Origin: Sulfurimonadaceae bacterium
GTDB lineage: Bacteria; Campylobacterota; Campylobacteria; Campylobacterales; Sulfurimonadaceae
Reading direction: 5' to 3'
Length of the DNA: 53,044 bases
NCBI GenBank assembly: GCA_016744575.1
Contig: JADGEC010000008.1
Span: 1-53,044, forward strand
In this document: one piece after another, positions 1 through 53,044 of the stretch
How the letters are laid out: each line of letters opens with the position of its first letter
Numbering within the stretch: the stretch's first letter is position 1
Program-made: the position numbers and the translations under genes
Notes under the pieces: generated by a model
What the model was told of the DNA's origin: nothing
Databases searched by the model: none
What the model saw: the letters and a program-made list of their open reading frames with translations, nothing else

Positions 1-94
1 TATTAGGGTGTCTTAAAGAAATTTGTCATATTTATTTCAGTTTTAGCTGTTAGGGATGAGTCGTGATATACTTTCTCTCATAAAACACTTCCCT

Positions 95-125
95 GAAGTA
101 CTGACTTTTGAGTACTTCACTTTTT
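95..125 (+). terminator. Terminator-like hairpin in the leader of the ankyrin gene
   Basis: A perfect 8-bp stem (GAAGTACT at 95-102, AGTACTTC at 111-118) with an 8-nt loop is followed by AC and five T. This is the shape of a rho-independent terminator. It ends only a few bases before the ribosome-binding site (AAGGA, about 126-130) of the ankyrin gene at 136, so little room is left for a promoter in between. It is either the end of an upstream transcript or a leader attenuator. A weak -10-like TATACT lies near 66-71. Confidence 0.6.
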
Positions 126-135
126 AAGGATCGAG

Positions 136-615
136 ATGACAAAGTGGATCGGCCTGTTACAGGATAATGACTTTATCAGAGTCAAGCAATATCTCAAAGA
201 TGGTGCAGATGTAAATGATCATAATGAGAACGAAGAGTCTGTGCTTTCTCTCGCACTTAAATATAAGTGTGACACAGAACTGATCGATCTCTTGATAGAT
301 AGTGGTGCCGATCTTGATGATTTTGATAATGAAGGTGTCAGTGTATTTGACTATGCTGTTACGTACAATGCTATCGACCTTGTCAAAAAGATGGTCGAGA
401 TGGGAACTGACGTAAACCGTACGCAACGAAGAAGTGGTTTCACACCATTGATGTGCGCTGTATGTTATGGACGAAAAGATATCGTACTCTTACTTTTAGA
501 GAAAGGTGCGGACAAGGATATTATCGATACTAAAGGTTTTTCTGCGGTAGATTTTGCACGTAAGATGCGTAAAAAGCAGATGATGGAGATACTGGAAGGG
601 TCGCCATCAACGTAG
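136..615 (+). CDS. Ankyrin-repeat protein
   Basis: A 159-residue protein made almost entirely of ankyrin repeats, which serve as protein-protein binding surfaces. About four repeats are visible, with the typical DGADVNDHNENEESVLSLAL, SGADLDDFDNEGVSVFDYAV, MGTDVNRTQRRSGFTPLMCA and KGADKDIIDTKGFSAVDFAR patterns. There is no signal peptide or membrane segment, so it is probably cytoplasmic. ATG 136 is preceded by AAGGA at good spacing. It stands alone, with a terminator-like hairpin just upstream and a minus-strand regulator downstream. The binding partner cannot be inferred from the sequence. Confidence 0.85.
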   Translation: MTKWIGLLQDNDFIRVKQYLKDGADVNDHNENEESVLSLALKYKCDTELIDLLIDSGADLDDFDNEGVSVFDYAVTYNAIDLVKKMVEMGTDVNRTQRRSGFTPLMCAVCYGRKDIVLLLLEKGADKDIIDTKGFSAVDFARKMRKKQMMEILEGSPST

Positions 616-672
616 AGATCTTGCTTATATCTGTTTTTCGCCACCATCTATTTGAGTGAGGCTTACTTGGCC

Positions 673-864
673 TCAATCAAAGAACTTTCCCTGCTTCTCA
701 TTATCTAAAGGTTTTCGTTTCTCTTTCGCCAGCCACTCTTGTAGTAACTTCTCAGTCACTTTGCTCAGACTCATCTTATAACGACCTCTTGCATAACGCA
801 TCGAATCATCCCAGGTCTGTCGGTCTATCAGTAGACTACGTGTCACTTCATCTTTAGGTCTCAA
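673..864 (-). CDS. Small ribbon-helix-helix-like regulator (predicted)
   Basis: A 63-residue basic protein starting at a TTG codon; a GGAG box 8 nt upstream and a stop codon two codons before the TTG support this start. The predicted layout is a short beta strand (TRSLLID, residues 8-14) followed by two helices (about 15-30 and 33-44), the order of the ribbon-helix-helix (Arc/CopG) DNA-binding fold. Only 24 bp upstream of the start lies a 28-bp perfect inverted repeat that overlaps a TATAAT box, which suggests the protein represses its own promoter. No toxin gene is adjacent. The fold assignment is from pattern only; a small unrelated protein is possible. Confidence 0.55.
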   Translation of the reverse strand: MRPKDEVTRSLLIDRQTWDDSMRYARGRYKMSLSKVTEKLLQEWLAKEKRKPLDNEKQGKFFD

Positions 865-888
865 TCTCTATTCTCCGGAAGGTATATT

Positions 889-916
889 TTTACTATATAG
901 TATATTATATAGTAAA
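889..916. promoter_or_regulatory. 28-bp perfect inverted repeat, likely operator of the small regulator
   Basis: Two 11-bp arms (TTTACTATATA at 889-899 and TATATAGTAAA at 906-916) are perfectly complementary around a 6-bp spacer. The left arm also contains ACTATATAGT (892-901), itself a 10-bp palindrome. On the minus strand the repeat contains a TATAAT-like -10 element, so a bound protein would cover the promoter of the gene starting at 864. Closely spaced half-sites are typical of ribbon-helix-helix operators. Function is inferred. Confidence 0.6.
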
Positions 917-1077
917 GAAGATAAAGAGATCCCAGTCATAGGGCGCTTCCAGCGTGTATATAGTCAAGAACAGTGTACTATTTTAGACTATCTATATCTA
1001 ATCGGTATAAAAAATTAAACAAATCATGTAAAATAACGATAATATTGATATTATGATCTTTTTTAGAGGATAAGTAA

Positions 1078-2325
1078 ATGTTACAGTATCTGGGGCGTCA
1101 ACCGATCATTGAACACGAGAGCGGGATATTTGCCTATGAGCTTTTTTATCGTGATGGTAAGGTAGGAGAGGGAAATGGGGACAGTCGTCAGGCGACAGCC
1201 AAGGTCATCAACAGTGTCTTAAACCAGTTGGGGACGAAGGACCTGCTCGGTGACCATATCGCTTTTATCAAATTGGACTACTCTTTTTTGATGCATGATC
1301 TGATCTTCTCTATCCCTAAGGAGTTGTTTGTCCTTGCGCTACTTGATGATATCACAGTCGATGAGAGGCTTATAGAACGGCTTACAGCACTTCGTTCTCG
1401 TGGATACCGCCTCGCACTGAACGATATGGCGCTCTCCCCACAGATGTTGAAGAAGTTTGAACCGATCATGACATATATGGCCTTTTGCAAGATAGATATC
1501 CGGCGTTCAGATATAGAGTATCTCCAAGATGGTGTCGATCACTTAAGACAGTATCGATTTCGTATCATCGCTACAAAGGTAGAGACACGTACGGAAAGCG
1601 ATTATCTGCGTGAGATCGGTATCGATCTTTTTCAGGGTTACTACTTTGCTCGACCGAAGGTCATTGAGAACAAAAACTATGATCCCAACCAGCTCAGCGT
1701 GATACATCTGTGTAATATGATGATGTCAGATGTCAATATCGATGAGATCACAGAGGCTTTTGAACGTGACCATGCCATAACGCTACAGCTCTTACAGTTC
1801 ATCAACTCAGCGGCATTTCATTTTCGTAAAGAGATCTCATCGATCCACCAGATCCTTGTACTGATGGGTAGGATGCCACTTACGCAGTGGCTACTGATGA
1901 TGATCTACTCAAAGTCTGTCTCCAATGATACCAATGATACTTCGCCACTTTTACTGATGGCAAAGAACCGTACCGAGCTGATGACCAGTATCTTGAAGCT
2001 TATCAAGCCTGATGCGAACAGTGAGCTTGTCGGTGAAGCCTATTTCGTCGGAGTGCTCTCTTTGATGGATGCACTTTTCTCCGTTGACCTTGAGACTATC
2101 TTAAATGATCTTAACATCTCAGATGATATTAAAGAACCACTACTACATGGAACGGGTCTGTTGGGAGATATCTATGGTGTCATCGCCTTTATAGAGCATT
2201 TTGATACGGATGCCATTGAGTCGTTTATGCGTAAATATGATCTCGACATCGAGTCTATAGAAGGTTTGATCATTGAAGCTATTGAGAATGTCAATACCTT
2301 TGAAGCATCATTAAAAGGTGTTTGA
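1078..2325 (+). CDS. EAL-HDOD signalling protein (YuxH type), EAL probably inactive
   Basis: A 415-residue soluble protein. Residues about 1-200 are an EAL domain (LGRQPII, YELFYRD, FQGYYFARP) and about 200-400 an HDOD domain (DHAITLQLLQFINSAAF, ILVLMG, WLLMMIYSK). The catalytic signature is degraded: YELFYRD replaces the EAL motif and LNDM stands where active enzymes carry a DDFG-type Asp pair. Families with this layout (YuxH/CdgJ) usually act as c-di-GMP or stress signalling adaptors rather than phosphodiesterases. ATG 1078 follows AGAGGA at 7 nt. It is monocistronic, with a long gene-free stretch behind it. Confidence 0.88.
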   Translation: MLQYLGRQPIIEHESGIFAYELFYRDGKVGEGNGDSRQATAKVINSVLNQLGTKDLLGDHIAFIKLDYSFLMHDLIFSIPKELFVLALLDDITVDERLIERLTALRSRGYRLALNDMALSPQMLKKFEPIMTYMAFCKIDIRRSDIEYLQDGVDHLRQYRFRIIATKVETRTESDYLREIGIDLFQGYYFARPKVIENKNYDPNQLSVIHLCNMMMSDVNIDEITEAFERDHAITLQLLQFINSAAFHFRKEISSIHQILVLMGRMPLTQWLLMMIYSKSVSNDTNDTSPLLLMAKNRTELMTSILKLIKPDANSELVGEAYFVGVLSLMDALFSVDLETILNDLNISDDIKEPLLHGTGLLGDIYGVIAFIEHFDTDAIESFMRKYDLDIESIEGLIIEAIENVNTFEASLKGV

Positions 2326-2699
2326 GTCTGAACAGAGACACTGCTGTCGAGAAAAGAGTCTGCGACTTGAGAGTATAGTAACGGTATAGCAAGTAGAAGA
2401 CAACGACTGGGATCTTCAAGAGAGTAGGTGAGATGGATGAAGATGTGAACGCCACCTTCAGCAGGAAAGATCAGTCTCTCTAAGCCCTTAGTAGACCTAG
2501 ATGATGATCATACTACTACACGCCGTCAGTATAAAGAGTCTCTATGGTAGAAACACACTAAGAATGGGAGAGTACCTTGTTGAGCTGTTGACATCAAGTC
2601 GGTAGAGGGTCCTCCCTGTTTGCACTCAGAGTATTTTGTTTCGAACGATTATTCAAGACCCGACATGATGGCATTTGACGAACTGTTTTAGTAGTGCCC
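2326..2699. other. Gene-free interval
   Basis: About 370 bp between the EAL-HDOD gene (plus) and the CinA-like gene (minus), whose 3' ends converge here. No reading frame with recognisable protein sequence, no convincing terminator hairpin with a T-run and no RNA gene was seen. Base composition resembles the neighbouring genes, so it may be an old decayed gene. Confidence 0.4.
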
Positions 2700-3437
2700 T
2701 CAACGTGTGAACGTGACACCCTCGTCTTTTAATACAGCAATAAACTGATCAAACCAATATTCGACCTCTTCTTGTTCATAAGAGGCGAGTGAGAGTTCGA
2801 CACTCGCAGTGCCACTACGCAGCATCGGTAGTGATGAGAGCCCTAGATGTGCGGGTACTTTTTTCATCATATCTATCAGTGTGTTCTCACTTGTCTGCGC
2901 TGTCACTGTCTTACGGAAGAGTGTCCTGTCATTGTGAAAGCCACTCTCTACTACACTTTGGATCATAGCCTGTGCCATCTCCGGAAATCCAGGGACAAAG
3001 AAGTAACGCTTCTCAAGGGAGAAACCTGACATGTTATTGACAGGGTTCTTTAATAACTGCGAACCAATGGGGAGATCTGCCATATGGATACGGTGAGGGT
3101 AGGCCTCTTCTTTAAAGCGTTCTATGATGTCTTGTTCAAATCGTTCATGGCGTACGACATCTTGTGAGGTAAACACTTTAGCTGCTATCTCCCTTGTCAG
3201 GTCATCAGGTGTTGAACCAATGCCTCCAAAGCTAAATAGCACGGCATCTGGGTCTGCTTTTATCATACGGTAGGTCTGTTCTATGAGTAGGGGGTCATCT
3301 TTGATGACCAGTGAGGCAAAGAGCTCATAAGACTGTTGAGCCAATGTATTACGTACAAAGTCAAAATGCCTGTCCTGACGACGACCGTTGAGTATCTCAG
3401 TGCCGATGATCACGGCGTAAAAATGTGGGTTTTTCAT
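2700..3437 (-). CDS. CinA-like molybdopterin-binding domain protein
   Basis: A 245-residue protein of the MoaB/MogA-like fold found at the N-terminus of CinA (IIGTEILNGRRQDRHF, FSFGGIGSTPDDLTREI, VPGFPEMAQAM). It lacks the C-terminal nicotinamide-nucleotide amidase domain, so it is a single-domain relative; its physiological role is uncertain. The ATG at 3437 is chosen over an in-frame ATG 17 codons earlier because family members begin at MKNPHFYAV-like sequence and because a TATAAT box (3450-3445) lies between the two. That box ends 7 nt before the ATG, so the transcript may be leaderless. There is no operon partner. Confidence 0.8.
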   Translation of the reverse strand: MKNPHFYAVIIGTEILNGRRQDRHFDFVRNTLAQQSYELFASLVIKDDPLLIEQTYRMIKADPDAVLFSFGGIGSTPDDLTREIAAKVFTSQDVVRHERFEQDIIERFKEEAYPHRIHMADLPIGSQLLKNPVNNMSGFSLEKRYFFVPGFPEMAQAMIQSVVESGFHNDRTLFRKTVTAQTSENTLIDMMKKVPAHLGLSSLPMLRSGTASVELSLASYEQEEVEYWFDQFIAVLKDEGVTFTR

Positions 3438-3755
3438 AGGGAGTATTATAGCGTGATGCTGTGAGCCATATCTGAGAGGTGTGAGCATAAAAGAGTGAGT
3501 CTAAGTCATGATAGTTTAAAAAGTGTTGAAGAGAGTATCTGGAGCCGTTTTAAACATAGTTCGATCATGATAGATCGTGCGACATATTATGTCCGCTTCT
3601 TTAAGCAGTAAGGAATGCAGACGTGGTGAGGGCAAAGGCTTCACTCTGAACGTTCCTTTGAGGATAGGCAGCGGTGATGGTGAGCGTCATGGTTATTGTC
3701 CTGGGGCAAGCGCTTATGCTCTATGATGAAGAGGCTGGTCTCGTACTCACAGTGA
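3438..3755. other. Gene-free interval
   Basis: About 320 bp between the CinA-like and cardiolipin-synthase-like genes, both on the minus strand. Apart from the -10 element at 3445-3450, no protein-like frame, RNA gene or T-run terminator was recognised. Confidence 0.35.
3445..3450 (-). promoter_or_regulatory. -10 element, possible leaderless start of the CinA-like gene
   Basis: TATAAT on the minus strand ends 7 nt before ATG 3437. Transcription would be expected to begin at or next to the A of the ATG, and no Shine-Dalgarno sequence is present. Position-based inference. Confidence 0.4.
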
Positions 3756-5357
3756 TCAGAGATAGCCTTTGATAGGAAGGAGCGAGATGATATTTGTACC
3801 AAATGTTTTCCAAAAACCTACATGAGGAGGATGGTAATACTCCTTTTTCTCTCCCTCTTCTATACTCGACCATATAGGGCCGTAGTGCGCTATCTCATCA
3901 TCAGACTGGGTTGGATACACTCCCCAGGAGAGTCGATAGAAGTTTTGCAGGTCTAGGACTTTAGCTAACTCTGCTCGTACCGCTTCAGTAAGCTTTTTAC
4001 TCTCTATTATCATCAATATCTCTGTATTGAGTTTATCTGAACGGGGATCGATGTTTGCAGAACCTACGGCTACTCGAATATCATCTATGAGTATCATCTT
4101 GGTATGTAAAGAGAGCGAATCAGCATCGGCCCAATCTTGTTTTGTCAGATGTTTTTTGAAGCTGCTGGGTTTAAGTTCATAGAGTCTGACTCCCATCTCG
4201 ATGAGTTCTTTGATGTACCACTGATACCCACTGTAAACAGCAAATACATCCGTAGAAGCCAAAGAGTTTGTGATGACTGTGACCTCGACCCCTTTTGCTC
4301 TTAATGCTTTAAATCGAGCCATCATCTCCTCACTGGGGATGAAATACGGAGAGATCACGGTGAGGTCATGGTCTACTTCTCTAAGGTCTTCACTGATCTG
4401 TGTAGAGATATGTGTCCTGGTCTCTTTCTCATCGGTAGTGACTTTACTGGGATGGTCATAATAAAAGTCTGTCTGTCTGGCTACGATAAGTCTGAGCTCT
4501 TTCTGCGCTGACTTTCGATTAAAGTCAGAATCTGTTATCGCTTTGCCTGCAGCACTCTTCTCAAAAAGCTCGATTCCTTCCCTGGCATCTTCTATAGAAG
4601 GGTGATATGACCGCTCTTCGTCATAGTCTAAAACATCCTCAGCTGGTACAGCTTGCTGACTATTCCAATAGACATCGAATGATCGATAGATATCCGGGAC
4701 TACTTTACCGATGGCCAGGACGTCATAGTCAAGGAAAAGTGTCTTTGCATTAGAAGCAAAGTATACATCACCGATGTTTCTTCCCCCGATAATAGCTGCA
4801 GCACCATCAGCTATGAGTGATTTATTGTGCATCCTCTTTCCCAATGAGTTGACGTTAAAGAGCAGTGCAAGGTTGCGAAAAGAGGTCCTAAAGGTATTGG
4901 GATTAAAGAGGCGTAGTTCTATGTTTGGGTGAGATGCAAGTCTCTGCCAATTCTCATCCTTGCCTGTAGTACTTAGATCATCCATAAGGATACGTACTTT
5001 CACCCCTCTGTGAGCCGCCAGTAAAAGATGCGCAGCAAAGACTTGACCGGTCGTATCAGCTTTATAGATGTAGTACTGTACATCCAGACTTGTAGTGGCA
5101 TGGTCGATCAAAAAGAGTCTTGCAGCCAAAGCATCGGTGGGTGAAAAAAGAGAGTAAAAGGCAGAGTTGCCTGCAAGTCGCTCATCGGTTTTGTCCAAGT
5201 AGTCTAAAAGAGGAGCTTTTCCATCTGGAAGCTTCGTATAGCTTATTTCTCTATCTGCAGGGATCTCAGGGCTTTTGTGCGTACAGGCTGCAAGAAAAAA
5301 AGTGAGACTTCCTATGATGATGAGTTGAAAAAGAGAGGTAAAAGAGATGTTTTGCAT
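3756..5357 (-). CDS. Phospholipase D/cardiolipin synthase C-like lipoprotein
   Basis: A 533-residue protein with a lipoprotein signal peptide (lipobox LAAC, Cys25) and two HKD phospholipase-D motifs: HNKSLIADG with GGRNIGD in the first half, and HTKMILIDD with GSANIDPRS in the second. The overall pattern (LDVQYYIYKADTTG, VRILMDDLSTTG, LRLFNP) matches ClsC/YmdC, which makes cardiolipin by transferring phosphatidyl groups between phospholipids. The lipid anchor suggests an envelope location. A patatin-like lipoprotein gene lies 96 bp upstream on the same strand, so the two may be expressed together for phospholipid remodelling. Substrate is inferred from family. Confidence 0.85.
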   Translation of the reverse strand: MQNISFTSLFQLIIIGSLTFFLAACTHKSPEIPADREISYTKLPDGKAPLLDYLDKTDERLAGNSAFYSLFSPTDALAARLFLIDHATTSLDVQYYIYKADTTGQVFAAHLLLAAHRGVKVRILMDDLSTTGKDENWQRLASHPNIELRLFNPNTFRTSFRNLALLFNVNSLGKRMHNKSLIADGAAAIIGGRNIGDVYFASNAKTLFLDYDVLAIGKVVPDIYRSFDVYWNSQQAVPAEDVLDYDEERSYHPSIEDAREGIELFEKSAAGKAITDSDFNRKSAQKELRLIVARQTDFYYDHPSKVTTDEKETRTHISTQISEDLREVDHDLTVISPYFIPSEEMMARFKALRAKGVEVTVITNSLASTDVFAVYSGYQWYIKELIEMGVRLYELKPSSFKKHLTKQDWADADSLSLHTKMILIDDIRVAVGSANIDPRSDKLNTEILMIIESKKLTEAVRAELAKVLDLQNFYRLSWGVYPTQSDDEIAHYGPIWSSIEEGEKKEYYHPPHVGFWKTFGTNIISLLPIKGYL

Positions 5358-5453
5358 AGGTCCCGCTTCTGTTTGCTGTGCAATAGTATAGAGTCTCTTC
5401 TATTTAAGAGCAGTAAAACAACGCTTTCTCTTGCACTGATCTATGAGCGCACT

Positions 5454-6650
5454 TTATCTATTTCTGTCATATTCATCAAATGAGATCTTCTCTTTCCATT
5501 CGATGCCATGCCGGCCAAAGTTATAGCCTATGTTAAACAGTCTTAACATCTTTTTCGGGTCGAACTCTGTAGGTTCTATGATGATCTCTTCCATCTTTTC
5601 GGGGATGGCAGCCATCTTGAACTTGACACCTTTTTGCTCACAACTGGTATAGAGCCTATAGACGCTTCTATCGAACAGAAGGTCCATCTCTGTCAGTACA
5701 TAAGCTTCTATGATGCTAAAAGGGGCTTGTTCGACAGGTTGATAGATATCTCTTTGTCTATATTTTCTATTGGCTACGGTGTAAAGCGTCACATCAAAGT
5801 CTGAATTGGCACTCTCTTTAAGGTTCAGGACCTCATGCCAGTTGACCAGCAGACCGATCATAAAGACCTGCGAGTAGATGCCGCCGTCTACGTGCATCTG
5901 GTAGTACTCTTGCTCATCTATCTCTACTTTCATATACTGTGGCGGCAGATAGACGGGGAGGGCTGTAGAGGCATAGATGATGTCGGTAAACCTCTCATAT
6001 TTATCGCTTCTGTTGCTTGAAGCGATGGCACCCATATCCCAGACGATCAACTGTCCGGTATCCATATTTGTAGTCCCGATGTAAAGACGGCGCCCTTTTT
6101 TATGTTCGAGTGCGACTTTGTCTAAAAAAGCTTTATCGAAATTCTGGCTAAAGAGCTTTTTTAATGGTCTGGCATGCATGATGTAACCATCTCCGAAGAA
6201 GTTGAACCGGGAGTCTTTGTAGATATCTTCTGTATGCATCTTGGTATAGAAGTGCTCTACTTTTTTTAACTCATCTCCGCCAAGAAAGATAAAAGGAGCC
6301 ATCACGGCACCTGTTGAGATCCCGGTTATGATGTCAAAATTGGGGATGTCACCTCTGTCTGTCCAACCGACAAGAAGCCCTGTTCCAAAAGCACCGCGTG
6401 AACCGCCGCCGGTAAGTGTCAGGATGTCAAAAGGTACAGGACCATCACTGCCGCTGTATCTGTTCGCTTTTTTGATCAGGATGTTTCCCAGACTTTTTTT
6501 GATCGAGTATGCTTCGTTAGAGCTGATATCAAGATCTATAGCGCCCCAAGGCAGATGTTGAGCATGTTCGGCTGGTAAAGCAGGAGGCCTTTTTGTAGAA
6601 CAACCCCAAAAAAAGAGGAGTAGAAAAAGAGAAAGTAGTGTTTTTTTCAT
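5454..6650 (-). CDS. Patatin-like phospholipase, lipoprotein
   Basis: A 398-residue protein. The start ATG at 6650 is preferred over an in-frame ATG 24 codons earlier because AGG lies 5 nt before it and it begins a clean lipoprotein signal peptide (MKKTLLSLF, lipobox FWGC, Cys17). Patatin motifs are intact: oxyanion loop GGGSRG (81-86), nucleophile GISTG (Ser112) and the catalytic Asp in VDGG (about residue 268). Patatins are Ser-Asp dyad lipid acyl hydrolases. A membrane-anchored location is likely. It is followed after 96 bp by the cardiolipin-synthase-like gene on the same strand. The lipid substrate is unknown. Confidence 0.88.
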   Translation of the reverse strand: MKKTLLSLFLLLFFWGCSTKRPPALPAEHAQHLPWGAIDLDISSNEAYSIKKSLGNILIKKANRYSGSDGPVPFDILTLTGGGSRGAFGTGLLVGWTDRGDIPNFDIITGISTGAVMAPFIFLGGDELKKVEHFYTKMHTEDIYKDSRFNFFGDGYIMHARPLKKLFSQNFDKAFLDKVALEHKKGRRLYIGTTNMDTGQLIVWDMGAIASSNRSDKYERFTDIIYASTALPVYLPPQYMKVEIDEQEYYQMHVDGGIYSQVFMIGLLVNWHEVLNLKESANSDFDVTLYTVANRKYRQRDIYQPVEQAPFSIIEAYVLTEMDLLFDRSVYRLYTSCEQKGVKFKMAAIPEKMEEIIIEPTEFDPKKMLRLFNIGYNFGRHGIEWKEKISFDEYDRNR

Positions 6651-6789
6651 AAAGACCTGTAGATGATTTGTAGCGATTATAGCAATCTGAATGTTATAAA
6701 GAAATTGACTGATTCTAAACATCAGGCACTCCAGCTTTCGGTGCTATGCTTTTGCAGTCTATTCCTCACAGCTATGGTCTTTAAGCTAC

Positions 6790-7131
6790 ATGGTCGGCAA
6801 ACCGGTCAGAGCGATCTTAGATAAAAAGTATGAAGCTGAAAAAGAGTCCAAAGAGAGACACGAGAGAGAGTGGGTCATCGATTTTTTTGGAAAAGATGAG
6901 TAGTGGTATGAAGAGACATTGCTAAAGGTCGAGGAGATCAAAGCGTCTCTGTCCAAAGAGCTTGAGCATAGAGAACGTACTATGAAGGCGTACGGATGGA
7001 TAGCTGATGAGTTCCAAGAGATACCTTTGTCCATCCCCATGGAGAACGACCACCAAAACGCCCGTGCCTACTCTGTCGAATTGATTTTGACGAATCTGGA
7101 TATCTACAACAAGATAATTAGGTGGGATTGA
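6790..7131 (+). pseudogene. ORF interrupted by an in-frame amber codon
   Basis: Frame 1 reads as protein-like sequence from ATG 6790 (MVGKPVRAILDKKYE) through charged helical sequence up to TAG at 6901-6903, then continues without a frame change for another 76 codons (ELEHRERTMKAYGWIADEF, YSVELILTNLDIYNKIIRWD) to TGA 7131. Codon choice on both sides of the stop is like the host genes. The frame is also open upstream to 6709. No Shine-Dalgarno precedes ATG 6790, and a downstream ATG at 6919 could only express the second part. I do not recognise the family. A decaying native gene is the simplest reading. Confidence 0.45.
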
Positions 7132-7390
7132 ATAGCAGTGTCTCTTTAAGTAGTAAAGTGGCGATGTGGCTTTGAAAAGCCATCGTTCGCTGAACTGCGT
7201 GTTTCTGGAGGGCGGTTTGGTATGTGGCATTATAGGATACTCATAAGACGTGAAAACAAAATGTATGCGAGTGCTACATTAGTGAAAGTATTTTCGAATA
7301 GGAATATGAATCACCTCAATCTCAGGGGTATTTTTAGATAGATTTTTCATAGGTATATGATGACGAATAAATCAGATACGTAGTAAAAAT

Positions 7391-7612
7391 ATGACAAATT
7401 CCAATGTCACAATAAGAGAGATGTTTTTGAACATGGGTAGGAATAGGGTGGAAATAGCTATGGGTATTAAAATTAAAAAGCTTATCAGAGTTTATGATAC
7501 AGGGGTTTATGAAAGTATTGTTGGTGGTATAGCGGCCGGACTCGAACAGAGTCTCACGTACTTTGATACCCATGATATAGGATTTTCCAATTCTAACAGT
7601 AGTTGTTCTTAG
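7391..7612 (+). CDS. Hypothetical small ORF (doubtful)
   Basis: A 73-codon frame, with a more likely start at ATG 7460 (MGIKIKKLIRVYDTGVY) after a GGTGG box. The part VYESIVGGIAAGLEQSLTYF could be an amphipathic segment. It ends just before the AT-rich island that begins about 7620. An 8-bp inverted repeat (ATGGGTAT / ATACCCAT, about 7459-7466 and 7564-7571) spans it. No family recognised; it may be non-coding. Confidence 0.2.
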   Translation: MTNSNVTIREMFLNMGRNRVEIAMGIKIKKLIRVYDTGVYESIVGGIAAGLEQSLTYFDTHDIGFSNSNSSCS

Positions 7613-7667
7613 TTATATATAGGCACAAATTGGACACATTAAATATTAATATTAAGCAATAGTAGTA

Positions 7668-9083
7668 TTATATTTTTTGAAATATTATACTAAAGATTAG
7701 TGCAAGAATTATGATGAAATAAAAGATATCGATTTTATCATCAGAATGCCATTTTGGTTTTGATAGTATTTTTAAAAATGGTATATCTTTTAGAATTTTG
7801 AATTTTTTATGGTATTTACCCAAAAAAGAATTTACGGGACTTGCTTCACCAATACTATTCGTCAATGTAACTTCAGGTAATTCTTTACGTAAGTTATTTT
7901 CTAATTTTATAGCGTGATATACTGCTCCTTTTAGAAGTCTATGGTACCAAAATCTATCCATAAACCAAAAAGCTATAGTAATAAAGATGAGTAAAAGGGT
8001 AAGTAGAAAAAAGATATCTTCATGTCTGTTCGTAGTACTTGATTTAAGCAAGAATGCAGTTATGCCAATAGATGCACCAATAATGGCCATATACATATTT
8101 CTTACTTTCATACTAATATCATTAAAATGTACTTGGACATCAATTGTCTTTTCCCATATTTTAATGTTATTTTCAATATTACTTTCAATATTGTCGTTAT
8201 TCGTTCCGAATGAAAAGTGTTTAAAGATTTCTGAAAAACTTGATGAAAGTGTATATGTCGGAATAATAGATGTTGAGTCTTGCTCTTGTTCTTGTTCTAC
8301 TTCTTCTTTAGTCCAATGAGTAACAGATTGTAAAAGTTCATATTCTCCTAGTTCATGTGCTACACCATATTTTGCAAAGACATCAATTATATTTGCCTCT
8401 TGAGCCATTTTGATATCTTTTGTCAAACTATCACCAATATAGATTATTTCGTCTTTTCCAATTCCCTGACAAGTGACTTCTTCAATGATTTCATCTAAGA
8501 TATAACTATCAGGTTTTTTATGACCAGCATCAAGTTTTCTTGTCTTTGTTTTCTTTAATTTATAATGTTCAGATTCATATTTTCTTAAGCTTTCAATATC
8601 TGTTGGCACTTCATGGTCGGGAGGTGAATATAGAAAATCGACTATACCATCCAAATTTAGTTTGATAAGTCGATTTTCAGCATAAAATTCTAGTGACTCA
8701 GTATAAGCGACAATTGTGCAGCCTCTTTCTTTCAGTAGAATTAATGACTCATAAACAGAAGGATATAATTTTAAATACTCTTTTCTTTTTTGTTTGTATA
8801 TCTCAATTGCTTCATCAAATATTTGAACAAGGTTTTCATCAGGATATTTTATTTTTAGAATATCAATGTTTTGAATTAAGAATGAGTATTCTGCAGTACC
8901 AGCTTTTTCATGTATTTTCTTGATTTCGGGAATCAACTCTTCTCGATCTATATCGGATATTTCTTCGATTTTTTCTAGCATCGCATTAAATGAGTGGTAC
9001 CAGAATTCGAACCAATCAAATAATGTATTATCTAAGTCTGTAATAACTAATTTGATTTTTTTATCATGTTGTTTCAAAATCAA
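7668..9083 (-). CDS. HAD hydrolase fused to a C-terminal membrane domain
   Basis: A 471-residue protein with a TTG start (GGA 4 nt upstream; the next in-frame ATG would remove the catalytic motif). Residues 11-240 are a HAD phosphatase: motif I ITDLDNT (Asp16, Asp18), motif II AYTES (Thr128), Lys189/190 before PDSY, motif IV YIGDSLTKD (Asp218, Asp223). An acidic linker (261-270) leads to residues 305-471 with a conserved-looking helix (TIDVQVHFNDISMKVRN), two close membrane segments (329-347, 356-376) and a final one (452-468). HAD plus this membrane module is an uncommon arrangement; a 2TM module of this sort recalls effector/sensor domains, but that is inference. The gene is markedly AT-rich, suggesting horizontal acquisition. 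Confidence 0.75.
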   Translation of the reverse strand: MILKQHDKKIKLVITDLDNTLFDWFEFWYHSFNAMLEKIEEISDIDREELIPEIKKIHEKAGTAEYSFLIQNIDILKIKYPDENLVQIFDEAIEIYKQKRKEYLKLYPSVYESLILLKERGCTIVAYTESLEFYAENRLIKLNLDGIVDFLYSPPDHEVPTDIESLRKYESEHYKLKKTKTRKLDAGHKKPDSYILDEIIEEVTCQGIGKDEIIYIGDSLTKDIKMAQEANIIDVFAKYGVAHELGEYELLQSVTHWTKEEVEQEQEQDSTSIIPTYTLSSSFSEIFKHFSFGTNNDNIESNIENNIKIWEKTIDVQVHFNDISMKVRNMYMAIIGASIGITAFLLKSSTTNRHEDIFFLLTLLLIFITIAFWFMDRFWYHRLLKGAVYHAIKLENNLRKELPEVTLTNSIGEASPVNSFLGKYHKKFKILKDIPFLKILSKPKWHSDDKIDIFYFIIILALIFSIIFQKI

Positions 9084-9129
9084 AGTATCCTTTATATAGC
9101 AAATTTTTTATTCATTGTAATCACTGTAC

Positions 9130-9480
9130 TTACTTATATCCATATCTCTTTTTGTTTTTTTCACTCATTGGTTTACAGTTATAATGCATTTGATATTTAG
9201 ACTGATACTCACAAACCAATACTTTGTGTAACTGATTGTTTTTAGATAAATCAATCATTCTCTTTAAATTTGATTTGTTGAAATATAAATTACCAGCTCC
9301 TATTGTTGTTACATAACAAGATGTGTCAACTCCATTTTCTATTGATTGTCCATTAATACATTTTGGATTTATTATCATCCCTTTATAAATAGCCATTATT
9401 TTGGAATTTGATAGATATTTAACTGGATATTTTGCATATAAAAATGATCCTAGTAATACTATTATCAATATACTTTTCAT
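9130..9480 (-). CDS. Small exported hypothetical protein
   Basis: A 116-residue protein. The ATG at 9480 is preferred over an in-frame GTG three codons earlier because AGGAG lies 8 nt before the ATG. It begins with a signal peptide (MKSILIIVLLGSFLYA, cleavage likely after AKA-like YAK). The mature part has four Cys (PKCING, TSCYV, LVCEY, YNCKP) that could form two disulfides, consistent with a periplasmic location. AT-rich, on the same strand as its neighbours; it lies between the HAD-membrane gene and a TonB-like exported protein. Family not recognised. Confidence 0.6.
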   Translation of the reverse strand: MKSILIIVLLGSFLYAKYPVKYLSNSKIMAIYKGMIINPKCINGQSIENGVDTSCYVTTIGAGNLYFNKSNLKRMIDLSKNNQLHKVLVCEYQSKYQMHYNCKPMSEKNKKRYGYK

Positions 9481-9612
9481 TGATGTCACTCCTATTCTTA
9501 CTTATTCTAATTCTGCAATTATCAAGTGATAGAATTTTTTAGCTTTGGCAGTTTCATTCGTGATTTCTTCTATGAGAAAATCCTTATGATTATTCCATTC
9601 TTTATTATTTTT

Positions 9613-10350
9613 TTATGGATACTGTAAATTAATATCACATGCCTTTTTAGCTTGAATTAGCAGTTTATATTTTCCTTTGGGTATTTCAACATTAACTTGT
9701 ATTGTTGGTGAGTATCCTAATGATAGTCTCTGATTTTGCATGGTTAATAATGATATTCTTCGTACGCATAGACTTGGAGTGTATGATATATTAATAAACC
9801 CATCTTTACTTGTTTCAAGTTCTCTTACATACTCTTTACTGTTATAGGGAAAACGTGTTGTCCCTCTTGGAATGTTTTGATATTGACTATATGAACTTTT
9901 TGAAGACACTTTTTGACTATTGCCACTATAAGAAGAGGAGACACCTTTTTTTCCGACCTGGTAGATAAATATCAACCTGATAGGTGTAGCTTCCTCTGGT
10001 TGTGGAAAGCGCTTATATACTTTGTTGACTATGGTTTTAGTCAACTTGTCAATACTTCTTTCATTGCTTCTTGATAAGTACTTGATTTTACCTATTGAGC
10101 CGTCAGTGTTCAGCATAAATTCTACTACACTTTTTTCATTGATATAATCACCATTTTTCAAATGCTTGGCTTCTTTTCTGGCAGTTGATTGTGAAATACT
10201 TTTCAAAGTCTCTTGATTATCAAGGATGTAGTCTTCTTGTGCAGTAGAAAGCTCAACACCTCTATATAGTGCTTTTATGTTTTGTTTTACATCGATACTC
10301 GCATTTAACAGTGTTCCGATTAGGATGGTTCCTATAATAATCAGCTTCAT
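9613..10350 (-). CDS. Exported protein with TonB C-terminal-like domain
   Basis: A 245-residue protein; ATG 10350 is chosen because AGGGG lies 8 nt upstream and a signal peptide starts there (MKLIIIGTILIGTLLNA). Residues about 60-135 resemble a TonB C-terminal/energy-transducer domain (VVEFMLNTDGSIGKIKYLSRS, IDKLTKTIVNKVYKRFPQP, RLIFIYQV). There is no N-terminal membrane anchor of the TonB type, so it is probably periplasmic and not a standard TonB. A Ser-rich linker leads to a beta-rich C-terminal part (PKGKYKLLIQAKKACDINL). Part of the AT-rich island. Function unknown. Confidence 0.65.
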   Translation of the reverse strand: MKLIIIGTILIGTLLNASIDVKQNIKALYRGVELSTAQEDYILDNQETLKSISQSTARKEAKHLKNGDYINEKSVVEFMLNTDGSIGKIKYLSRSNERSIDKLTKTIVNKVYKRFPQPEEATPIRLIFIYQVGKKGVSSSYSGNSQKVSSKSSYSQYQNIPRGTTRFPYNSKEYVRELETSKDGFINISYTPSLCVRRISLLTMQNQRLSLGYSPTIQVNVEIPKGKYKLLIQAKKACDINLQYP

Positions 10351-10418
10351 GGATATCACCCCTCTTTCCATATCCACATAATTATAACCAAACTAGTTAG
10401 ATAATATTTAAGAAATTA

Positions 10419-10510
10419 TTATTTCAATTTAAACTTACCATTATTTGCTTCCTCTTTGATTTTCTCTAATCTTTCTAGATGTTGTCTAGTCGCTTCAATA
10501 CTTTCATCGA
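10419..10510 (-). pseudogene. Truncated gene tail at the edge of the AT-rich island
   Basis: The last 30 or so codons of a minus-strand frame read as a plausible amphipathic helix and C-terminus (SIEATRQHLERLEKIKEE) with the AT-rich codon choice of the island. Upstream, from about 10510, the same frame stays open to 10643 but becomes unlike protein (HSDPGRPTT, NHFSCYTFLAHP) and the composition changes. This suggests the 3' remnant of a gene cut at the island boundary. Confidence 0.35.
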
Positions 10511-10533
10511 GGAAAATGGGGACAGGGTGTGCC

Positions 10534-10649
10534 AAGAAGGTGTAACAACTAAAGTGATTTAGGAGGATTACATATAGCCGTGCTATATAAGAGATGGTAG
10601 TAGGTCTACCGGGGTCGCTATGCAAGTGGAGGTCCCAAACCACCTTCTT
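10534..10649. ncRNA. Candidate structured element (closed multi-hairpin fold)
   Basis: An outer 9-bp stem (AAGAAGGTG 10534-10542 with CACCTTCTT 10641-10649) encloses three perfect hairpins: CTAAA-GTGA-TTTAG (10549-10562, a GNRA-type tetraloop if read on the plus strand), ATATAGC-CGT-GCTATAT (10572-10588) and GGTAG-TAGGT-CTACC (10596-10610). It sits in non-coding sequence at the border of the AT-rich island. It could be a structured RNA, the foldable end of a mobile element, or coincidence; each helix alone is short enough to arise by chance. No known RNA family was recognised. Confidence 0.25.
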
Positions 10650-10962
10650 TCGATGTTCTCCTTAGCAACAGGGTTCTGAGAATGGACGATGAAGTCAAAA
10701 GTAGGTGGGATGTCTATCCGCGGATGAAAGAAGATCACTCATGGACGGCGTAATAGATGGAAGAACGAGTCGATTATAAGAGGTCAAGAAAAATATGATC
10801 TAGATGGTGTGTTAGAAAGTGCATAGCTCGTCATCTCAGGAAGGTGTGTTCAAGATCCTGTGTGACTGTGCCAAAAAATGACTGTATTTGAAGGTCTTAT
10901 GAAAGTCGATAGAGTCGTGAAAGTACTTATTTGTGGTATTTCTTAGCTATTTGTCTGGTTTT

Positions 10963-10999
10963 GGATCAGATCCAGTATCAAAGTAAAGACTTTGATACT
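10963..10999. repeat. Two adjacent palindromes downstream of adk
   Basis: GGATC-A-GATCC (10963-10973) abuts a perfect 11-bp stem AGTATCAAAGT / ACTTTGATACT with a 4-nt AAAG loop (10974-10999). The second begins 9 nt past the adk stop codon, so it probably stabilises or ends the adk transcript, but no T-run follows on the minus strand. The 10-mer ACTTTGATAC in its right arm also occurs at 7560-7569. Confidence 0.5.
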
Positions 11000-11007
11000 T
11001 GCAGTAC

Positions 11008-11706
<699 letters not shown>

Positions 11707-11833
11707 TCAGTTGATGGTTAAGTCGAAGAGAGTTTGATGAAGTCATCGACCAAAAGAGTCAAGACGTGCGATGTTACACATATATTAAGTGCCATGGTAG
11801 CTATATTGATACTGTTTTTGTATATTTCTATAC

Positions 11834-11839
11834 TATAAT
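11834..11839 (+). promoter_or_regulatory. -10 element of the small acidic protein gene
   Basis: TATAAT in an AT-rich context, 27 nt before ATG 11867 and followed by GAGGA as ribosome-binding site. Confidence 0.5.
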
Positions 11840-11866
11840 CCCATAAACTGAGTAAGAGGAACATAG

Positions 11867-12130
11867 ATGACGAAAGTAGAGACACTGACCAAGCTGCTTC
11901 AAGAAGAAGTGATACCGGATATCGAAGAGTATATGGACGAGCTATTTGCACTGATCGCTGATAAGAAGGCAACAGATGAGGATAAAGAGGAACTTGAGAA
12001 TATGCGTGAACTACGTGAAGAGTTCAAGACGATGCTTATAGAGCTTGAGAACGGTGATATGGACGATGAAGAGTGCCTTGAGGTCATAGAAGAGATCCGT
12101 GAGATGCAAGAGGGGGACGAGAGCGAGTGA
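11867..12130 (+). CDS. Small highly acidic helical protein
   Basis: An 87-residue, strongly acidic protein, predicted to be all helical (LLQEEVIPDIEEYMDELFAL, ELENMRELREEFKTMLIELE, ECLEVIEEIREMQ). No signal peptide, no Cys cluster. It has its own promoter (TATAAT 11834-11839) and a good GAGGA site 6 nt before the ATG. The next gene, the HD-GYP response regulator, has a separate -10 element, so they are probably not one operon. Family unknown to me; the charge suggests binding to a basic partner, which is speculation. Confidence 0.7.
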   Translation: MTKVETLTKLLQEEVIPDIEEYMDELFALIADKKATDEDKEELENMRELREEFKTMLIELENGDMDDEECLEVIEEIREMQEGDESE

Positions 12131-12216
12131 TGATCTCAGGCTGTGATGCGAAAGCAACGGCCTGATAATACATAACAGATCATAACTTTTTTCATATTTT
12201 ATCCGCTCTACTGTGT

Positions 12217-12222
12217 TATAAT
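12217..12222 (+). promoter_or_regulatory. Extended -10 element of the HD-GYP response regulator
   Basis: TATAAT preceded by TGTGT. The 12-mer GTGTTATAATCC here is identical to the one before the six-PAS kinase at 45015-45026. Confidence 0.5.
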
Positions 12223-12254
12223 CCATTATTAATATATCCGCAAGAGGCTCGATG

Positions 12255-13301
12255 ATGCAGTTGAATTATCACATCTTAATAGTCGATGATGTCACAGATA
12301 ATATACAAGTGGCGATGAATATCTTAAAAGAAGAGAACTATGACTTCTCTTTTGCCACATCAGGCGAGATGGCACTAGCCCTCCTGGATGAAAATAGTTT
12401 TGATCTGGTCCTGCTCGATATCATGATGCCAGGCACTAATGGTTATGATGTATGCAGACGTATGCACAGTGATCCACGGTATCTTGATATACCCATTATC
12501 TTTTTGACAGCAAAAGCCGATGTAGATTCGATCGCTAAAGGTTTTGAGCTCGGAGGTGTTGACTATATTGTCAAACCCTTCCATGCCAATGAGCTCATAG
12601 CACGGGTCAGGACACACCTTGAACTCTATAAGTCAAAAGCATTACTGAAACATCATAACCTCTCTTTGCAGGTGAAGATAAAAAACAAGGAGACCCGACT
12701 TCTCTCTGAGCTGGAAGAGAATCAGAAAGAGATGATATTTGTCCTGACTGAGCTGATGGAGTCCACTTCAGATGAGACGGGTAAGCACATACGACGTGTT
12801 GCTGAGTATTCACGGCTTCTTGCACATCATCATCGTAGTATCAGTGAAGAAGATGCCAATGTTATCTATCATGCATCACCAATGCATGACATAGGAAAGA
12901 TCACGATCCCTGAACACATCTTGCATAAAGAGGGTCCGCTTACTCCAGAGGAGTTTGAAGTCGTAAAGACACACACCATAAGTGCGCATGAGTTTTTACA
13001 CGCTTCAAAGCGTAAGATCATGAAAGCAGCAGATGTCATCGCCTATGAACATCACGAGAAATGGGATGGGACCGGGTACCCTCGCGGACTTAAGGGTGAG
13101 GATATCCATCTCTTCGCTCGTATTGTCGGTCTGTCAGATGTCTTTGATGCATTGACACATAAGCGAGTCTATAAAGAGGCGTGGAGTGTTGAAGATGCGG
13201 CAAGTCACATCATCGAGAACAGCGGTACTTTTTTTGACCCTTATCTTACTGAGATATTTGAAGCAAACCTTGATGAATTCATCGCTATCTCCAAACTTTA
13301 G
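12255..13301 (+). CDS. Response regulator with HD-GYP c-di-GMP phosphodiesterase output
   Basis: A 348-residue cytoplasmic protein. Residues 5-120 are a receiver domain (ILIVDD, phospho-acceptor Asp in LVLLDIMMP at about 55, Lys in VKPF). After a coiled linker (about 130-165) residues 170-345 are HD-GYP with HDIGK (His-Asp at about 211-212), HHEKWDGTGYP and DVFDALTHKR, so hydrolysis of c-di-GMP is expected. ATG 12255 is preferred over ATG 12252 because AGAGG then lies 7 nt away. The giant hybrid kinase gene begins inside its 3' end, in another frame, so the two are co-transcribed and probably form one pathway. Confidence 0.92.
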   Translation: MQLNYHILIVDDVTDNIQVAMNILKEENYDFSFATSGEMALALLDENSFDLVLLDIMMPGTNGYDVCRRMHSDPRYLDIPIIFLTAKADVDSIAKGFELGGVDYIVKPFHANELIARVRTHLELYKSKALLKHHNLSLQVKIKNKETRLLSELEENQKEMIFVLTELMESTSDETGKHIRRVAEYSRLLAHHHRSISEEDANVIYHASPMHDIGKITIPEHILHKEGPLTPEEFEVVKTHTISAHEFLHASKRKIMKAADVIAYEHHEKWDGTGYPRGLKGEDIHLFARIVGLSDVFDALTHKRVYKEAWSVEDAASHIIENSGTFFDPYLTEIFEANLDEFIAISKL

Positions 13302-16300
13302 ACTATTTTTTCTTTTTTTCTTTCTTTGTCGACTTACGCTCTCTGCACTTACCTTTACGCCGGGAGAGCAGCAGTGGATAGATGAACACCCTGTCATCAA
13401 GATGGGAGCCGACTACAGTTGGCCCCCTTATGATTTTGTAGACAGCAGTGGCAGACACGTAGGAATAGCTGCTGATATCTTGACCTTGATCGAAAAAAAA
13501 AGTGGACTGAGCTTTGATGTCAGGCCCGGTATCTGGTCGGAGGTCATGACACAGATGCGAACAGGGGGACTTGATGGACTTACTTGTGCCGTCAAGACAT
13601 CTGATCGTGAACAGACTTTAAAGTTCACGACACCTTATGTCAGTATGGCATTGGCGATAGTGGTCAAAGGTGGACGGCAGGATATTTATACCGTTGATGA
13701 CTTAGACGGTAAAGTCGTTGCGGTAAACAGTGGCTCTTATCTGCATGAGTGGCTAGTGAGTCATTACCCCAATATACGGCTTTATCTTACATCCTCAAAT
13801 GATGCTTCTGTCGAGGCAGTCTCTTTTTCGCATGCTGATGCCTATATCGGTAATATCGCCGTCGCGAACTACATCATCAAGACAAAATACCTCTCTAACC
13901 TAAAGATCGTCAATAAAGTACCGGACATGAAGACCGATGTCTCTGTCGCTATTAGTAAAGAGAATCCGCTGTTGTTCTCGATCATCGAAAAGACACTTGC
14001 AGATATCTCACAAGATGAACGTAACAAGATAACGCAGCGATGGTCACTATTATCTCAGACAGAACTGGAGCATTCTGCTGCTCTTAGCCGTGATGAGAGA
14101 CAATGGATAGTCGAACATGGTACAGTAAGTGTAGGTGGTGAATCCGATTGGGCGCCTTTTGATTTTGTGGATGATCAAGGTGCGTATAGTGGCATTGCCA
14201 ATGATTATTTGATACTGCTCGCACAGAAGACTGGTCTAAAGTTTGATGTGATCGTCGATCAGTGGAGCAACACTTTACAAAAGATGAAAGATAAAAAGAT
14301 CGACCTTCTGCCTGCTATCTACTACACTGAAGAACGTTCACAATATATGGACTATAGTAGACCCTATTTTGAGATGCTTGACTATTTCTTCATACGTGAT
14401 GACCTTGATGTGAAGAGTCTTGCAGATCTCAATGGAAAACGAGTCGCCATGCCAAAAGACTTTGCTCATGTAGAGATCTTGAAAAGAGAGTTCCCACTGA
14501 TCAAGATCATTACGGTCGAGACTTTTTCCGACACCATCGATGCGGTGTTAGAAGATCGGGCAGACATGCTCTTTGATACCTATGTCTCCCTTACCCATGT
14601 ATTACAAAAGGAGAGTATAGACACGATCATCCCTTTTAAGTCATACCGTGGAAATGGTACCGTCAAACTTCATATGAGTACAGATAAAGAGGCACCTTTG
14701 CTTGCCTCTATCATCGATAAAGGACTTGCGGCGATAAGTAGTGCAGAAAAGAAAGAGATCTATGCCAGATGGATAGGGCGTGAACCTATGGTCGAGCAGA
14801 AGAGAGTAGAGCTTACAAGGGGTGAGGAGAAGTGGATAAAGGAGCATCCCACACTTACCTATAGTGAGATAGATTGGACCCCGATGTCGATCCTAAAGGA
14901 TGGAGAGATGGTCGGTATTTTACGAGAATATCTGGAAAAGATCACCGATCGGACCGGCCTGACCTTCAAATATATGCCATCAGCTTCATGGCCGGATGTC
15001 CTGCAAGCCTTTAAAAAAGGCGTTATAGACTTCATTCCGGGTGTTGGAAAAAATGCCCATGAATCAAGCCTTGGTCTGACTTCACGTACTTTTGCCTCTT
15101 TCCCTTTTGTCCTGGTGACGAGACATGAGGAGTCTTTTATCAATGATATCGACGAACTTGAAGAGATGGGCAAGACAATAGCAGTCCCCAAGTACTGGTC
15201 TAGTCATAACTATCTTGTGACACAAAGACCAAATATCAAGATCATAGAGACATCCGATGCTTTTGAAGCTCTAGAGTTGGTGAAAAAGGGAGAAGCCTAT
15301 GCCTTTTTAGGGCATATGGCTGTTGCTATGCATCATGTTGGTACCTACTATCCCAATGAGCTTCACATCGCTGGAAAGATAGATTTTGACTTTGATCATC
15401 AACTCTTACTTCAAAAAGAAGATACTGTGCTGTTGAGTATTCTCAATAAAGCCATTGATAGCATCAGTGAACAAGAGCAGATGGCGATCAGGAACAAATG
15501 GATCAAGGTGAATGTAAAAGAGGCGCAGGACCTTACGTTCTTATGGAAATATCTGCTTTTGGTACTTTTTGTCTTTGCTCTATTTGTCTATTGGAACCGT
15601 AAGCTTAGTCGTGAGGTCGTTTGGCGTAAACGCATAGAAGATGCTCTGTTGGTCGAAAAGGAGAACTTTAAAGTCCTATTTGAGAAGGTGTCCGACGGTA
15701 ATCTTATAATTCAGAAAGGAAGATTTATCGCGGGTAATGAAGCAGCGCTAAGGATGTTTGGTCTAGATGATATCTCAACACTGCTTGAGTCGAGACCGGA
15801 GGATTGGTCTCCCCCTTTCCAAAGTGATGGCTTTGCTTCAGACAAAAAATCTGATGAGATGATCGATAGATGCCTTAAGACAGGTGAACATCGTTTTGAG
15901 TGGATCCATCAAGATATTGATGGAAATGAGTTTTGGGTAGATGTGGGCTTGACCCGGATAAACTACCAAGGTGATAAAGCCATCTATGTCGTATGGCGCG
16001 ATATCAGTGAACAAAAACTGCTTGAGAAGTCATTAAAACAGAGTGAAGCGCAAATACGGATGATCCTTGACCACATCCCTTTGCTTGTCATCGTCACCAG
16101 CTATGATGGGAAGATCCTTATGGCAAACCCGCAGGCATTGAACAAATATGGGTTTACACCACAAGTGTTGAGTGAGGCAAACATCCTCGAATACTACGCT
16201 GATCCTGAAGAGCGTGATATCATACTTCAGACACTTCAGATCTATGGAAAGGTAGAACAAAAGATCGTAAAGTTCAAGATCGATGATGTCATACATGCCA

Positions 16301-17871
16301 TGATGCTCTCTATTCTACCGATCGAGTATGGACAACAGGGGGCATTACTCTCTATCGCAGTAGATATGACCGAACGCCTGAAGATGGAAGATGCACTCAT
16401 CGACGCAAAGGAGAGAGCAGATATAGCAAACCGTTCAAAATCTGAGTTTCTGGCCAACATGAGCCATGAGATAAGAACACCGATGAACGCTATCATCGGA
16501 TTTACGGAACTCCTAAACGATCAGGTCAAAGAGCCACGTCTCAAGTCTTATGTAAAGACCATCCAAAGCGCCGGTAATACCCTGTTGACCCTTATCAATG
16601 ATATCCTGGACCTCTCCAAGATCGAGGCTGGGAAAATGGAGATCGATAAAAGACCGACAGACCTCTTTGTACTTAGCGAAGAGGTGAGCGCTATCTTTAT
16701 GATGAGTGTTCGCAGTAAAGGTCTGGACCTCATCGTCGATGTCGATGAGGTCACACCTAATAGCCTGCTTATTGATGATGTCCGTCTGCGTCAGGTACTG
16801 CTCAACCTTATTGGCAATGCTGTGAAGTTCACTGACCAAGGAGTCATTCGATTGAAGATCAAGTTGCTGAAGAACGATGCCCATCATAGTAAGGTAGACC
16901 TTGAGATCAAGATCGAGGACAGTGGCATAGGCATACCCCCTGAGCAGCTTGAGCACATCTTTAAAGACTTTGTGCAAAGAGAGGGACAAGATAACCGCAA
17001 GTTCGGTGGGACTGGTCTGGGCTTGTCTATATCCAAACGTCTTTGTGAGATGATGGGTGGTGAGATATCCGTCGAGAGCCTTGTGGGAGAGGGTACGACT
17101 TTTTGCGTTCGTCTTCCTGAAATAGATATTGCATCAGTTCAACATGAAAAGCAGTTGAAAAAGAGTCCGACGATAGATACTCGCGCTATTGTCTTTAGAG
17201 CGGCTAAGTTCATGGTAGTGGATGATATCGCGGATAATCGTGACCTGATAGTAAATATCTTTGAAGACTCAGCTCTGGAAGTGGTGACTGCAGCCGATGG
17301 TCTTGAGGCCATAACAGTGTATAAGGTGCATAAGCCAGACTTGATATTAATGGACATAAGAATGCCAAAGATGGATGGTTATAAGGCAGCTTCTGAGATC
17401 AAAAAAATCGCAGATGTCCCTATCGTCGCCTTAACAGCATCGGTGATGAAAGATGATTATGAACGCTCAAAGAGAGAGGACTTTGATGGATACCTGAGAA
17501 AGCCTGTACTTAGAGATGAGCTGTTTTTAGCCTTGAGTCGCTTTCTTGAATATGATGATATCATCTCTGTTCATGATCATCAGAGCAGTATTGAGCTTTC
17601 TCATAAAGCTAAAGTAAATCTGGCTCTGATCATTAAGACGATGAGTGAGGAGATCACCCCGGTACAGGTACAGGCACTGAAAAGTAATAATATTGCTGAG
17701 ATCAAAAGTGTGGCATCTTTGCTTCACGCATTGTCAGAGACCTATGAGGTCGATCTGCTTAAAGTGTACGCCGAGGAGCTTTATGCTGCGGTAGATGCTT
17801 TTGATATAGGTAAGATGGGAGCGTTGTTACATGAATATACCAGACTTGAAGAGAAGATGGCTTCATTATGA
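13273..17871 (+). CDS. Hybrid histidine kinase with three periplasmic solute-binding domains (BvgS-like)
   Basis: About 1532 residues from ATG 13273, which starts a signal peptide (FRLFFLFFFLC) and overlaps the preceding gene by 29 nt; a start at 13186 would put coding sequence before the signal. Three tandem family-3 solute-binding domains follow, each beginning with the motif EQQWIDEHP, ERQWIVEHG or EKWIKEHP. Then one membrane helix (about 755-775), two PAS domains, HisKA with MSHEIRTPMN (His1065), an HATPase domain (GIGIPPEQLEHIF, GGTGLGLSIS) and a receiver (Asp1361). A C-terminal helical tail of about 100 residues lacks a clear Hpt histidine. BvgS proteins usually have two binding domains; three is unusual. 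The partner is likely the HD-GYP regulator just upstream. Confidence 0.93.
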   Translation: MNSSLSPNFRLFFLFFFLCRLTLSALTFTPGEQQWIDEHPVIKMGADYSWPPYDFVDSSGRHVGIAADILTLIEKKSGLSFDVRPGIWSEVMTQMRTGGLDGLTCAVKTSDREQTLKFTTPYVSMALAIVVKGGRQDIYTVDDLDGKVVAVNSGSYLHEWLVSHYPNIRLYLTSSNDASVEAVSFSHADAYIGNIAVANYIIKTKYLSNLKIVNKVPDMKTDVSVAISKENPLLFSIIEKTLADISQDERNKITQRWSLLSQTELEHSAALSRDERQWIVEHGTVSVGGESDWAPFDFVDDQGAYSGIANDYLILLAQKTGLKFDVIVDQWSNTLQKMKDKKIDLLPAIYYTEERSQYMDYSRPYFEMLDYFFIRDDLDVKSLADLNGKRVAMPKDFAHVEILKREFPLIKIITVETFSDTIDAVLEDRADMLFDTYVSLTHVLQKESIDTIIPFKSYRGNGTVKLHMSTDKEAPLLASIIDKGLAAISSAEKKEIYARWIGREPMVEQKRVELTRGEEKWIKEHPTLTYSEIDWTPMSILKDGEMVGILREYLEKITDRTGLTFKYMPSASWPDVLQAFKKGVIDFIPGVGKNAHESSLGLTSRTFASFPFVLVTRHEESFINDIDELEEMGKTIAVPKYWSSHNYLVTQRPNIKIIETSDAFEALELVKKGEAYAFLGHMAVAMHHVGTYYPNELHIAGKIDFDFDHQLLLQKEDTVLLSILNKAIDSISEQEQMAIRNKWIKVNVKEAQDLTFLWKYLLLVLFVFALFVYWNRKLSREVVWRKRIEDALLVEKENFKVLFEKVSDGNLIIQKGRFIAGNEAALRMFGLDDISTLLESRPEDWSPPFQSDGFASDKKSDEMIDRCLKTGEHRFEWIHQDIDGNEFWVDVGLTRINYQGDKAIYVVWRDISEQKLLEKSLKQSEAQIRMILDHIPLLVIVTSYDGKILMANPQALNKYGFTPQVLSEANILEYYADPEERDIILQTLQIYGKVEQKIVKFKIDDVIHAMMLSILPIEYGQQGALLSIAVDMTERLKMEDALIDAKERADIANRSKSEFLANMSHEIRTPMNAIIGFTELLNDQVKEPRLKSYVKTIQSAGNTLLTLINDILDLSKIEAGKMEIDKRPTDLFVLSEEVSAIFMMSVRSKGLDLIVDVDEVTPNSLLIDDVRLRQVLLNLIGNAVKFTDQGVIRLKIKLLKNDAHHSKVDLEIKIEDSGIGIPPEQLEHIFKDFVQREGQDNRKFGGTGLGLSISKRLCEMMGGEISVESLVGEGTTFCVRLPEIDIASVQHEKQLKKSPTIDTRAIVFRAAKFMVVDDIADNRDLIVNIFEDSALEVVTAADGLEAITVYKVHKPDLILMDIRMPKMDGYKAASEIKKIADVPIVALTASVMKDDYERSKREDFDGYLRKPVLRDELFLALSRFLEYDDIISVHDHQSSIELSHKAKVNLALIIKTMSEEITPVQVQALKSNNIAEIKSVASLLHALSETYEVDLLKVYAEELYAAVDAFDIGKMGALLHEYTRLEEKMASL

Positions 17872-17915
17872 TGGGCATGGGACCTGAGCATTATAATAAG
17901 CTCTGTCATAGGGTA

Positions 17916-18158
17916 TTACTTTAGCATCGCCTCTTTTTCTCTCTTCGTGAGCTGCTTGATGGCATATTCACGCTTTGATGCAGCACTTTTATCCTTACAG
18001 GGCTCCGAGTAGACTATTTTGACAGGACGTCGGTTTCGGGTATATTTAGCTCCTTTTGGAGAGCCATTATGTTCACCCAGACGTCGCTCAAGATCAGTAG
18101 TGATACCGGTATAAAGAGTATTGTCACTGCAGCGGAGTATATAGACAAAATATGACAT
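17916..18158 (-). CDS. GIY-YIG nuclease-superfamily protein
   Basis: An 80-residue single-domain protein (UPF0213/YhbQ type). The GIY-YIG core is YILRCSDNTLYTGITTDLERRLGEHN with the later RPVKIVYSE and Glu in KREYAIKQL. Members are small putative DNA nucleases of uncertain role. The gene converges with the hybrid kinase on the plus strand and lies 30 bp downstream of the short adenylate-kinase gene, on the same strand. Confidence 0.88.
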   Translation of the reverse strand: MSYFVYILRCSDNTLYTGITTDLERRLGEHNGSPKGAKYTRNRRPVKIVYSEPCKDKSAASKREYAIKQLTKREKEAMLK

Positions 18159-18188
18159 GTGAGAAGAAAGTCCCCTGAGAAGGGTGCT

Positions 18189-18767
18189 TTAGATCTTGCT
18201 TTTGACGAATGTCTCCATCTCGTCGACGATCATCTCGATAGTACGTTCTCCATCGATCTTACGCAGTATACTTCTGTCCGTGTAGAACCCTTGAATGTCT
18301 GCAAGAGGTTCTGTGTAGACCTTCATACGATTGTCAAAGACTTCGTTGTTGTCATCAGCACCGCGTGCACGTCCAAGGACGCGGTCACGCGCGACAGCCT
18401 CACTCACTTCGACTTCGATGACATTGAGAAGCTGGACACTCTTCTCATCAACAAGATAATCATCTAAGGCACCCATCTGCTCCTGTGAGCGTGGATAACC
18501 GTCGATGATGACTACGTCAGTCGGAGCACGTTTGATAGCTGCGATGATAGTCTCAATAGCAATAGTGATAGGGACAAGGTTGCCTTTGCTGATGACATTA
18601 TCAATGATCTTACCGCGTTCACTGCCGCTTGCGACTTCGGCTCTAAACATATCGCCGGTGGAGTAGTGAGTGATCTTCTCACTATTACGTTCAGCGATCA
18701 TCTCTGCATCAGTCGTCTTACCTGAACCCGGAGCACCGATGATCAGAAACAGTCTCTTTAAAGCCAC
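18189..18767 (-). CDS. adk: Short-form adenylate kinase / nucleoside-monophosphate kinase
   Basis: A 192-residue P-loop kinase: GAPGSGKTT (11-19), HYSTGDMFR, VVIIDGYPRS. The LID region is short (LGRARGADDNNEVFDNRM), as in the adenylate kinase of Campylobacter and Helicobacter, which is encoded next to aspS. The start is GTG at 18767, 3 nt after the aspS stop codon, so it is translated from the aspS transcript. With the long-form enzyme at 11008 also present, the two may be redundant or this one may prefer another nucleotide (for example UMP/CMP); the sequence alone does not decide. Confidence 0.85.
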   Translation of the reverse strand: MALKRLFLIIGAPGSGKTTDAEMIAERNSEKITHYSTGDMFRAEVASGSERGKIIDNVISKGNLVPITIAIETIIAAIKRAPTDVVIIDGYPRSQEQMGALDDYLVDEKSVQLLNVIEVEVSEAVARDRVLGRARGADDNNEVFDNRMKVYTEPLADIQGFYTDRSILRKIDGERTIEMIVDEMETFVKSKI

Positions 18768-18770
18768 TGT

Positions 18771-20531
18771 TTACGCCTGCTGTTTTTTCTCGCGAAGTCT
18801 GATATGCAGATCTCGCAGCTGGTCGTTCTCGACAGAGTTTGGTGCGTCAGTCAAGATACATGATGCTTTTTGTGTCTTAGGGAAAGCGATGACATCACGG
18901 ATGCTCTCTTTTTTAGTAAGCAGCATGATCATACGGTCAAAGCCCATGGCAAAACCGCCGTGAGGAGGCGCACCGAACTTCAATGCATCAAGTAAGAAAC
19001 CGAACTTCGCTTGAGCCTCTTCTTCGCTGATACCAAGCAGTTCAAAGATCTTGGCCTGAACGTCTTGTTTATGGATACGGATAGAGCCGCCTCCAAGCTC
19101 GACACCGTTCAATATGATGTCGTAAGCGATCGACTCAATATCTTCGAGATGATCATGGTCAAGGTCTTTAGGCATGGTGAATGGGTGGTGAAGTGCTTTG
19201 ATCTTCCCTTCCTCGACTTCAAACATCGGGAAGTCGACTACCCAGCTGAAGTTGAAGACATCCGGGTCAGCAAGCTTCATCTTCTCATGTTCAGCTATGA
19301 AGATACGGAAGCGTCCCATGTAATCTAAGACTGTCTTTTTGTCTCCTGCACCGAAGAAGACGACATCACCGACTTCCATCTGTGTGCGTTCGATCAACAG
19401 GTCGATATCAGCCTGCTCGAAGAACTTGATCAATGGCCCTTTGAGTCCATCTTCTTTCAATTGAAAATAACCCAGTCCTTTAGCACCAAACTTACGGACA
19501 TACTCCTCAAAACCTTTCATCTCACGTTTAGAGAAGACAAGGTCTGCACCTGGGACTCGTAGTGCTTTGATGCGGTTCTTCTTCGGATCGGTCGCAACAG
19601 AGGAGAAGATCTCGTTATCACAACGCTCGAAGATATCGATGACATCGACCATCTCCAGTCCATAGCGAAGATCTGGTTTATCAGAGCCGTATTTTTCCAT
19701 GGCGTCAGTGTGTCGCATACGTGGGAACGGTGCTTTGATCTCATGACCTACCGCGCCAAAGATACCGACGATAAGCTCTTCAGCGACGGCGATGACATCG
19801 TCTTGGTCACAGAAACTCATCTCTACATCGATCTGAGTGAACTCAGGCTGTCTATCAGCACGCAAGTCTTCATCACGGAAACATTTGGCGATCTGAAAGT
19901 AGCGGTCAAAACCGCCGACCATCAGTAGCTGTTTGAAAAGCTGAGGAGATTGCGGCAGGGCATAGAACTCGCCATCATGTACACGACTTGGTACCAGATA
20001 GTCACGTGCGCCTTCTGGAGTAGACTTGGTCAAGATCGGTGTCTCGACCTCAAGAAAACCAAGACCATCGAGAACATTTCGTGCAGCGATAGCCGCTTTT
20101 GAACGCAGACGGAAAATATCGAAAGAGCTCTTTGAACGCAGGTCAAGATAGCGGTATTTGAGTTTTGTCTCTTCACCGACCTTCTCATCACCGATGACGA
20201 ACGGCATCGGAGCACTGCGGTTTTCGATGATAAGCTCATCGACTACGATCTCGATCGCACCGGTCTCAAGGCGTGGGTTCACCAGACCTTCACCGCGCAG
20301 GCGTACTTTTCCGATCGCGCGTATTACAAACTCGTCACGTATCTCGTTGGCTGTCTTGTGCGCCTCGACATTATCTGCCGGGTCACAGACAAGCTGGATA
20401 AGGCCGTTCTTATCACGGATATCGATAAAGATGACCCCGCCATGGTCACGATAGCTGTTTGCCCAACCGGCAAGAGTGACGGTCTCACCGACATTGTTCT
20501 CGTTTAGTTCTGTACTGTAATGACTTCTCAA
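18771..20531 (-). CDS. aspS: Aspartyl-tRNA synthetase
   Basis: A 586-residue class II synthetase of bacterial type: an OB-fold anticodon-binding domain (about 15-105), catalytic motifs ([32 protein letters not shown]) and the inserted GAD domain. It charges tRNA-Asp; in Campylobacterota, where asparagine synthetase is usually absent, the enzyme is commonly non-discriminating and works with GatCAB, which I infer from the group. The start is TTG at 20531, with GAGGA 9 nt upstream; a TATAAT lies on the minus strand at 20567-20562. First gene of a two-gene operon with the short adenylate kinase. Confidence 0.97.
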
Positions 20532-20561
20532 AAGCTAAAGTCCTCATAAAGATTTTTCGCG

Positions 20562-20567
20562 ATTATA
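20562..20567 (-). promoter_or_regulatory. -10 element of aspS-adk
   Basis: TATAAT on the minus strand (CGCTATAATCGCG context), 31 nt before the TTG start of aspS. Confidence 0.5.
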
Positions 20568-20691
20568 GCGAAGCATCACTTAAGGTCGGCTCTTTGGTAT
20601 AAACAAGGAAAATATCAAGAATAAGACCTAATGGAATCTTTCATCTTGTCGATATTGACTATTAGAATAATAATCTCAAATAAAGTCAACC

Positions 20692-23073
20692 ATGAAAAAC
20701 GATCAATTTCATATTAGCTCTGACATCATCTCGAAGCGTCTACTTTATGTAGTGTTGGCAGGTTTTATCGTGGTCACACTTTTCAGGCTTGGTTATCTAT
20801 ACAAGACTATGGAACATGATAAATATCGGTTTGCCAAAGAGGAGTCGAAGCTGCTTAGCACCTTCATGATGACGCACCGTACTTATTATCAGGACCTGTT
20901 TATCAACAAAGCCATCGATCTTACTGAAAAGACACTTCCGGCACTTCCGGCTTTTAGTGCCTCACAGATCTCTAAGGAGTTCTCACTCGACAACATACGC
21001 AACATCACGATTCAAACAGTCTCAGATGATGCAAGAAACGAGAAGAACCATGCTGACAAACAGGAGCGTCGTGCTATTGAGTTCTTTCGTGCCAATATCA
21101 AAGCTAAAGAGTATTATGACTATATCCCTACATCCAAAAGTATCGATGGGTCAGCTTATTATCAATACGCGATACCGTTAAAGATCACATCAAAATGTCT
21201 TCAATGCCACGGTGCCAGAGAAGATGCACCAGACTTTATCAGACAGAAGTATGACAAGGCGTATGATTATAAGCTTGGTGATATCCGTGGGATATTAAGC
21301 ATCAAAGTCCCGGAGTCAGGTATCTCAAATTATTTTACTCCGGGATTTTGGATGAACGTGCTCTATGACATGTTTCTCTTTACCGGACTTTTCTTAGCTA
21401 TACGATTTTTGATCCATAAGTTTCGTAAATTCTCAAAATCACTTGAATCAGAAGTGAAAAGACGTACTTATGACTTACAACATACTGTCACTATGTTAGA
21501 TGAGTATAAAAAAGCACTCGATGAGAGTGCTATCGTCTCTAAAAGTGACCCACATGGTAATATTACCTATGTCAACGATGCGTTTTGCAAGATCAGCGGT
21601 TATACAAGAGAAGAGCTCATAGGCAGAAACCATAGCATTCTCAGACCTGATGATACAAGTGATGCGTTCTATGTACGCCTTTGGAGAAAGATACTTGACA
21701 AAAAAGTCTGGCACGGGTTGATAAAGAACATCACTAAAGATGGTAGGCAATACTATGAGGACCTCAGTATCACACCGATACTTGACCAAAATGGTGAGGT
21801 CAAAGAGTTTATTGCCATAAAATATGATGTGACTGAATTGATCGAGAACCGTAAAGAGATCCAGAACATCTATACCATCGACAAGTTGACATCTCTGCCT
21901 AACAGGAGTCATTTCCTTGAAGACATAGTGGAGATACAGGCACCAAACCTCGCACTGATCAATATTGATGGCTTCAAGACCATCAATGACTATTATGGTA
22001 TCGCCAGTGGAGACGCGCTACTAAAACAGGTAGCGGATAAGCTAAAAAGTATGATCAAAAATGACCTTTTCACACTTTACCGTCTGCATGCTGATGAGTT
22101 CGCTGTCTTGGGTGTCGGGGTATTTGGTATTGATGAGTTTGTAGCACTAGTCCATCATTATGAGCTGGAGATCGAAAAGACAGAGTTCATAGTCGCCGAA
22201 GGCCAGGAGATCACATTCTCGGTCACTATCGGTTTTGGTTCCGGCAAGCAGGCCTTGGTGAAAGCTGATATGGCACTTAAAGTCGCCAAGACAGAGCACC
22301 TTGCGTACTTTGTCTACGATGAGACCTTAAACCTTGAAAGTCAGTACAAAGATAATATCCTGATGGTAAAAAGAGTCAAATCTGCGATCGAGGAGAAACG
22401 GATCATCTCTTATTATCAGCCTATCTTGCATATAGCATCGAATACCATACAAAAGCATGAGTCTCTGATACGGATGGTAGAAGGTGATGATGTCATCCCC
22501 CCAGGTGCTTTTCTGCCGGTAGCCAAACAGACAAAACAGTATTTTAGACTGACGGAAGTGATGGTAGACAACGTCCTCGATATGCTTGGCACTTATCAAG
22601 GTAGCATCTCTGTCAACCTTTCCATGGAGGACTTTTCTAATGAGAAGATGATGACGCATCTTAAAGAGCGACTTGATGGTCTTGAAGGTGCAGATCGATT
22701 GATATTCGAGATACTTGAGAGTGAAGCGATCGACAACTATGATGCCCTGTCTCGTAGTATTCGGGAGATAAAACAGCTTGGTGTCCAGATAGCTATTGAT
22801 GACTTTGGAAGCGGGTACTCCAACTTCTCTCACGTGATGCAACTTGCTGCGGACTATATTAAGATCGATGGCTCACTTATCCAGAACATCGATACCAACA
22901 AGAACTCAAGGATACTGGTAGAGGGCATCGTGGATTTTTCCAAACGTCTTCATATGCAGAGCATAGCTGAGTTTGTCGAGAGTAAGGAGATATTAGACAT
23001 CCTGAAAGAGATCGGTGTCGATTATGCCCAAGGATATCATATCGGTAAACCTGGACCAAATATCTCTTTGTAA
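20692..23073 (+). CDS. Heme-c sensor/PAS/GGDEF/EAL protein
   Basis: A 793-residue membrane protein. A first membrane helix (about 14-34) is followed by a periplasmic DUF3365-type domain with a c-type heme motif CLQCH (Cys169, Cys172, His173), then a second helix (about 220-240), a PAS domain (about 265-375), GGDEF (about 385-545) and EAL (about 555-790). The GGDEF signature is degraded to HADEF (466-470), so cyclase activity is unlikely. The EAL domain keeps ESLIR (Glu590), VNLS, EILESE, AIDDFGSG and YIKIDGS, so it should hydrolyse c-di-GMP. Probably a redox or gas sensor lowering c-di-GMP. It reads away from aspS and is followed by another c-di-GMP gene after 85 bp. Confidence 0.92.
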   Translation: MKNDQFHISSDIISKRLLYVVLAGFIVVTLFRLGYLYKTMEHDKYRFAKEESKLLSTFMMTHRTYYQDLFINKAIDLTEKTLPALPAFSASQISKEFSLDNIRNITIQTVSDDARNEKNHADKQERRAIEFFRANIKAKEYYDYIPTSKSIDGSAYYQYAIPLKITSKCLQCHGAREDAPDFIRQKYDKAYDYKLGDIRGILSIKVPESGISNYFTPGFWMNVLYDMFLFTGLFLAIRFLIHKFRKFSKSLESEVKRRTYDLQHTVTMLDEYKKALDESAIVSKSDPHGNITYVNDAFCKISGYTREELIGRNHSILRPDDTSDAFYVRLWRKILDKKVWHGLIKNITKDGRQYYEDLSITPILDQNGEVKEFIAIKYDVTELIENRKEIQNIYTIDKLTSLPNRSHFLEDIVEIQAPNLALINIDGFKTINDYYGIASGDALLKQVADKLKSMIKNDLFTLYRLHADEFAVLGVGVFGIDEFVALVHHYELEIEKTEFIVAEGQEITFSVTIGFGSGKQALVKADMALKVAKTEHLAYFVYDETLNLESQYKDNILMVKRVKSAIEEKRIISYYQPILHIASNTIQKHESLIRMVEGDDVIPPGAFLPVAKQTKQYFRLTEVMVDNVLDMLGTYQGSISVNLSMEDFSNEKMMTHLKERLDGLEGADRLIFEILESEAIDNYDALSRSIREIKQLGVQIAIDDFGSGYSNFSHVMQLAADYIKIDGSLIQNIDTNKNSRILVEGIVDFSKRLHMQSIAEFVESKEILDILKEIGVDYAQGYHIGKPGPNISL

Positions 23074-23158
23074 CACTCTTAAACGATTTGAAACTAATAT
23101 TATGTGATAATAACTGACATAAACGCAAGAGACTTGAAGTGCCTACCGGAGGATTAAG

Positions 23159-25564
23159 ATGATAACAGTACTTGGAGCTGATGGAAGCCATTCACACAAT
23201 AGCAAGGCATCATCGTTTTTGATCGACAGAAGCATCCTTATCGATGCAGGTAATGTCATAGAGGGTCTCGGATACACCTGCTGCAATATCGAGCATCTCT
23301 TTATCTCACATACCCATTTTGACCATATTTTGGACCTCCCTTTTATCCTTGAGAACCACTTCTCATGCAGTGACAGGACTTTAAAGGTCTATGCTTTGGA
23401 TGAGAACATCATCACGCTTCGAGAACATCTTTTAAATTGGGATATGTGGCCTGATTTCGAGAAGATAGAGTTGGAGAGGATCGATAGACCGGTGCTGGAG
23501 TTTATTCCAGTGAGTTTTGGAGACACCATAGTCATCGACGGGGTGGAGATAACCGTGCTGGAAGCGAACCATACCGTACCTGCTTGTGGTTACAAGGTAC
23601 AAAAAGGTCCTGAGGCTTTTGTCCTCAGTGGTGATACCTATTGCAATGATGCACTTATCGACTTTATTGACAGTGACAGCACCATCACATCACTGCTTAT
23701 CGATGTCTCTTTCTCTTCAGAGAAAGAGGAGCTCGCAAGCAAAAGCAAACACCTGACACCCCGACTGTTGGAGACGATGTTATCACGTCTGCAACGTAAG
23801 GATGTAATGATCTGTACCTATCATCAAAAACCTTTCTTTGTAGAGAAGATCGATAGAGAACTTGCTGACCTGGGTCTGTTGCGCAATGGGGGGAAACGTC
23901 TTGAGACAGGTGATATACTGGACCTTTTCACCCCAATACAAACGCGTCAGGAAGTAGAGAACGTCCAAAACGGCACCAGCGAGGGTGGACATCTCAAAAA
24001 TCTTTTTAAGATCGCCCAGACCATGCAGACTGAACAAGACCCTTCACATCTGCTTGAGATGATCGTCGACCAGGCGAAGAATTTCACCACCTCTGATGGT
24101 GCGACACTCTATATGCTCGATGCAGAAGTACAAGAGCTGGTATTTAAGATATCACACAATGATACACTCAATATCCATATCGATGACAGACACAGTGATG
24201 TGGTATGGCCAAACCTTCCACTTTACTTGGAAGATGCTCAGCCGAATGTCCACATGGTCGCGGCATTGTCTGCCTTGAACAAGCGTACGATCATGATCGA
24301 TGATGTCTATGATAATCGTGATTTTGATTTCACAGGGGCAAAGGCTTTTGATAAGAACACAGGATATCGTTCTCAGTCGATGTTAGTAGTACCTCTGCTT
24401 GATCATGAAGAGGAGGTCATAGGTGTCTTGCAGCTTATCAACAAAAGAGATAAACGTGGCGAGACGATAACGTTTGATGAACAAGACAGGGAGAGCACCC
24501 AGGCCTTGGCTTCGCAGGCTTCAGTCGCGATCATCAATAACAACCTCATAAAAGGTCTCGAAGAGTCATTTGAACTCTTCATCCGTACGATCGCCAAGGC
24601 GATCGATACCAAATCACACCATACAGGAGAACATGTACGACGGGTCGCTAAGATAGCAGATATGATCGCTAAAGCGATCGATAAAAGTGATGAAGGGATA
24701 TATAAGAAGATAGACTATAGTGCGAACGACCTTCGACAGATCCACCTTGCAGCTCTGCTACATGATGTTGGTAAGATCGCGACACCTGAATATATCATGG
24801 ACAAAAGTAATAAACTTGAGACTATTGTCGATAGGATCGAACTGATCGATGAGCGTGTCGAGATACTAAAGCGTGATGTAAGGATAAAGTATCTTGAAAG
24901 TGAGTTGGATGCCCTTCGTTCGGGTGAGTCTGTCCCTGCAGACTTGCGTGAGAGTGAGACCTTGGAGTTGGCCGAGCTTGATGCGATGTGTCTTTTTCTT
25001 CGCAAGACCAATGTAGGTAGTGAGTTCCTTGCTGATGATAAGATCGAATATCTGCATAGACTTGCGAAGATAGATTATAAGCTTGATGGAGTAGACACCA
25101 ATTTCTTAAGAGATGATGAGCTTAGGAACCTTTCGATCCGTAAAGGTACATTGACTGATGAGGAGCGTGATATCATCATCGACCATGCCCGTGTGACTGT
25201 CGAGATACTCAGTGCCATACCATTTCCTAAAGCACTGCAACGTGTCCCAGATATCGCCTGTAATCATCACGAACGACTTGATGGAAGCGGTTACCCGAGA
25301 CAGCTTAAGGGTGATGAACTGAGTCTCGAAGACAGGATCTTGGTCCTGGCGGATCTTTTTGAAGCACTCTCTGCCTCGAACCGCAGCTATAAGAAAGCAA
25401 ACTCTATGAGTGAGATCGCTTCGATCATTGAGAAGATCGTAGGTCTAGGGCATATTGATAGTGAGCTCGTGACGTTTTTCTTTGAGACAGGTATATATAG
25501 AGAATATGCACAGAGTGAATTGAATCCCTCGCAACAAGAGCATGTCAAACTGAACTTAAAATAG
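23159..25564 (+). CDS. Metallo-beta-lactamase/GAF/HD-GYP fusion
   Basis: An 801-residue soluble protein; ATG 23159 follows GGAGG at 6 nt. Residues 1-245 are a metallo-beta-lactamase fold close to cyclic-nucleotide phosphodiesterases and RNase Z relatives (HTHFDH, NHTVPACGY, LSGDTYCNDA, CTYHQKP). Residues about 275-455 are GAF (DQAKNFTTSDGATLYMLD, VPLLDHEEEVIGVLQLINK). Residues 470-790 are HD-GYP with HDVGK (His535, Asp536) and HHERLDGSGYP (His703). About 100 extra, mostly helical residues lie between the HD and GYP motifs. Two hydrolase domains of different nucleotide chemistry flank a ligand-binding GAF, suggesting crosstalk between second messengers; this is inference. Confidence 0.9.
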   Translation: MITVLGADGSHSHNSKASSFLIDRSILIDAGNVIEGLGYTCCNIEHLFISHTHFDHILDLPFILENHFSCSDRTLKVYALDENIITLREHLLNWDMWPDFEKIELERIDRPVLEFIPVSFGDTIVIDGVEITVLEANHTVPACGYKVQKGPEAFVLSGDTYCNDALIDFIDSDSTITSLLIDVSFSSEKEELASKSKHLTPRLLETMLSRLQRKDVMICTYHQKPFFVEKIDRELADLGLLRNGGKRLETGDILDLFTPIQTRQEVENVQNGTSEGGHLKNLFKIAQTMQTEQDPSHLLEMIVDQAKNFTTSDGATLYMLDAEVQELVFKISHNDTLNIHIDDRHSDVVWPNLPLYLEDAQPNVHMVAALSALNKRTIMIDDVYDNRDFDFTGAKAFDKNTGYRSQSMLVVPLLDHEEEVIGVLQLINKRDKRGETITFDEQDRESTQALASQASVAIINNNLIKGLEESFELFIRTIAKAIDTKSHHTGEHVRRVAKIADMIAKAIDKSDEGIYKKIDYSANDLRQIHLAALLHDVGKIATPEYIMDKSNKLETIVDRIELIDERVEILKRDVRIKYLESELDALRSGESVPADLRESETLELAELDAMCLFLRKTNVGSEFLADDKIEYLHRLAKIDYKLDGVDTNFLRDDELRNLSIRKGTLTDEERDIIIDHARVTVEILSAIPFPKALQRVPDIACNHHERLDGSGYPRQLKGDELSLEDRILVLADLFEALSASNRSYKKANSMSEIASIIEKIVGLGHIDSELVTFFFETGIYREYAQSELNPSQQEHVKLNLK

Positions 25565-25615
25565 TCTAACTAAGGCACACAGCCATATTTCTCTTGGCTG
25601 ATTCAGCGTTTTGGT

Positions 25616-25621
25616 TATAAT
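25616..25621 (+). promoter_or_regulatory. -10 element of the nadK-recN operon
   Basis: TATAAT preceded by TTGGT, about 100 nt upstream of the nadK start. The leader between shows no obvious hairpin. Confidence 0.45.
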
Positions 25622-25719
25622 GACATAAATACAACATATCCTGTAGAACACAAAGAAGTACCAGAGACCTGATATAGCGGCTTTGGACTGATATCTAAAT
25701 AGCGTATAAAGGTCTACTT

Positions 25720-26577
25720 TTGAAACTTGAGTCTATCACTAAAGTCGGCATCATCCTAAGGCCCTCCACACCAGAACTGAAAAGTATGTTTTACCATGTG
25801 AAGTCAGTCTTCGCCGTACATGGTATTGATACTGTGATCGACAGTACGAGTGGGAGTATGATCGGTGTTCTTGGACAAGAGTTCGATATGCTTTGTCAAA
25901 ATTGTGACATCCTTGTCGCTATTGGTGGTGACGGGACACTTATCTCCACCGTACGACGCTCTTATAAATATCAGATGCCCGTGCTTGGCATCCATGCAGG
26001 TAAACTTGGGTTTCTCTCTGATATCTCATCGATGGAACTTGACGATTTTGTCCAGAAGCTTAAAAAGGGTGATTATCGCATCGATAAACGGGCTATGCTT
26101 CAAGCGACTATCAAGACGGCTAATGGTGAGAACCGTGTGATAGCTTTTAATGATATTGTCCTTACCCGACCGACCATCTCAAAGATGATCCACCTTGAGA
26201 CCTTTGTCGATGGTAGATCGTTCAATACGTATTATGGTGATGGTGTCATCATCGCTACACCGACAGGCTCGACTGCCTATAACCTCTCTTCGGGAGGTCC
26301 TGTCCTGTTTCCTCAGACACAGGTGTTCGTACTCACCCCGATCTCACCACATTCACTGACTCAGCGCCCCGTTGTCATGCCTGGCCACTTTCCTATCGAG
26401 GTCAAGACACCGGACAAAAGTGCACTGGCTATCATCGATGGACAGGATATATATGAATTTGGTGAGGGTGACAGTATAGAGATACACCTGGCAGCCGAAT
26501 CTGCCCATCTGATACATCGAAAGGATTTTAACTACTTTGAGGTCCTTAAGGAGAAGCTCAGCTGGGGCGAGGGATGA
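25720..26577 (+). CDS. nadK: NAD kinase
   Basis: A 285-residue cytoplasmic enzyme phosphorylating NAD to NADP. Signature AIGGDGTLIS, NDIVLTRP, DGVIIATPTGSTAYNLSSGGP and the late SPHSLTQRPVV are all present. The start is TTG, with AAGG 7 nt upstream; no ATG/GTG fits before the first conserved strand. It overlaps recN by 4 nt (ATGA). nadK-recN adjacency next to aspS is the arrangement known in Campylobacter. Confidence 0.95.
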   Translation: MKLESITKVGIILRPSTPELKSMFYHVKSVFAVHGIDTVIDSTSGSMIGVLGQEFDMLCQNCDILVAIGGDGTLISTVRRSYKYQMPVLGIHAGKLGFLSDISSMELDDFVQKLKKGDYRIDKRAMLQATIKTANGENRVIAFNDIVLTRPTISKMIHLETFVDGRSFNTYYGDGVIIATPTGSTAYNLSSGGPVLFPQTQVFVLTPISPHSLTQRPVVMPGHFPIEVKTPDKSALAIIDGQDIYEFGEGDSIEIHLAAESAHLIHRKDFNYFEVLKEKLSWGEG

Positions 26578-28112
26578 TCGAGCGTTTCTATATGCGTGCC
26601 TGCCTCTCTTTTGATGAGGTCGAGCTAGACCTTGAACCGGGTCTTATCGTCTTCTCCGGTCCCAGTGGAAGTGGAAAATCACTCTTGATGCGTTCTATCC
26701 TTGGCTCTGTCGGATTTGATGACCCCCTGGCGGAGATAGGTGAGTCCACACTTACCTGGAGACTTGATGAGGAGTTGACAGGTCTTGTGAACGAAGAGCG
26801 TAATACCTTCAAACAGGTAAAGCGTGAGAACGTACGCTATTTCATCAACAACCAAAGTGTCTCCAAACGTGCACTGCGTAATATCTCAAAACAGTACCTG
26901 CGTCATCTGAGTCTGAAAGATTACAGTGATTTTGAGCAGGAGAGTCTGCTTGGTCTGTTTGATGCGCAGATAGCACTTGAGAAGCCTGAACATCTTACGA
27001 CGATCCATGACTATAAGGTCGAGTTCTCGACCTATAATCGAGCACGACACGAGATGGTCGAACTTGAACGTGAGGAGAAACGTATCTTCGACCTAAGAGA
27101 GTTTGCCGCGTTTGAAGTGGAGAAGATCGATAAGATCTCTCCGGAGCCAAATGAGTATGAGCGTCTTGTCGAGATAAAAAAAGCCCTCTCTATGAAAGAT
27201 AAAGCAGATGAGAAGATCACACTCGCAGAATCCATCTTTGAACAGGAGTACCTTGTCTCTGAAGCACTGCAAAGCATGGACATGGATAGTTCTTTTTTTG
27301 ATGATGTGATGAACGAATTGCGTGTTCAGTTTGATAGTGCAAGGCGCTCTTTCGAAGAGATCGAGGATGTCAATATTGAAGAGGTCCTCGATAGACTCGA
27401 ACAACTTTCTGATCTTGAACGTCGTTATGGAAGTATTGAAAAGGCTCTGCATTATAGAGATCAAAAGGCGGCTGAGCTTGAGAAGTATGATAACTTCGAT
27501 GCCAGAAAAAGTGCGTTACAAAAAGAGATAGACAGCCGTTATGCTACGCTTATCAAACTTGTCACTACCCTCTCATTAAATCGCAGTGAGGTCTTATACG
27601 ATGTCAATGAGATACTCAACGGTTACCTTAGACAGCTCTATCTTAAAGGGGCAGAGTTGAGTCTCTCCCGAGGAGATTTTGGGCCTTTTGGTCAAGATAG
27701 TGTCGAACTTGAACTGCAGGGAACATCTTTGAAAAGTGTTAGTGCGGGCGAGTTCAACAGACTTCGTCTGGCACTGCTTGCAACGAAGACACAGACTATG
27801 AAGTCTCAAGGTGGTGTGTTGATGCTAGATGAGATCGATGCCAACCTCAGTGGAGAAGAGTCGATGAGTGTCGCTCGAGTGTTGTGTCAGCTCAGTGCTT
27901 ATTTCCAGGTCTTCGTAGTCTCTCATCAACCCCAACTTACCGCTATGGGACAGCAGCATTTTCTTGTGACGAAAGAGAAAGTCAGTCGTGCCATCCTCCT
28001 TGGTAAAGAGGAACGGATCGATGAGATAGCCCGCATGGTAAGTGGTGATACTGTCACAGCTGAGGCAAGAGAGTTGGCAAAAGAGCTGTTAGAGAGTGCT
28101 CGATGTGCCTAG
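26574..28112 (+). CDS. recN: DNA repair protein RecN
   Basis: A 512-residue SMC-like ATPase for double-strand-break repair. Walker A GPSGSGKS (29-36) near the N-terminus, a central coiled coil (about 140-330) and a C-terminal half with VSAGEFNRLRLALLAT (ABC signature equivalent), LMLDEIDANLSG (Walker B) and the switch VVSHQPQL. Somewhat shorter than the E. coli protein, as usual in Campylobacterota. Translationally coupled to nadK; the next gene overlaps its end by 10 nt. Confidence 0.94.
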   Translation: MIERFYMRACLSFDEVELDLEPGLIVFSGPSGSGKSLLMRSILGSVGFDDPLAEIGESTLTWRLDEELTGLVNEERNTFKQVKRENVRYFINNQSVSKRALRNISKQYLRHLSLKDYSDFEQESLLGLFDAQIALEKPEHLTTIHDYKVEFSTYNRARHEMVELEREEKRIFDLREFAAFEVEKIDKISPEPNEYERLVEIKKALSMKDKADEKITLAESIFEQEYLVSEALQSMDMDSSFFDDVMNELRVQFDSARRSFEEIEDVNIEEVLDRLEQLSDLERRYGSIEKALHYRDQKAAELEKYDNFDARKSALQKEIDSRYATLIKLVTTLSLNRSEVLYDVNEILNGYLRQLYLKGAELSLSRGDFGPFGQDSVELELQGTSLKSVSAGEFNRLRLALLATKTQTMKSQGGVLMLDEIDANLSGEESMSVARVLCQLSAYFQVFVVSHQPQLTAMGQQHFLVTKEKVSRAILLGKEERIDEIARMVSGDTVTAEARELAKELLESARCA

Positions 28113-28309
28113 TCATAGCAGTGATACTCGCTATATTTGCCTTTAATGTTATGATGGCTGGAAATATTCCAGTAGGTCTGATGGCATTAGCGGGCTCTCT
28201 TTTTTTTATCTTTTTGATGATACGAAACATCCGTCATGTTCGTAGACTAAGAGATGAGAAAGATCGACACCGGACAGATGACCATGAAGAGATAGAGAGA
28301 CAGGGATAA
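28103..28309 (+). CDS. Small membrane protein
   Basis: A 68-residue protein with two hydrophobic segments (CLVIAVILAIFAFNVMMA and NIPVGLMALAGSLFFIFLMI) and a very basic, then acidic tail (RRLRDEKDRHRTDDHEEIE). It overlaps recN by 10 nt and ends 5 nt before tatD, so it is part of the nadK-recN-tatD operon. No family recognised. It could be a regulator or a structural inner-membrane protein. Confidence 0.65.
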   Translation: MCLVIAVILAIFAFNVMMAGNIPVGLMALAGSLFFIFLMIRNIRHVRRLRDEKDRHRTDDHEEIERQG

Positions 28310-28314
28310 GAGAT

Positions 28315-29091
28315 ATGATAATAGACACACACATACACCTTGATGATGAACGCTATAGAGAGGACCTGGATGCTTTATTGGAGCGGGCAGAAGAGGGTGG
28401 TGTAGAACGTTTTATCATCCCCGGGGCTGATCCTGATACATTGGATCGTGCTGTCGAGCTCTCAGAAGCATATCCACATATCTATTTTGCAGTAGGCGTA
28501 CATCCCTACGATATGGACAAGTATGAGAGTCTTGATTTTGATGCCTATCTCTCCCATCCCAAGTGTGTCGCAGTTGGTGAGTGTGGTCTGGATTACTACC
28601 GTCTTGAAGGTAGTGATGAGGAGAAGGCAAGTGAGAAAGCTAGACAAAAAGAGCTGTTCAGGGCTCAAGTCAGAATGGCCAAGAAGCATCACCTACCGTT
28701 GATCATCCATATTCGTGATGCCAGTAGGGACTCCAAGGCCATCTTACTCGAAGAGGGTGCAGAGCAGGTCGGTGGTGTATTACACTGTTATAACGCTGAT
28801 GATGAACTGCTCTCTCTGGCTGAACAGGGCTTCTATTTTGGCATCGGTGGCGTATTGACATTCAAGAACGCTCGCAAACTTGTCGACGTACTGCCAAAAA
28901 TACCCTTGGAGAAGCTTCTTATTGAGACTGATGGTCCCTATCTTACCCCGCAGCCTTTTAGGGGAAAGAGGAATGAACCCCTCTATACGACCCTGGTATC
29001 TGATAAGATGGCTGAACTACTGGAGAAGAGTCGAGAGCAGATGGATACATTGACTACAGAAAATGCAAAATTATTATTTAATATTTCATAA
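28315..29091 (+). CDS. tatD: TatD-family metal-dependent hydrolase
   Basis: A 258-residue TIM-barrel hydrolase, cytoplasmic, with 3'-5' exonuclease or D-aminoacyl-tRNA deacylase roles in studied relatives. Metal ligands visible: DTHIH (His6, His8), VGECGLDYY, PLIIHIRDA, GVLHCYN and LLIETDGPYLTP. AGGGA precedes the ATG. Last gene of the nadK operon; a separate promoter for mltD follows. Confidence 0.94.
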   Translation: MIIDTHIHLDDERYREDLDALLERAEEGGVERFIIPGADPDTLDRAVELSEAYPHIYFAVGVHPYDMDKYESLDFDAYLSHPKCVAVGECGLDYYRLEGSDEEKASEKARQKELFRAQVRMAKKHHLPLIIHIRDASRDSKAILLEEGAEQVGGVLHCYNADDELLSLAEQGFYFGIGGVLTFKNARKLVDVLPKIPLEKLLIETDGPYLTPQPFRGKRNEPLYTTLVSDKMAELLEKSREQMDTLTTENAKLLFNIS

Positions 29092-29176
29092 TATGCTCTG
29101 ATCCCTTTACTTCTTTTAGCAAAATAATGGTAATATCCGCATTCTAAATTTTATGACAGCTTTAGAACGAACACGT

Positions 29177-29182
29177 TATAAT
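29177..29182 (+). promoter_or_regulatory. -10 element of the mltD-mrdA envelope operon
   Basis: TATAAT (context CACGTTATAATAAATAAA), 34 nt before ATG 29216. The ten following genes overlap or nearly touch, so this is the likely main promoter for all of them. Confidence 0.5.
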
Positions 29183-29215
29183 AAATAAATATTAACTTTA
29201 AATAACAGGATGAGC

Positions 29216-30436
29216 ATGAAAAAGATCTATATATTCATATCGTTTTTTCCAGCCTTACTGTTTGGCGCACTCACATTCGATACAAGTCATGAGCGTGAGG
29301 TGTCAGTACTAAAGTCTTTTGATATCGATGCTAGCTTTCTTAAAGACCCTGTCTTGACAGATCTGAAAAAGCGAAAGCGTACCCATAACCACTACCACTC
29401 CTTCTTTAGAGCTATGGACAATGGTTATATGTTCATTCCCAAGATCACCCGGATATTGTCTAAGGCAGATATCCCCGAAGAGTTTCTTTTTCTGGCGATG
29501 GCTGAATCAAACTTCTCGGCAAAAGCACTTTCAAACAGGAGTGCAGCCGGTCTCTGGCAGTTTATGCCTGAGACAGGAAAACGGTATGGTCTGAAGATCG
29601 ATGACTATGTGGATGAGCGCCGAGACCTTGTGAAGTCGACTGAAGCGGCAGTCAAGCACCTTACATACCTTCATGATAAGTTTGGAAGATGGTACCTTGC
29701 TGCACTGGCCTATAACTGTGGTGAGGGACGGATGAACCAGGCTATCAAACGTGCTGGGACAAAAGACCTTAATACATTACTTGATCCCAAAAAACAGTAT
29801 CTTCCACCAGAAAGCCGTCTTTATATACGTAAGATCATTGTCAAGGCATTGATCGGAAATGATGAGGCCTATCTGGAAAAAAGTGAGTTTGACCATCTCT
29901 TGAACCGTGCTAATGCCTACCCACTTGCAACAGTGAAATTACCAAAAGGTGAGCGACTTTCCCGCCTAGCTGGTATCTTGCAGATGCCTTATCAAGATCT
30001 GAAAAAACTCAACCATCAACTTGAGTATGATTTTGTCCCGCCTTATGCCAAACGATATGATCTCTATATCCCTTCGATCAAACTTGCTAAGTTCAAGAGT
30101 GACTATAGACCTGCTGACCTTCAGAAACTCTATCTTGTGCATACTGTCAAAAGTGGGGATAATCTCATAAGACTAGGTAAGAAGTATAGTATCTCTTATA
30201 AAGCTATCAAAGACTTCAACAATGTAAGAGGCAGTGTCTTACGTTTGAAGCAGAAGCTCATCATCCCAGTACAAAAACCATCAATGGACAGTGACACGGA
30301 ATATATTGTCAAGAAAGGTGATACACTCATCGCGATCGCAAGACAGTTTCGCGTCAAGGTCGAAAAACTTAAACAGATCAATCATCTGAAATCCGACAGG
30401 ATCTATATCGGTAAAGCACTGACTGTATATGATTAA
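29216..30436 (+). CDS. mltD: Membrane-bound lytic transglycosylase with LysM repeats (MltD type)
   Basis: A 406-residue exported enzyme. ATG 29216 is preferred over ATG 29210 because AGG then lies 6 nt upstream. Signal peptide MKKIYIFISFFPALLFGA. The SLT goose-lysozyme-like domain (about 75-215) has the catalytic Glu in AMAESNFS and the motifs SAAGLWQFMPETGKRYGL and AYNCGEG. It is followed by a degenerate LysM (KLPKGERLSRLAGIL) and two clear ones (VKSGDNLIRLGKKYSIS, VKKGDTLIAIARQF), which bind peptidoglycan. It cleaves glycan strands to 1,6-anhydromuropeptides in the periplasm. Overlaps rlpA by 8 nt. Confidence 0.93.
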   Translation: MKKIYIFISFFPALLFGALTFDTSHEREVSVLKSFDIDASFLKDPVLTDLKKRKRTHNHYHSFFRAMDNGYMFIPKITRILSKADIPEEFLFLAMAESNFSAKALSNRSAAGLWQFMPETGKRYGLKIDDYVDERRDLVKSTEAAVKHLTYLHDKFGRWYLAALAYNCGEGRMNQAIKRAGTKDLNTLLDPKKQYLPPESRLYIRKIIVKALIGNDEAYLEKSEFDHLLNRANAYPLATVKLPKGERLSRLAGILQMPYQDLKKLNHQLEYDFVPPYAKRYDLYIPSIKLAKFKSDYRPADLQKLYLVHTVKSGDNLIRLGKKYSISYKAIKDFNNVRGSVLRLKQKLIIPVQKPSMDSDTEYIVKKGDTLIAIARQFRVKVEKLKQINHLKSDRIYIGKALTVYD

Positions 30437-31199
30437 GACCTTTTCGATCTTTGCTGTACTCTTGCTGTTCGCAGGGTGCAGCACACGTACTGGCCGTTCT
30501 ACTTACACTCTGCCACCCACACAAAAGAAACCGGTCAAGACCTATAACCAAGCGACTATGCGACCTTATACAGTCCACGGAAAACGTTACTACCCTAGTG
30601 TAGTACGCAGTGGTGAGAAGTTTCATGGGAATGCGAGTTGGTATGGACCGAACTTTCACGGTAAGCTTACATCCAATGGGGAGACCTATGATATGTATGC
30701 TATGACGGCGGCACATAAGACCCTGCCAATGAACACTATCGTGAAAGTCAATAACCGTGATAATGGTAAAAGTACGGTCGTACGGATCAACGACCGTGGA
30801 CCATTTATTGAGACCCGTATCATCGATCTCTCTAAGACTGCTGCATCAAAAATAGATATGCTCTCATCCGGGACTGCTTTAGTCGAGCTTGAGATCCTGG
30901 GTTTTGAACGTGACGGTTCAACCACGATCTCAGATGTCAATACGTTGAAAAAAGGTCCTGTTGAGAAGGTCATCACATCTTATGCGATCCAGATCGGCTC
31001 GTTCTCACAAATAGAAGGTGCTATCTCCACGCAGGAGAGACATAATGGTAGAGATGGCTATAATACGATTATAAAAGATACAGAAGATAGTAGTGGCCGT
31101 TACTTTAGAGTCTGGATAACTGGCTTTAAAAGTGATGATGAGGCAAGAGACTATATAAGTAGCGAAGACCTCGACCATGCGTATATTGTAAGGGAATGA
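30429..31199 (+). CDS. rlpA: RlpA-like septal lytic transglycosylase, lipoprotein
   Basis: A 256-residue lipoprotein (lipobox FAGC, Cys17). Residues about 60-155 are the double-psi beta-barrel domain (GNASWYGPNFHGKLTSNGE, MTAAHKTLPMNTIVKV, VVRINDRGPF, IDLSKTAA) with the catalytic Asp region, and residues about 180-255 are a SPOR domain (SYAIQIGSFSQIEGA, RVWITGFKSDDEA) that targets denuded glycans at the division septum. Coupled to mltD upstream and hisB downstream. In Campylobacterota mltD and rlpA are regular neighbours. Confidence 0.94.
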   Translation: MIKTFSIFAVLLLFAGCSTRTGRSTYTLPPTQKKPVKTYNQATMRPYTVHGKRYYPSVVRSGEKFHGNASWYGPNFHGKLTSNGETYDMYAMTAAHKTLPMNTIVKVNNRDNGKSTVVRINDRGPFIETRIIDLSKTAASKIDMLSSGTALVELEILGFERDGSTTISDVNTLKKGPVEKVITSYAIQIGSFSQIEGAISTQERHNGRDGYNTIIKDTEDSSGRYFRVWITGFKSDDEARDYISSEDLDHAYIVRE

Positions 31200-31201
31200 T
31201 G

Positions 31202-31774
31202 ATGATAGAACTTCAACGAAACACCAAAGAGACACAGATAAGTGTCAGACTTGACCGTGATGGTACCGGTATAAGCAACATAGATACCGGAGTCGGTTTT
31301 TTTGATCATATGCTTGAGAGTTTTTCTAAACACTCGCAGATCGACCTTGATGTGGTCTGTAAAGGCGACACTCATATCGATGATCACCATAGTGTCGAGG
31401 ATGTAGGCATCGTCATAGGACAAGCTTTGAGTAAGGCTATGTACCCGATAGAGATGGTCGAGCGCTTTGGAAGTGCTGTGATCGTGATGGATGAAGCATC
31501 GGTCCGCTGCGATATGGACCTGAGTAACCGACCTTTTTTACTTTTTGATGTCCCACTCGAAGGTAAGGTCGGTACCTTTGATGTGGAGTTAGCGGAAGAG
31601 TTCTTTCGTGCAGTCGTCTTTAACGCTGGTATCACAGCCCACATCGTAATGGAGCGTGGAAAGAACAAACACCATATCATCGAAGCAGCGTTCAAGTCGA
31701 TGGCTGTGGCACTACGCCGTGCCTTGACTCGTAATGAGAAGAGTGCCGTACCAAGTACGAAGGGTGTACTATGA
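31202..31774 (+). CDS. hisB: Imidazoleglycerol-phosphate dehydratase
   Basis: A 190-residue single-function enzyme of histidine biosynthesis (step to imidazole-acetol phosphate). Manganese-binding motifs FFDHMLESFSKH, DDHHSVEDVGI and NKHHIIEAAFKSMA are present. Three ATG codons stand in a row (31196, 31199, 31202); the third has AGGGA at the best distance. There is no fused phosphatase domain, unlike E. coli hisB. It lies in an envelope operon away from other his genes, overlapping kdsC by 4 nt. Confidence 0.96.
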   Translation: MIELQRNTKETQISVRLDRDGTGISNIDTGVGFFDHMLESFSKHSQIDLDVVCKGDTHIDDHHSVEDVGIVIGQALSKAMYPIEMVERFGSAVIVMDEASVRCDMDLSNRPFLLFDVPLEGKVGTFDVELAEEFFRAVVFNAGITAHIVMERGKNKHHIIEAAFKSMAVALRRALTRNEKSAVPSTKGVL

Positions 31775-32265
31775 CCAAGCTGATCGTCTTGGACGTTGAC
31801 GGCTGTCTGACAGATGGTAAGATCACCTATTATGAAGATGGGAACGAGAGCAAGTCTTTTAATGTCAAAGATGGTCTTGCTATCCGAACTTGGATACGTA
31901 TGGGTAATGAAGTAGCTATCATGACTGGTAGAAGATCGGCTATTGTCCAACGTCGTGCCAAAGAGCTTGGGATAGAGCATCTATATCAGGGTGTAAGTGA
32001 TAAAGCCAAATTGATCAGAGAGCTTTCAGAGCAGCTTGGGATCGGACTTCAAGATATTGCTGCGATCGGTGATGATCTTAATGACTATGGTATGTTACAG
32101 ATCGCTGGCAGATCATTCGTACCAAATGATGCCTCCCGTTTTGTGAAAGAGGTCGCTACGACTATCTTGGAGTGTGAAGGTGGTCGTGGTGCTGTACGAG
32201 AGATGATCGAGATGATCGTCCATGAAGATGGAAAGGAAGAAGCCTTTTTGGCATTTTGGCGATGA
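31771..32265 (+). CDS. kdsC: 3-deoxy-D-manno-octulosonate 8-phosphate phosphatase
   Basis: A 164-residue capless HAD phosphatase making free KDO for lipid A inner core. Motif I LDVDGCLTDG (Asp8, Asp10), the KdsC-typical FNVKDGLAIR, motif II AIMTGRRS, Lys in SDKAKLIRE and motif IV AIGDDLNDYGML. It forms tetramers in studied relatives. It overlaps hisB (ATGA) and lptC by 4 nt each; its place before lptC-lptA fits LPS assembly. Confidence 0.95.
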   Translation: MTKLIVLDVDGCLTDGKITYYEDGNESKSFNVKDGLAIRTWIRMGNEVAIMTGRRSAIVQRRAKELGIEHLYQGVSDKAKLIRELSEQLGIGLQDIAAIGDDLNDYGMLQIAGRSFVPNDASRFVKEVATTILECEGGRGAVREMIEMIVHEDGKEEAFLAFWR

Positions 32266-32786
32266 CAGTCAACTCGTTCTTCCTGGTACTTCTGAGCGGT
32301 CTGCTCGGGATCTATTTTTTCTTCTCCCCTATGGATATTCAGGAGAAAGAGCAAAAAGAGGTGCCTATGCTGGACCTTGAGAGATTTACAGTCTATGAAC
32401 TTGATACCACGGGCCTGCAGAGTGTCATGATGGGGTCAGAGGGAAAACGTTTTAGCAATCGTTATGAAGTACTCGATATAAACTATACGGACAGCAGTCA
32501 CGAATTCGTCCAGACCATGAGATCGGATTTTGCACGTTATCAGAGTGAGAAAGTCTTTCTTGAAGGCAATGTACGTTATAAACGCGCCGATGGTATGATG
32601 TTCTTGAGTGATGACGCTAAATATGACCACAAACGTTCTATTGCAACGACAAGAGGACCCTTCACTATCGTAGATAAAAGTGACTGGCTTGTCGGTAAGA
32701 AGCTCTATTATAACAGTGTGAAAGAGCGAGCTAAAGGTGATGAAATCAGAGGCTCCTACACATTGCTTAAGATAAAGGAAAAATGA
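32262..32786 (+). CDS. lptC: LPS export protein LptC
   Basis: A 174-residue bitopic inner-membrane protein. ATG 32262 (overlap ATGA with kdsC) is preferred to a TTG six bases earlier. One N-terminal anchor (SFFLVLLSGLLGIYFFFSP), then a beta-jellyroll of OstA/LptC type (FTVYELDTTGLQSVMMGSEGK, VFLEGNVRYKRADGMMFLSDDA). It hands LPS from LptBFG to LptA in the periplasm. Immediately followed by lptA with a 4-nt overlap. Confidence 0.88.
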   Translation: MTVNSFFLVLLSGLLGIYFFFSPMDIQEKEQKEVPMLDLERFTVYELDTTGLQSVMMGSEGKRFSNRYEVLDINYTDSSHEFVQTMRSDFARYQSEKVFLEGNVRYKRADGMMFLSDDAKYDHKRSIATTRGPFTIVDKSDWLVGKKLYYNSVKERAKGDEIRGSYTLLKIKEK

Positions 32787-33262
32787 TGTTGCGCTACCTT
32801 CTACCGATGCTGATCTTCTCTGTGACGCTTTTGAACGCAGGTAAACTTACCATAGAGGCAGATAAGTTCACTGCTGATGAGAAAAAGGGTGTCACTATCT
32901 TTATTGGGCATGTCATGGCGAAGATGGATAGTGATGAGATCAATGCATCTAAGATCATGATCTATACTGATAAAGAACACAACCCAAAGAAGATCATAGC
33001 CACGGGTGATGTCTCGTTCATCATAGCAACGGAGACTGGTGACACTTACGCAGGCAGGGCACAAAAAGCAGTCCTTAGACCGATCGAGAAGGACTACCAC
33101 TTCTTTACCGATGTGCATCTTAAACAATTAAACCAATATAAAGAGATCAATGGAGATGAAGTGCGTGTGAACACCCTCAAGGGGACTGCTCTAGCAAAAG
33201 GGGCGAACAAGAGACCGGTCATCATGGTCTTTGATATCGCTGACAAAAACGAGACAAGATGA
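32783..33262 (+). CDS. lptA: LPS transport periplasmic protein LptA
   Basis: A 159-residue periplasmic protein with a signal peptide (LRYLLPMLIFSVTLLNAG) and the OstA beta-jellyroll (LTIEADKFTADEKKGVTIFIG, ASKIMIYTD, KKIIATGDVSFI, GRAQKAVL). It bridges LptC and LptD for LPS transit. Two ATG codons in tandem (32783, 32786); the second has AAAGGA at a slightly better distance. Overlaps engB by 4 nt. Confidence 0.9.
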   Translation: MMLRYLLPMLIFSVTLLNAGKLTIEADKFTADEKKGVTIFIGHVMAKMDSDEINASKIMIYTDKEHNPKKIIATGDVSFIIATETGDTYAGRAQKAVLRPIEKDYHFFTDVHLKQLNQYKEINGDEVRVNTLKGTALAKGANKRPVIMVFDIADKNETR

Positions 33263-33879
33263 TAGAGATAATCGATGCTTCATTTATGATCTCTGCACCG
33301 GATGTCAATGCCGCGCCAGAGAACGACCTACAAAACGAAGTCGTCTTCATGGCACGTTCAAACACAGGTAAAAGCTCTCTGTTAAACGCATTGACAAACC
33401 GAAAAGGCCTGGCAAAAGTCTCATCCACACCGGGTAAGACACGGCTAATAAACTATTTTGACACCGTTTTTATTGACCGCGAAAGTACAGAGCGCGCCAA
33501 CATAACAGTTGTAGACCTTCCCGGTTTCGGTTATGCCAAAGTCTCTAAATCACTTAAGACAGAGTGGGAGAAGAAGCTTACTACTTTCATAGCTAAGCGT
33601 AAGCAGATCAAGCTCTTCGTCCATCTGATCGATGCTCGTCATCCAGGACTTGAGATCGACTGTTCGGTGGCTGAGTATCTCGAGCAGATCTGTACCCCAG
33701 ATCAGGTGATATTGAATGTCTATACTAAGATGGATAAGCTCAATCAGAAGGAACTAGGTGCGCTTAGAAGGATCACACCGCCTGATTCCATCATGGTCTC
33801 TAACACAAAAAGACGTGGTATTGATAAACTGGTAAAGCGTATATACGACATCGTTGCTGGAGATGTTGATGCCGATTGA
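33259..33879 (+). CDS. engB: Ribosome biogenesis GTPase EngB (YsxC/YihA)
   Basis: A 206-residue TRAFAC GTPase needed for 50S subunit assembly. G1 ARSNTGKSSLLNAL, G2 Thr in SSTPGKTRLIN, G3 DLPGFGYAKV, G4 TKMD and G5-like VSNTKRRG are present. Overlaps lptA by 4 nt and is overlapped by the next gene. The lptA-engB neighbourhood is typical of Campylobacterota. Confidence 0.95.
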   Translation: MIEIIDASFMISAPDVNAAPENDLQNEVVFMARSNTGKSSLLNALTNRKGLAKVSSTPGKTRLINYFDTVFIDRESTERANITVVDLPGFGYAKVSKSLKTEWEKKLTTFIAKRKQIKLFVHLIDARHPGLEIDCSVAEYLEQICTPDQVILNVYTKMDKLNQKELGALRRITPPDSIMVSNTKRRGIDKLVKRIYDIVAGDVDAD

Positions 33880-34339
33880 GTATCGAAAAGCGACCTTGGA
33901 TGATATAGCTTCGATGCAAGCACTTGTCAGACCAGAGGTCGACTCTGGTGTGATCTTGATGCGAAGTGATAACGAGATAGCGACAAATATCCGTTCTTAT
34001 CTTCTGGCATCTTCAGAGAAGAGTGTCGTCGGTTTTCTCGCTCTGCATGTGCATACCCCAGATCTCGCAGAAGTACGCTCATTGATCATAGACAGCACTT
34101 TTCGTGCCCTTGGCATCGGTAGAGAATTGGTACTGCGCAGTCTTGATGAAGCACGCTCACTGGGTCTAAGTGAGGTGTTATCGCTGACCTATCAGCAAGG
34201 TTTTTTTGAGAAAATGGGATTTGAAGAGATCCCGAAAGAGTCCCTTCCAGAACATAAGATCTGGGCTGATTGTATTAAATGTAAACACTTCCCCGTATGC
34301 AACGAAGTCTCACTTATCAAAAAACTTTCCTTGGTCTGA
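33869..34339 (+). CDS. argA: N-acetylglutamate synthase, GNAT type
   Basis: A 156-residue acetyltransferase. ATG 33869 (MPIEYRKATLDD) is chosen over ATG 33854 because GGAG lies 6 nt upstream and the GNAT fold begins here. Acetyl-CoA binding loop ALGIGRELVLRSLDEARSLG; ArgA-like features RPEVDSGVILMRSDNEIATNIRSY, HTPDLAEVRSLIID, LTYQQGFFEKMGFEEI and the C-terminal zinc-like WADCIKCKHFPVCNE. This short ArgA type carries out the first step of arginine synthesis. It overlaps engB by 11 nt and the next gene by 43 nt. Confidence 0.85.
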   Translation: MPIEYRKATLDDIASMQALVRPEVDSGVILMRSDNEIATNIRSYLLASSEKSVVGFLALHVHTPDLAEVRSLIIDSTFRALGIGRELVLRSLDEARSLGLSEVLSLTYQQGFFEKMGFEEIPKESLPEHKIWADCIKCKHFPVCNEVSLIKKLSLV

Positions 34340-34749
34340 TATATTTCACGGCATTTGCCATGTATATCAGTCTGAGTAGCATCTATCTGCTATTGCCACC
34401 TATGTTAGGACTACTCTTTTATCATTATGTCCATGCGACAGAACGTAAACAGACCCGTGTAGTCATACTCATAGCCTTTATGCTTTTATTATTTGAGGCA
34501 GAGAAGGGTTTCACTCTTTTTAGTACACTGATCTACTTTTTTATCTTTTATCAGTTTCTGATCCCAATGATCCATCAGTATGTCTATTGTCGACGCTGCC
34601 GTGATCTTATTTACATCGTACTGGCATACTTTGGGTTTTGGCTCTTCTCACTAGTGATAAGCCAGGTCTTCTGGATGCCGCTTCCTTCTCTGGACTGGCA
34701 TGTCTTTTACTATATCATCATCGAGTTCCTCATTGTGAGTCTGTTATGA
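34297..34749 (+). CDS. Polytopic membrane protein upstream of PBP2 (MreD-like position)
   Basis: A 150-residue, very hydrophobic protein with about five membrane segments (FLGLIYFTAFAMYISLSSIY, LPPMLGLLFYHYV, VVILIAFMLLLF, FSTLIYFFIFYQFLIPMI, LIYIVLAYFGFWLFSLVI, HVFYYIIIEFLIVSLL). It overlaps argA by 43 nt and mrdA by 4 nt (ATGA). Location directly before PBP2 and topology recall MreD of the elongasome, but sequence similarity is not visible to me, so the role is inferred from context. Confidence 0.7.
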   Translation: MQRSLTYQKTFLGLIYFTAFAMYISLSSIYLLLPPMLGLLFYHYVHATERKQTRVVILIAFMLLLFEAEKGFTLFSTLIYFFIFYQFLIPMIHQYVYCRRCRDLIYIVLAYFGFWLFSLVISQVFWMPLPSLDWHVFYYIIIEFLIVSLL

Positions 34750-36524
34750 GGATCAGGATCATCATCATCTTGTTCTTGTTAGTATGGATATCCCTGCTTG
34801 TACGTGTCTTTTATCTCTCTGTCAACTCAAATGCCTACTATGACCGGCTTTCGAGCAAGAACACCATCAAGTCTGAGTTTGTCGCACCGGTAAGAGGTGA
34901 GATACTAGATCGCAACAATGCTCCGGTGGCGATCAATAAGCTTGGTTTTAAGATCAAGGTACGTCCACACTTGAACAAAAAAGACCTTGAGGCCGAAGTC
35001 GATTATATTGGCAAGATGCTTCCCTTTCTTGATAAGGCCAAAGTGATCACTGCCTATGAGAAAAAAGAGTCGAACTACAATCACCACTTCATCGAAGTCG
35101 TAGCTTTTGTCTCTTATGAGGATATTATGCCGGTCTATTCGACGCTGAACCTACGTGATAATAGCAAGGTGGAACCTGCACCAAAACGTTACTATCCCAA
35201 TCGTAGGATGGCAGCTCATATTATTGGATATGTCTCAAAAGCCAACCTCAAAGACATCGAAGTCGACCCTACGTTGAAACTGATCGGCAGCGTTGGAAAG
35301 AGTGGCCTGGAGAAACAGTACAACACTTTTCTTCAGGGGATCCCGGGTGAACGAAAGATAAAAGTCACAGCACAGAACGAAGAGATCAAAGAGATCAGTT
35401 TTACCCGGCCAATCGAGAACAGACGACTTGTCCTGACTATCGATGTACGACTTCAGCAATATATCACCAAGCTTTTTAAGGGATTGGCAGGATCTGTCAT
35501 CATCATGGACACAGAAGGTGCCATCCTTGCTTCGGGCAGCTATCCGGAGTATGATCTTAACTCTTTTGTCTCCGGCATCAGTACTAAACGTTGGCAGGCA
35601 CTGATCAATGATCCCGATACCCCTTTTACCAATAAGAGTATCAACGGGCTCTATCCTCCGGGTTCGACGATAAAGACCGGTCTCGGACTCATCTATATAA
35701 CCTCAGCAGTCAATGAGTGGTGGTATACCTACTGCAATGGTTCGATGAAACTGGGAGAACGTAATTTCCGTTGTTGGAAATCCAGGGGGCATGGTAAGAC
35801 AGGTATCCGAAAGGCTATTCGCGAGAGTTGTGATGATTATTTCTACAAAGGTAGTCTGAAGGTCGGGATCAAGACGATGAGTGAAGGTCTGATGGCTTTT
35901 GGTCTTGGGAAAAAGACCGGCATAGACCTTCCTAATGAGTTTATCGGTACCGTACCTAGCCGTGAGTGGAAACGAAGACGTTATGACCAACCCTGGTATA
36001 GAGGAGAGACACTTAACTCATCGATAGGACAGGGTGATTTTCTGACTACACCGATGCAGATCACACAGATGACTGCATTGATGGCGACTGGCAGACTTCC
36101 TACACCACACTTGGCACTTAGTATTGGTGAAGAGCCTTATGAGAACAATATCACTGATGTCCTCAGTAGTGAACAAAAACGTAAGTTGCCTATTATCCAA
36201 CGCGCGATGTATGATGTTTGTAATCATCCTAAAGGGACCGCAAAACACTCTTTACACACGAAGGTCAAGATAGCAGGAAAGACTGGTACCGCGCAGGTCG
36301 TCGGTATTTTGCAAGCTACAAAAAAACGTATCAAAGAGGAAGATATGGAGTACTATCGACGTTCACATGCCTGGTTGACTACCTATGGACCGGTCAGCAA
36401 ACCAAAATATATCGTGACGGTCATGGTCGAACATGGAGGACATGGTGGTTCAGCTGCGGGAGGGATCGTCTCAGATATCTATGATAAGCTCTTTGATCTT
36501 GGATATATCACACAGAAAGAATAA
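34746..36524 (+). CDS. mrdA: Penicillin-binding protein 2 (elongation transpeptidase)
   Basis: A 592-residue class B PBP. ATG 34746 overlaps the stop of the previous gene and starts the membrane anchor (IRIIIILFLLVWISLLVRVFY). Pedestal/dimerisation domain PVRGEILDRNNAPVA and KVEPAPKRYYPN, then transpeptidase with SxxK in PPGSTIKTG (Ser307, Lys310), SCD in RESCDDYFYKG, and KTG in AGKTGTAQVVG (512-514). It cross-links peptidoglycan during cell elongation, together with RodA and MreBCD. Last gene of the operon; the next gene converges after 16 bp. Confidence 0.95.
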   Translation: MRIRIIIILFLLVWISLLVRVFYLSVNSNAYYDRLSSKNTIKSEFVAPVRGEILDRNNAPVAINKLGFKIKVRPHLNKKDLEAEVDYIGKMLPFLDKAKVITAYEKKESNYNHHFIEVVAFVSYEDIMPVYSTLNLRDNSKVEPAPKRYYPNRRMAAHIIGYVSKANLKDIEVDPTLKLIGSVGKSGLEKQYNTFLQGIPGERKIKVTAQNEEIKEISFTRPIENRRLVLTIDVRLQQYITKLFKGLAGSVIIMDTEGAILASGSYPEYDLNSFVSGISTKRWQALINDPDTPFTNKSINGLYPPGSTIKTGLGLIYITSAVNEWWYTYCNGSMKLGERNFRCWKSRGHGKTGIRKAIRESCDDYFYKGSLKVGIKTMSEGLMAFGLGKKTGIDLPNEFIGTVPSREWKRRRYDQPWYRGETLNSSIGQGDFLTTPMQITQMTALMATGRLPTPHLALSIGEEPYENNITDVLSSEQKRKLPIIQRAMYDVCNHPKGTAKHSLHTKVKIAGKTGTAQVVGILQATKKRIKEEDMEYYRRSHAWLTTYGPVSKPKYIVTVMVEHGGHGGSAAGGIVSDIYDKLFDLGYITQKE

Positions 36525-36540
36525 GCTTGCATAGTAATGG

Positions 36541-38016
36541 TCATCGTTTTGCCAGGACACCCATCAGCGCTTTGAGTATGTTGTTATAGTTGACTTTGAT
36601 CAGCTTGTTCTGTGCATAGATGTCTTTGAGCTGTTGGGCATTTGAGGCAGCCTGCCTGTGCCAGTTCTTGACTTCTTTAAGAGCATTGTCATAGCTACGC
36701 AGTCCGCCATCATGTTCTTCATAGCCTTTTCTTAGTAGCTCTATCAACCTTCTGTCTTCATTTTTGAGATTAAGAAGCGCATTACGTTGAGAACTTCCTT
36801 GTTCCTTGAGCTTTTTAAAGGCATCTCTGTTCTCTTGTACCTGCGCTTTTAGTACATTGATGACTCCATCAGCCTGTTTTTTTAGTGGCTCGACTTTAGC
36901 CAATGACTGTTCCGCCTCTTTTTGTCGTTCCATCGTCTCTCTAAGTCTCTCATCTTGAGACTTTGCACGGTTTTTAGCCTCTTTCCACTGGATGAGGACT
37001 GAGAGCATCGAACTGTAGTTCCACTGCTGTCCATTGCCATCGATGATGGCATGCTGAGTGATCTTTTTACCTTCATCATCAATGACGACATTACCATTGT
37101 AGTACTTTACAAAAGTCTCTGCACTCTTGTCCCGTAATTCGATATGTTTTAAAAGGTCTTGTGCAGTATGTTTTAAGATAGGGTCAAAAAAGAGACGAAG
37201 TATAAAACCTGAAAAAGCTGTCAGATCCTCTTTGTCGAGTTCACTAGCCTTCTCAAGGATGACGATCTCTACCATGGAGCGAAAGACCAATATGAACGTC
37301 TTGATGAACTGACGATTACTTATGGTGGAGAAGTCCAGACGATCACTAAGGATGTCTGGTAAGATGGACTCTAGTTGAGGCCATGCGCCATCAGGAAAGT
37401 ACTGCTTATAGATACGTTCCATCTCCTGAGGAGACTTTCCGACAAACCTTCTATCCTCTTTTGCAGCACTCTTTGGTGTAGGGACTGTTTTTCTGATGTA
37501 GATATTGCCTCTGAGAAAAAGGACGATCTCACTCTCATCAAGTTCAAAGAGCAGTTCAATACGCTGACGAAGTCCCTCTTTTATCTTCTCCTCTGATATA
37601 TTACTTTTGGCGTAGTAGTCATACAGCTCCATACGAATATCTTGATCAATGATCCAGAGTGTCCCGGCAGATCGATAAGTAGCGGGGTCTGAAGCGATCT
37701 CCATAAGCTTGACCGTACATCCATGCAGAGATCGGTCATATGCCTCATCTTGTGACATATCAGAAAAGGTCTTCTTGACGACTATATGATCAGCAAATAC
37801 TGAGAGCAGTATCTCTTGTCCAGTCGTGTGAAAATGGTCGATGATCGCCTGTTTGAGTGCGCCCTTTTTTCTATGCAAGTCACTGACGCTGTAAGACTTT
37901 TGTAATATTTTCAGCAGGTTGTCATAGTGTGAACGGTCGAGGTCTAGCGCATACATCTCTTTGGGTAACCAGTCGGCGAGTGCTGCACGTGCCAGATCGT
38001 ATAGTCTGGTATCGAT
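36541..38016 (-). CDS. Unknown coiled-coil protein; likely ATC start codon
   Basis: The first standard start (ATG 37956) would give 471 residues but has no ribosome-binding site. The frame stays open and protein-like for 20 more codons upstream (IDTRLYDLARAALADWLPKE), back to an ATC codon at 38016-38014 preceded by AAGGAG at 6 nt and lying 18 nt after the stop codon of the antiporter gene. I therefore place the start at ATC, giving about 491 residues. The N-terminal two thirds are globular (LRQRIELLFELDESEIVLFL, FILVFRSMVEIVILEK); about residues 355-460 are coiled coil (ERQKEAEQSLAKVEPLKKQADG). No family recognised. The alternative is a GTG/ATG changed by mutation or sequencing error. Confidence 0.7.
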   Translation of the reverse strand: MDTRLYDLARAALADWLPKEMYALDLDRSHYDNLLKILQKSYSVSDLHRKKGALKQAIIDHFHTTGQEILLSVFADHIVVKKTFSDMSQDEAYDRSLHGCTVKLMEIASDPATYRSAGTLWIIDQDIRMELYDYYAKSNISEEKIKEGLRQRIELLFELDESEIVLFLRGNIYIRKTVPTPKSAAKEDRRFVGKSPQEMERIYKQYFPDGAWPQLESILPDILSDRLDFSTISNRQFIKTFILVFRSMVEIVILEKASELDKEDLTAFSGFILRLFFDPILKHTAQDLLKHIELRDKSAETFVKYYNGNVVIDDEGKKITQHAIIDGNGQQWNYSSMLSVLIQWKEAKNRAKSQDERLRETMERQKEAEQSLAKVEPLKKQADGVINVLKAQVQENRDAFKKLKEQGSSQRNALLNLKNEDRRLIELLRKGYEEHDGGLRSYDNALKEVKNWHRQAASNAQQLKDIYAQNKLIKVNYNNILKALMGVLAKR

Positions 38017-38034
38017 CTTGGACTCCTTGTTCTA

Positions 38035-38970
38035 CTAAAGTGTAGTTATGCTGTTTTGAACAAAGAGGGCCAGCAGGACAAATAAAAAGATGGCTCCAGC
38101 TTTGTTGTAGAGTCTATTGGCCAAGATCAGAAGCAGGGCGAGTGATGCCGCGATCATGATCATGATGTCATACGAACTAGCTTGTAGATCGACGCTTAAA
38201 GGAGCGAGCAGTGAAGCCCCGCCGAGTACCATGGAGAAGTTCGCGACATTTGAGCCGATGATATTACCGATACTCAGATCAGCATTGCCTTTCTTGATAG
38301 CTACGAGTGAGACAACGAGTTCTGGTAAAGAGGTGCCCAATGATATCATAAACAGACCGATGATCCACTCACTGATACCAAAGTCTCTTGCGATGCTGCT
38401 ACCGCTTTCGATGACGAAGCTTGCACCACCAATTGTGAGGATGAAACCTATACCCAGGAGTACTGCCGTACGCATCCACTGGAATGACTCCTTTTCCAGA
38501 TCATCATCGAGTTCGCCTTCGAGTGCGTCTTTGTCACTACTGAACAAAAAGAAGAGATAGGCTGCCATTATAGATAAAAAGAGAAGACCATCGATACGGC
38601 TGATGATACCATCTTGTATCATCAACATGAAGACGATGACCGGGAACAAGATCCAGGCACTGTCTTTGGCAAAAAGATCACGATCAGGGTTCATGGACTT
38701 AGCGATCATAAAGACCACACCAAGTACCAGAGTGATATTGAACATCACACTTCCGATGACGTTGGCCACTGCCATATCACTTTTTCCCTGTCCACTTGCC
38801 ATCATCGATGCTGCCATCTCCGGAAGAGAGGTGCCAAAAGCCACTAGGGTGGCTCCGATCACAAAATGTGAGATGTTGTAGTGCAGGGCTATACGCTCAG
38901 ACTCTTTGATGATGAAGTCAGCCCCATAGATCAGGGCTGCCATCGCGGTGATAAAGACAATAATATCCAT
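38035..38970 (-). CDS. Calcium/sodium antiporter (CaCA family, YrbG-like)
   Basis: A 311-residue inner-membrane exchanger with about ten membrane helices in two inverted halves. The alpha-repeat signatures are clear: FVIGATLVAFGTSLPEMAAS in the first half and WIIGLFMISLGTSLPELVVS in the second, each followed by a VANVIGS or IGNIIGSN sequence with the ion-binding acidic residues. An acidic loop (DKDALEGELDDDLEKES) separates the halves. It overlaps the ybeY stop by one base, in an operon order ybeY, antiporter, unknown coiled-coil protein. Confidence 0.93.
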   Translation of the reverse strand: MDIIVFITAMAALIYGADFIIKESERIALHYNISHFVIGATLVAFGTSLPEMAASMMASGQGKSDMAVANVIGSVMFNITLVLGVVFMIAKSMNPDRDLFAKDSAWILFPVIVFMLMIQDGIISRIDGLLFLSIMAAYLFFLFSSDKDALEGELDDDLEKESFQWMRTAVLLGIGFILTIGGASFVIESGSSIARDFGISEWIIGLFMISLGTSLPELVVSLVAIKKGNADLSIGNIIGSNVANFSMVLGGASLLAPLSVDLQASSYDIMIMIAASLALLLILANRLYNKAGAIFLFVLLALFVQNSITTL

Positions 38971-39398
38971 TAATCGGTTTCCTTTTGGGTTCGTATTATT
39001 AAGCTTGAGGGGAGTGAGAACTCCCCAATGATCTCTCGTTCCTTCTGACGCATCTCACCAGCATCAGTCTCATGGTCATAGCCAAGCAGATGCAAAAGCC
39101 CATGTATGAAAAGCAGTGAGAGCTCCTCCTCGGGTCTATGGGAAAAACGTTTGGCACCGCTCTTGACATGGTCCATTGATATCACGATACTACCTAGTGG
39201 TGTCATCGGCATCGGTTCATAGGGAAAGCTGAGTACATCTGTCGCACTGTCGATGTTCCTGAACTCTCTGTTGATTTCCCGGATCTCGACATCATCAGTG
39301 AGTATGAGCTCTATCTCTTTATCTGTCAAGGTAATAGCTATAGTCTGCAAGTCGCTGACATCGATAAGAGCATCAGTGCGGTCGTCAAGTTCGATCAT
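38970..39398 (-). CDS. ybeY: Endoribonuclease YbeY (rRNA maturation)
   Basis: A 142-residue zinc-dependent RNase. The motif HGLLHLLGYDHETD contains the three zinc-binding His; LNREFR-like EINREFRNIDSATDVLSFP and GSIVISMDHV are family-typical. ATG 39398 (MIELDDRTD) is preferred to ATG 39431 because family members begin here; no Shine-Dalgarno is present, but a TACAAT -10-like box ends 6 nt before, so the mRNA may be leaderless. It acts in 16S rRNA 3'-end processing and ribosome quality control. Confidence 0.93.
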   Translation of the reverse strand: MIELDDRTDALIDVSDLQTIAITLTDKEIELILTDDVEIREINREFRNIDSATDVLSFPYEPMPMTPLGSIVISMDHVKSGAKRFSHRPEEELSLLFIHGLLHLLGYDHETDAGEMRQKEREIIGEFSLPSSLIIRTQKETD

Positions 39399-39539
39399 AC
39401 TTATATTGTAGCAGATATCGTTTGACGTCAACAGTATCAGAGAGCTATTTTCAAATGAATGATCAGACTTTTCGGAGTATTTATATAGGAATGATGATGA
39501 TGTAGAAGTAATACGCAGTCAATAATTTTTATATTGTGG

Positions 39540-39545
39540 TATAAT
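39540..39545 (+). promoter_or_regulatory. -10 element of the FG-GAP lipoprotein gene
   Basis: TATAAT with an upstream TGTGG, 30 nt before ATG 39576; AAAGG serves as ribosome-binding site. Confidence 0.5.
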
Positions 39546-39575
39546 ATTATAAATAGTTAGATAAAGGCAAGTATT

Positions 39576-41147
39576 ATGATTTCCTTTGAACGTAGAAAAG
39601 TAGCTTTTGGGTCTGCTGAAATAAAAGTATCGTCGCTTCTGTTTACCATGAGCCTTATGGTAGGGTGTGGTGGCAGCAGTGAGACTGAAGTGCAAAACAG
39701 TGTGCCTGTCTTTACAAGCCCTACCACCGTGACTGTCGATGAGAACGTACCAATAGCTATCACACTAAACGCTTCTGACAGTGATGATGATACCTTGGCC
39801 TATAGCATACAGGGAGAAGGCTCTTCCTCTTTTGAAACAGATTCCAAAACAGGAGTGGTCACATTCATGATCCCATCAGATTATGAGGCGAAAAGTGAGT
39901 ATCAGTTTACAGCGATAGTAGATGATGGGAAAGCCACAGCATCTCAGGATGTCACTATTACGATCAGGGATCGACATTTCATCGATATCGCGAAGTTTGT
40001 CGCTGCGGATGCAAAACGTTTTGATGATTTTGGGAACTCGGCAGCTATGGACCGTGACTATATTGTCATCGGTGCTAATGATGAGAGCAATGCGACCGAT
40101 GAGGCGGGAAGTGTTTATATCTTTAAGGTAGGCCTTGATGGCACAGTAGAGCAGATCGATAAGCTGCAAGCAGATAACACCGTCAGCGATGTTGGTTTTG
40201 GTGATGCTGTAGCGATCGATGGAGATTTTGTCGCGGTCAGTGCTGCCAAAGAGGATGGCAGTTCAGCAGAGGCGGGTCGAGTATATATCTATAAGATCGA
40301 GGCGGGTGCGATAGTCAAGCCGAGAGCCACACTTTATGCTTCTGATCAGAATGAAGGCGACCACTTTGGTACGTCGGTCGCGATCGACGGAGACTATCTG
40401 GTTGTCGGTGCTGGTCAGGCTGATACGAATGGTACTGACGCAGGAAGTGCTTATCTGTTCAAAAGAGATGGTGACGACTTTATACAAGTGGCAAAGATCC
40501 TGGCATCTAATGCCGGAGTCTCCGATTTCTTTGGCATGTCTGTTGCCATCTCCGGAACTAAGATCGTAATCGGCGCACATGCTGAGGATACTACCGCTCA
40601 AGGTGCTGGTAGTGCTTATCTCTTTAGGATCGATACGACCGATGATTCTGTCAGTCAAATAGCGATCCTCCATGCAGACGATGCTGAGAAGGATGACCAT
40701 TTTGGTAGCGCAGTAGCAATCGATGCAGACAACATAGTCATCAGTGCCCCGGATAAGGACAATACGGCGACAGATGCTGGCAGTGTCTATCTGTTTCATC
40801 TCAGTGACGATGACAATGTCTCTCTGATAGATAGGATCGATGCTGATGATGCCAAAGAGAAGGACCATTTCGGTGATGCCTTAGACATCAGTGGTGATCA
40901 TATTATTATTGGTGCCCGCTATAAAGACACGGGAGCTGGCGATGCAGGTGGTACCTATCTTTATAGCATCAATACCGGCACACCTCTGCTGGTAGAGAAA
41001 AGGGAAGCGTTTGATGCCACTTTAAACGATCATTATGCTGCAGCAGTAGCAATAAGCGGTGACTACATCCTCTCCACAGCAATCTATGATGATACTACTG
41101 AGACCAATACAGGGAGTGCTTATCTTTATGTCAAAGACTCCAATTAG
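39576..41147 (+). CDS. Cadherin-like plus seven FG-GAP repeat lipoprotein
   Basis: A 523-residue protein with a lipobox (LMVGC, Cys31). Residues about 45-135 form one cadherin/Ig-like domain (PVFTSPTTVTVDENVPIAI, FTAIVDDGKATASQDVTITI). The rest is seven repeats of about 52 residues in the pattern DxFGxSVAIDGDYIVIGA...AGSAYLF, with Asp-rich loops (DNEG-, DDAEKDD-like) that can bind calcium. Seven FG-GAP units make a complete integrin-alpha-like beta-propeller. Probably surface-exposed adhesion or carbohydrate binding; the ligand is unknown. It is monocistronic with its own -10 element. Confidence 0.88.
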   Translation: MISFERRKVAFGSAEIKVSSLLFTMSLMVGCGGSSETEVQNSVPVFTSPTTVTVDENVPIAITLNASDSDDDTLAYSIQGEGSSSFETDSKTGVVTFMIPSDYEAKSEYQFTAIVDDGKATASQDVTITIRDRHFIDIAKFVAADAKRFDDFGNSAAMDRDYIVIGANDESNATDEAGSVYIFKVGLDGTVEQIDKLQADNTVSDVGFGDAVAIDGDFVAVSAAKEDGSSAEAGRVYIYKIEAGAIVKPRATLYASDQNEGDHFGTSVAIDGDYLVVGAGQADTNGTDAGSAYLFKRDGDDFIQVAKILASNAGVSDFFGMSVAISGTKIVIGAHAEDTTAQGAGSAYLFRIDTTDDSVSQIAILHADDAEKDDHFGSAVAIDADNIVISAPDKDNTATDAGSVYLFHLSDDDNVSLIDRIDADDAKEKDHFGDALDISGDHIIIGARYKDTGAGDAGGTYLYSINTGTPLLVEKREAFDATLNDHYAAAVAISGDYILSTAIYDDTTETNTGSAYLYVKDSN

Positions 41148-41325
41148 ATAGAATAAGCTTCTCTAGCTTGCTCCATCTCTCCCGAGATCTAGTCCGATCG
41201 ACCCGGCTTCTGCAATAGAGATCACAGATCTAGCATTCATGATCCATTGCACGAGCCTCACCTCTTTTTTAAGATAGCACTATATTTATGTATCTTCGAT
41301 TGACTATTCACTATCAAATCTGTGC

Positions 41326-41331
41326 TAAAAT
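41326..41331 (+). promoter_or_regulatory. -10 element before the Tat-exported dehydrogenase subunit
   Basis: TAAAAT preceded by TGTGC (extended -10), ending 7 nt before ATG 41339. The transcript may start at the ATG. No Shine-Dalgarno sequence is visible. Confidence 0.4.
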
Positions 41332-41338
41332 GATTTTT

Positions 41339-41854
41339 ATGAATAATAGACGCCGATTTTTACGTAACTCATCACTACTTATGACCATTCCGCTCTTACA
41401 TGCTCAGTCAGCATCTTATGGAAGTGTAGACAACACATCCAAAGAACCTTACCGCACCATCGCCATAGTCCATGAGGATATGTTTCCAGCTACATCCACA
41501 ATACCCGGTGCAAAGCAACTAAATAGCATCGGTTATCTCCATGGTGTCATGCGTGATGAAAGAGTAGATGAGGATACAAAAGAGTTTATCACTAATGGAG
41601 CCATATGGCTTGATGAAGAGAGTGAGACGATGTTTAAGAAGAGCTACCATCTACTCTCCTTGTCGCAACGTCAGAAAGTACTCGATGAGATAATGGAGTA
41701 TAACTGGGGTGATAGCTGGCTCTACACAGTGATGAGTTATCTCTTTGAATCGATGTTTTGTGATCCTGTCTATGGCGCCAACACCGATATGTCCGGATGG
41801 AGATGGCTTGAGTATGAACCGGGCTTTCCACGTCCCAAGAAGGTGCTCTCATGA
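41339..41854 (+). CDS. Gluconate 2-dehydrogenase subunit 3-like protein, Tat signal
   Basis: A 171-residue protein. ATG 41339 starts a twin-arginine signal (NNRRRFLRNSSLLMTIPLLHA). The mature part has the subunit-3 pattern (ITNGAIWLDEESETMFKKSY, LSLSQRQKVLDEIM, YLFESMFCDPVYGANTDMSGWRWLEYEPGFPRP). It is the small partner of FAD-dependent gluconate/sorbose-type dehydrogenases and carries the cofactor-loaded large subunit through the Tat system. Overlaps the large-subunit gene by 4 nt. Confidence 0.88.
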   Translation: MNNRRRFLRNSSLLMTIPLLHAQSASYGSVDNTSKEPYRTIAIVHEDMFPATSTIPGAKQLNSIGYLHGVMRDERVDEDTKEFITNGAIWLDEESETMFKKSYHLLSLSQRQKVLDEIMEYNWGDSWLYTVMSYLFESMFCDPVYGANTDMSGWRWLEYEPGFPRPKKVLS

Positions 41855-43533
41855 AAGAGTATGATGTCTGCATAATCGGCAGTGGGGCAGGTGCCGGACC
41901 TGTCGCTTATACACTGGCCAAAAGCGGCTACCGAGTTGTCGTCCTCGAGAAAGGCCCATGGCTTACGGAAAAAGATTTTGCTAAAGATGAGATTGCTGTT
42001 AGCCGAAGGTCACTCTACACGCCTCCTCTTTCTGAGCAGCAGCATGTCATCGAGTACCGTGACTCTGATGGTGAACTCACCACTGAAGAAGGAGTCGAGT
42101 CAGGATGGAGTTTCTGGAACGGCTCGATGGTTGGTGGGTCCTCAAATCTTATGAGTGGCTATTTTCATCGGATGAAACCTGATGATTTTAGGCTTAAGAG
42201 TGCTTATGGAGACTTTTCAGATAGCAACGTGACTGACTGGCCTGTCGGGTATAAGGAGTTCGAGCCGTACTATGAGATGGTCGAACGTATAGTTGGTGTC
42301 TCAGGTAAGGTAGTAAAGCATGCTTTTCAAGAACCCAGGTCAACAGCAGACTTTCCTTATGTGTCTACGTGGGAACAGCCTGTATCAAGATGGTTTGATG
42401 AGGCGTGTGTATCACTTGGATATGTCAGTATCCCCACACCACGAGCTGTATTGCCTCAAGATGCTCTTGGTCGTAGCGGCTGTTCATACTCCAACTTCTG
42501 CGGCAGTTACGGCTGTGCTACCGGGGCTAAGGGTAATGCACGTGCGGCACTTTTAGACAAGGCGATAGCGACCGGGAACTGTACCATCATGCCACACACG
42601 TTTGTCTATCATCTGCATAGTGATGATAAGAGAGACGTCACGCATCTTGACTATTATGACAGGTATCAAAAGTCACGTAAGATCAAGGCAAAGATATTTG
42701 TCGTCGCTGCCCAGGCTATAGAGAGTTCAAGACTTCTGCTTAATTCAAAAAGCAAGTCCTTCCCCAATGGACTTGCTAATAATAGTGGTCAAGTGGGTAA
42801 AAATCTCATATTCTCAGCTGGTGGGAGTGGTGAGGGACGGCTGGAGATGAAAGACCTGCCAAAAGATCGTCAGGAGCAGCTCTTTACTCGGGGTGCTTTT
42901 GTCAACCGTTCACTGCAAGACTGGTATGAGTATGATGACGATGGCAGACATTATAAAGGCGGGACAATAGACTTCCTTTACGAGCATGCCAATCCAACAA
43001 GTCGCGCTCTGGGTCAACTCTATGATGATGAGGGGAACATGCTTCGTGGAAAAGCGCTACAGCATCGTATCAGGCATGCTTTTACAGGTTCACGTGTCTT
43101 TACCTTTGAGGTCTTTAATGACTGGATGCCGACTGATGGATGTTTTGTCTCCGTTGATGAGAAGGTAAAAGACAAATGGGGAGTGCCTGTTGGAAAGATC
43201 CATCTAAATAGTCATAAGCAAGACCTGCTCACGGGTGAGTTTCTTGCCAAAAAAGCGGTAAAGGTACTTGAGGAGATGGGAGCGGTAGATGTCACATATA
43301 ATATCTCCAGTGCACCACCTCCTAACCTTGTCGCCGGAGGATGCCGTTTTGGTGATGATCCAGAGACATCAGTCCTTAATAGTGAGTGTCGCGCACATGA
43401 GGTAAAGAACCTTTATGTCACTGATGCCAGTTTTATGCCTACAGGGGGAAGTGTTCCTTATACCTGGACTATTTACGCCAATTCGTTTAGAGTAGCTGAT
43501 GCCATCGTCAAAGATCTGAAAAACGATGTTTGA
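41851..43533 (+). CDS. GMC oxidoreductase, gluconate dehydrogenase-like large subunit
   Basis: A 560-residue FAD enzyme without its own signal peptide, presumably co-exported with subunit 3. The Rossmann motif is CIIGSGAGAGPVAYTLAKSG with Glu in VVLEKG; GGSSNLMSGYFHRM and the C-terminal GGCRFGDDPETSVLN, LYVTDASFMPTGGS follow. The motif near the active site reads GSVPYTWTIYANS, a variant of the NPTLT-type sequence in other GMC enzymes. The substrate (sugar acid, polyol or alcohol) is not determined. No cytochrome c subunit gene is adjacent. First large gene of a five-gene overlapping operon. Confidence 0.9.
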   Translation: MKEYDVCIIGSGAGAGPVAYTLAKSGYRVVVLEKGPWLTEKDFAKDEIAVSRRSLYTPPLSEQQHVIEYRDSDGELTTEEGVESGWSFWNGSMVGGSSNLMSGYFHRMKPDDFRLKSAYGDFSDSNVTDWPVGYKEFEPYYEMVERIVGVSGKVVKHAFQEPRSTADFPYVSTWEQPVSRWFDEACVSLGYVSIPTPRAVLPQDALGRSGCSYSNFCGSYGCATGAKGNARAALLDKAIATGNCTIMPHTFVYHLHSDDKRDVTHLDYYDRYQKSRKIKAKIFVVAAQAIESSRLLLNSKSKSFPNGLANNSGQVGKNLIFSAGGSGEGRLEMKDLPKDRQEQLFTRGAFVNRSLQDWYEYDDDGRHYKGGTIDFLYEHANPTSRALGQLYDDEGNMLRGKALQHRIRHAFTGSRVFTFEVFNDWMPTDGCFVSVDEKVKDKWGVPVGKIHLNSHKQDLLTGEFLAKKAVKVLEEMGAVDVTYNISSAPPPNLVAGGCRFGDDPETSVLNSECRAHEVKNLYVTDASFMPTGGSVPYTWTIYANSFRVADAIVKDLKNDV

Positions 43534-43810
43534 CAGACTCAAAAGATCCATGCTTGAGGGTGCTAAAGATGTAGTGCAGTCCTATAATGAAGGACGTTTT
43601 GAGATGGATGCCGAGACTAGGCAGGCGTTTGATAGACTGGGCCTTGCTTATGAGAGTGACATCACAGCGATCAAAAGACGCTACAGAGAACTAAGTAAAA
43701 AATATCATCCAGATAGTGGTATATCTCCAGAGACCGAGAAGTTCTTAGTCATAAAAAACAGCTATGATGTGTTAAGATCCGCTTCCAAAAAGAAGGATCG
43801 TGATGACTAG
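43526..43810 (+). CDS. Small J-domain protein
   Basis: A 94-residue protein. Residues about 36-90 form a J domain with KYHPDSG (the HPD that stimulates DnaK ATPase), preceded by RRYRELSK and followed by FLVIKNSYDVLRSASK. The N-terminal 35 residues are helical and basic. There is no Gly/Phe or zinc-finger region, so it is a class III co-chaperone, perhaps for a specific client. It overlaps the GMC oxidoreductase gene by 8 nt and queC by 8 nt. Confidence 0.9.
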   Translation: MFDRLKRSMLEGAKDVVQSYNEGRFEMDAETRQAFDRLGLAYESDITAIKRRYRELSKKYHPDSGISPETEKFLVIKNSYDVLRSASKKKDRDD

Positions 43811-44483
43811 AAAAGCAGTCTGTATTATGAGCGGAGGCATGGACTCGACCTTGAGTGCTTACATCCTCAAAGCACAAGGTTATGAGATCATAGCGGTACA
43901 TTTCAACTATGACCAGCGTACAGAGGCCAAAGAGCTTGATGCCTATAAGAACATCATAGATGCACTTGGTGTCTCAGGGCATTATGAGATCGACCTTGAC
44001 TTTTTTAAGCAGATCGGTGCTTCCGCTCTGACAGACCACACCATCACAGTTCCAACTGGCGGAGTAGAAGAGGGGATCCCTGTCACCTATGTCCCTTTTC
44101 GTAATGGCATCTTTTTAAGTATTGCTGCGGCTATCGCTGAAAAAGAGCAGGCTGAAGTGATCGCCATCGGAGTCGTTGAGGAGGATAGCAGCGGCTACCC
44201 TGACTGTAGAGAAGATTACATAAAGAGTATGCAGCGCAGCATCGACCTTGGCACTAAAGATACGACCCATATCGCCATCTCCATGCCTCTGGTACATCTC
44301 AAGAAAGAGCAGATAGTCAAAGAGGCGATGAAGTATGAGGTGCCGCTTGAACTGACCTGGAGCTGTTATCAAAACGAAGATGAAGCCTGTGGTGTCTGTG
44401 ACAGCTGCCGCCTGCGTCTGAAAGGTTTTGGACTGGCGGGTATCGATGACCCGATCGCTTATGCGACTAGAACACTCCTTTGA
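43803..44483 (+). CDS. queC: 7-cyano-7-deazaguanine synthase QueC
   Basis: A 226-residue ATP-dependent enzyme of queuosine/7-deazaguanine synthesis (carboxydeazaguanine to preQ0). PP-loop SGGMDSTLS near the N-terminus, VPFRNGIFLSIAAAIAE, and the C-terminal zinc site CYQNEDEACGVCDSCRLR. ATG 43803 follows AAGGA; a GTG 3 nt earlier is less well spaced. Overlaps the J-domain gene and the glycosylase gene. No other que gene is in the window, so either preQ0 genes are elsewhere or it serves tRNA modification alone. Confidence 0.95.
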   Translation: MTRKAVCIMSGGMDSTLSAYILKAQGYEIIAVHFNYDQRTEAKELDAYKNIIDALGVSGHYEIDLDFFKQIGASALTDHTITVPTGGVEEGIPVTYVPFRNGIFLSIAAAIAEKEQAEVIAIGVVEEDSSGYPDCREDYIKSMQRSIDLGTKDTTHIAISMPLVHLKKEQIVKEAMKYEVPLELTWSCYQNEDEACGVCDSCRLRLKGFGLAGIDDPIAYATRTLL

Positions 44484-44952
44484 TCCCATCATCGACTCTG
44501 AGTCGAGAGTCCTGATACTCGGATCGTTCCCCAGCATAAGATCTTTTGAGGATGCTTTTTACTATGCTCATCCACGTAATCAGTTCTGGCCTATCATGGA
44601 ACGTCTTTTTGATGTGTTGCTCAAGGACAATGAGAGTAAGAGAACATTTGCTTTAAGTCGTGGGATAGCCTTATATGACACCTATGGCTCGCTACAGCGT
44701 TCAGAGGGTAACTCCAGTGACAGTAACCTATCAGACCTTCGACCCAATGATATCCCATCTCTTTTACAGCAATATCCTAAGATCACAAAGCTTTTTTGTA
44801 CCGGTAGAAAATCCTATGAAGGTATTAAAAAGTACTTTCCAGACCTAGGTGTCTCCGTCATACTGTTACCATCTACGTCACCTGCTTATGCTGCGATGAG
44901 ATTTGAAGATAAACTGGAAGCCTATAGCGTAATAAAGGCCCTTTTAGAATAA
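44461..44952 (+). CDS. DNA-deoxyinosine glycosylase (uracil-DNA glycosylase superfamily)
   Basis: A 163-residue enzyme. ATG 44461 (MRLEHSFDPIID) overlaps queC by 23 nt; an in-frame start at 44428 would lie deeper in queC and is not needed for the fold. Motif A is LILGSFPSIRSFE, followed by YYAHPRNQFWPIMERLF; motif B-like LLPSTSPAYA. These are signatures of hypoxanthine/mismatch DNA glycosylases that remove deaminated adenine. Last gene of the operon. Confidence 0.88.
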   Translation: MRLEHSFDPIIDSESRVLILGSFPSIRSFEDAFYYAHPRNQFWPIMERLFDVLLKDNESKRTFALSRGIALYDTYGSLQRSEGNSSDSNLSDLRPNDIPSLLQQYPKITKLFCTGRKSYEGIKKYFPDLGVSVILLPSTSPAYAAMRFEDKLEAYSVIKALLE

Positions 44953-45017
44953 TTGTAAAGGAGTGAAAGTGAGACGCTTCGTCTAAAATATATCTGTTTT
45001 GGTTTGGTTGATCGTGT

Positions 45018-45023
45018 TATAAT
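45018..45023 (+). promoter_or_regulatory. Extended -10 element of the six-PAS kinase
   Basis: TATAAT in the 12-mer GTGTTATAATCC, identical to that before the HD-GYP regulator (12214-12225). It lies inside an alternative TTG-started frame from 45004, which argues for the downstream ATG. Confidence 0.5.
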
Positions 45024-45051
45024 CCTGGGAACATCAAATAATGAAGTAACA

Positions 45052-48000
45052 ATGATCATGAACAAAACATCCAAAGACATATTCGATCATAAAAAAAGTG
45101 ATCACGCCGCATTCCTGGAATCAAGACTACAAGAGACCAGAGTGATCTTCGACCAGCTCGATGAGATAGTCATCGAGCTGGTCGACACAGAACAGCAGCA
45201 GGTAGTCTACTGGTCTAACCGAAAGGCGGCTGAGGTCTTCGATATCACAATAGAGGATGATATAACAAAGATCATCCCGGAAGCCACATGGCGACCTTTC
45301 TTTCAACAATTAAAAGAGAGTAGTGGCTCATACCGACAGCAGATGAGTGCCGGCGGGCACAGCTTCTTGTTGACAGGGCTGTACTCATCGGTGATGAACA
45401 CACAGACTATCAAATTGATATTGACTGACATCACAGAGATCACATCGCTTAACGAGACGCTTTCAAAGAAGATAGGGGAGATACGCGAAGAGGCATTGGA
45501 CTCTGATGAACGTTTTTATGAGACGTTCGAACAAGATGCTATCGGCATCGCTCACATCGGACTTGACTATAAGATAATACGCGCTAATGGGAAGTTGTGC
45601 CGTATGTTGAGTCATCCCAAAGATGCTCTGGTGGGGGCAGGGATATTTGACCTTACCATTGAAAGTGATAACAAGAAGAATCGTGAGCAGATAGAGCGAC
45701 TACTCCAAGACCCCAAAAACAGCTCTTTCACCCTTGAGAAACGGTGTCATACCAAAGATGGCGGACAGATCTGGGTCAATGTGACGACCTCACTCTCACA
45801 CCATCGAGAACAACCGATGTATTTTATCTGTTTTGTGACGGATGTCACAGAGAAAGTCCTATTACAAAAAGAGCTTGAGAAAAACGAAGAACGTTTTGAG
45901 GTCTTATATGAGGACGCACCACTGAGTTATCAATCACTGGATGAATCAGGCAATATCATTCAGATAAATCGAACCTGGCTTGATACGCTGGGATACGCGA
46001 AAGAAGCAGTCGTCGGACACAATTTCATGGAGTTTGTCGTCCCAGAAGAGCAAAAGCTCTTACAAGAGCGTTTTGGAGGGTTCTTGCAAAATAGTTTTGT
46101 CCATGACGCTGATTTTACCTTGCTCAAAGAAGATGGCAATAAAGTGGTGGTAAGTGTCGAAGGAAGGACCGTTCGTGATAGGTATGATGGACAGATAGTG
46201 ACGCACTGTATACTTGAAGACATCACTAGTGAGCGTAAGGCAAAAGAGGCACTTCTTATTAGTGAACAGAAGTTAAGACAGGTCATCGATGCTGCCAACC
46301 TTGGCGTATGGGACTGGGAGTACCAAAGTGGTGTACATCATGTCGATGACACTTGGCTCAACATGCTTGGATATGTTAAGGGTGATCTCAAAAAAGATGT
46401 GACAGACTGGTCAGACCATATTCATCCGGATGATAAAGAGCAAGTCGAACAGACCATCGCAGAAGCGATAAAAGCCAATATCTCTTATACCGTAGAGTTT
46501 CGTATGCATCACCTTGATGGACACTGGGTCTGGATCCAGGGATCAGGCGCTGTTGTCGAACATGATGAGAACGGATCACCGCTAAGGCTGGTAGGGACAC
46601 ATCAGGATATTAGTCAACGTAAGCGAGAAGAGGACCGTGAAACGCTCTTCAACAGTGTCGTGCAGTACAGTAACGATGCCATCTATCTGGCAGATGTAGA
46701 TAGTGGTCATGTCATCGATGCCAACACACGTGCGACGGAGATGATGGGTTATACTCGTGAGCAGTTGATAGGCATGCATGTCTCAGTGATCTCTGAAGAG
46801 ATGGAAGATATGGAGACTTGGAGAAAGCATAACGAGAAGATCAGAGTCAACAAAAAACATCTTATAGTAACAAGATATCGAAGAGCCGATGGAGGCTTGA
46901 TCGATGTCGAGGTGAGTGTCTCACTGGTCGTTCTCGATGATAGTCTCTACTCACTAGCTATCGTCCGTGATATCACTGAACGTCTCGAAGCAGAAGTCAG
47001 ACAGCAGATGCTTGCCGAGATCATCGATCAAAGTACCAATGAGTTCTACCTTTTGGACAGGCAGACTATGGACTTCAGGTATGTCAACCGTGCTGCTGCC
47101 CAACAGCTTGGATATGACTATGATGAACTGCTTACGATGGCACCTAAAGACCTCTCTTCAGAGTTTACCGTAGATGCATTGACCGAGGTCGCAAAGCCCC
47201 TTTTTAACAAAGATAAGAAGCAACTGGTCTTTGAGGCTATGCATCGGCGAAAAGATGGTAGTACCTATCCCATAGAGGTGCGTTTACAGCTGGTCAACAC
47301 GGTAGAGGGCGAGAGTCTATTGGCTGTCATCATGAATATCACCGAGAGAAAGATGGCCGAGAACAAAGCAAAGGAGCAAGAAGAGCTTCTTTTCATCCAG
47401 TCACGACATGCGGCTATGGGTGAGATGATCTCGATGATAGCTCACCAGTGGAGACAGCCTCTTAGTGTCATCTCCATGATGGCGAACAACTTGCTTATAG
47501 ATCTTGAGCTCGATTCCCTTGACTCAGTCTTAGTCAAAGAGACGGCACTTAAGACGGTCAAACAGACGCAGTATCTCTCCAGGACCATTGATGACTTCAG
47601 GGAGTTCTTTAGACCATCGAGACCTAAGTACAGTTTTGATGTGGCCGATACTCTCGAAGAGAGTCTTAAGATGATGGAGAATACGTTGAGTAACAGTGGT
47701 GTCATCATCAATAAAGCCTTTTCTGACGCATATATCATAGAATCTTTTGCTTCTGAACTTCTGCAGGTCTTCTTAGTCTTGTTTAATAATGCCATAGATG
47801 CATTTATGGATAAAGACAACCGACAAAAAGAGGTGACCATCTCGATCTCATCGAGTGAGAGCGGCGTCACCATAGACCTCTGTGACAATGCAGGTGGGAT
47901 CGACAAGCATATCATCGACAAGGTCTTTGAACCCTATTTTTCAACGAAAGATAATAAAAATGGTACCGGAGTAGGGCTCTACATGAGTAAACTGATAGTT

Positions 48001-48084
48001 GAGAAACATATGAAAGGTAAGATATTGGTCAAAAACCATGATGACGGTGTCTGTTTCACACTTTTATTACCTTTTGATTTCTAG
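45052..48084 (+). CDS. Cytoplasmic six-PAS sensor histidine kinase
   Basis: About 1010 residues from ATG 45052 (ATG 45058 also possible). No membrane helix or signal peptide. Six PAS-type modules follow one another, marked by FETFEQDAIGIAHIG, FEVLYEDAPLSYQSLD, LRQVIDAANLGVWDWE, FNSVVQYSNDAIYLAD and LAEIIDQSTNEFYLLD, with PAC ends such as DITERK. The kinase core has HisKA with MIAHQWRQPLSVIS (His798) and HATPase with NNAIDAFM, DNAGGID and GTGVGLYMSK. No receiver domain and no neighbouring response regulator, so it is an orphan. Cofactors (heme, FAD) cannot be told from sequence. The metallopeptidase gene starts 9 bp downstream. Confidence 0.93.
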   Translation: MIMNKTSKDIFDHKKSDHAAFLESRLQETRVIFDQLDEIVIELVDTEQQQVVYWSNRKAAEVFDITIEDDITKIIPEATWRPFFQQLKESSGSYRQQMSAGGHSFLLTGLYSSVMNTQTIKLILTDITEITSLNETLSKKIGEIREEALDSDERFYETFEQDAIGIAHIGLDYKIIRANGKLCRMLSHPKDALVGAGIFDLTIESDNKKNREQIERLLQDPKNSSFTLEKRCHTKDGGQIWVNVTTSLSHHREQPMYFICFVTDVTEKVLLQKELEKNEERFEVLYEDAPLSYQSLDESGNIIQINRTWLDTLGYAKEAVVGHNFMEFVVPEEQKLLQERFGGFLQNSFVHDADFTLLKEDGNKVVVSVEGRTVRDRYDGQIVTHCILEDITSERKAKEALLISEQKLRQVIDAANLGVWDWEYQSGVHHVDDTWLNMLGYVKGDLKKDVTDWSDHIHPDDKEQVEQTIAEAIKANISYTVEFRMHHLDGHWVWIQGSGAVVEHDENGSPLRLVGTHQDISQRKREEDRETLFNSVVQYSNDAIYLADVDSGHVIDANTRATEMMGYTREQLIGMHVSVISEEMEDMETWRKHNEKIRVNKKHLIVTRYRRADGGLIDVEVSVSLVVLDDSLYSLAIVRDITERLEAEVRQQMLAEIIDQSTNEFYLLDRQTMDFRYVNRAAAQQLGYDYDELLTMAPKDLSSEFTVDALTEVAKPLFNKDKKQLVFEAMHRRKDGSTYPIEVRLQLVNTVEGESLLAVIMNITERKMAENKAKEQEELLFIQSRHAAMGEMISMIAHQWRQPLSVISMMANNLLIDLELDSLDSVLVKETALKTVKQTQYLSRTIDDFREFFRPSRPKYSFDVADTLEESLKMMENTLSNSGVIINKAFSDAYIIESFASELLQVFLVLFNNAIDAFMDKDNRQKEVTISISSSESGVTIDLCDNAGGIDKHIIDKVFEPYFSTKDNKNGTGVGLYMSKLIVEKHMKGKILVKNHDDGVCFTLLLPFDF

Positions 48085-48093
48085 GAACAGACC

Positions 48094-48753
48094 ATGAAAA
48101 GATTATGCCTTGGTGAGTTGATCATCGAACATCGTATCAACCCCCGTATGAAAAACAGCTATATTCTTATAGACAAAGAGGAGCAGGTCATCCTCAAGAC
48201 ACCTTGCATCTCTCATTCAGAGGCGATGTATATAGTTGAAAAGAGATCGGCCTGGATCCATCGAAAACTCGATGAACAGAAACGAAAAGATGACTACTCT
48301 TACGAACCCGGTAGTGAGGTGCGTTATCTGGGAGAACTCTATCAGGTGTCGGACAATATACTCTTTGATGATCTCAGTAGTGCACTGAAGCGTCTACGAA
48401 CGCGTACTCATGAGAGTCTGGCACGTTGTTATGATACTTTCTACAAAGTACGAGCCGCAGATCATCTCAGTGAGCGTTTGCACTACTTTGAGGTGTTGAC
48501 CGGTCTGGAGGCTTCCGGGATCAGGTTTCGAAAGATGCGAAGCAGGTGGGGAAGCTGTTCAAGCAGAAGGATGATCACTTTTAATACTCAGCTTATGCAG
48601 CTTCCTACAAGACTTATAGATTACGTCATCGTACATGAACTCGCACATATACGTCATATGGATCACTCCAAAGCATTCTATAAAGAGGTCGAAAGACACC
48701 TCCCAGATTTCCGAGACCATCAACGAGCGCTACGAAACATCCGTCTTCGCTAA
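48094..48753 (+). CDS. YgjP-like M48-type metallopeptidase domain protein
   Basis: A 219-residue soluble protein of the DUF45/YgjP group. The signature is FRKMRSRWGSCS followed by VIVHELAHIRHMDHSKAFY with the zinc-binding HExxH and a third His. One member has been tied to pyrimidine-nucleotide hydrolysis, but proteolytic activity is the usual prediction. It follows the kinase gene by 9 bp and may be co-transcribed; its 3' end faces the large secreted protein gene on the minus strand. Confidence 0.88.
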   Translation: MKRLCLGELIIEHRINPRMKNSYILIDKEEQVILKTPCISHSEAMYIVEKRSAWIHRKLDEQKRKDDYSYEPGSEVRYLGELYQVSDNILFDDLSSALKRLRTRTHESLARCYDTFYKVRAADHLSERLHYFEVLTGLEASGIRFRKMRSRWGSCSSRRMITFNTQLMQLPTRLIDYVIVHELAHIRHMDHSKAFYKEVERHLPDFRDHQRALRNIRLR

Positions 48754-48792
48754 GGTGGTGTGAGCGGGCATCATGAGACACCCTTGCTCGTA

Positions 48793-51690
48793 TTATCTCA
48801 AAGAGGTAGTGACGGAGTGTATTCCAGGCTTATCAAAGTCAAGCTCGACCGTCCTGCTATCTATGGTAGACACTTTGTCAGCACCGGTAAACATATAGTC
48901 CTGACTTTTTTGTGCGAGCGCAAGACGTACTTTTCCTTCACCTTCAAAACTAAAAGAGAGTGTGTTTCCATCACCTTTGACAGAGAGTAGGTCTGCACGC
49001 ATTGGTAGTGCAGTGATATGTGTGACCTTAGCCGCCTTATCACCTGGGTGGATGACATAATCACCACCATCGCGGTCAAGAAACACACGTTCGTCATCAT
49101 AGGCATACCAGTTGTCGACTTTTTTGATCACTTTCCCTGCTCTCAACTCTACCGCTAAAGAGAACTTTCCGGCATTACGTGAATCGGTATTGACCAGTAT
49201 GCTCTGTCCATCATGTTCGACTGAGAGACGAGTCTCTTTGAATGAAGTGATCCGTTGAGCGACATCTTTAGAGGTAAGAAACTCTGCATCATCATCGTAA
49301 GCAGTCTTGATGGAGTCAGTGAACATCGCAACGTCATAAGGTGTACCGTTTATTGAAGCGTGGTCGTGCCATGGCCAGTGGATTATTGGTTGGGATGCAT
49401 GTCGCATAGTCCCTTTATACTCATCTAACCAGTAGCGTTCGACGTCTGCCTCATCTTGTAGTGCATAAGGTATGCTACGAACACGTTGAGTACGCCATGT
49501 TGGAGCAAGCTGTTCACTGATGATATCCATAGCTTGGCCATACTCAAATCCTGACCCTGTCGATATTGATCCCAAAGTAAAACTGTGTGTCCCTATCTCA
49601 TTACCCAAAGCCATACACTTCTGATATAAGGATGTGGACTGGTTCCAGTCACTGTTTTTGGTAGATGGATTTTTACCTGAATCAATAAAGTAACTTCCAA
49701 CAAAGTCATACTCTGCTTTCCATATCTCAAGCAAAGAGAGTAGCGCACGGTCACTGAGTTCTTCTTCTTGCTCTTTCTCACTTTGATCTAGATCGTTGCG
49801 TGCTATAAAGAGGCTCTTCTGACGTCCCATCTTTAAGGCTATTGGTGTCTCTTTCCCGTAGATAACCCATTGTAGAGCAGACCATAAAAGATTGGTATCA
49901 CCCATGAACTCTAAGGAGCTGAAGTGCACGTGGCGGGCTCCCGTCTCTATTGCTAATACGGCATCATACTCCCCTGACTTGCTGCCCGAGACAGACTGTG
50001 TCGCCAATGTGCTCACTGGTTGGGTCATGACACCATTGCTCGCTGCGGAAAAGTAGCTATACCAGTGATTACCTCCATAGGTGGAGATGGTCTCGGCTGG
50101 GGCATACCTGTCCATCGCAGGGTGAGATGACTTACCCGCCTTGAGGGTGATATCCACTGGACCCGCACCAGTCACCCGACCGATGCCAAGTATCTGCTTC
50201 ATATGACGATAAGCATCACCTTCAATAGGAGTACCATCAGAACCGTTGGTCATCCAGTCACCGGAGGTTATGATACCAATACCGTAGTGATAGACTGCCT
50301 GATAAAGGTTCTCAAGGATACGCTCAGACTTATCAGATGGTACAGAAGCAAATGAGGGGAAGATCAGTACATCATAGTCTACCAACCTGGAGAGATCAGT
50401 AAGATCGTCTTCGCTTAAAAGATCAAACGGGATCCCTGCCATCATCGATTGGTTCTGTATGGTCATAAAGAGCTGGGTGTGTGCTTTTTTAGTGTGCTCA
50501 TCGCTGTCAAAGAAGTTCGCTCTACTGGTCTCAGAGTAGACGATACCTACACGTTTACTACGATCTTTACGAGGTGGAAGTTCGATGCTGTTGTTAGTGA
50601 CAGTGAATTGACCCGTAGAGTAATCTGCTGGAAAGAAGATGGCATTGTTGATGTCACCCATTAAAGAGATCTTCTTTTTTGGTGAGCCTATTGATACGGC
50701 AGGGATAGCAAACTCCAAAATAGTACCGTCTTCATTATAGCTATATGCCAATGCTCCACCTACAGGCTCTCCATAGGGATCGCCCTTGTAAAGAAAAGGT
50801 CTTTTATCGGGACTTATATTGACATAATATTCAGCTCCAACATAATTGCCCCACACCTGATGACCACTCTTGGCATCATTATCGGTGTTTAACCAAAATG
50901 TAGTCTCTGGCCTGATGACAGTCCCATTGGTCTCCACAGCAAAAAGATATGTCGGCTTGGGCGATGTGACAGACTTCACATATATCTTCTCTGCACTGTT
51001 GACAAGTGTCGGAGGTAGGTCTAATGGTAGGTTTACCAGAGACATCGCACTCCAGTCGTCGATCGACCCATCAAGGTCGATCTCTCCGTAACTCTTGATG
51101 ATAGCTATAGGATCTGTATTGGCAGTTGGACTATTGTAAAGGATGAACTGTCCGTTGGAGTAGATGGCAGGCAAAAAGGTGTCGTTGTTGATGTCACCGA
51201 TGAGACCAATACTCTCTTCTGGTGACCCAATGGATGAAGCAGGTAATGCGATCTCGACTGTCTTGCCATCTACGCTATAACTATGGTCAAGTGGTCCGAT
51301 CACGAACTCACCAAATCTTTTACCATTGTAAAGATAAGGTTTGCCGTCGGAATGGATGTTGATGTAATACTCGGCTCCACCATATTTATCCCAGACCTGA
51401 TGACCTGTCTTCTCATCATCATCAGTATTAAGCCAGATGGTCGTCTCCGGACCGATAGTCTTATCTGAAGTCTCAATAGCAAAAAGATATGTCGGCTTGT
51501 GCATACTTACAAACTTAGCATAAAGAGCATCTTTATCACTATTTAGACGTTCAGTCGCATTCCAGTCATCGAGACTTCCATCGACAGTGGTAATATCATA
51601 AGTATTTGCCATGAGAGTCGAATAGGCTAAAGACCATACAATGGCCAATACGCTAAGAAGGGATAAGGACCTGTTATCTTTTACGCTCAT
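48793..51690 (-). CDS. Large secreted protein with duplicated N-terminal module and deacetylase-like domain (PelA/Agd3-like)
   Basis: A 965-residue exported protein (signal peptide about 1-28; GGAG 8 nt before ATG). Residues about 30-375 are two tandem beta-rich repeats of 180 residues (PTYLFAIET and GAEYYIN in both), like CBM9/DOMON modules. Residues about 380-650 resemble a class I glutamine-amidotransferase fold (RVGIVYSET, YDVLIFPSF, GIGIITSGDW). Residues about 655-850 look like a polysaccharide deacetylase (SLFIARNDLDQS, DFVGSYFID, NEIGTHSFTL, YALQDEADVERYW), followed by a beta-rich tail. This order recalls PelA/Agd3 (CE18). The second His expected after GTHS is replaced (Leu), so metal binding may be altered. 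Probably acts on a polysaccharide outside the cell. Confidence 0.7.
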   Translation of the reverse strand: MSVKDNRSLSLLSVLAIVWSLAYSTLMANTYDITTVDGSLDDWNATERLNSDKDALYAKFVSMHKPTYLFAIETSDKTIGPETTIWLNTDDDEKTGHQVWDKYGGAEYYINIHSDGKPYLYNGKRFGEFVIGPLDHSYSVDGKTVEIALPASSIGSPEESIGLIGDINNDTFLPAIYSNGQFILYNSPTANTDPIAIIKSYGEIDLDGSIDDWSAMSLVNLPLDLPPTLVNSAEKIYVKSVTSPKPTYLFAVETNGTVIRPETTFWLNTDNDAKSGHQVWGNYVGAEYYVNISPDKRPFLYKGDPYGEPVGGALAYSYNEDGTILEFAIPAVSIGSPKKKISLMGDINNAIFFPADYSTGQFTVTNNSIELPPRKDRSKRVGIVYSETSRANFFDSDEHTKKAHTQLFMTIQNQSMMAGIPFDLLSEDDLTDLSRLVDYDVLIFPSFASVPSDKSERILENLYQAVYHYGIGIITSGDWMTNGSDGTPIEGDAYRHMKQILGIGRVTGAGPVDITLKAGKSSHPAMDRYAPAETISTYGGNHWYSYFSAASNGVMTQPVSTLATQSVSGSKSGEYDAVLAIETGARHVHFSSLEFMGDTNLLWSALQWVIYGKETPIALKMGRQKSLFIARNDLDQSEKEQEEELSDRALLSLLEIWKAEYDFVGSYFIDSGKNPSTKNSDWNQSTSLYQKCMALGNEIGTHSFTLGSISTGSGFEYGQAMDIISEQLAPTWRTQRVRSIPYALQDEADVERYWLDEYKGTMRHASQPIIHWPWHDHASINGTPYDVAMFTDSIKTAYDDDAEFLTSKDVAQRITSFKETRLSVEHDGQSILVNTDSRNAGKFSLAVELRAGKVIKKVDNWYAYDDERVFLDRDGGDYVIHPGDKAAKVTHITALPMRADLLSVKGDGNTLSFSFEGEGKVRLALAQKSQDYMFTGADKVSTIDSRTVELDFDKPGIHSVTTSLR
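50939..51501 (-). repeat. Direct repeat encoding the duplicated N-terminal module
   Basis: The stretch AAAAAGATATGTCGGCTTG at 50941-50959 recurs exactly at 51481-51499, 540 bp (180 codons) away, and the surrounding protein repeats align over most of their length. This is an internal tandem duplication in the deacetylase-like gene, recent enough to keep short identical DNA blocks. Confidence 0.75.
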
Positions 51691-52009
51691 CTGTTAGTCT
51701 CCATATATACACAATATCTTAACAAAAGTGTTATAATAAATTATTATCTTAAGAATTGCTTTGCTTGTGCGTAATTCTATCAAAAAGTCCTTACTATGTA
51801 AAGATGATTACATAATGTAACATGATTGGGATCTTTTACATTATATATAACAAATATATCTGGTAAAATAGAATTTATATTAAACAATATGATGATATTT
51901 TTGAAGAATTCACATAGAGAATATGAATTTTGGGTACTTAGAGGATCTGGTCATCTATACACAAAGACATTCAAAGTAAGATATCTATTTTTTGTAGGTG
52001 ACTCGAATG
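51691..52009. other. Gene-free AT-rich interval with nested palindromes
   Basis: About 320 bp. On the minus side it contains the promoter and GGAG site of the deacetylase-like gene. A plus-oriented TATAAT (51732-51737, context GTGTTATAAT) points right, but the only plus frame behind it (51826-52050) does not look like protein. Nested palindromes lie at 51796-51841. Confidence 0.4.
51796..51841. promoter_or_regulatory. Nested palindromes, possible operator
   Basis: TTACAT-A-ATGTAA (51808-51820) is a perfect 13-bp palindrome. Around it ATGTAAAGAT (51796-51805) and ATCTTTTACAT (51831-51841) form a near-perfect outer inverted repeat with one extra T. It lies about 105-150 bp upstream of the deacetylase-like gene and downstream of a plus-oriented -10 element, so it may bind a dimeric regulator or act as a hairpin. 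Confidence 0.4.
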
Positions 52010-52228
52010 TCAGACTACAGTATGTTTTGATCCGGCATACTGATATTTGATCGTTCGTTTATATGTCCTTCCTTTTGAGTCGGATCCTATAAATCTGATC
52101 CATACTGACACTGGGACATCAAAATATTGCCAGATCTCTCCATCGCTGAACTCGATCTCAAGCATAGACTCCTTTGTATCATAACCCGCACTTAAGATCA
52201 TAGAAGACACTATGTCTGTCCTGTTCAT
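52010..52228 (-). CDS. KTSC-domain protein
   Basis: A 72-residue protein consisting of one KTSC domain (VSSMILSAGYDTKESMLEIEF, GEIWQYFDVPVSVWIRFI, SKGRTYKRTIKYQY). The domain's role is unknown; it often occurs alone or fused to nucleic-acid enzymes. ATG 52228 follows AAGGAG at 6 nt, the strongest ribosome-binding site in the window. An inverted repeat overlapping the presumed promoter lies just upstream. Confidence 0.85.
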   Translation of the reverse strand: MNRTDIVSSMILSAGYDTKESMLEIEFSDGEIWQYFDVPVSVWIRFIGSDSKGRTYKRTIKYQYAGSKHTVV

Positions 52229-52507
52229 AAAGATCTCCTTTTTGAAAAGTATAGTATTACCAACCCTCGTTTAAAGTAATACTCTTTAATGAGGTTTTGT
52301 AAACAGAGCATACCCAATAGAGATCTGTAGATAATCACAAAGATTCGATTCAGGCTATTTTCTATGAGGAGAAGCCCTCTTATAGGTCAGATCGTTGTGA
52401 TCTACTTCAAGCATATTGTCTATTCAGGACATCTCTATCTAAGATAGACAGTGCTCTTCAAGATAAGTAGGTGATGCTTATACAGGTCATCGTCTATAGT
52501 AAGACCA
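52229..52507. other. Intergenic interval between KTSC gene and decayed alkylation-repair gene
   Basis: About 280 bp. Besides the inverted repeat and promoter at 52253-52283 and the AAGGAG site, no protein-like frame, RNA gene or clear terminator was recognised. Confidence 0.3.
52253..52283. promoter_or_regulatory. Inverted repeat over the KTSC gene promoter
   Basis: AGTATTAC (52253-52260) and GTAATACT (52276-52283) are perfect 8-bp arms 15 bp apart. On the minus strand the proximal arm runs into TATACT, a probable -10 element about 20-25 nt before the start region of the KTSC gene. Position suggests an operator. Confidence 0.4.
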
Positions 52508-52980
52508 TTAGATGACATCAAACTCCTTTTCTATCAACGTGATCCCATTTGCGATGATAGCCAACTTATGTCTTCCTCTGTAGTACTTTCGAGTTGTGAT
52601 AGGTCTGAACGAGTAGGAGCTTGAGATATCTTTATAGCTCTTATTGACAAGGCCTTCTGAGATCTTAAACACTTTTGTAGAGTATCGGTTGTTTTGTCGT
52701 AAAAAGCTTACTGCGTATTCGACTCTGAGTCTTCCCAGGACATCTTTGGAGCTTAACCTGAAGGTGAAGTCTATCTTCTCTCCCATCTTCACCTCATCAG
52801 GCATTAGAAATTCATCGATCTGGAGACCTTTGATCGCATCGAGGCCAAATAGGGCTAAGGTATCTCTATTGCCACGCTTTAAAAGTGTTCGGCAAGCATG
52901 CTTGATGACCTTATCTCTTTTGAGATCGGTTCCTATCCATCTTTTTGGTTCCTTCTAAAAAAGTGTGGGTAGTCCTCCAC
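52508..52980 (-). pseudogene. 3' remnant of a DNA alkylation repair (AlkC/AlkD-like) gene
   Basis: The longest frame from ATG 52804 gives only 98 residues, but the same frame is protein-like further upstream to a TAG at 52955 (KRWIGTDLKRDKVIKHACR, LLKRGNRDTLALFGL), matching the last HEAT-like helices of the AlkC/AlkD family. The C-terminal part (KVFKIS, FRPITTRKYYRGRHKLAII) matches the Ig-like tail seen in AlkC-type members. Before the stop, family-like sequence (VEDYPHFF) continues in another frame near T6 and A5 runs, indicating frameshifts. The N-terminal two thirds are not intact within the window. The gene is therefore probably inactive. Confidence 0.7.
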
Positions 52981-53044
52981 CTAGATCTCCCTGTATTTAT
53001 GATTAACGATACTAAAGTCTAATCTTCCAGTGAGTAGATAGACG

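Follow-up and report, generated by a model that had tools for sequence, protein, structure and literature searches.

A probable AUC start codon behind a strong Shine-Dalgarno sequence, and its varying counterparts in a gene family of the Sulfurimonadaceae

AUC is very rarely used as a start codon; one has been described for the initiation factor 3 (IF3) gene of Myxococcus xanthus. Other AUN starts have been reported from several bacteria. As described in the accessible text of the sources, infC, which encodes IF3, begins with AUU in Escherichia coli and with AUA in Staphylococcus aureus, and pcnB of E. coli has an AUU start, the poor start codon limiting expression (PMC9410913, PMC13009471). 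In Staphylococcus, ccpN starts with AUA, as it does in Bacillus, and cvfC1 with AUU; the odd codons are described as kept and as accompanied by extended Shine-Dalgarno (SD) sequences (PMC13009471). In poor medium, S. aureus reporters with AUU or AUA starts are stated to give about 10% of the AUG level, a figure that rose to as much as 30% for one gene when the medium was rich (PMC13009471). For lepA, too, an AUU start was proposed, in Borrelia burgdorferi and in Bacillus licheniformis, on the grounds that a full-length protein requires it (PMC1780047). In vitro, raising IF3 to 1.5 µM is reported to cut correct AUU initiation with a CAU anticodon to 31% (PMC10158994), and an AUC start has been engineered in rny of Bacillus subtilis (PMC10303841). 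An ancestral reconstruction counted two switches to AUU in about 69,000 starts (1 of 61,358 AUG and 1 of 5,080 GUG starts, the two types adding up to about 66,000, with none named for 2,468 UUG starts) and, in its accessible text, names no switch to AUC, counts that are subject to annotation bias in that annotation hides such starts (PMC5622118). Within the accessible text of the open-access (PMC) literature, we found no bacterial gene reported to start naturally at AUC, and no report of AUC or AUU starts in relatives of Sulfurimonas.

Here, we describe a gene for a 491-amino-acid protein in a 53,044-nucleotide stretch of DNA from a Sulfurimonadaceae bacterium (contig JADGEC010000008.1; hereafter the window). 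Its genome, a 228-contig assembly, is referred to as G000, and other G numbers denote genomes of relatives.

Start site of the 491-amino-acid gene

The frame of this gene lies on the minus strand and is open from an ATC codon (38016–38014) to a TGA ending at 36541; the coding sequence as delimited by reading frame and orthologue comparison (36541–38016) comprises 491 codons and the stop. The first ATG in frame is codon 21 (ORF 36541–37956, 471 amino acids), and no ATG, GTG or TTG occurs among the 20 codons before it or, more widely, anywhere from the preceding in-frame stop to codon 21. On the minus strand the letters at the start read CTT TAG TAG AAC AAG GAG TCC AAG ATC GAT ACC AGA. The SD sequence AAGGAG (38023–38028, minus strand) is separated from the ATC (38014–38016) by a 6-nt spacer and has a computed duplex energy of –8.0 kcal/mol. 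Two tandem in-frame stops, TAG TAG (38032–38037, minus strand), precede it: the first (38037–38035) ends a calcium/sodium antiporter gene that is read in the same frame (38035–38970, minus strand; Pfam PF01699, E 2.7e-54; TIGR00367 above cut-off), and the second follows at 38034–38032. The initial annotation had proposed a non-standard ATC start with a good ribosome-binding site, on the grounds of the AAGGAG 6 nt upstream and of 20 protein-like codons devoid of ATG, GTG and TTG before the first ATG. Both observations were borne out by reading the strand and the frame, and the proposal itself gains support from the recurrence of ATC and SD sequence in two relatives, G001 and G015. Its figure of 18 nt between the previous stop and the ATC holds when counted from the first TAG; the second TAG, 15 nt before the ATC, had been overlooked.

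The closest comparison is with G001, from the same genus, whose protein shares 85% identity in the aligned part and whose gene keeps both the ATC and the AAGGAG (TAG TGA CAT AAG GAG CAT GAG ATC GAT). Between the two genomes, codons 2–20 show four synonymous and no non-synonymous changes. By contrast, three of the five codons before the ATC have changed, all three non-synonymously, and the two unchanged codons are the SD sequence itself. The pattern of synonymous and non-synonymous change therefore flips exactly at the ATC, which places the border between coding and non-coding sequence at this codon. In G015, which belongs to another genus (39% identical), the start reads CAA GGA GTT CCC ATC, again an ATC behind AAGGAG, and again the gene upstream is an antiporter gene, from the family seen in G000. 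A GTG at codon 6 might serve as the start in G015, though 20 nt separate it from the SD sequence.

We consider it very probable that the gene starts at the AUC at 38016–38014, a codon common to relatives and not a sequence error. The gene has the strong and well-placed SD sequence that marks genes with near-cognate (AUN) starts. At the start defined by its orthologues it lacks AUG, GUG and UUG, and the odd start is kept in relatives (ATC in G001 and G015; ATC or ATT in 8 of 33 orthologues).

Initiation at the first ATG (codon 21, 37956), with the stretch upstream of it as a conserved leader, is an improbable reading. Codon 21 is indeed the earliest of the usual start codons in this frame in both G000 and G001. 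However, codons 2–20 change synonymously, L13 and P18 reach at least 90% conservation across 32 orthologues, ATG occupies codon 21 in only 3 of 33 orthologues, and the strong SD sequence sits 6 nt before the ATC, not before codon 21. Still less likely is that the 491-amino-acid product is a C-terminal extension of the antiporter made by stop-codon readthrough. In G000, G001 and G015 the antiporter gene shares the frame, with 21, 21 and 27 nt, respectively, between its last sense codon and codon 1, so frame by itself would allow readthrough, but two stops stand in tandem in G000 (TAG TAG) and in G001 (TAG TGA), with a single TAG in G015, and the linker, apart from its SD sequence, shows non-synonymous change. 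Furthermore, what precedes the gene in the other large genus is pdxA or a gene for a PilZ protein (assigned by Pfam on one example of each), at variable distances and in variable frames. A leaky single stop followed by an in-frame linker conserved throughout the family was not found.

We give next to no weight to a base-calling or assembly error that turned ATG into ATC. The fragmented state of the assembly (228 contigs) would leave room for one, but ATC is also found in G001 and in the diverged G015, and five more orthologues carry ATT or ATC. A misread G at the third position, against which the initial annotation had advised a check, is very unlikely at the sequence level since two further genomes also have ATC. 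Hardly any more credible is a cognate reading of AUC by an initiator tRNA with anticodon GAU. One site with this pattern, GGGCTGATAACCC, occurs in G111, but a scan of the site (L256) found no tRNA. Initiator-type sites numbered 17 in eight genomes; among the 16 loci scanned, 13 lay in tRNA genes and three in none, and all 13 tRNA genes carry anticodon CAT, so that no dedicated initiator tRNA was found at the 16 scanned loci. G001 and G015 gave zero initiator-type sites and are uninformative on this point.

Start codons and Shine-Dalgarno pairing across the orthologues

Homologues were found in 27 of 100 genomes (E ≤ 0.001), and a search within the same family of bacteria matched 35 of 228 genomes (E ≤ 1e-20). 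We compared the 33 orthologous loci with a readable N terminus, in which codon 1 was set by counting back 21 residues, ungapped, from the invariant Y22. Loci that matched only after residue 40 or had no match at 1e-15 were left out, as were L014 (distant), L031 (the same gene as L002), L053 (which lacks its N terminus) and matches without a locus, such as a second copy in G115. The residues upstream of the first ATG, whose presence in orthologues the initial annotation had made a test of its proposal, are there, and many orthologues start at exactly codon 1. Codon 1 is an apparent start in 23 of the 33: ATC in four (G000, G001, G015 and G106), ATT in four (G028, G111, G117 and G119), TTG in three, GTG in two and ATG in 10. 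The remaining 10 have an ATG 1 to 13 codons upstream of codon 1; L012, which has ATC at the aligned codon 1 and an ATG four codons upstream, was scored as ATG.

None of the eight ATC and ATT orthologues has an ATG, GTG or TTG between the upstream stop and codon 1. A single codon separates the two in G111 (ATT) and G106 (ATC), at loci L034 and L043, and in G119 (L050) all 40 codons before codon 1 are free of usual starts. Downstream, the next usual start is at codon 16 or later, except for the GTG at codon 6 of G015. On a protein tree of the 33 sequences, the distribution of AUU/AUC versus other starts needs six changes, gains and losses together. Eighteen of the 30 inner branches are firmly supported with the start column included and 12 are not, hence the number of AUU/AUC origins is uncertain. 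Some fully supported sister pairs nevertheless differ in their start, for example G119 (ATT) and G108 (ATG). As far as aligned sequences can tell, this distribution indicates that the gene family moved to AUC/AUU starts more than once. In more distant homologues (35 frames, 33 distinct genes, from other genera of the same family and from other families) the AUU/AUC trait was not seen: every one of them has a usual start codon no later than the point where the profile match begins, although a usual codon there by chance would mask the trait.

Two further arrangements were noted in the alignment. L046, L047 and L048 carry GTC at the aligned codon 1, with an ATG 13 codons before it, an arrangement that looks as though this ATG had taken over from a weak start. 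L011 (G013) has ATT GTG in tandem (codons –1 and 1) behind AGAAGG, and either may be the start.

SD strength was computed as the pairing of nucleotides –18 to –4 with the 16S tail. Mean pairing was –6.3 kcal/mol for ATC/ATT (n = 8), –7.5 kcal/mol for TTG/GTG (n = 5) and –2.8 kcal/mol for ATG (n = 20). The difference between ATC/ATT and ATG gave p = 0.0007, or p = 0.005 after removal of six near-copies (7 versus 15), and that between ATC/ATT and all usual starts pooled gave p = 0.011; these values are guides only, since the rows are related by descent. The ranges overlap, with 5 of 20 ATG orthologues pairing better than the weakest ATT case, and the matches in the ATC/ATT cases span 4–7 bases. 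In this family, then, a weak start codon tends to accompany a strong SD sequence, as would be expected if translation truly begins at codon 1 and a poor codon has to be offset by a good SD sequence.

Possible expression control, protein and genomic background

How might such a start be used? The strong SD sequence would position ribosomes at the AUC, and initiation there is probably aided by ribosomes that have just finished translating the upstream gene, 15–18 nt away. In 24 of the 33 orthologues the longest frame upstream has its last sense codon at most 27 nt from codon 1 or overlapping it; these short distances make translational coupling to the upstream gene likely across the family. The ordinary initiator tRNA (anticodon CAU) would pair with A and U and mispair at the third base. 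Proofreading of this mispair by IF3 would keep the protein at a low level, which may rise when the stringency of initiation falls. Low or regulated expression of the gene, which the initial annotation had also supposed, would follow from this scheme, and our guess is that the protein is needed in small, tightly held amounts. A possible mRNA hairpin (37991–38021, minus strand) might add a further layer of control: in the computed fold the start codon lies in the stem and the SD sequence is mostly unpaired (z = –2.04 for a 57-nt stretch and –1.30 for an 81-nt stretch). G001 has a similar computed fold, with the start codon inside the hairpin and the SD sequence mostly open; a family-wide start hairpin was not seen among the 13 orthologues folded.

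We also noted that G000 has four initiator-type tRNA-Met genes by pattern (on C30, C80 and C112; L242, L248, L254 and L257), two of them 288 bases apart, versus two initiator-type sites each in the near-complete relatives G028, G117 and G119. Extra initiator tRNA in G000 could favor poor start codons.

The 491-amino-acid protein has a long predicted coiled coil in its C-terminal third. Sequence searches against Pfam, NCBIfam, PADLOC and the PDB returned just weak, coiled-coil type or below-cut-off matches, the best PADLOC match being Orf5 (E 2.5e-05, residues 303–451) and no Pfam or NCBIfam family passing its cut-off, and an AlphaFold2 model from two sequences was of low confidence (mean pLDDT 49). 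No common partner gene was found in the neighborhood, and the neighbors vary between genera. Autocontrol of the infC type was considered and set aside: no IF3 match occurred among the hits of the family, and the infC match of G000 lies elsewhere, on contig C171. Thirty genomes were searched for infC, and in the 29 that were readable (L054–L082; the 30th was cut) a conserved TTG is the first usual start codon. ATT is codon 2 of infC in many of these 29 genomes and other residues are found there in the rest, which makes TTG the likelier start.

Other genes were screened for similar starts by comparing G028 (0.89 Mb read) with G117 (0.97 Mb read), both of which have ATT in their orthologue of the 491-amino-acid gene. 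From 384 reciprocal pairs 252 non-overlapping ones were retained, of which 10 were skipped and 242 tested. Usual starts lay near the conserved border in 208 pairs; the other 34 were flagged by the script and judged by eye, and only the orthologue of the 491-amino-acid gene was without a usual start. The other flagged pairs comprised cases with a start slightly off the border set by the script, cases with a gap, and three frames that lie opposite a single long gene. Since 68% of internal stretches passed the criterion by chance, the test would miss about two-thirds of such genes, and a stricter criterion did not flag the 491-amino-acid gene either; each genome could hold a few more genes with AUU or AUC starts. 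Forty frames of the window were also set against G001, several of them too diverged or cut to judge, and no other unusual start emerged. In addition to the 491-amino-acid gene, this comparison flagged two frames, at 14920 and 41483, which were rejected: both alignments begin at the end of a G001 contig, and the window frames are open far upstream with usual starts.

Comparison with known AUN-start genes

Genes with AUN starts are known as a kind; the 491-amino-acid gene and the recurrent switching in its family look new. As a tentative proposal, which we hold to be less probable than not, this family in one group of Campylobacterota may use an AUU/AUC start as a dial. It would have moved repeatedly between AUG with a weak SD sequence and AUU, AUC, UUG or GUG with a strong one, often right behind an upstream stop, and its output would track the stringency of initiation (IF3, supply of initiator tRNA) rather than transcription. 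With six inferred changes among its 33 sequences, this single family amounts to a natural experiment on how start codons are chosen, and the apparent trade-off between codon and SD sequence is directly testable. Gene finders limited to ATG, GTG and TTG truncate genes of this kind.

Like infC, the gene has an AUN start whose mismatch with the initiator tRNA is confined to the third base, as set out in the accessible text of the sources (PMC9410913, PMC13009471). Unlike infC, its product is not IF3, and the infC genes of the same genomes have their own conserved TTG (29 of 29), so that IF3 autocontrol is not directly applicable. It differs from pcnB in protein and phylum, and here the codon is AUC and switching recurs within one family. 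The resemblance to ccpN and cvfC1, as far as these are described, lies in a non-canonical start that relatives share and that goes with a strong SD sequence (PMC13009471). In the present family, however, the codon alternates between ATC, ATT, TTG, GTG and ATG, and SD matches span 4–7 bases. The lepA cases, in the accessible account, are isolated and without a family-wide pattern (PMC1780047), in contrast to the recurrent switching seen here; it is this repeated switching within one family that appears to be the unusual part.
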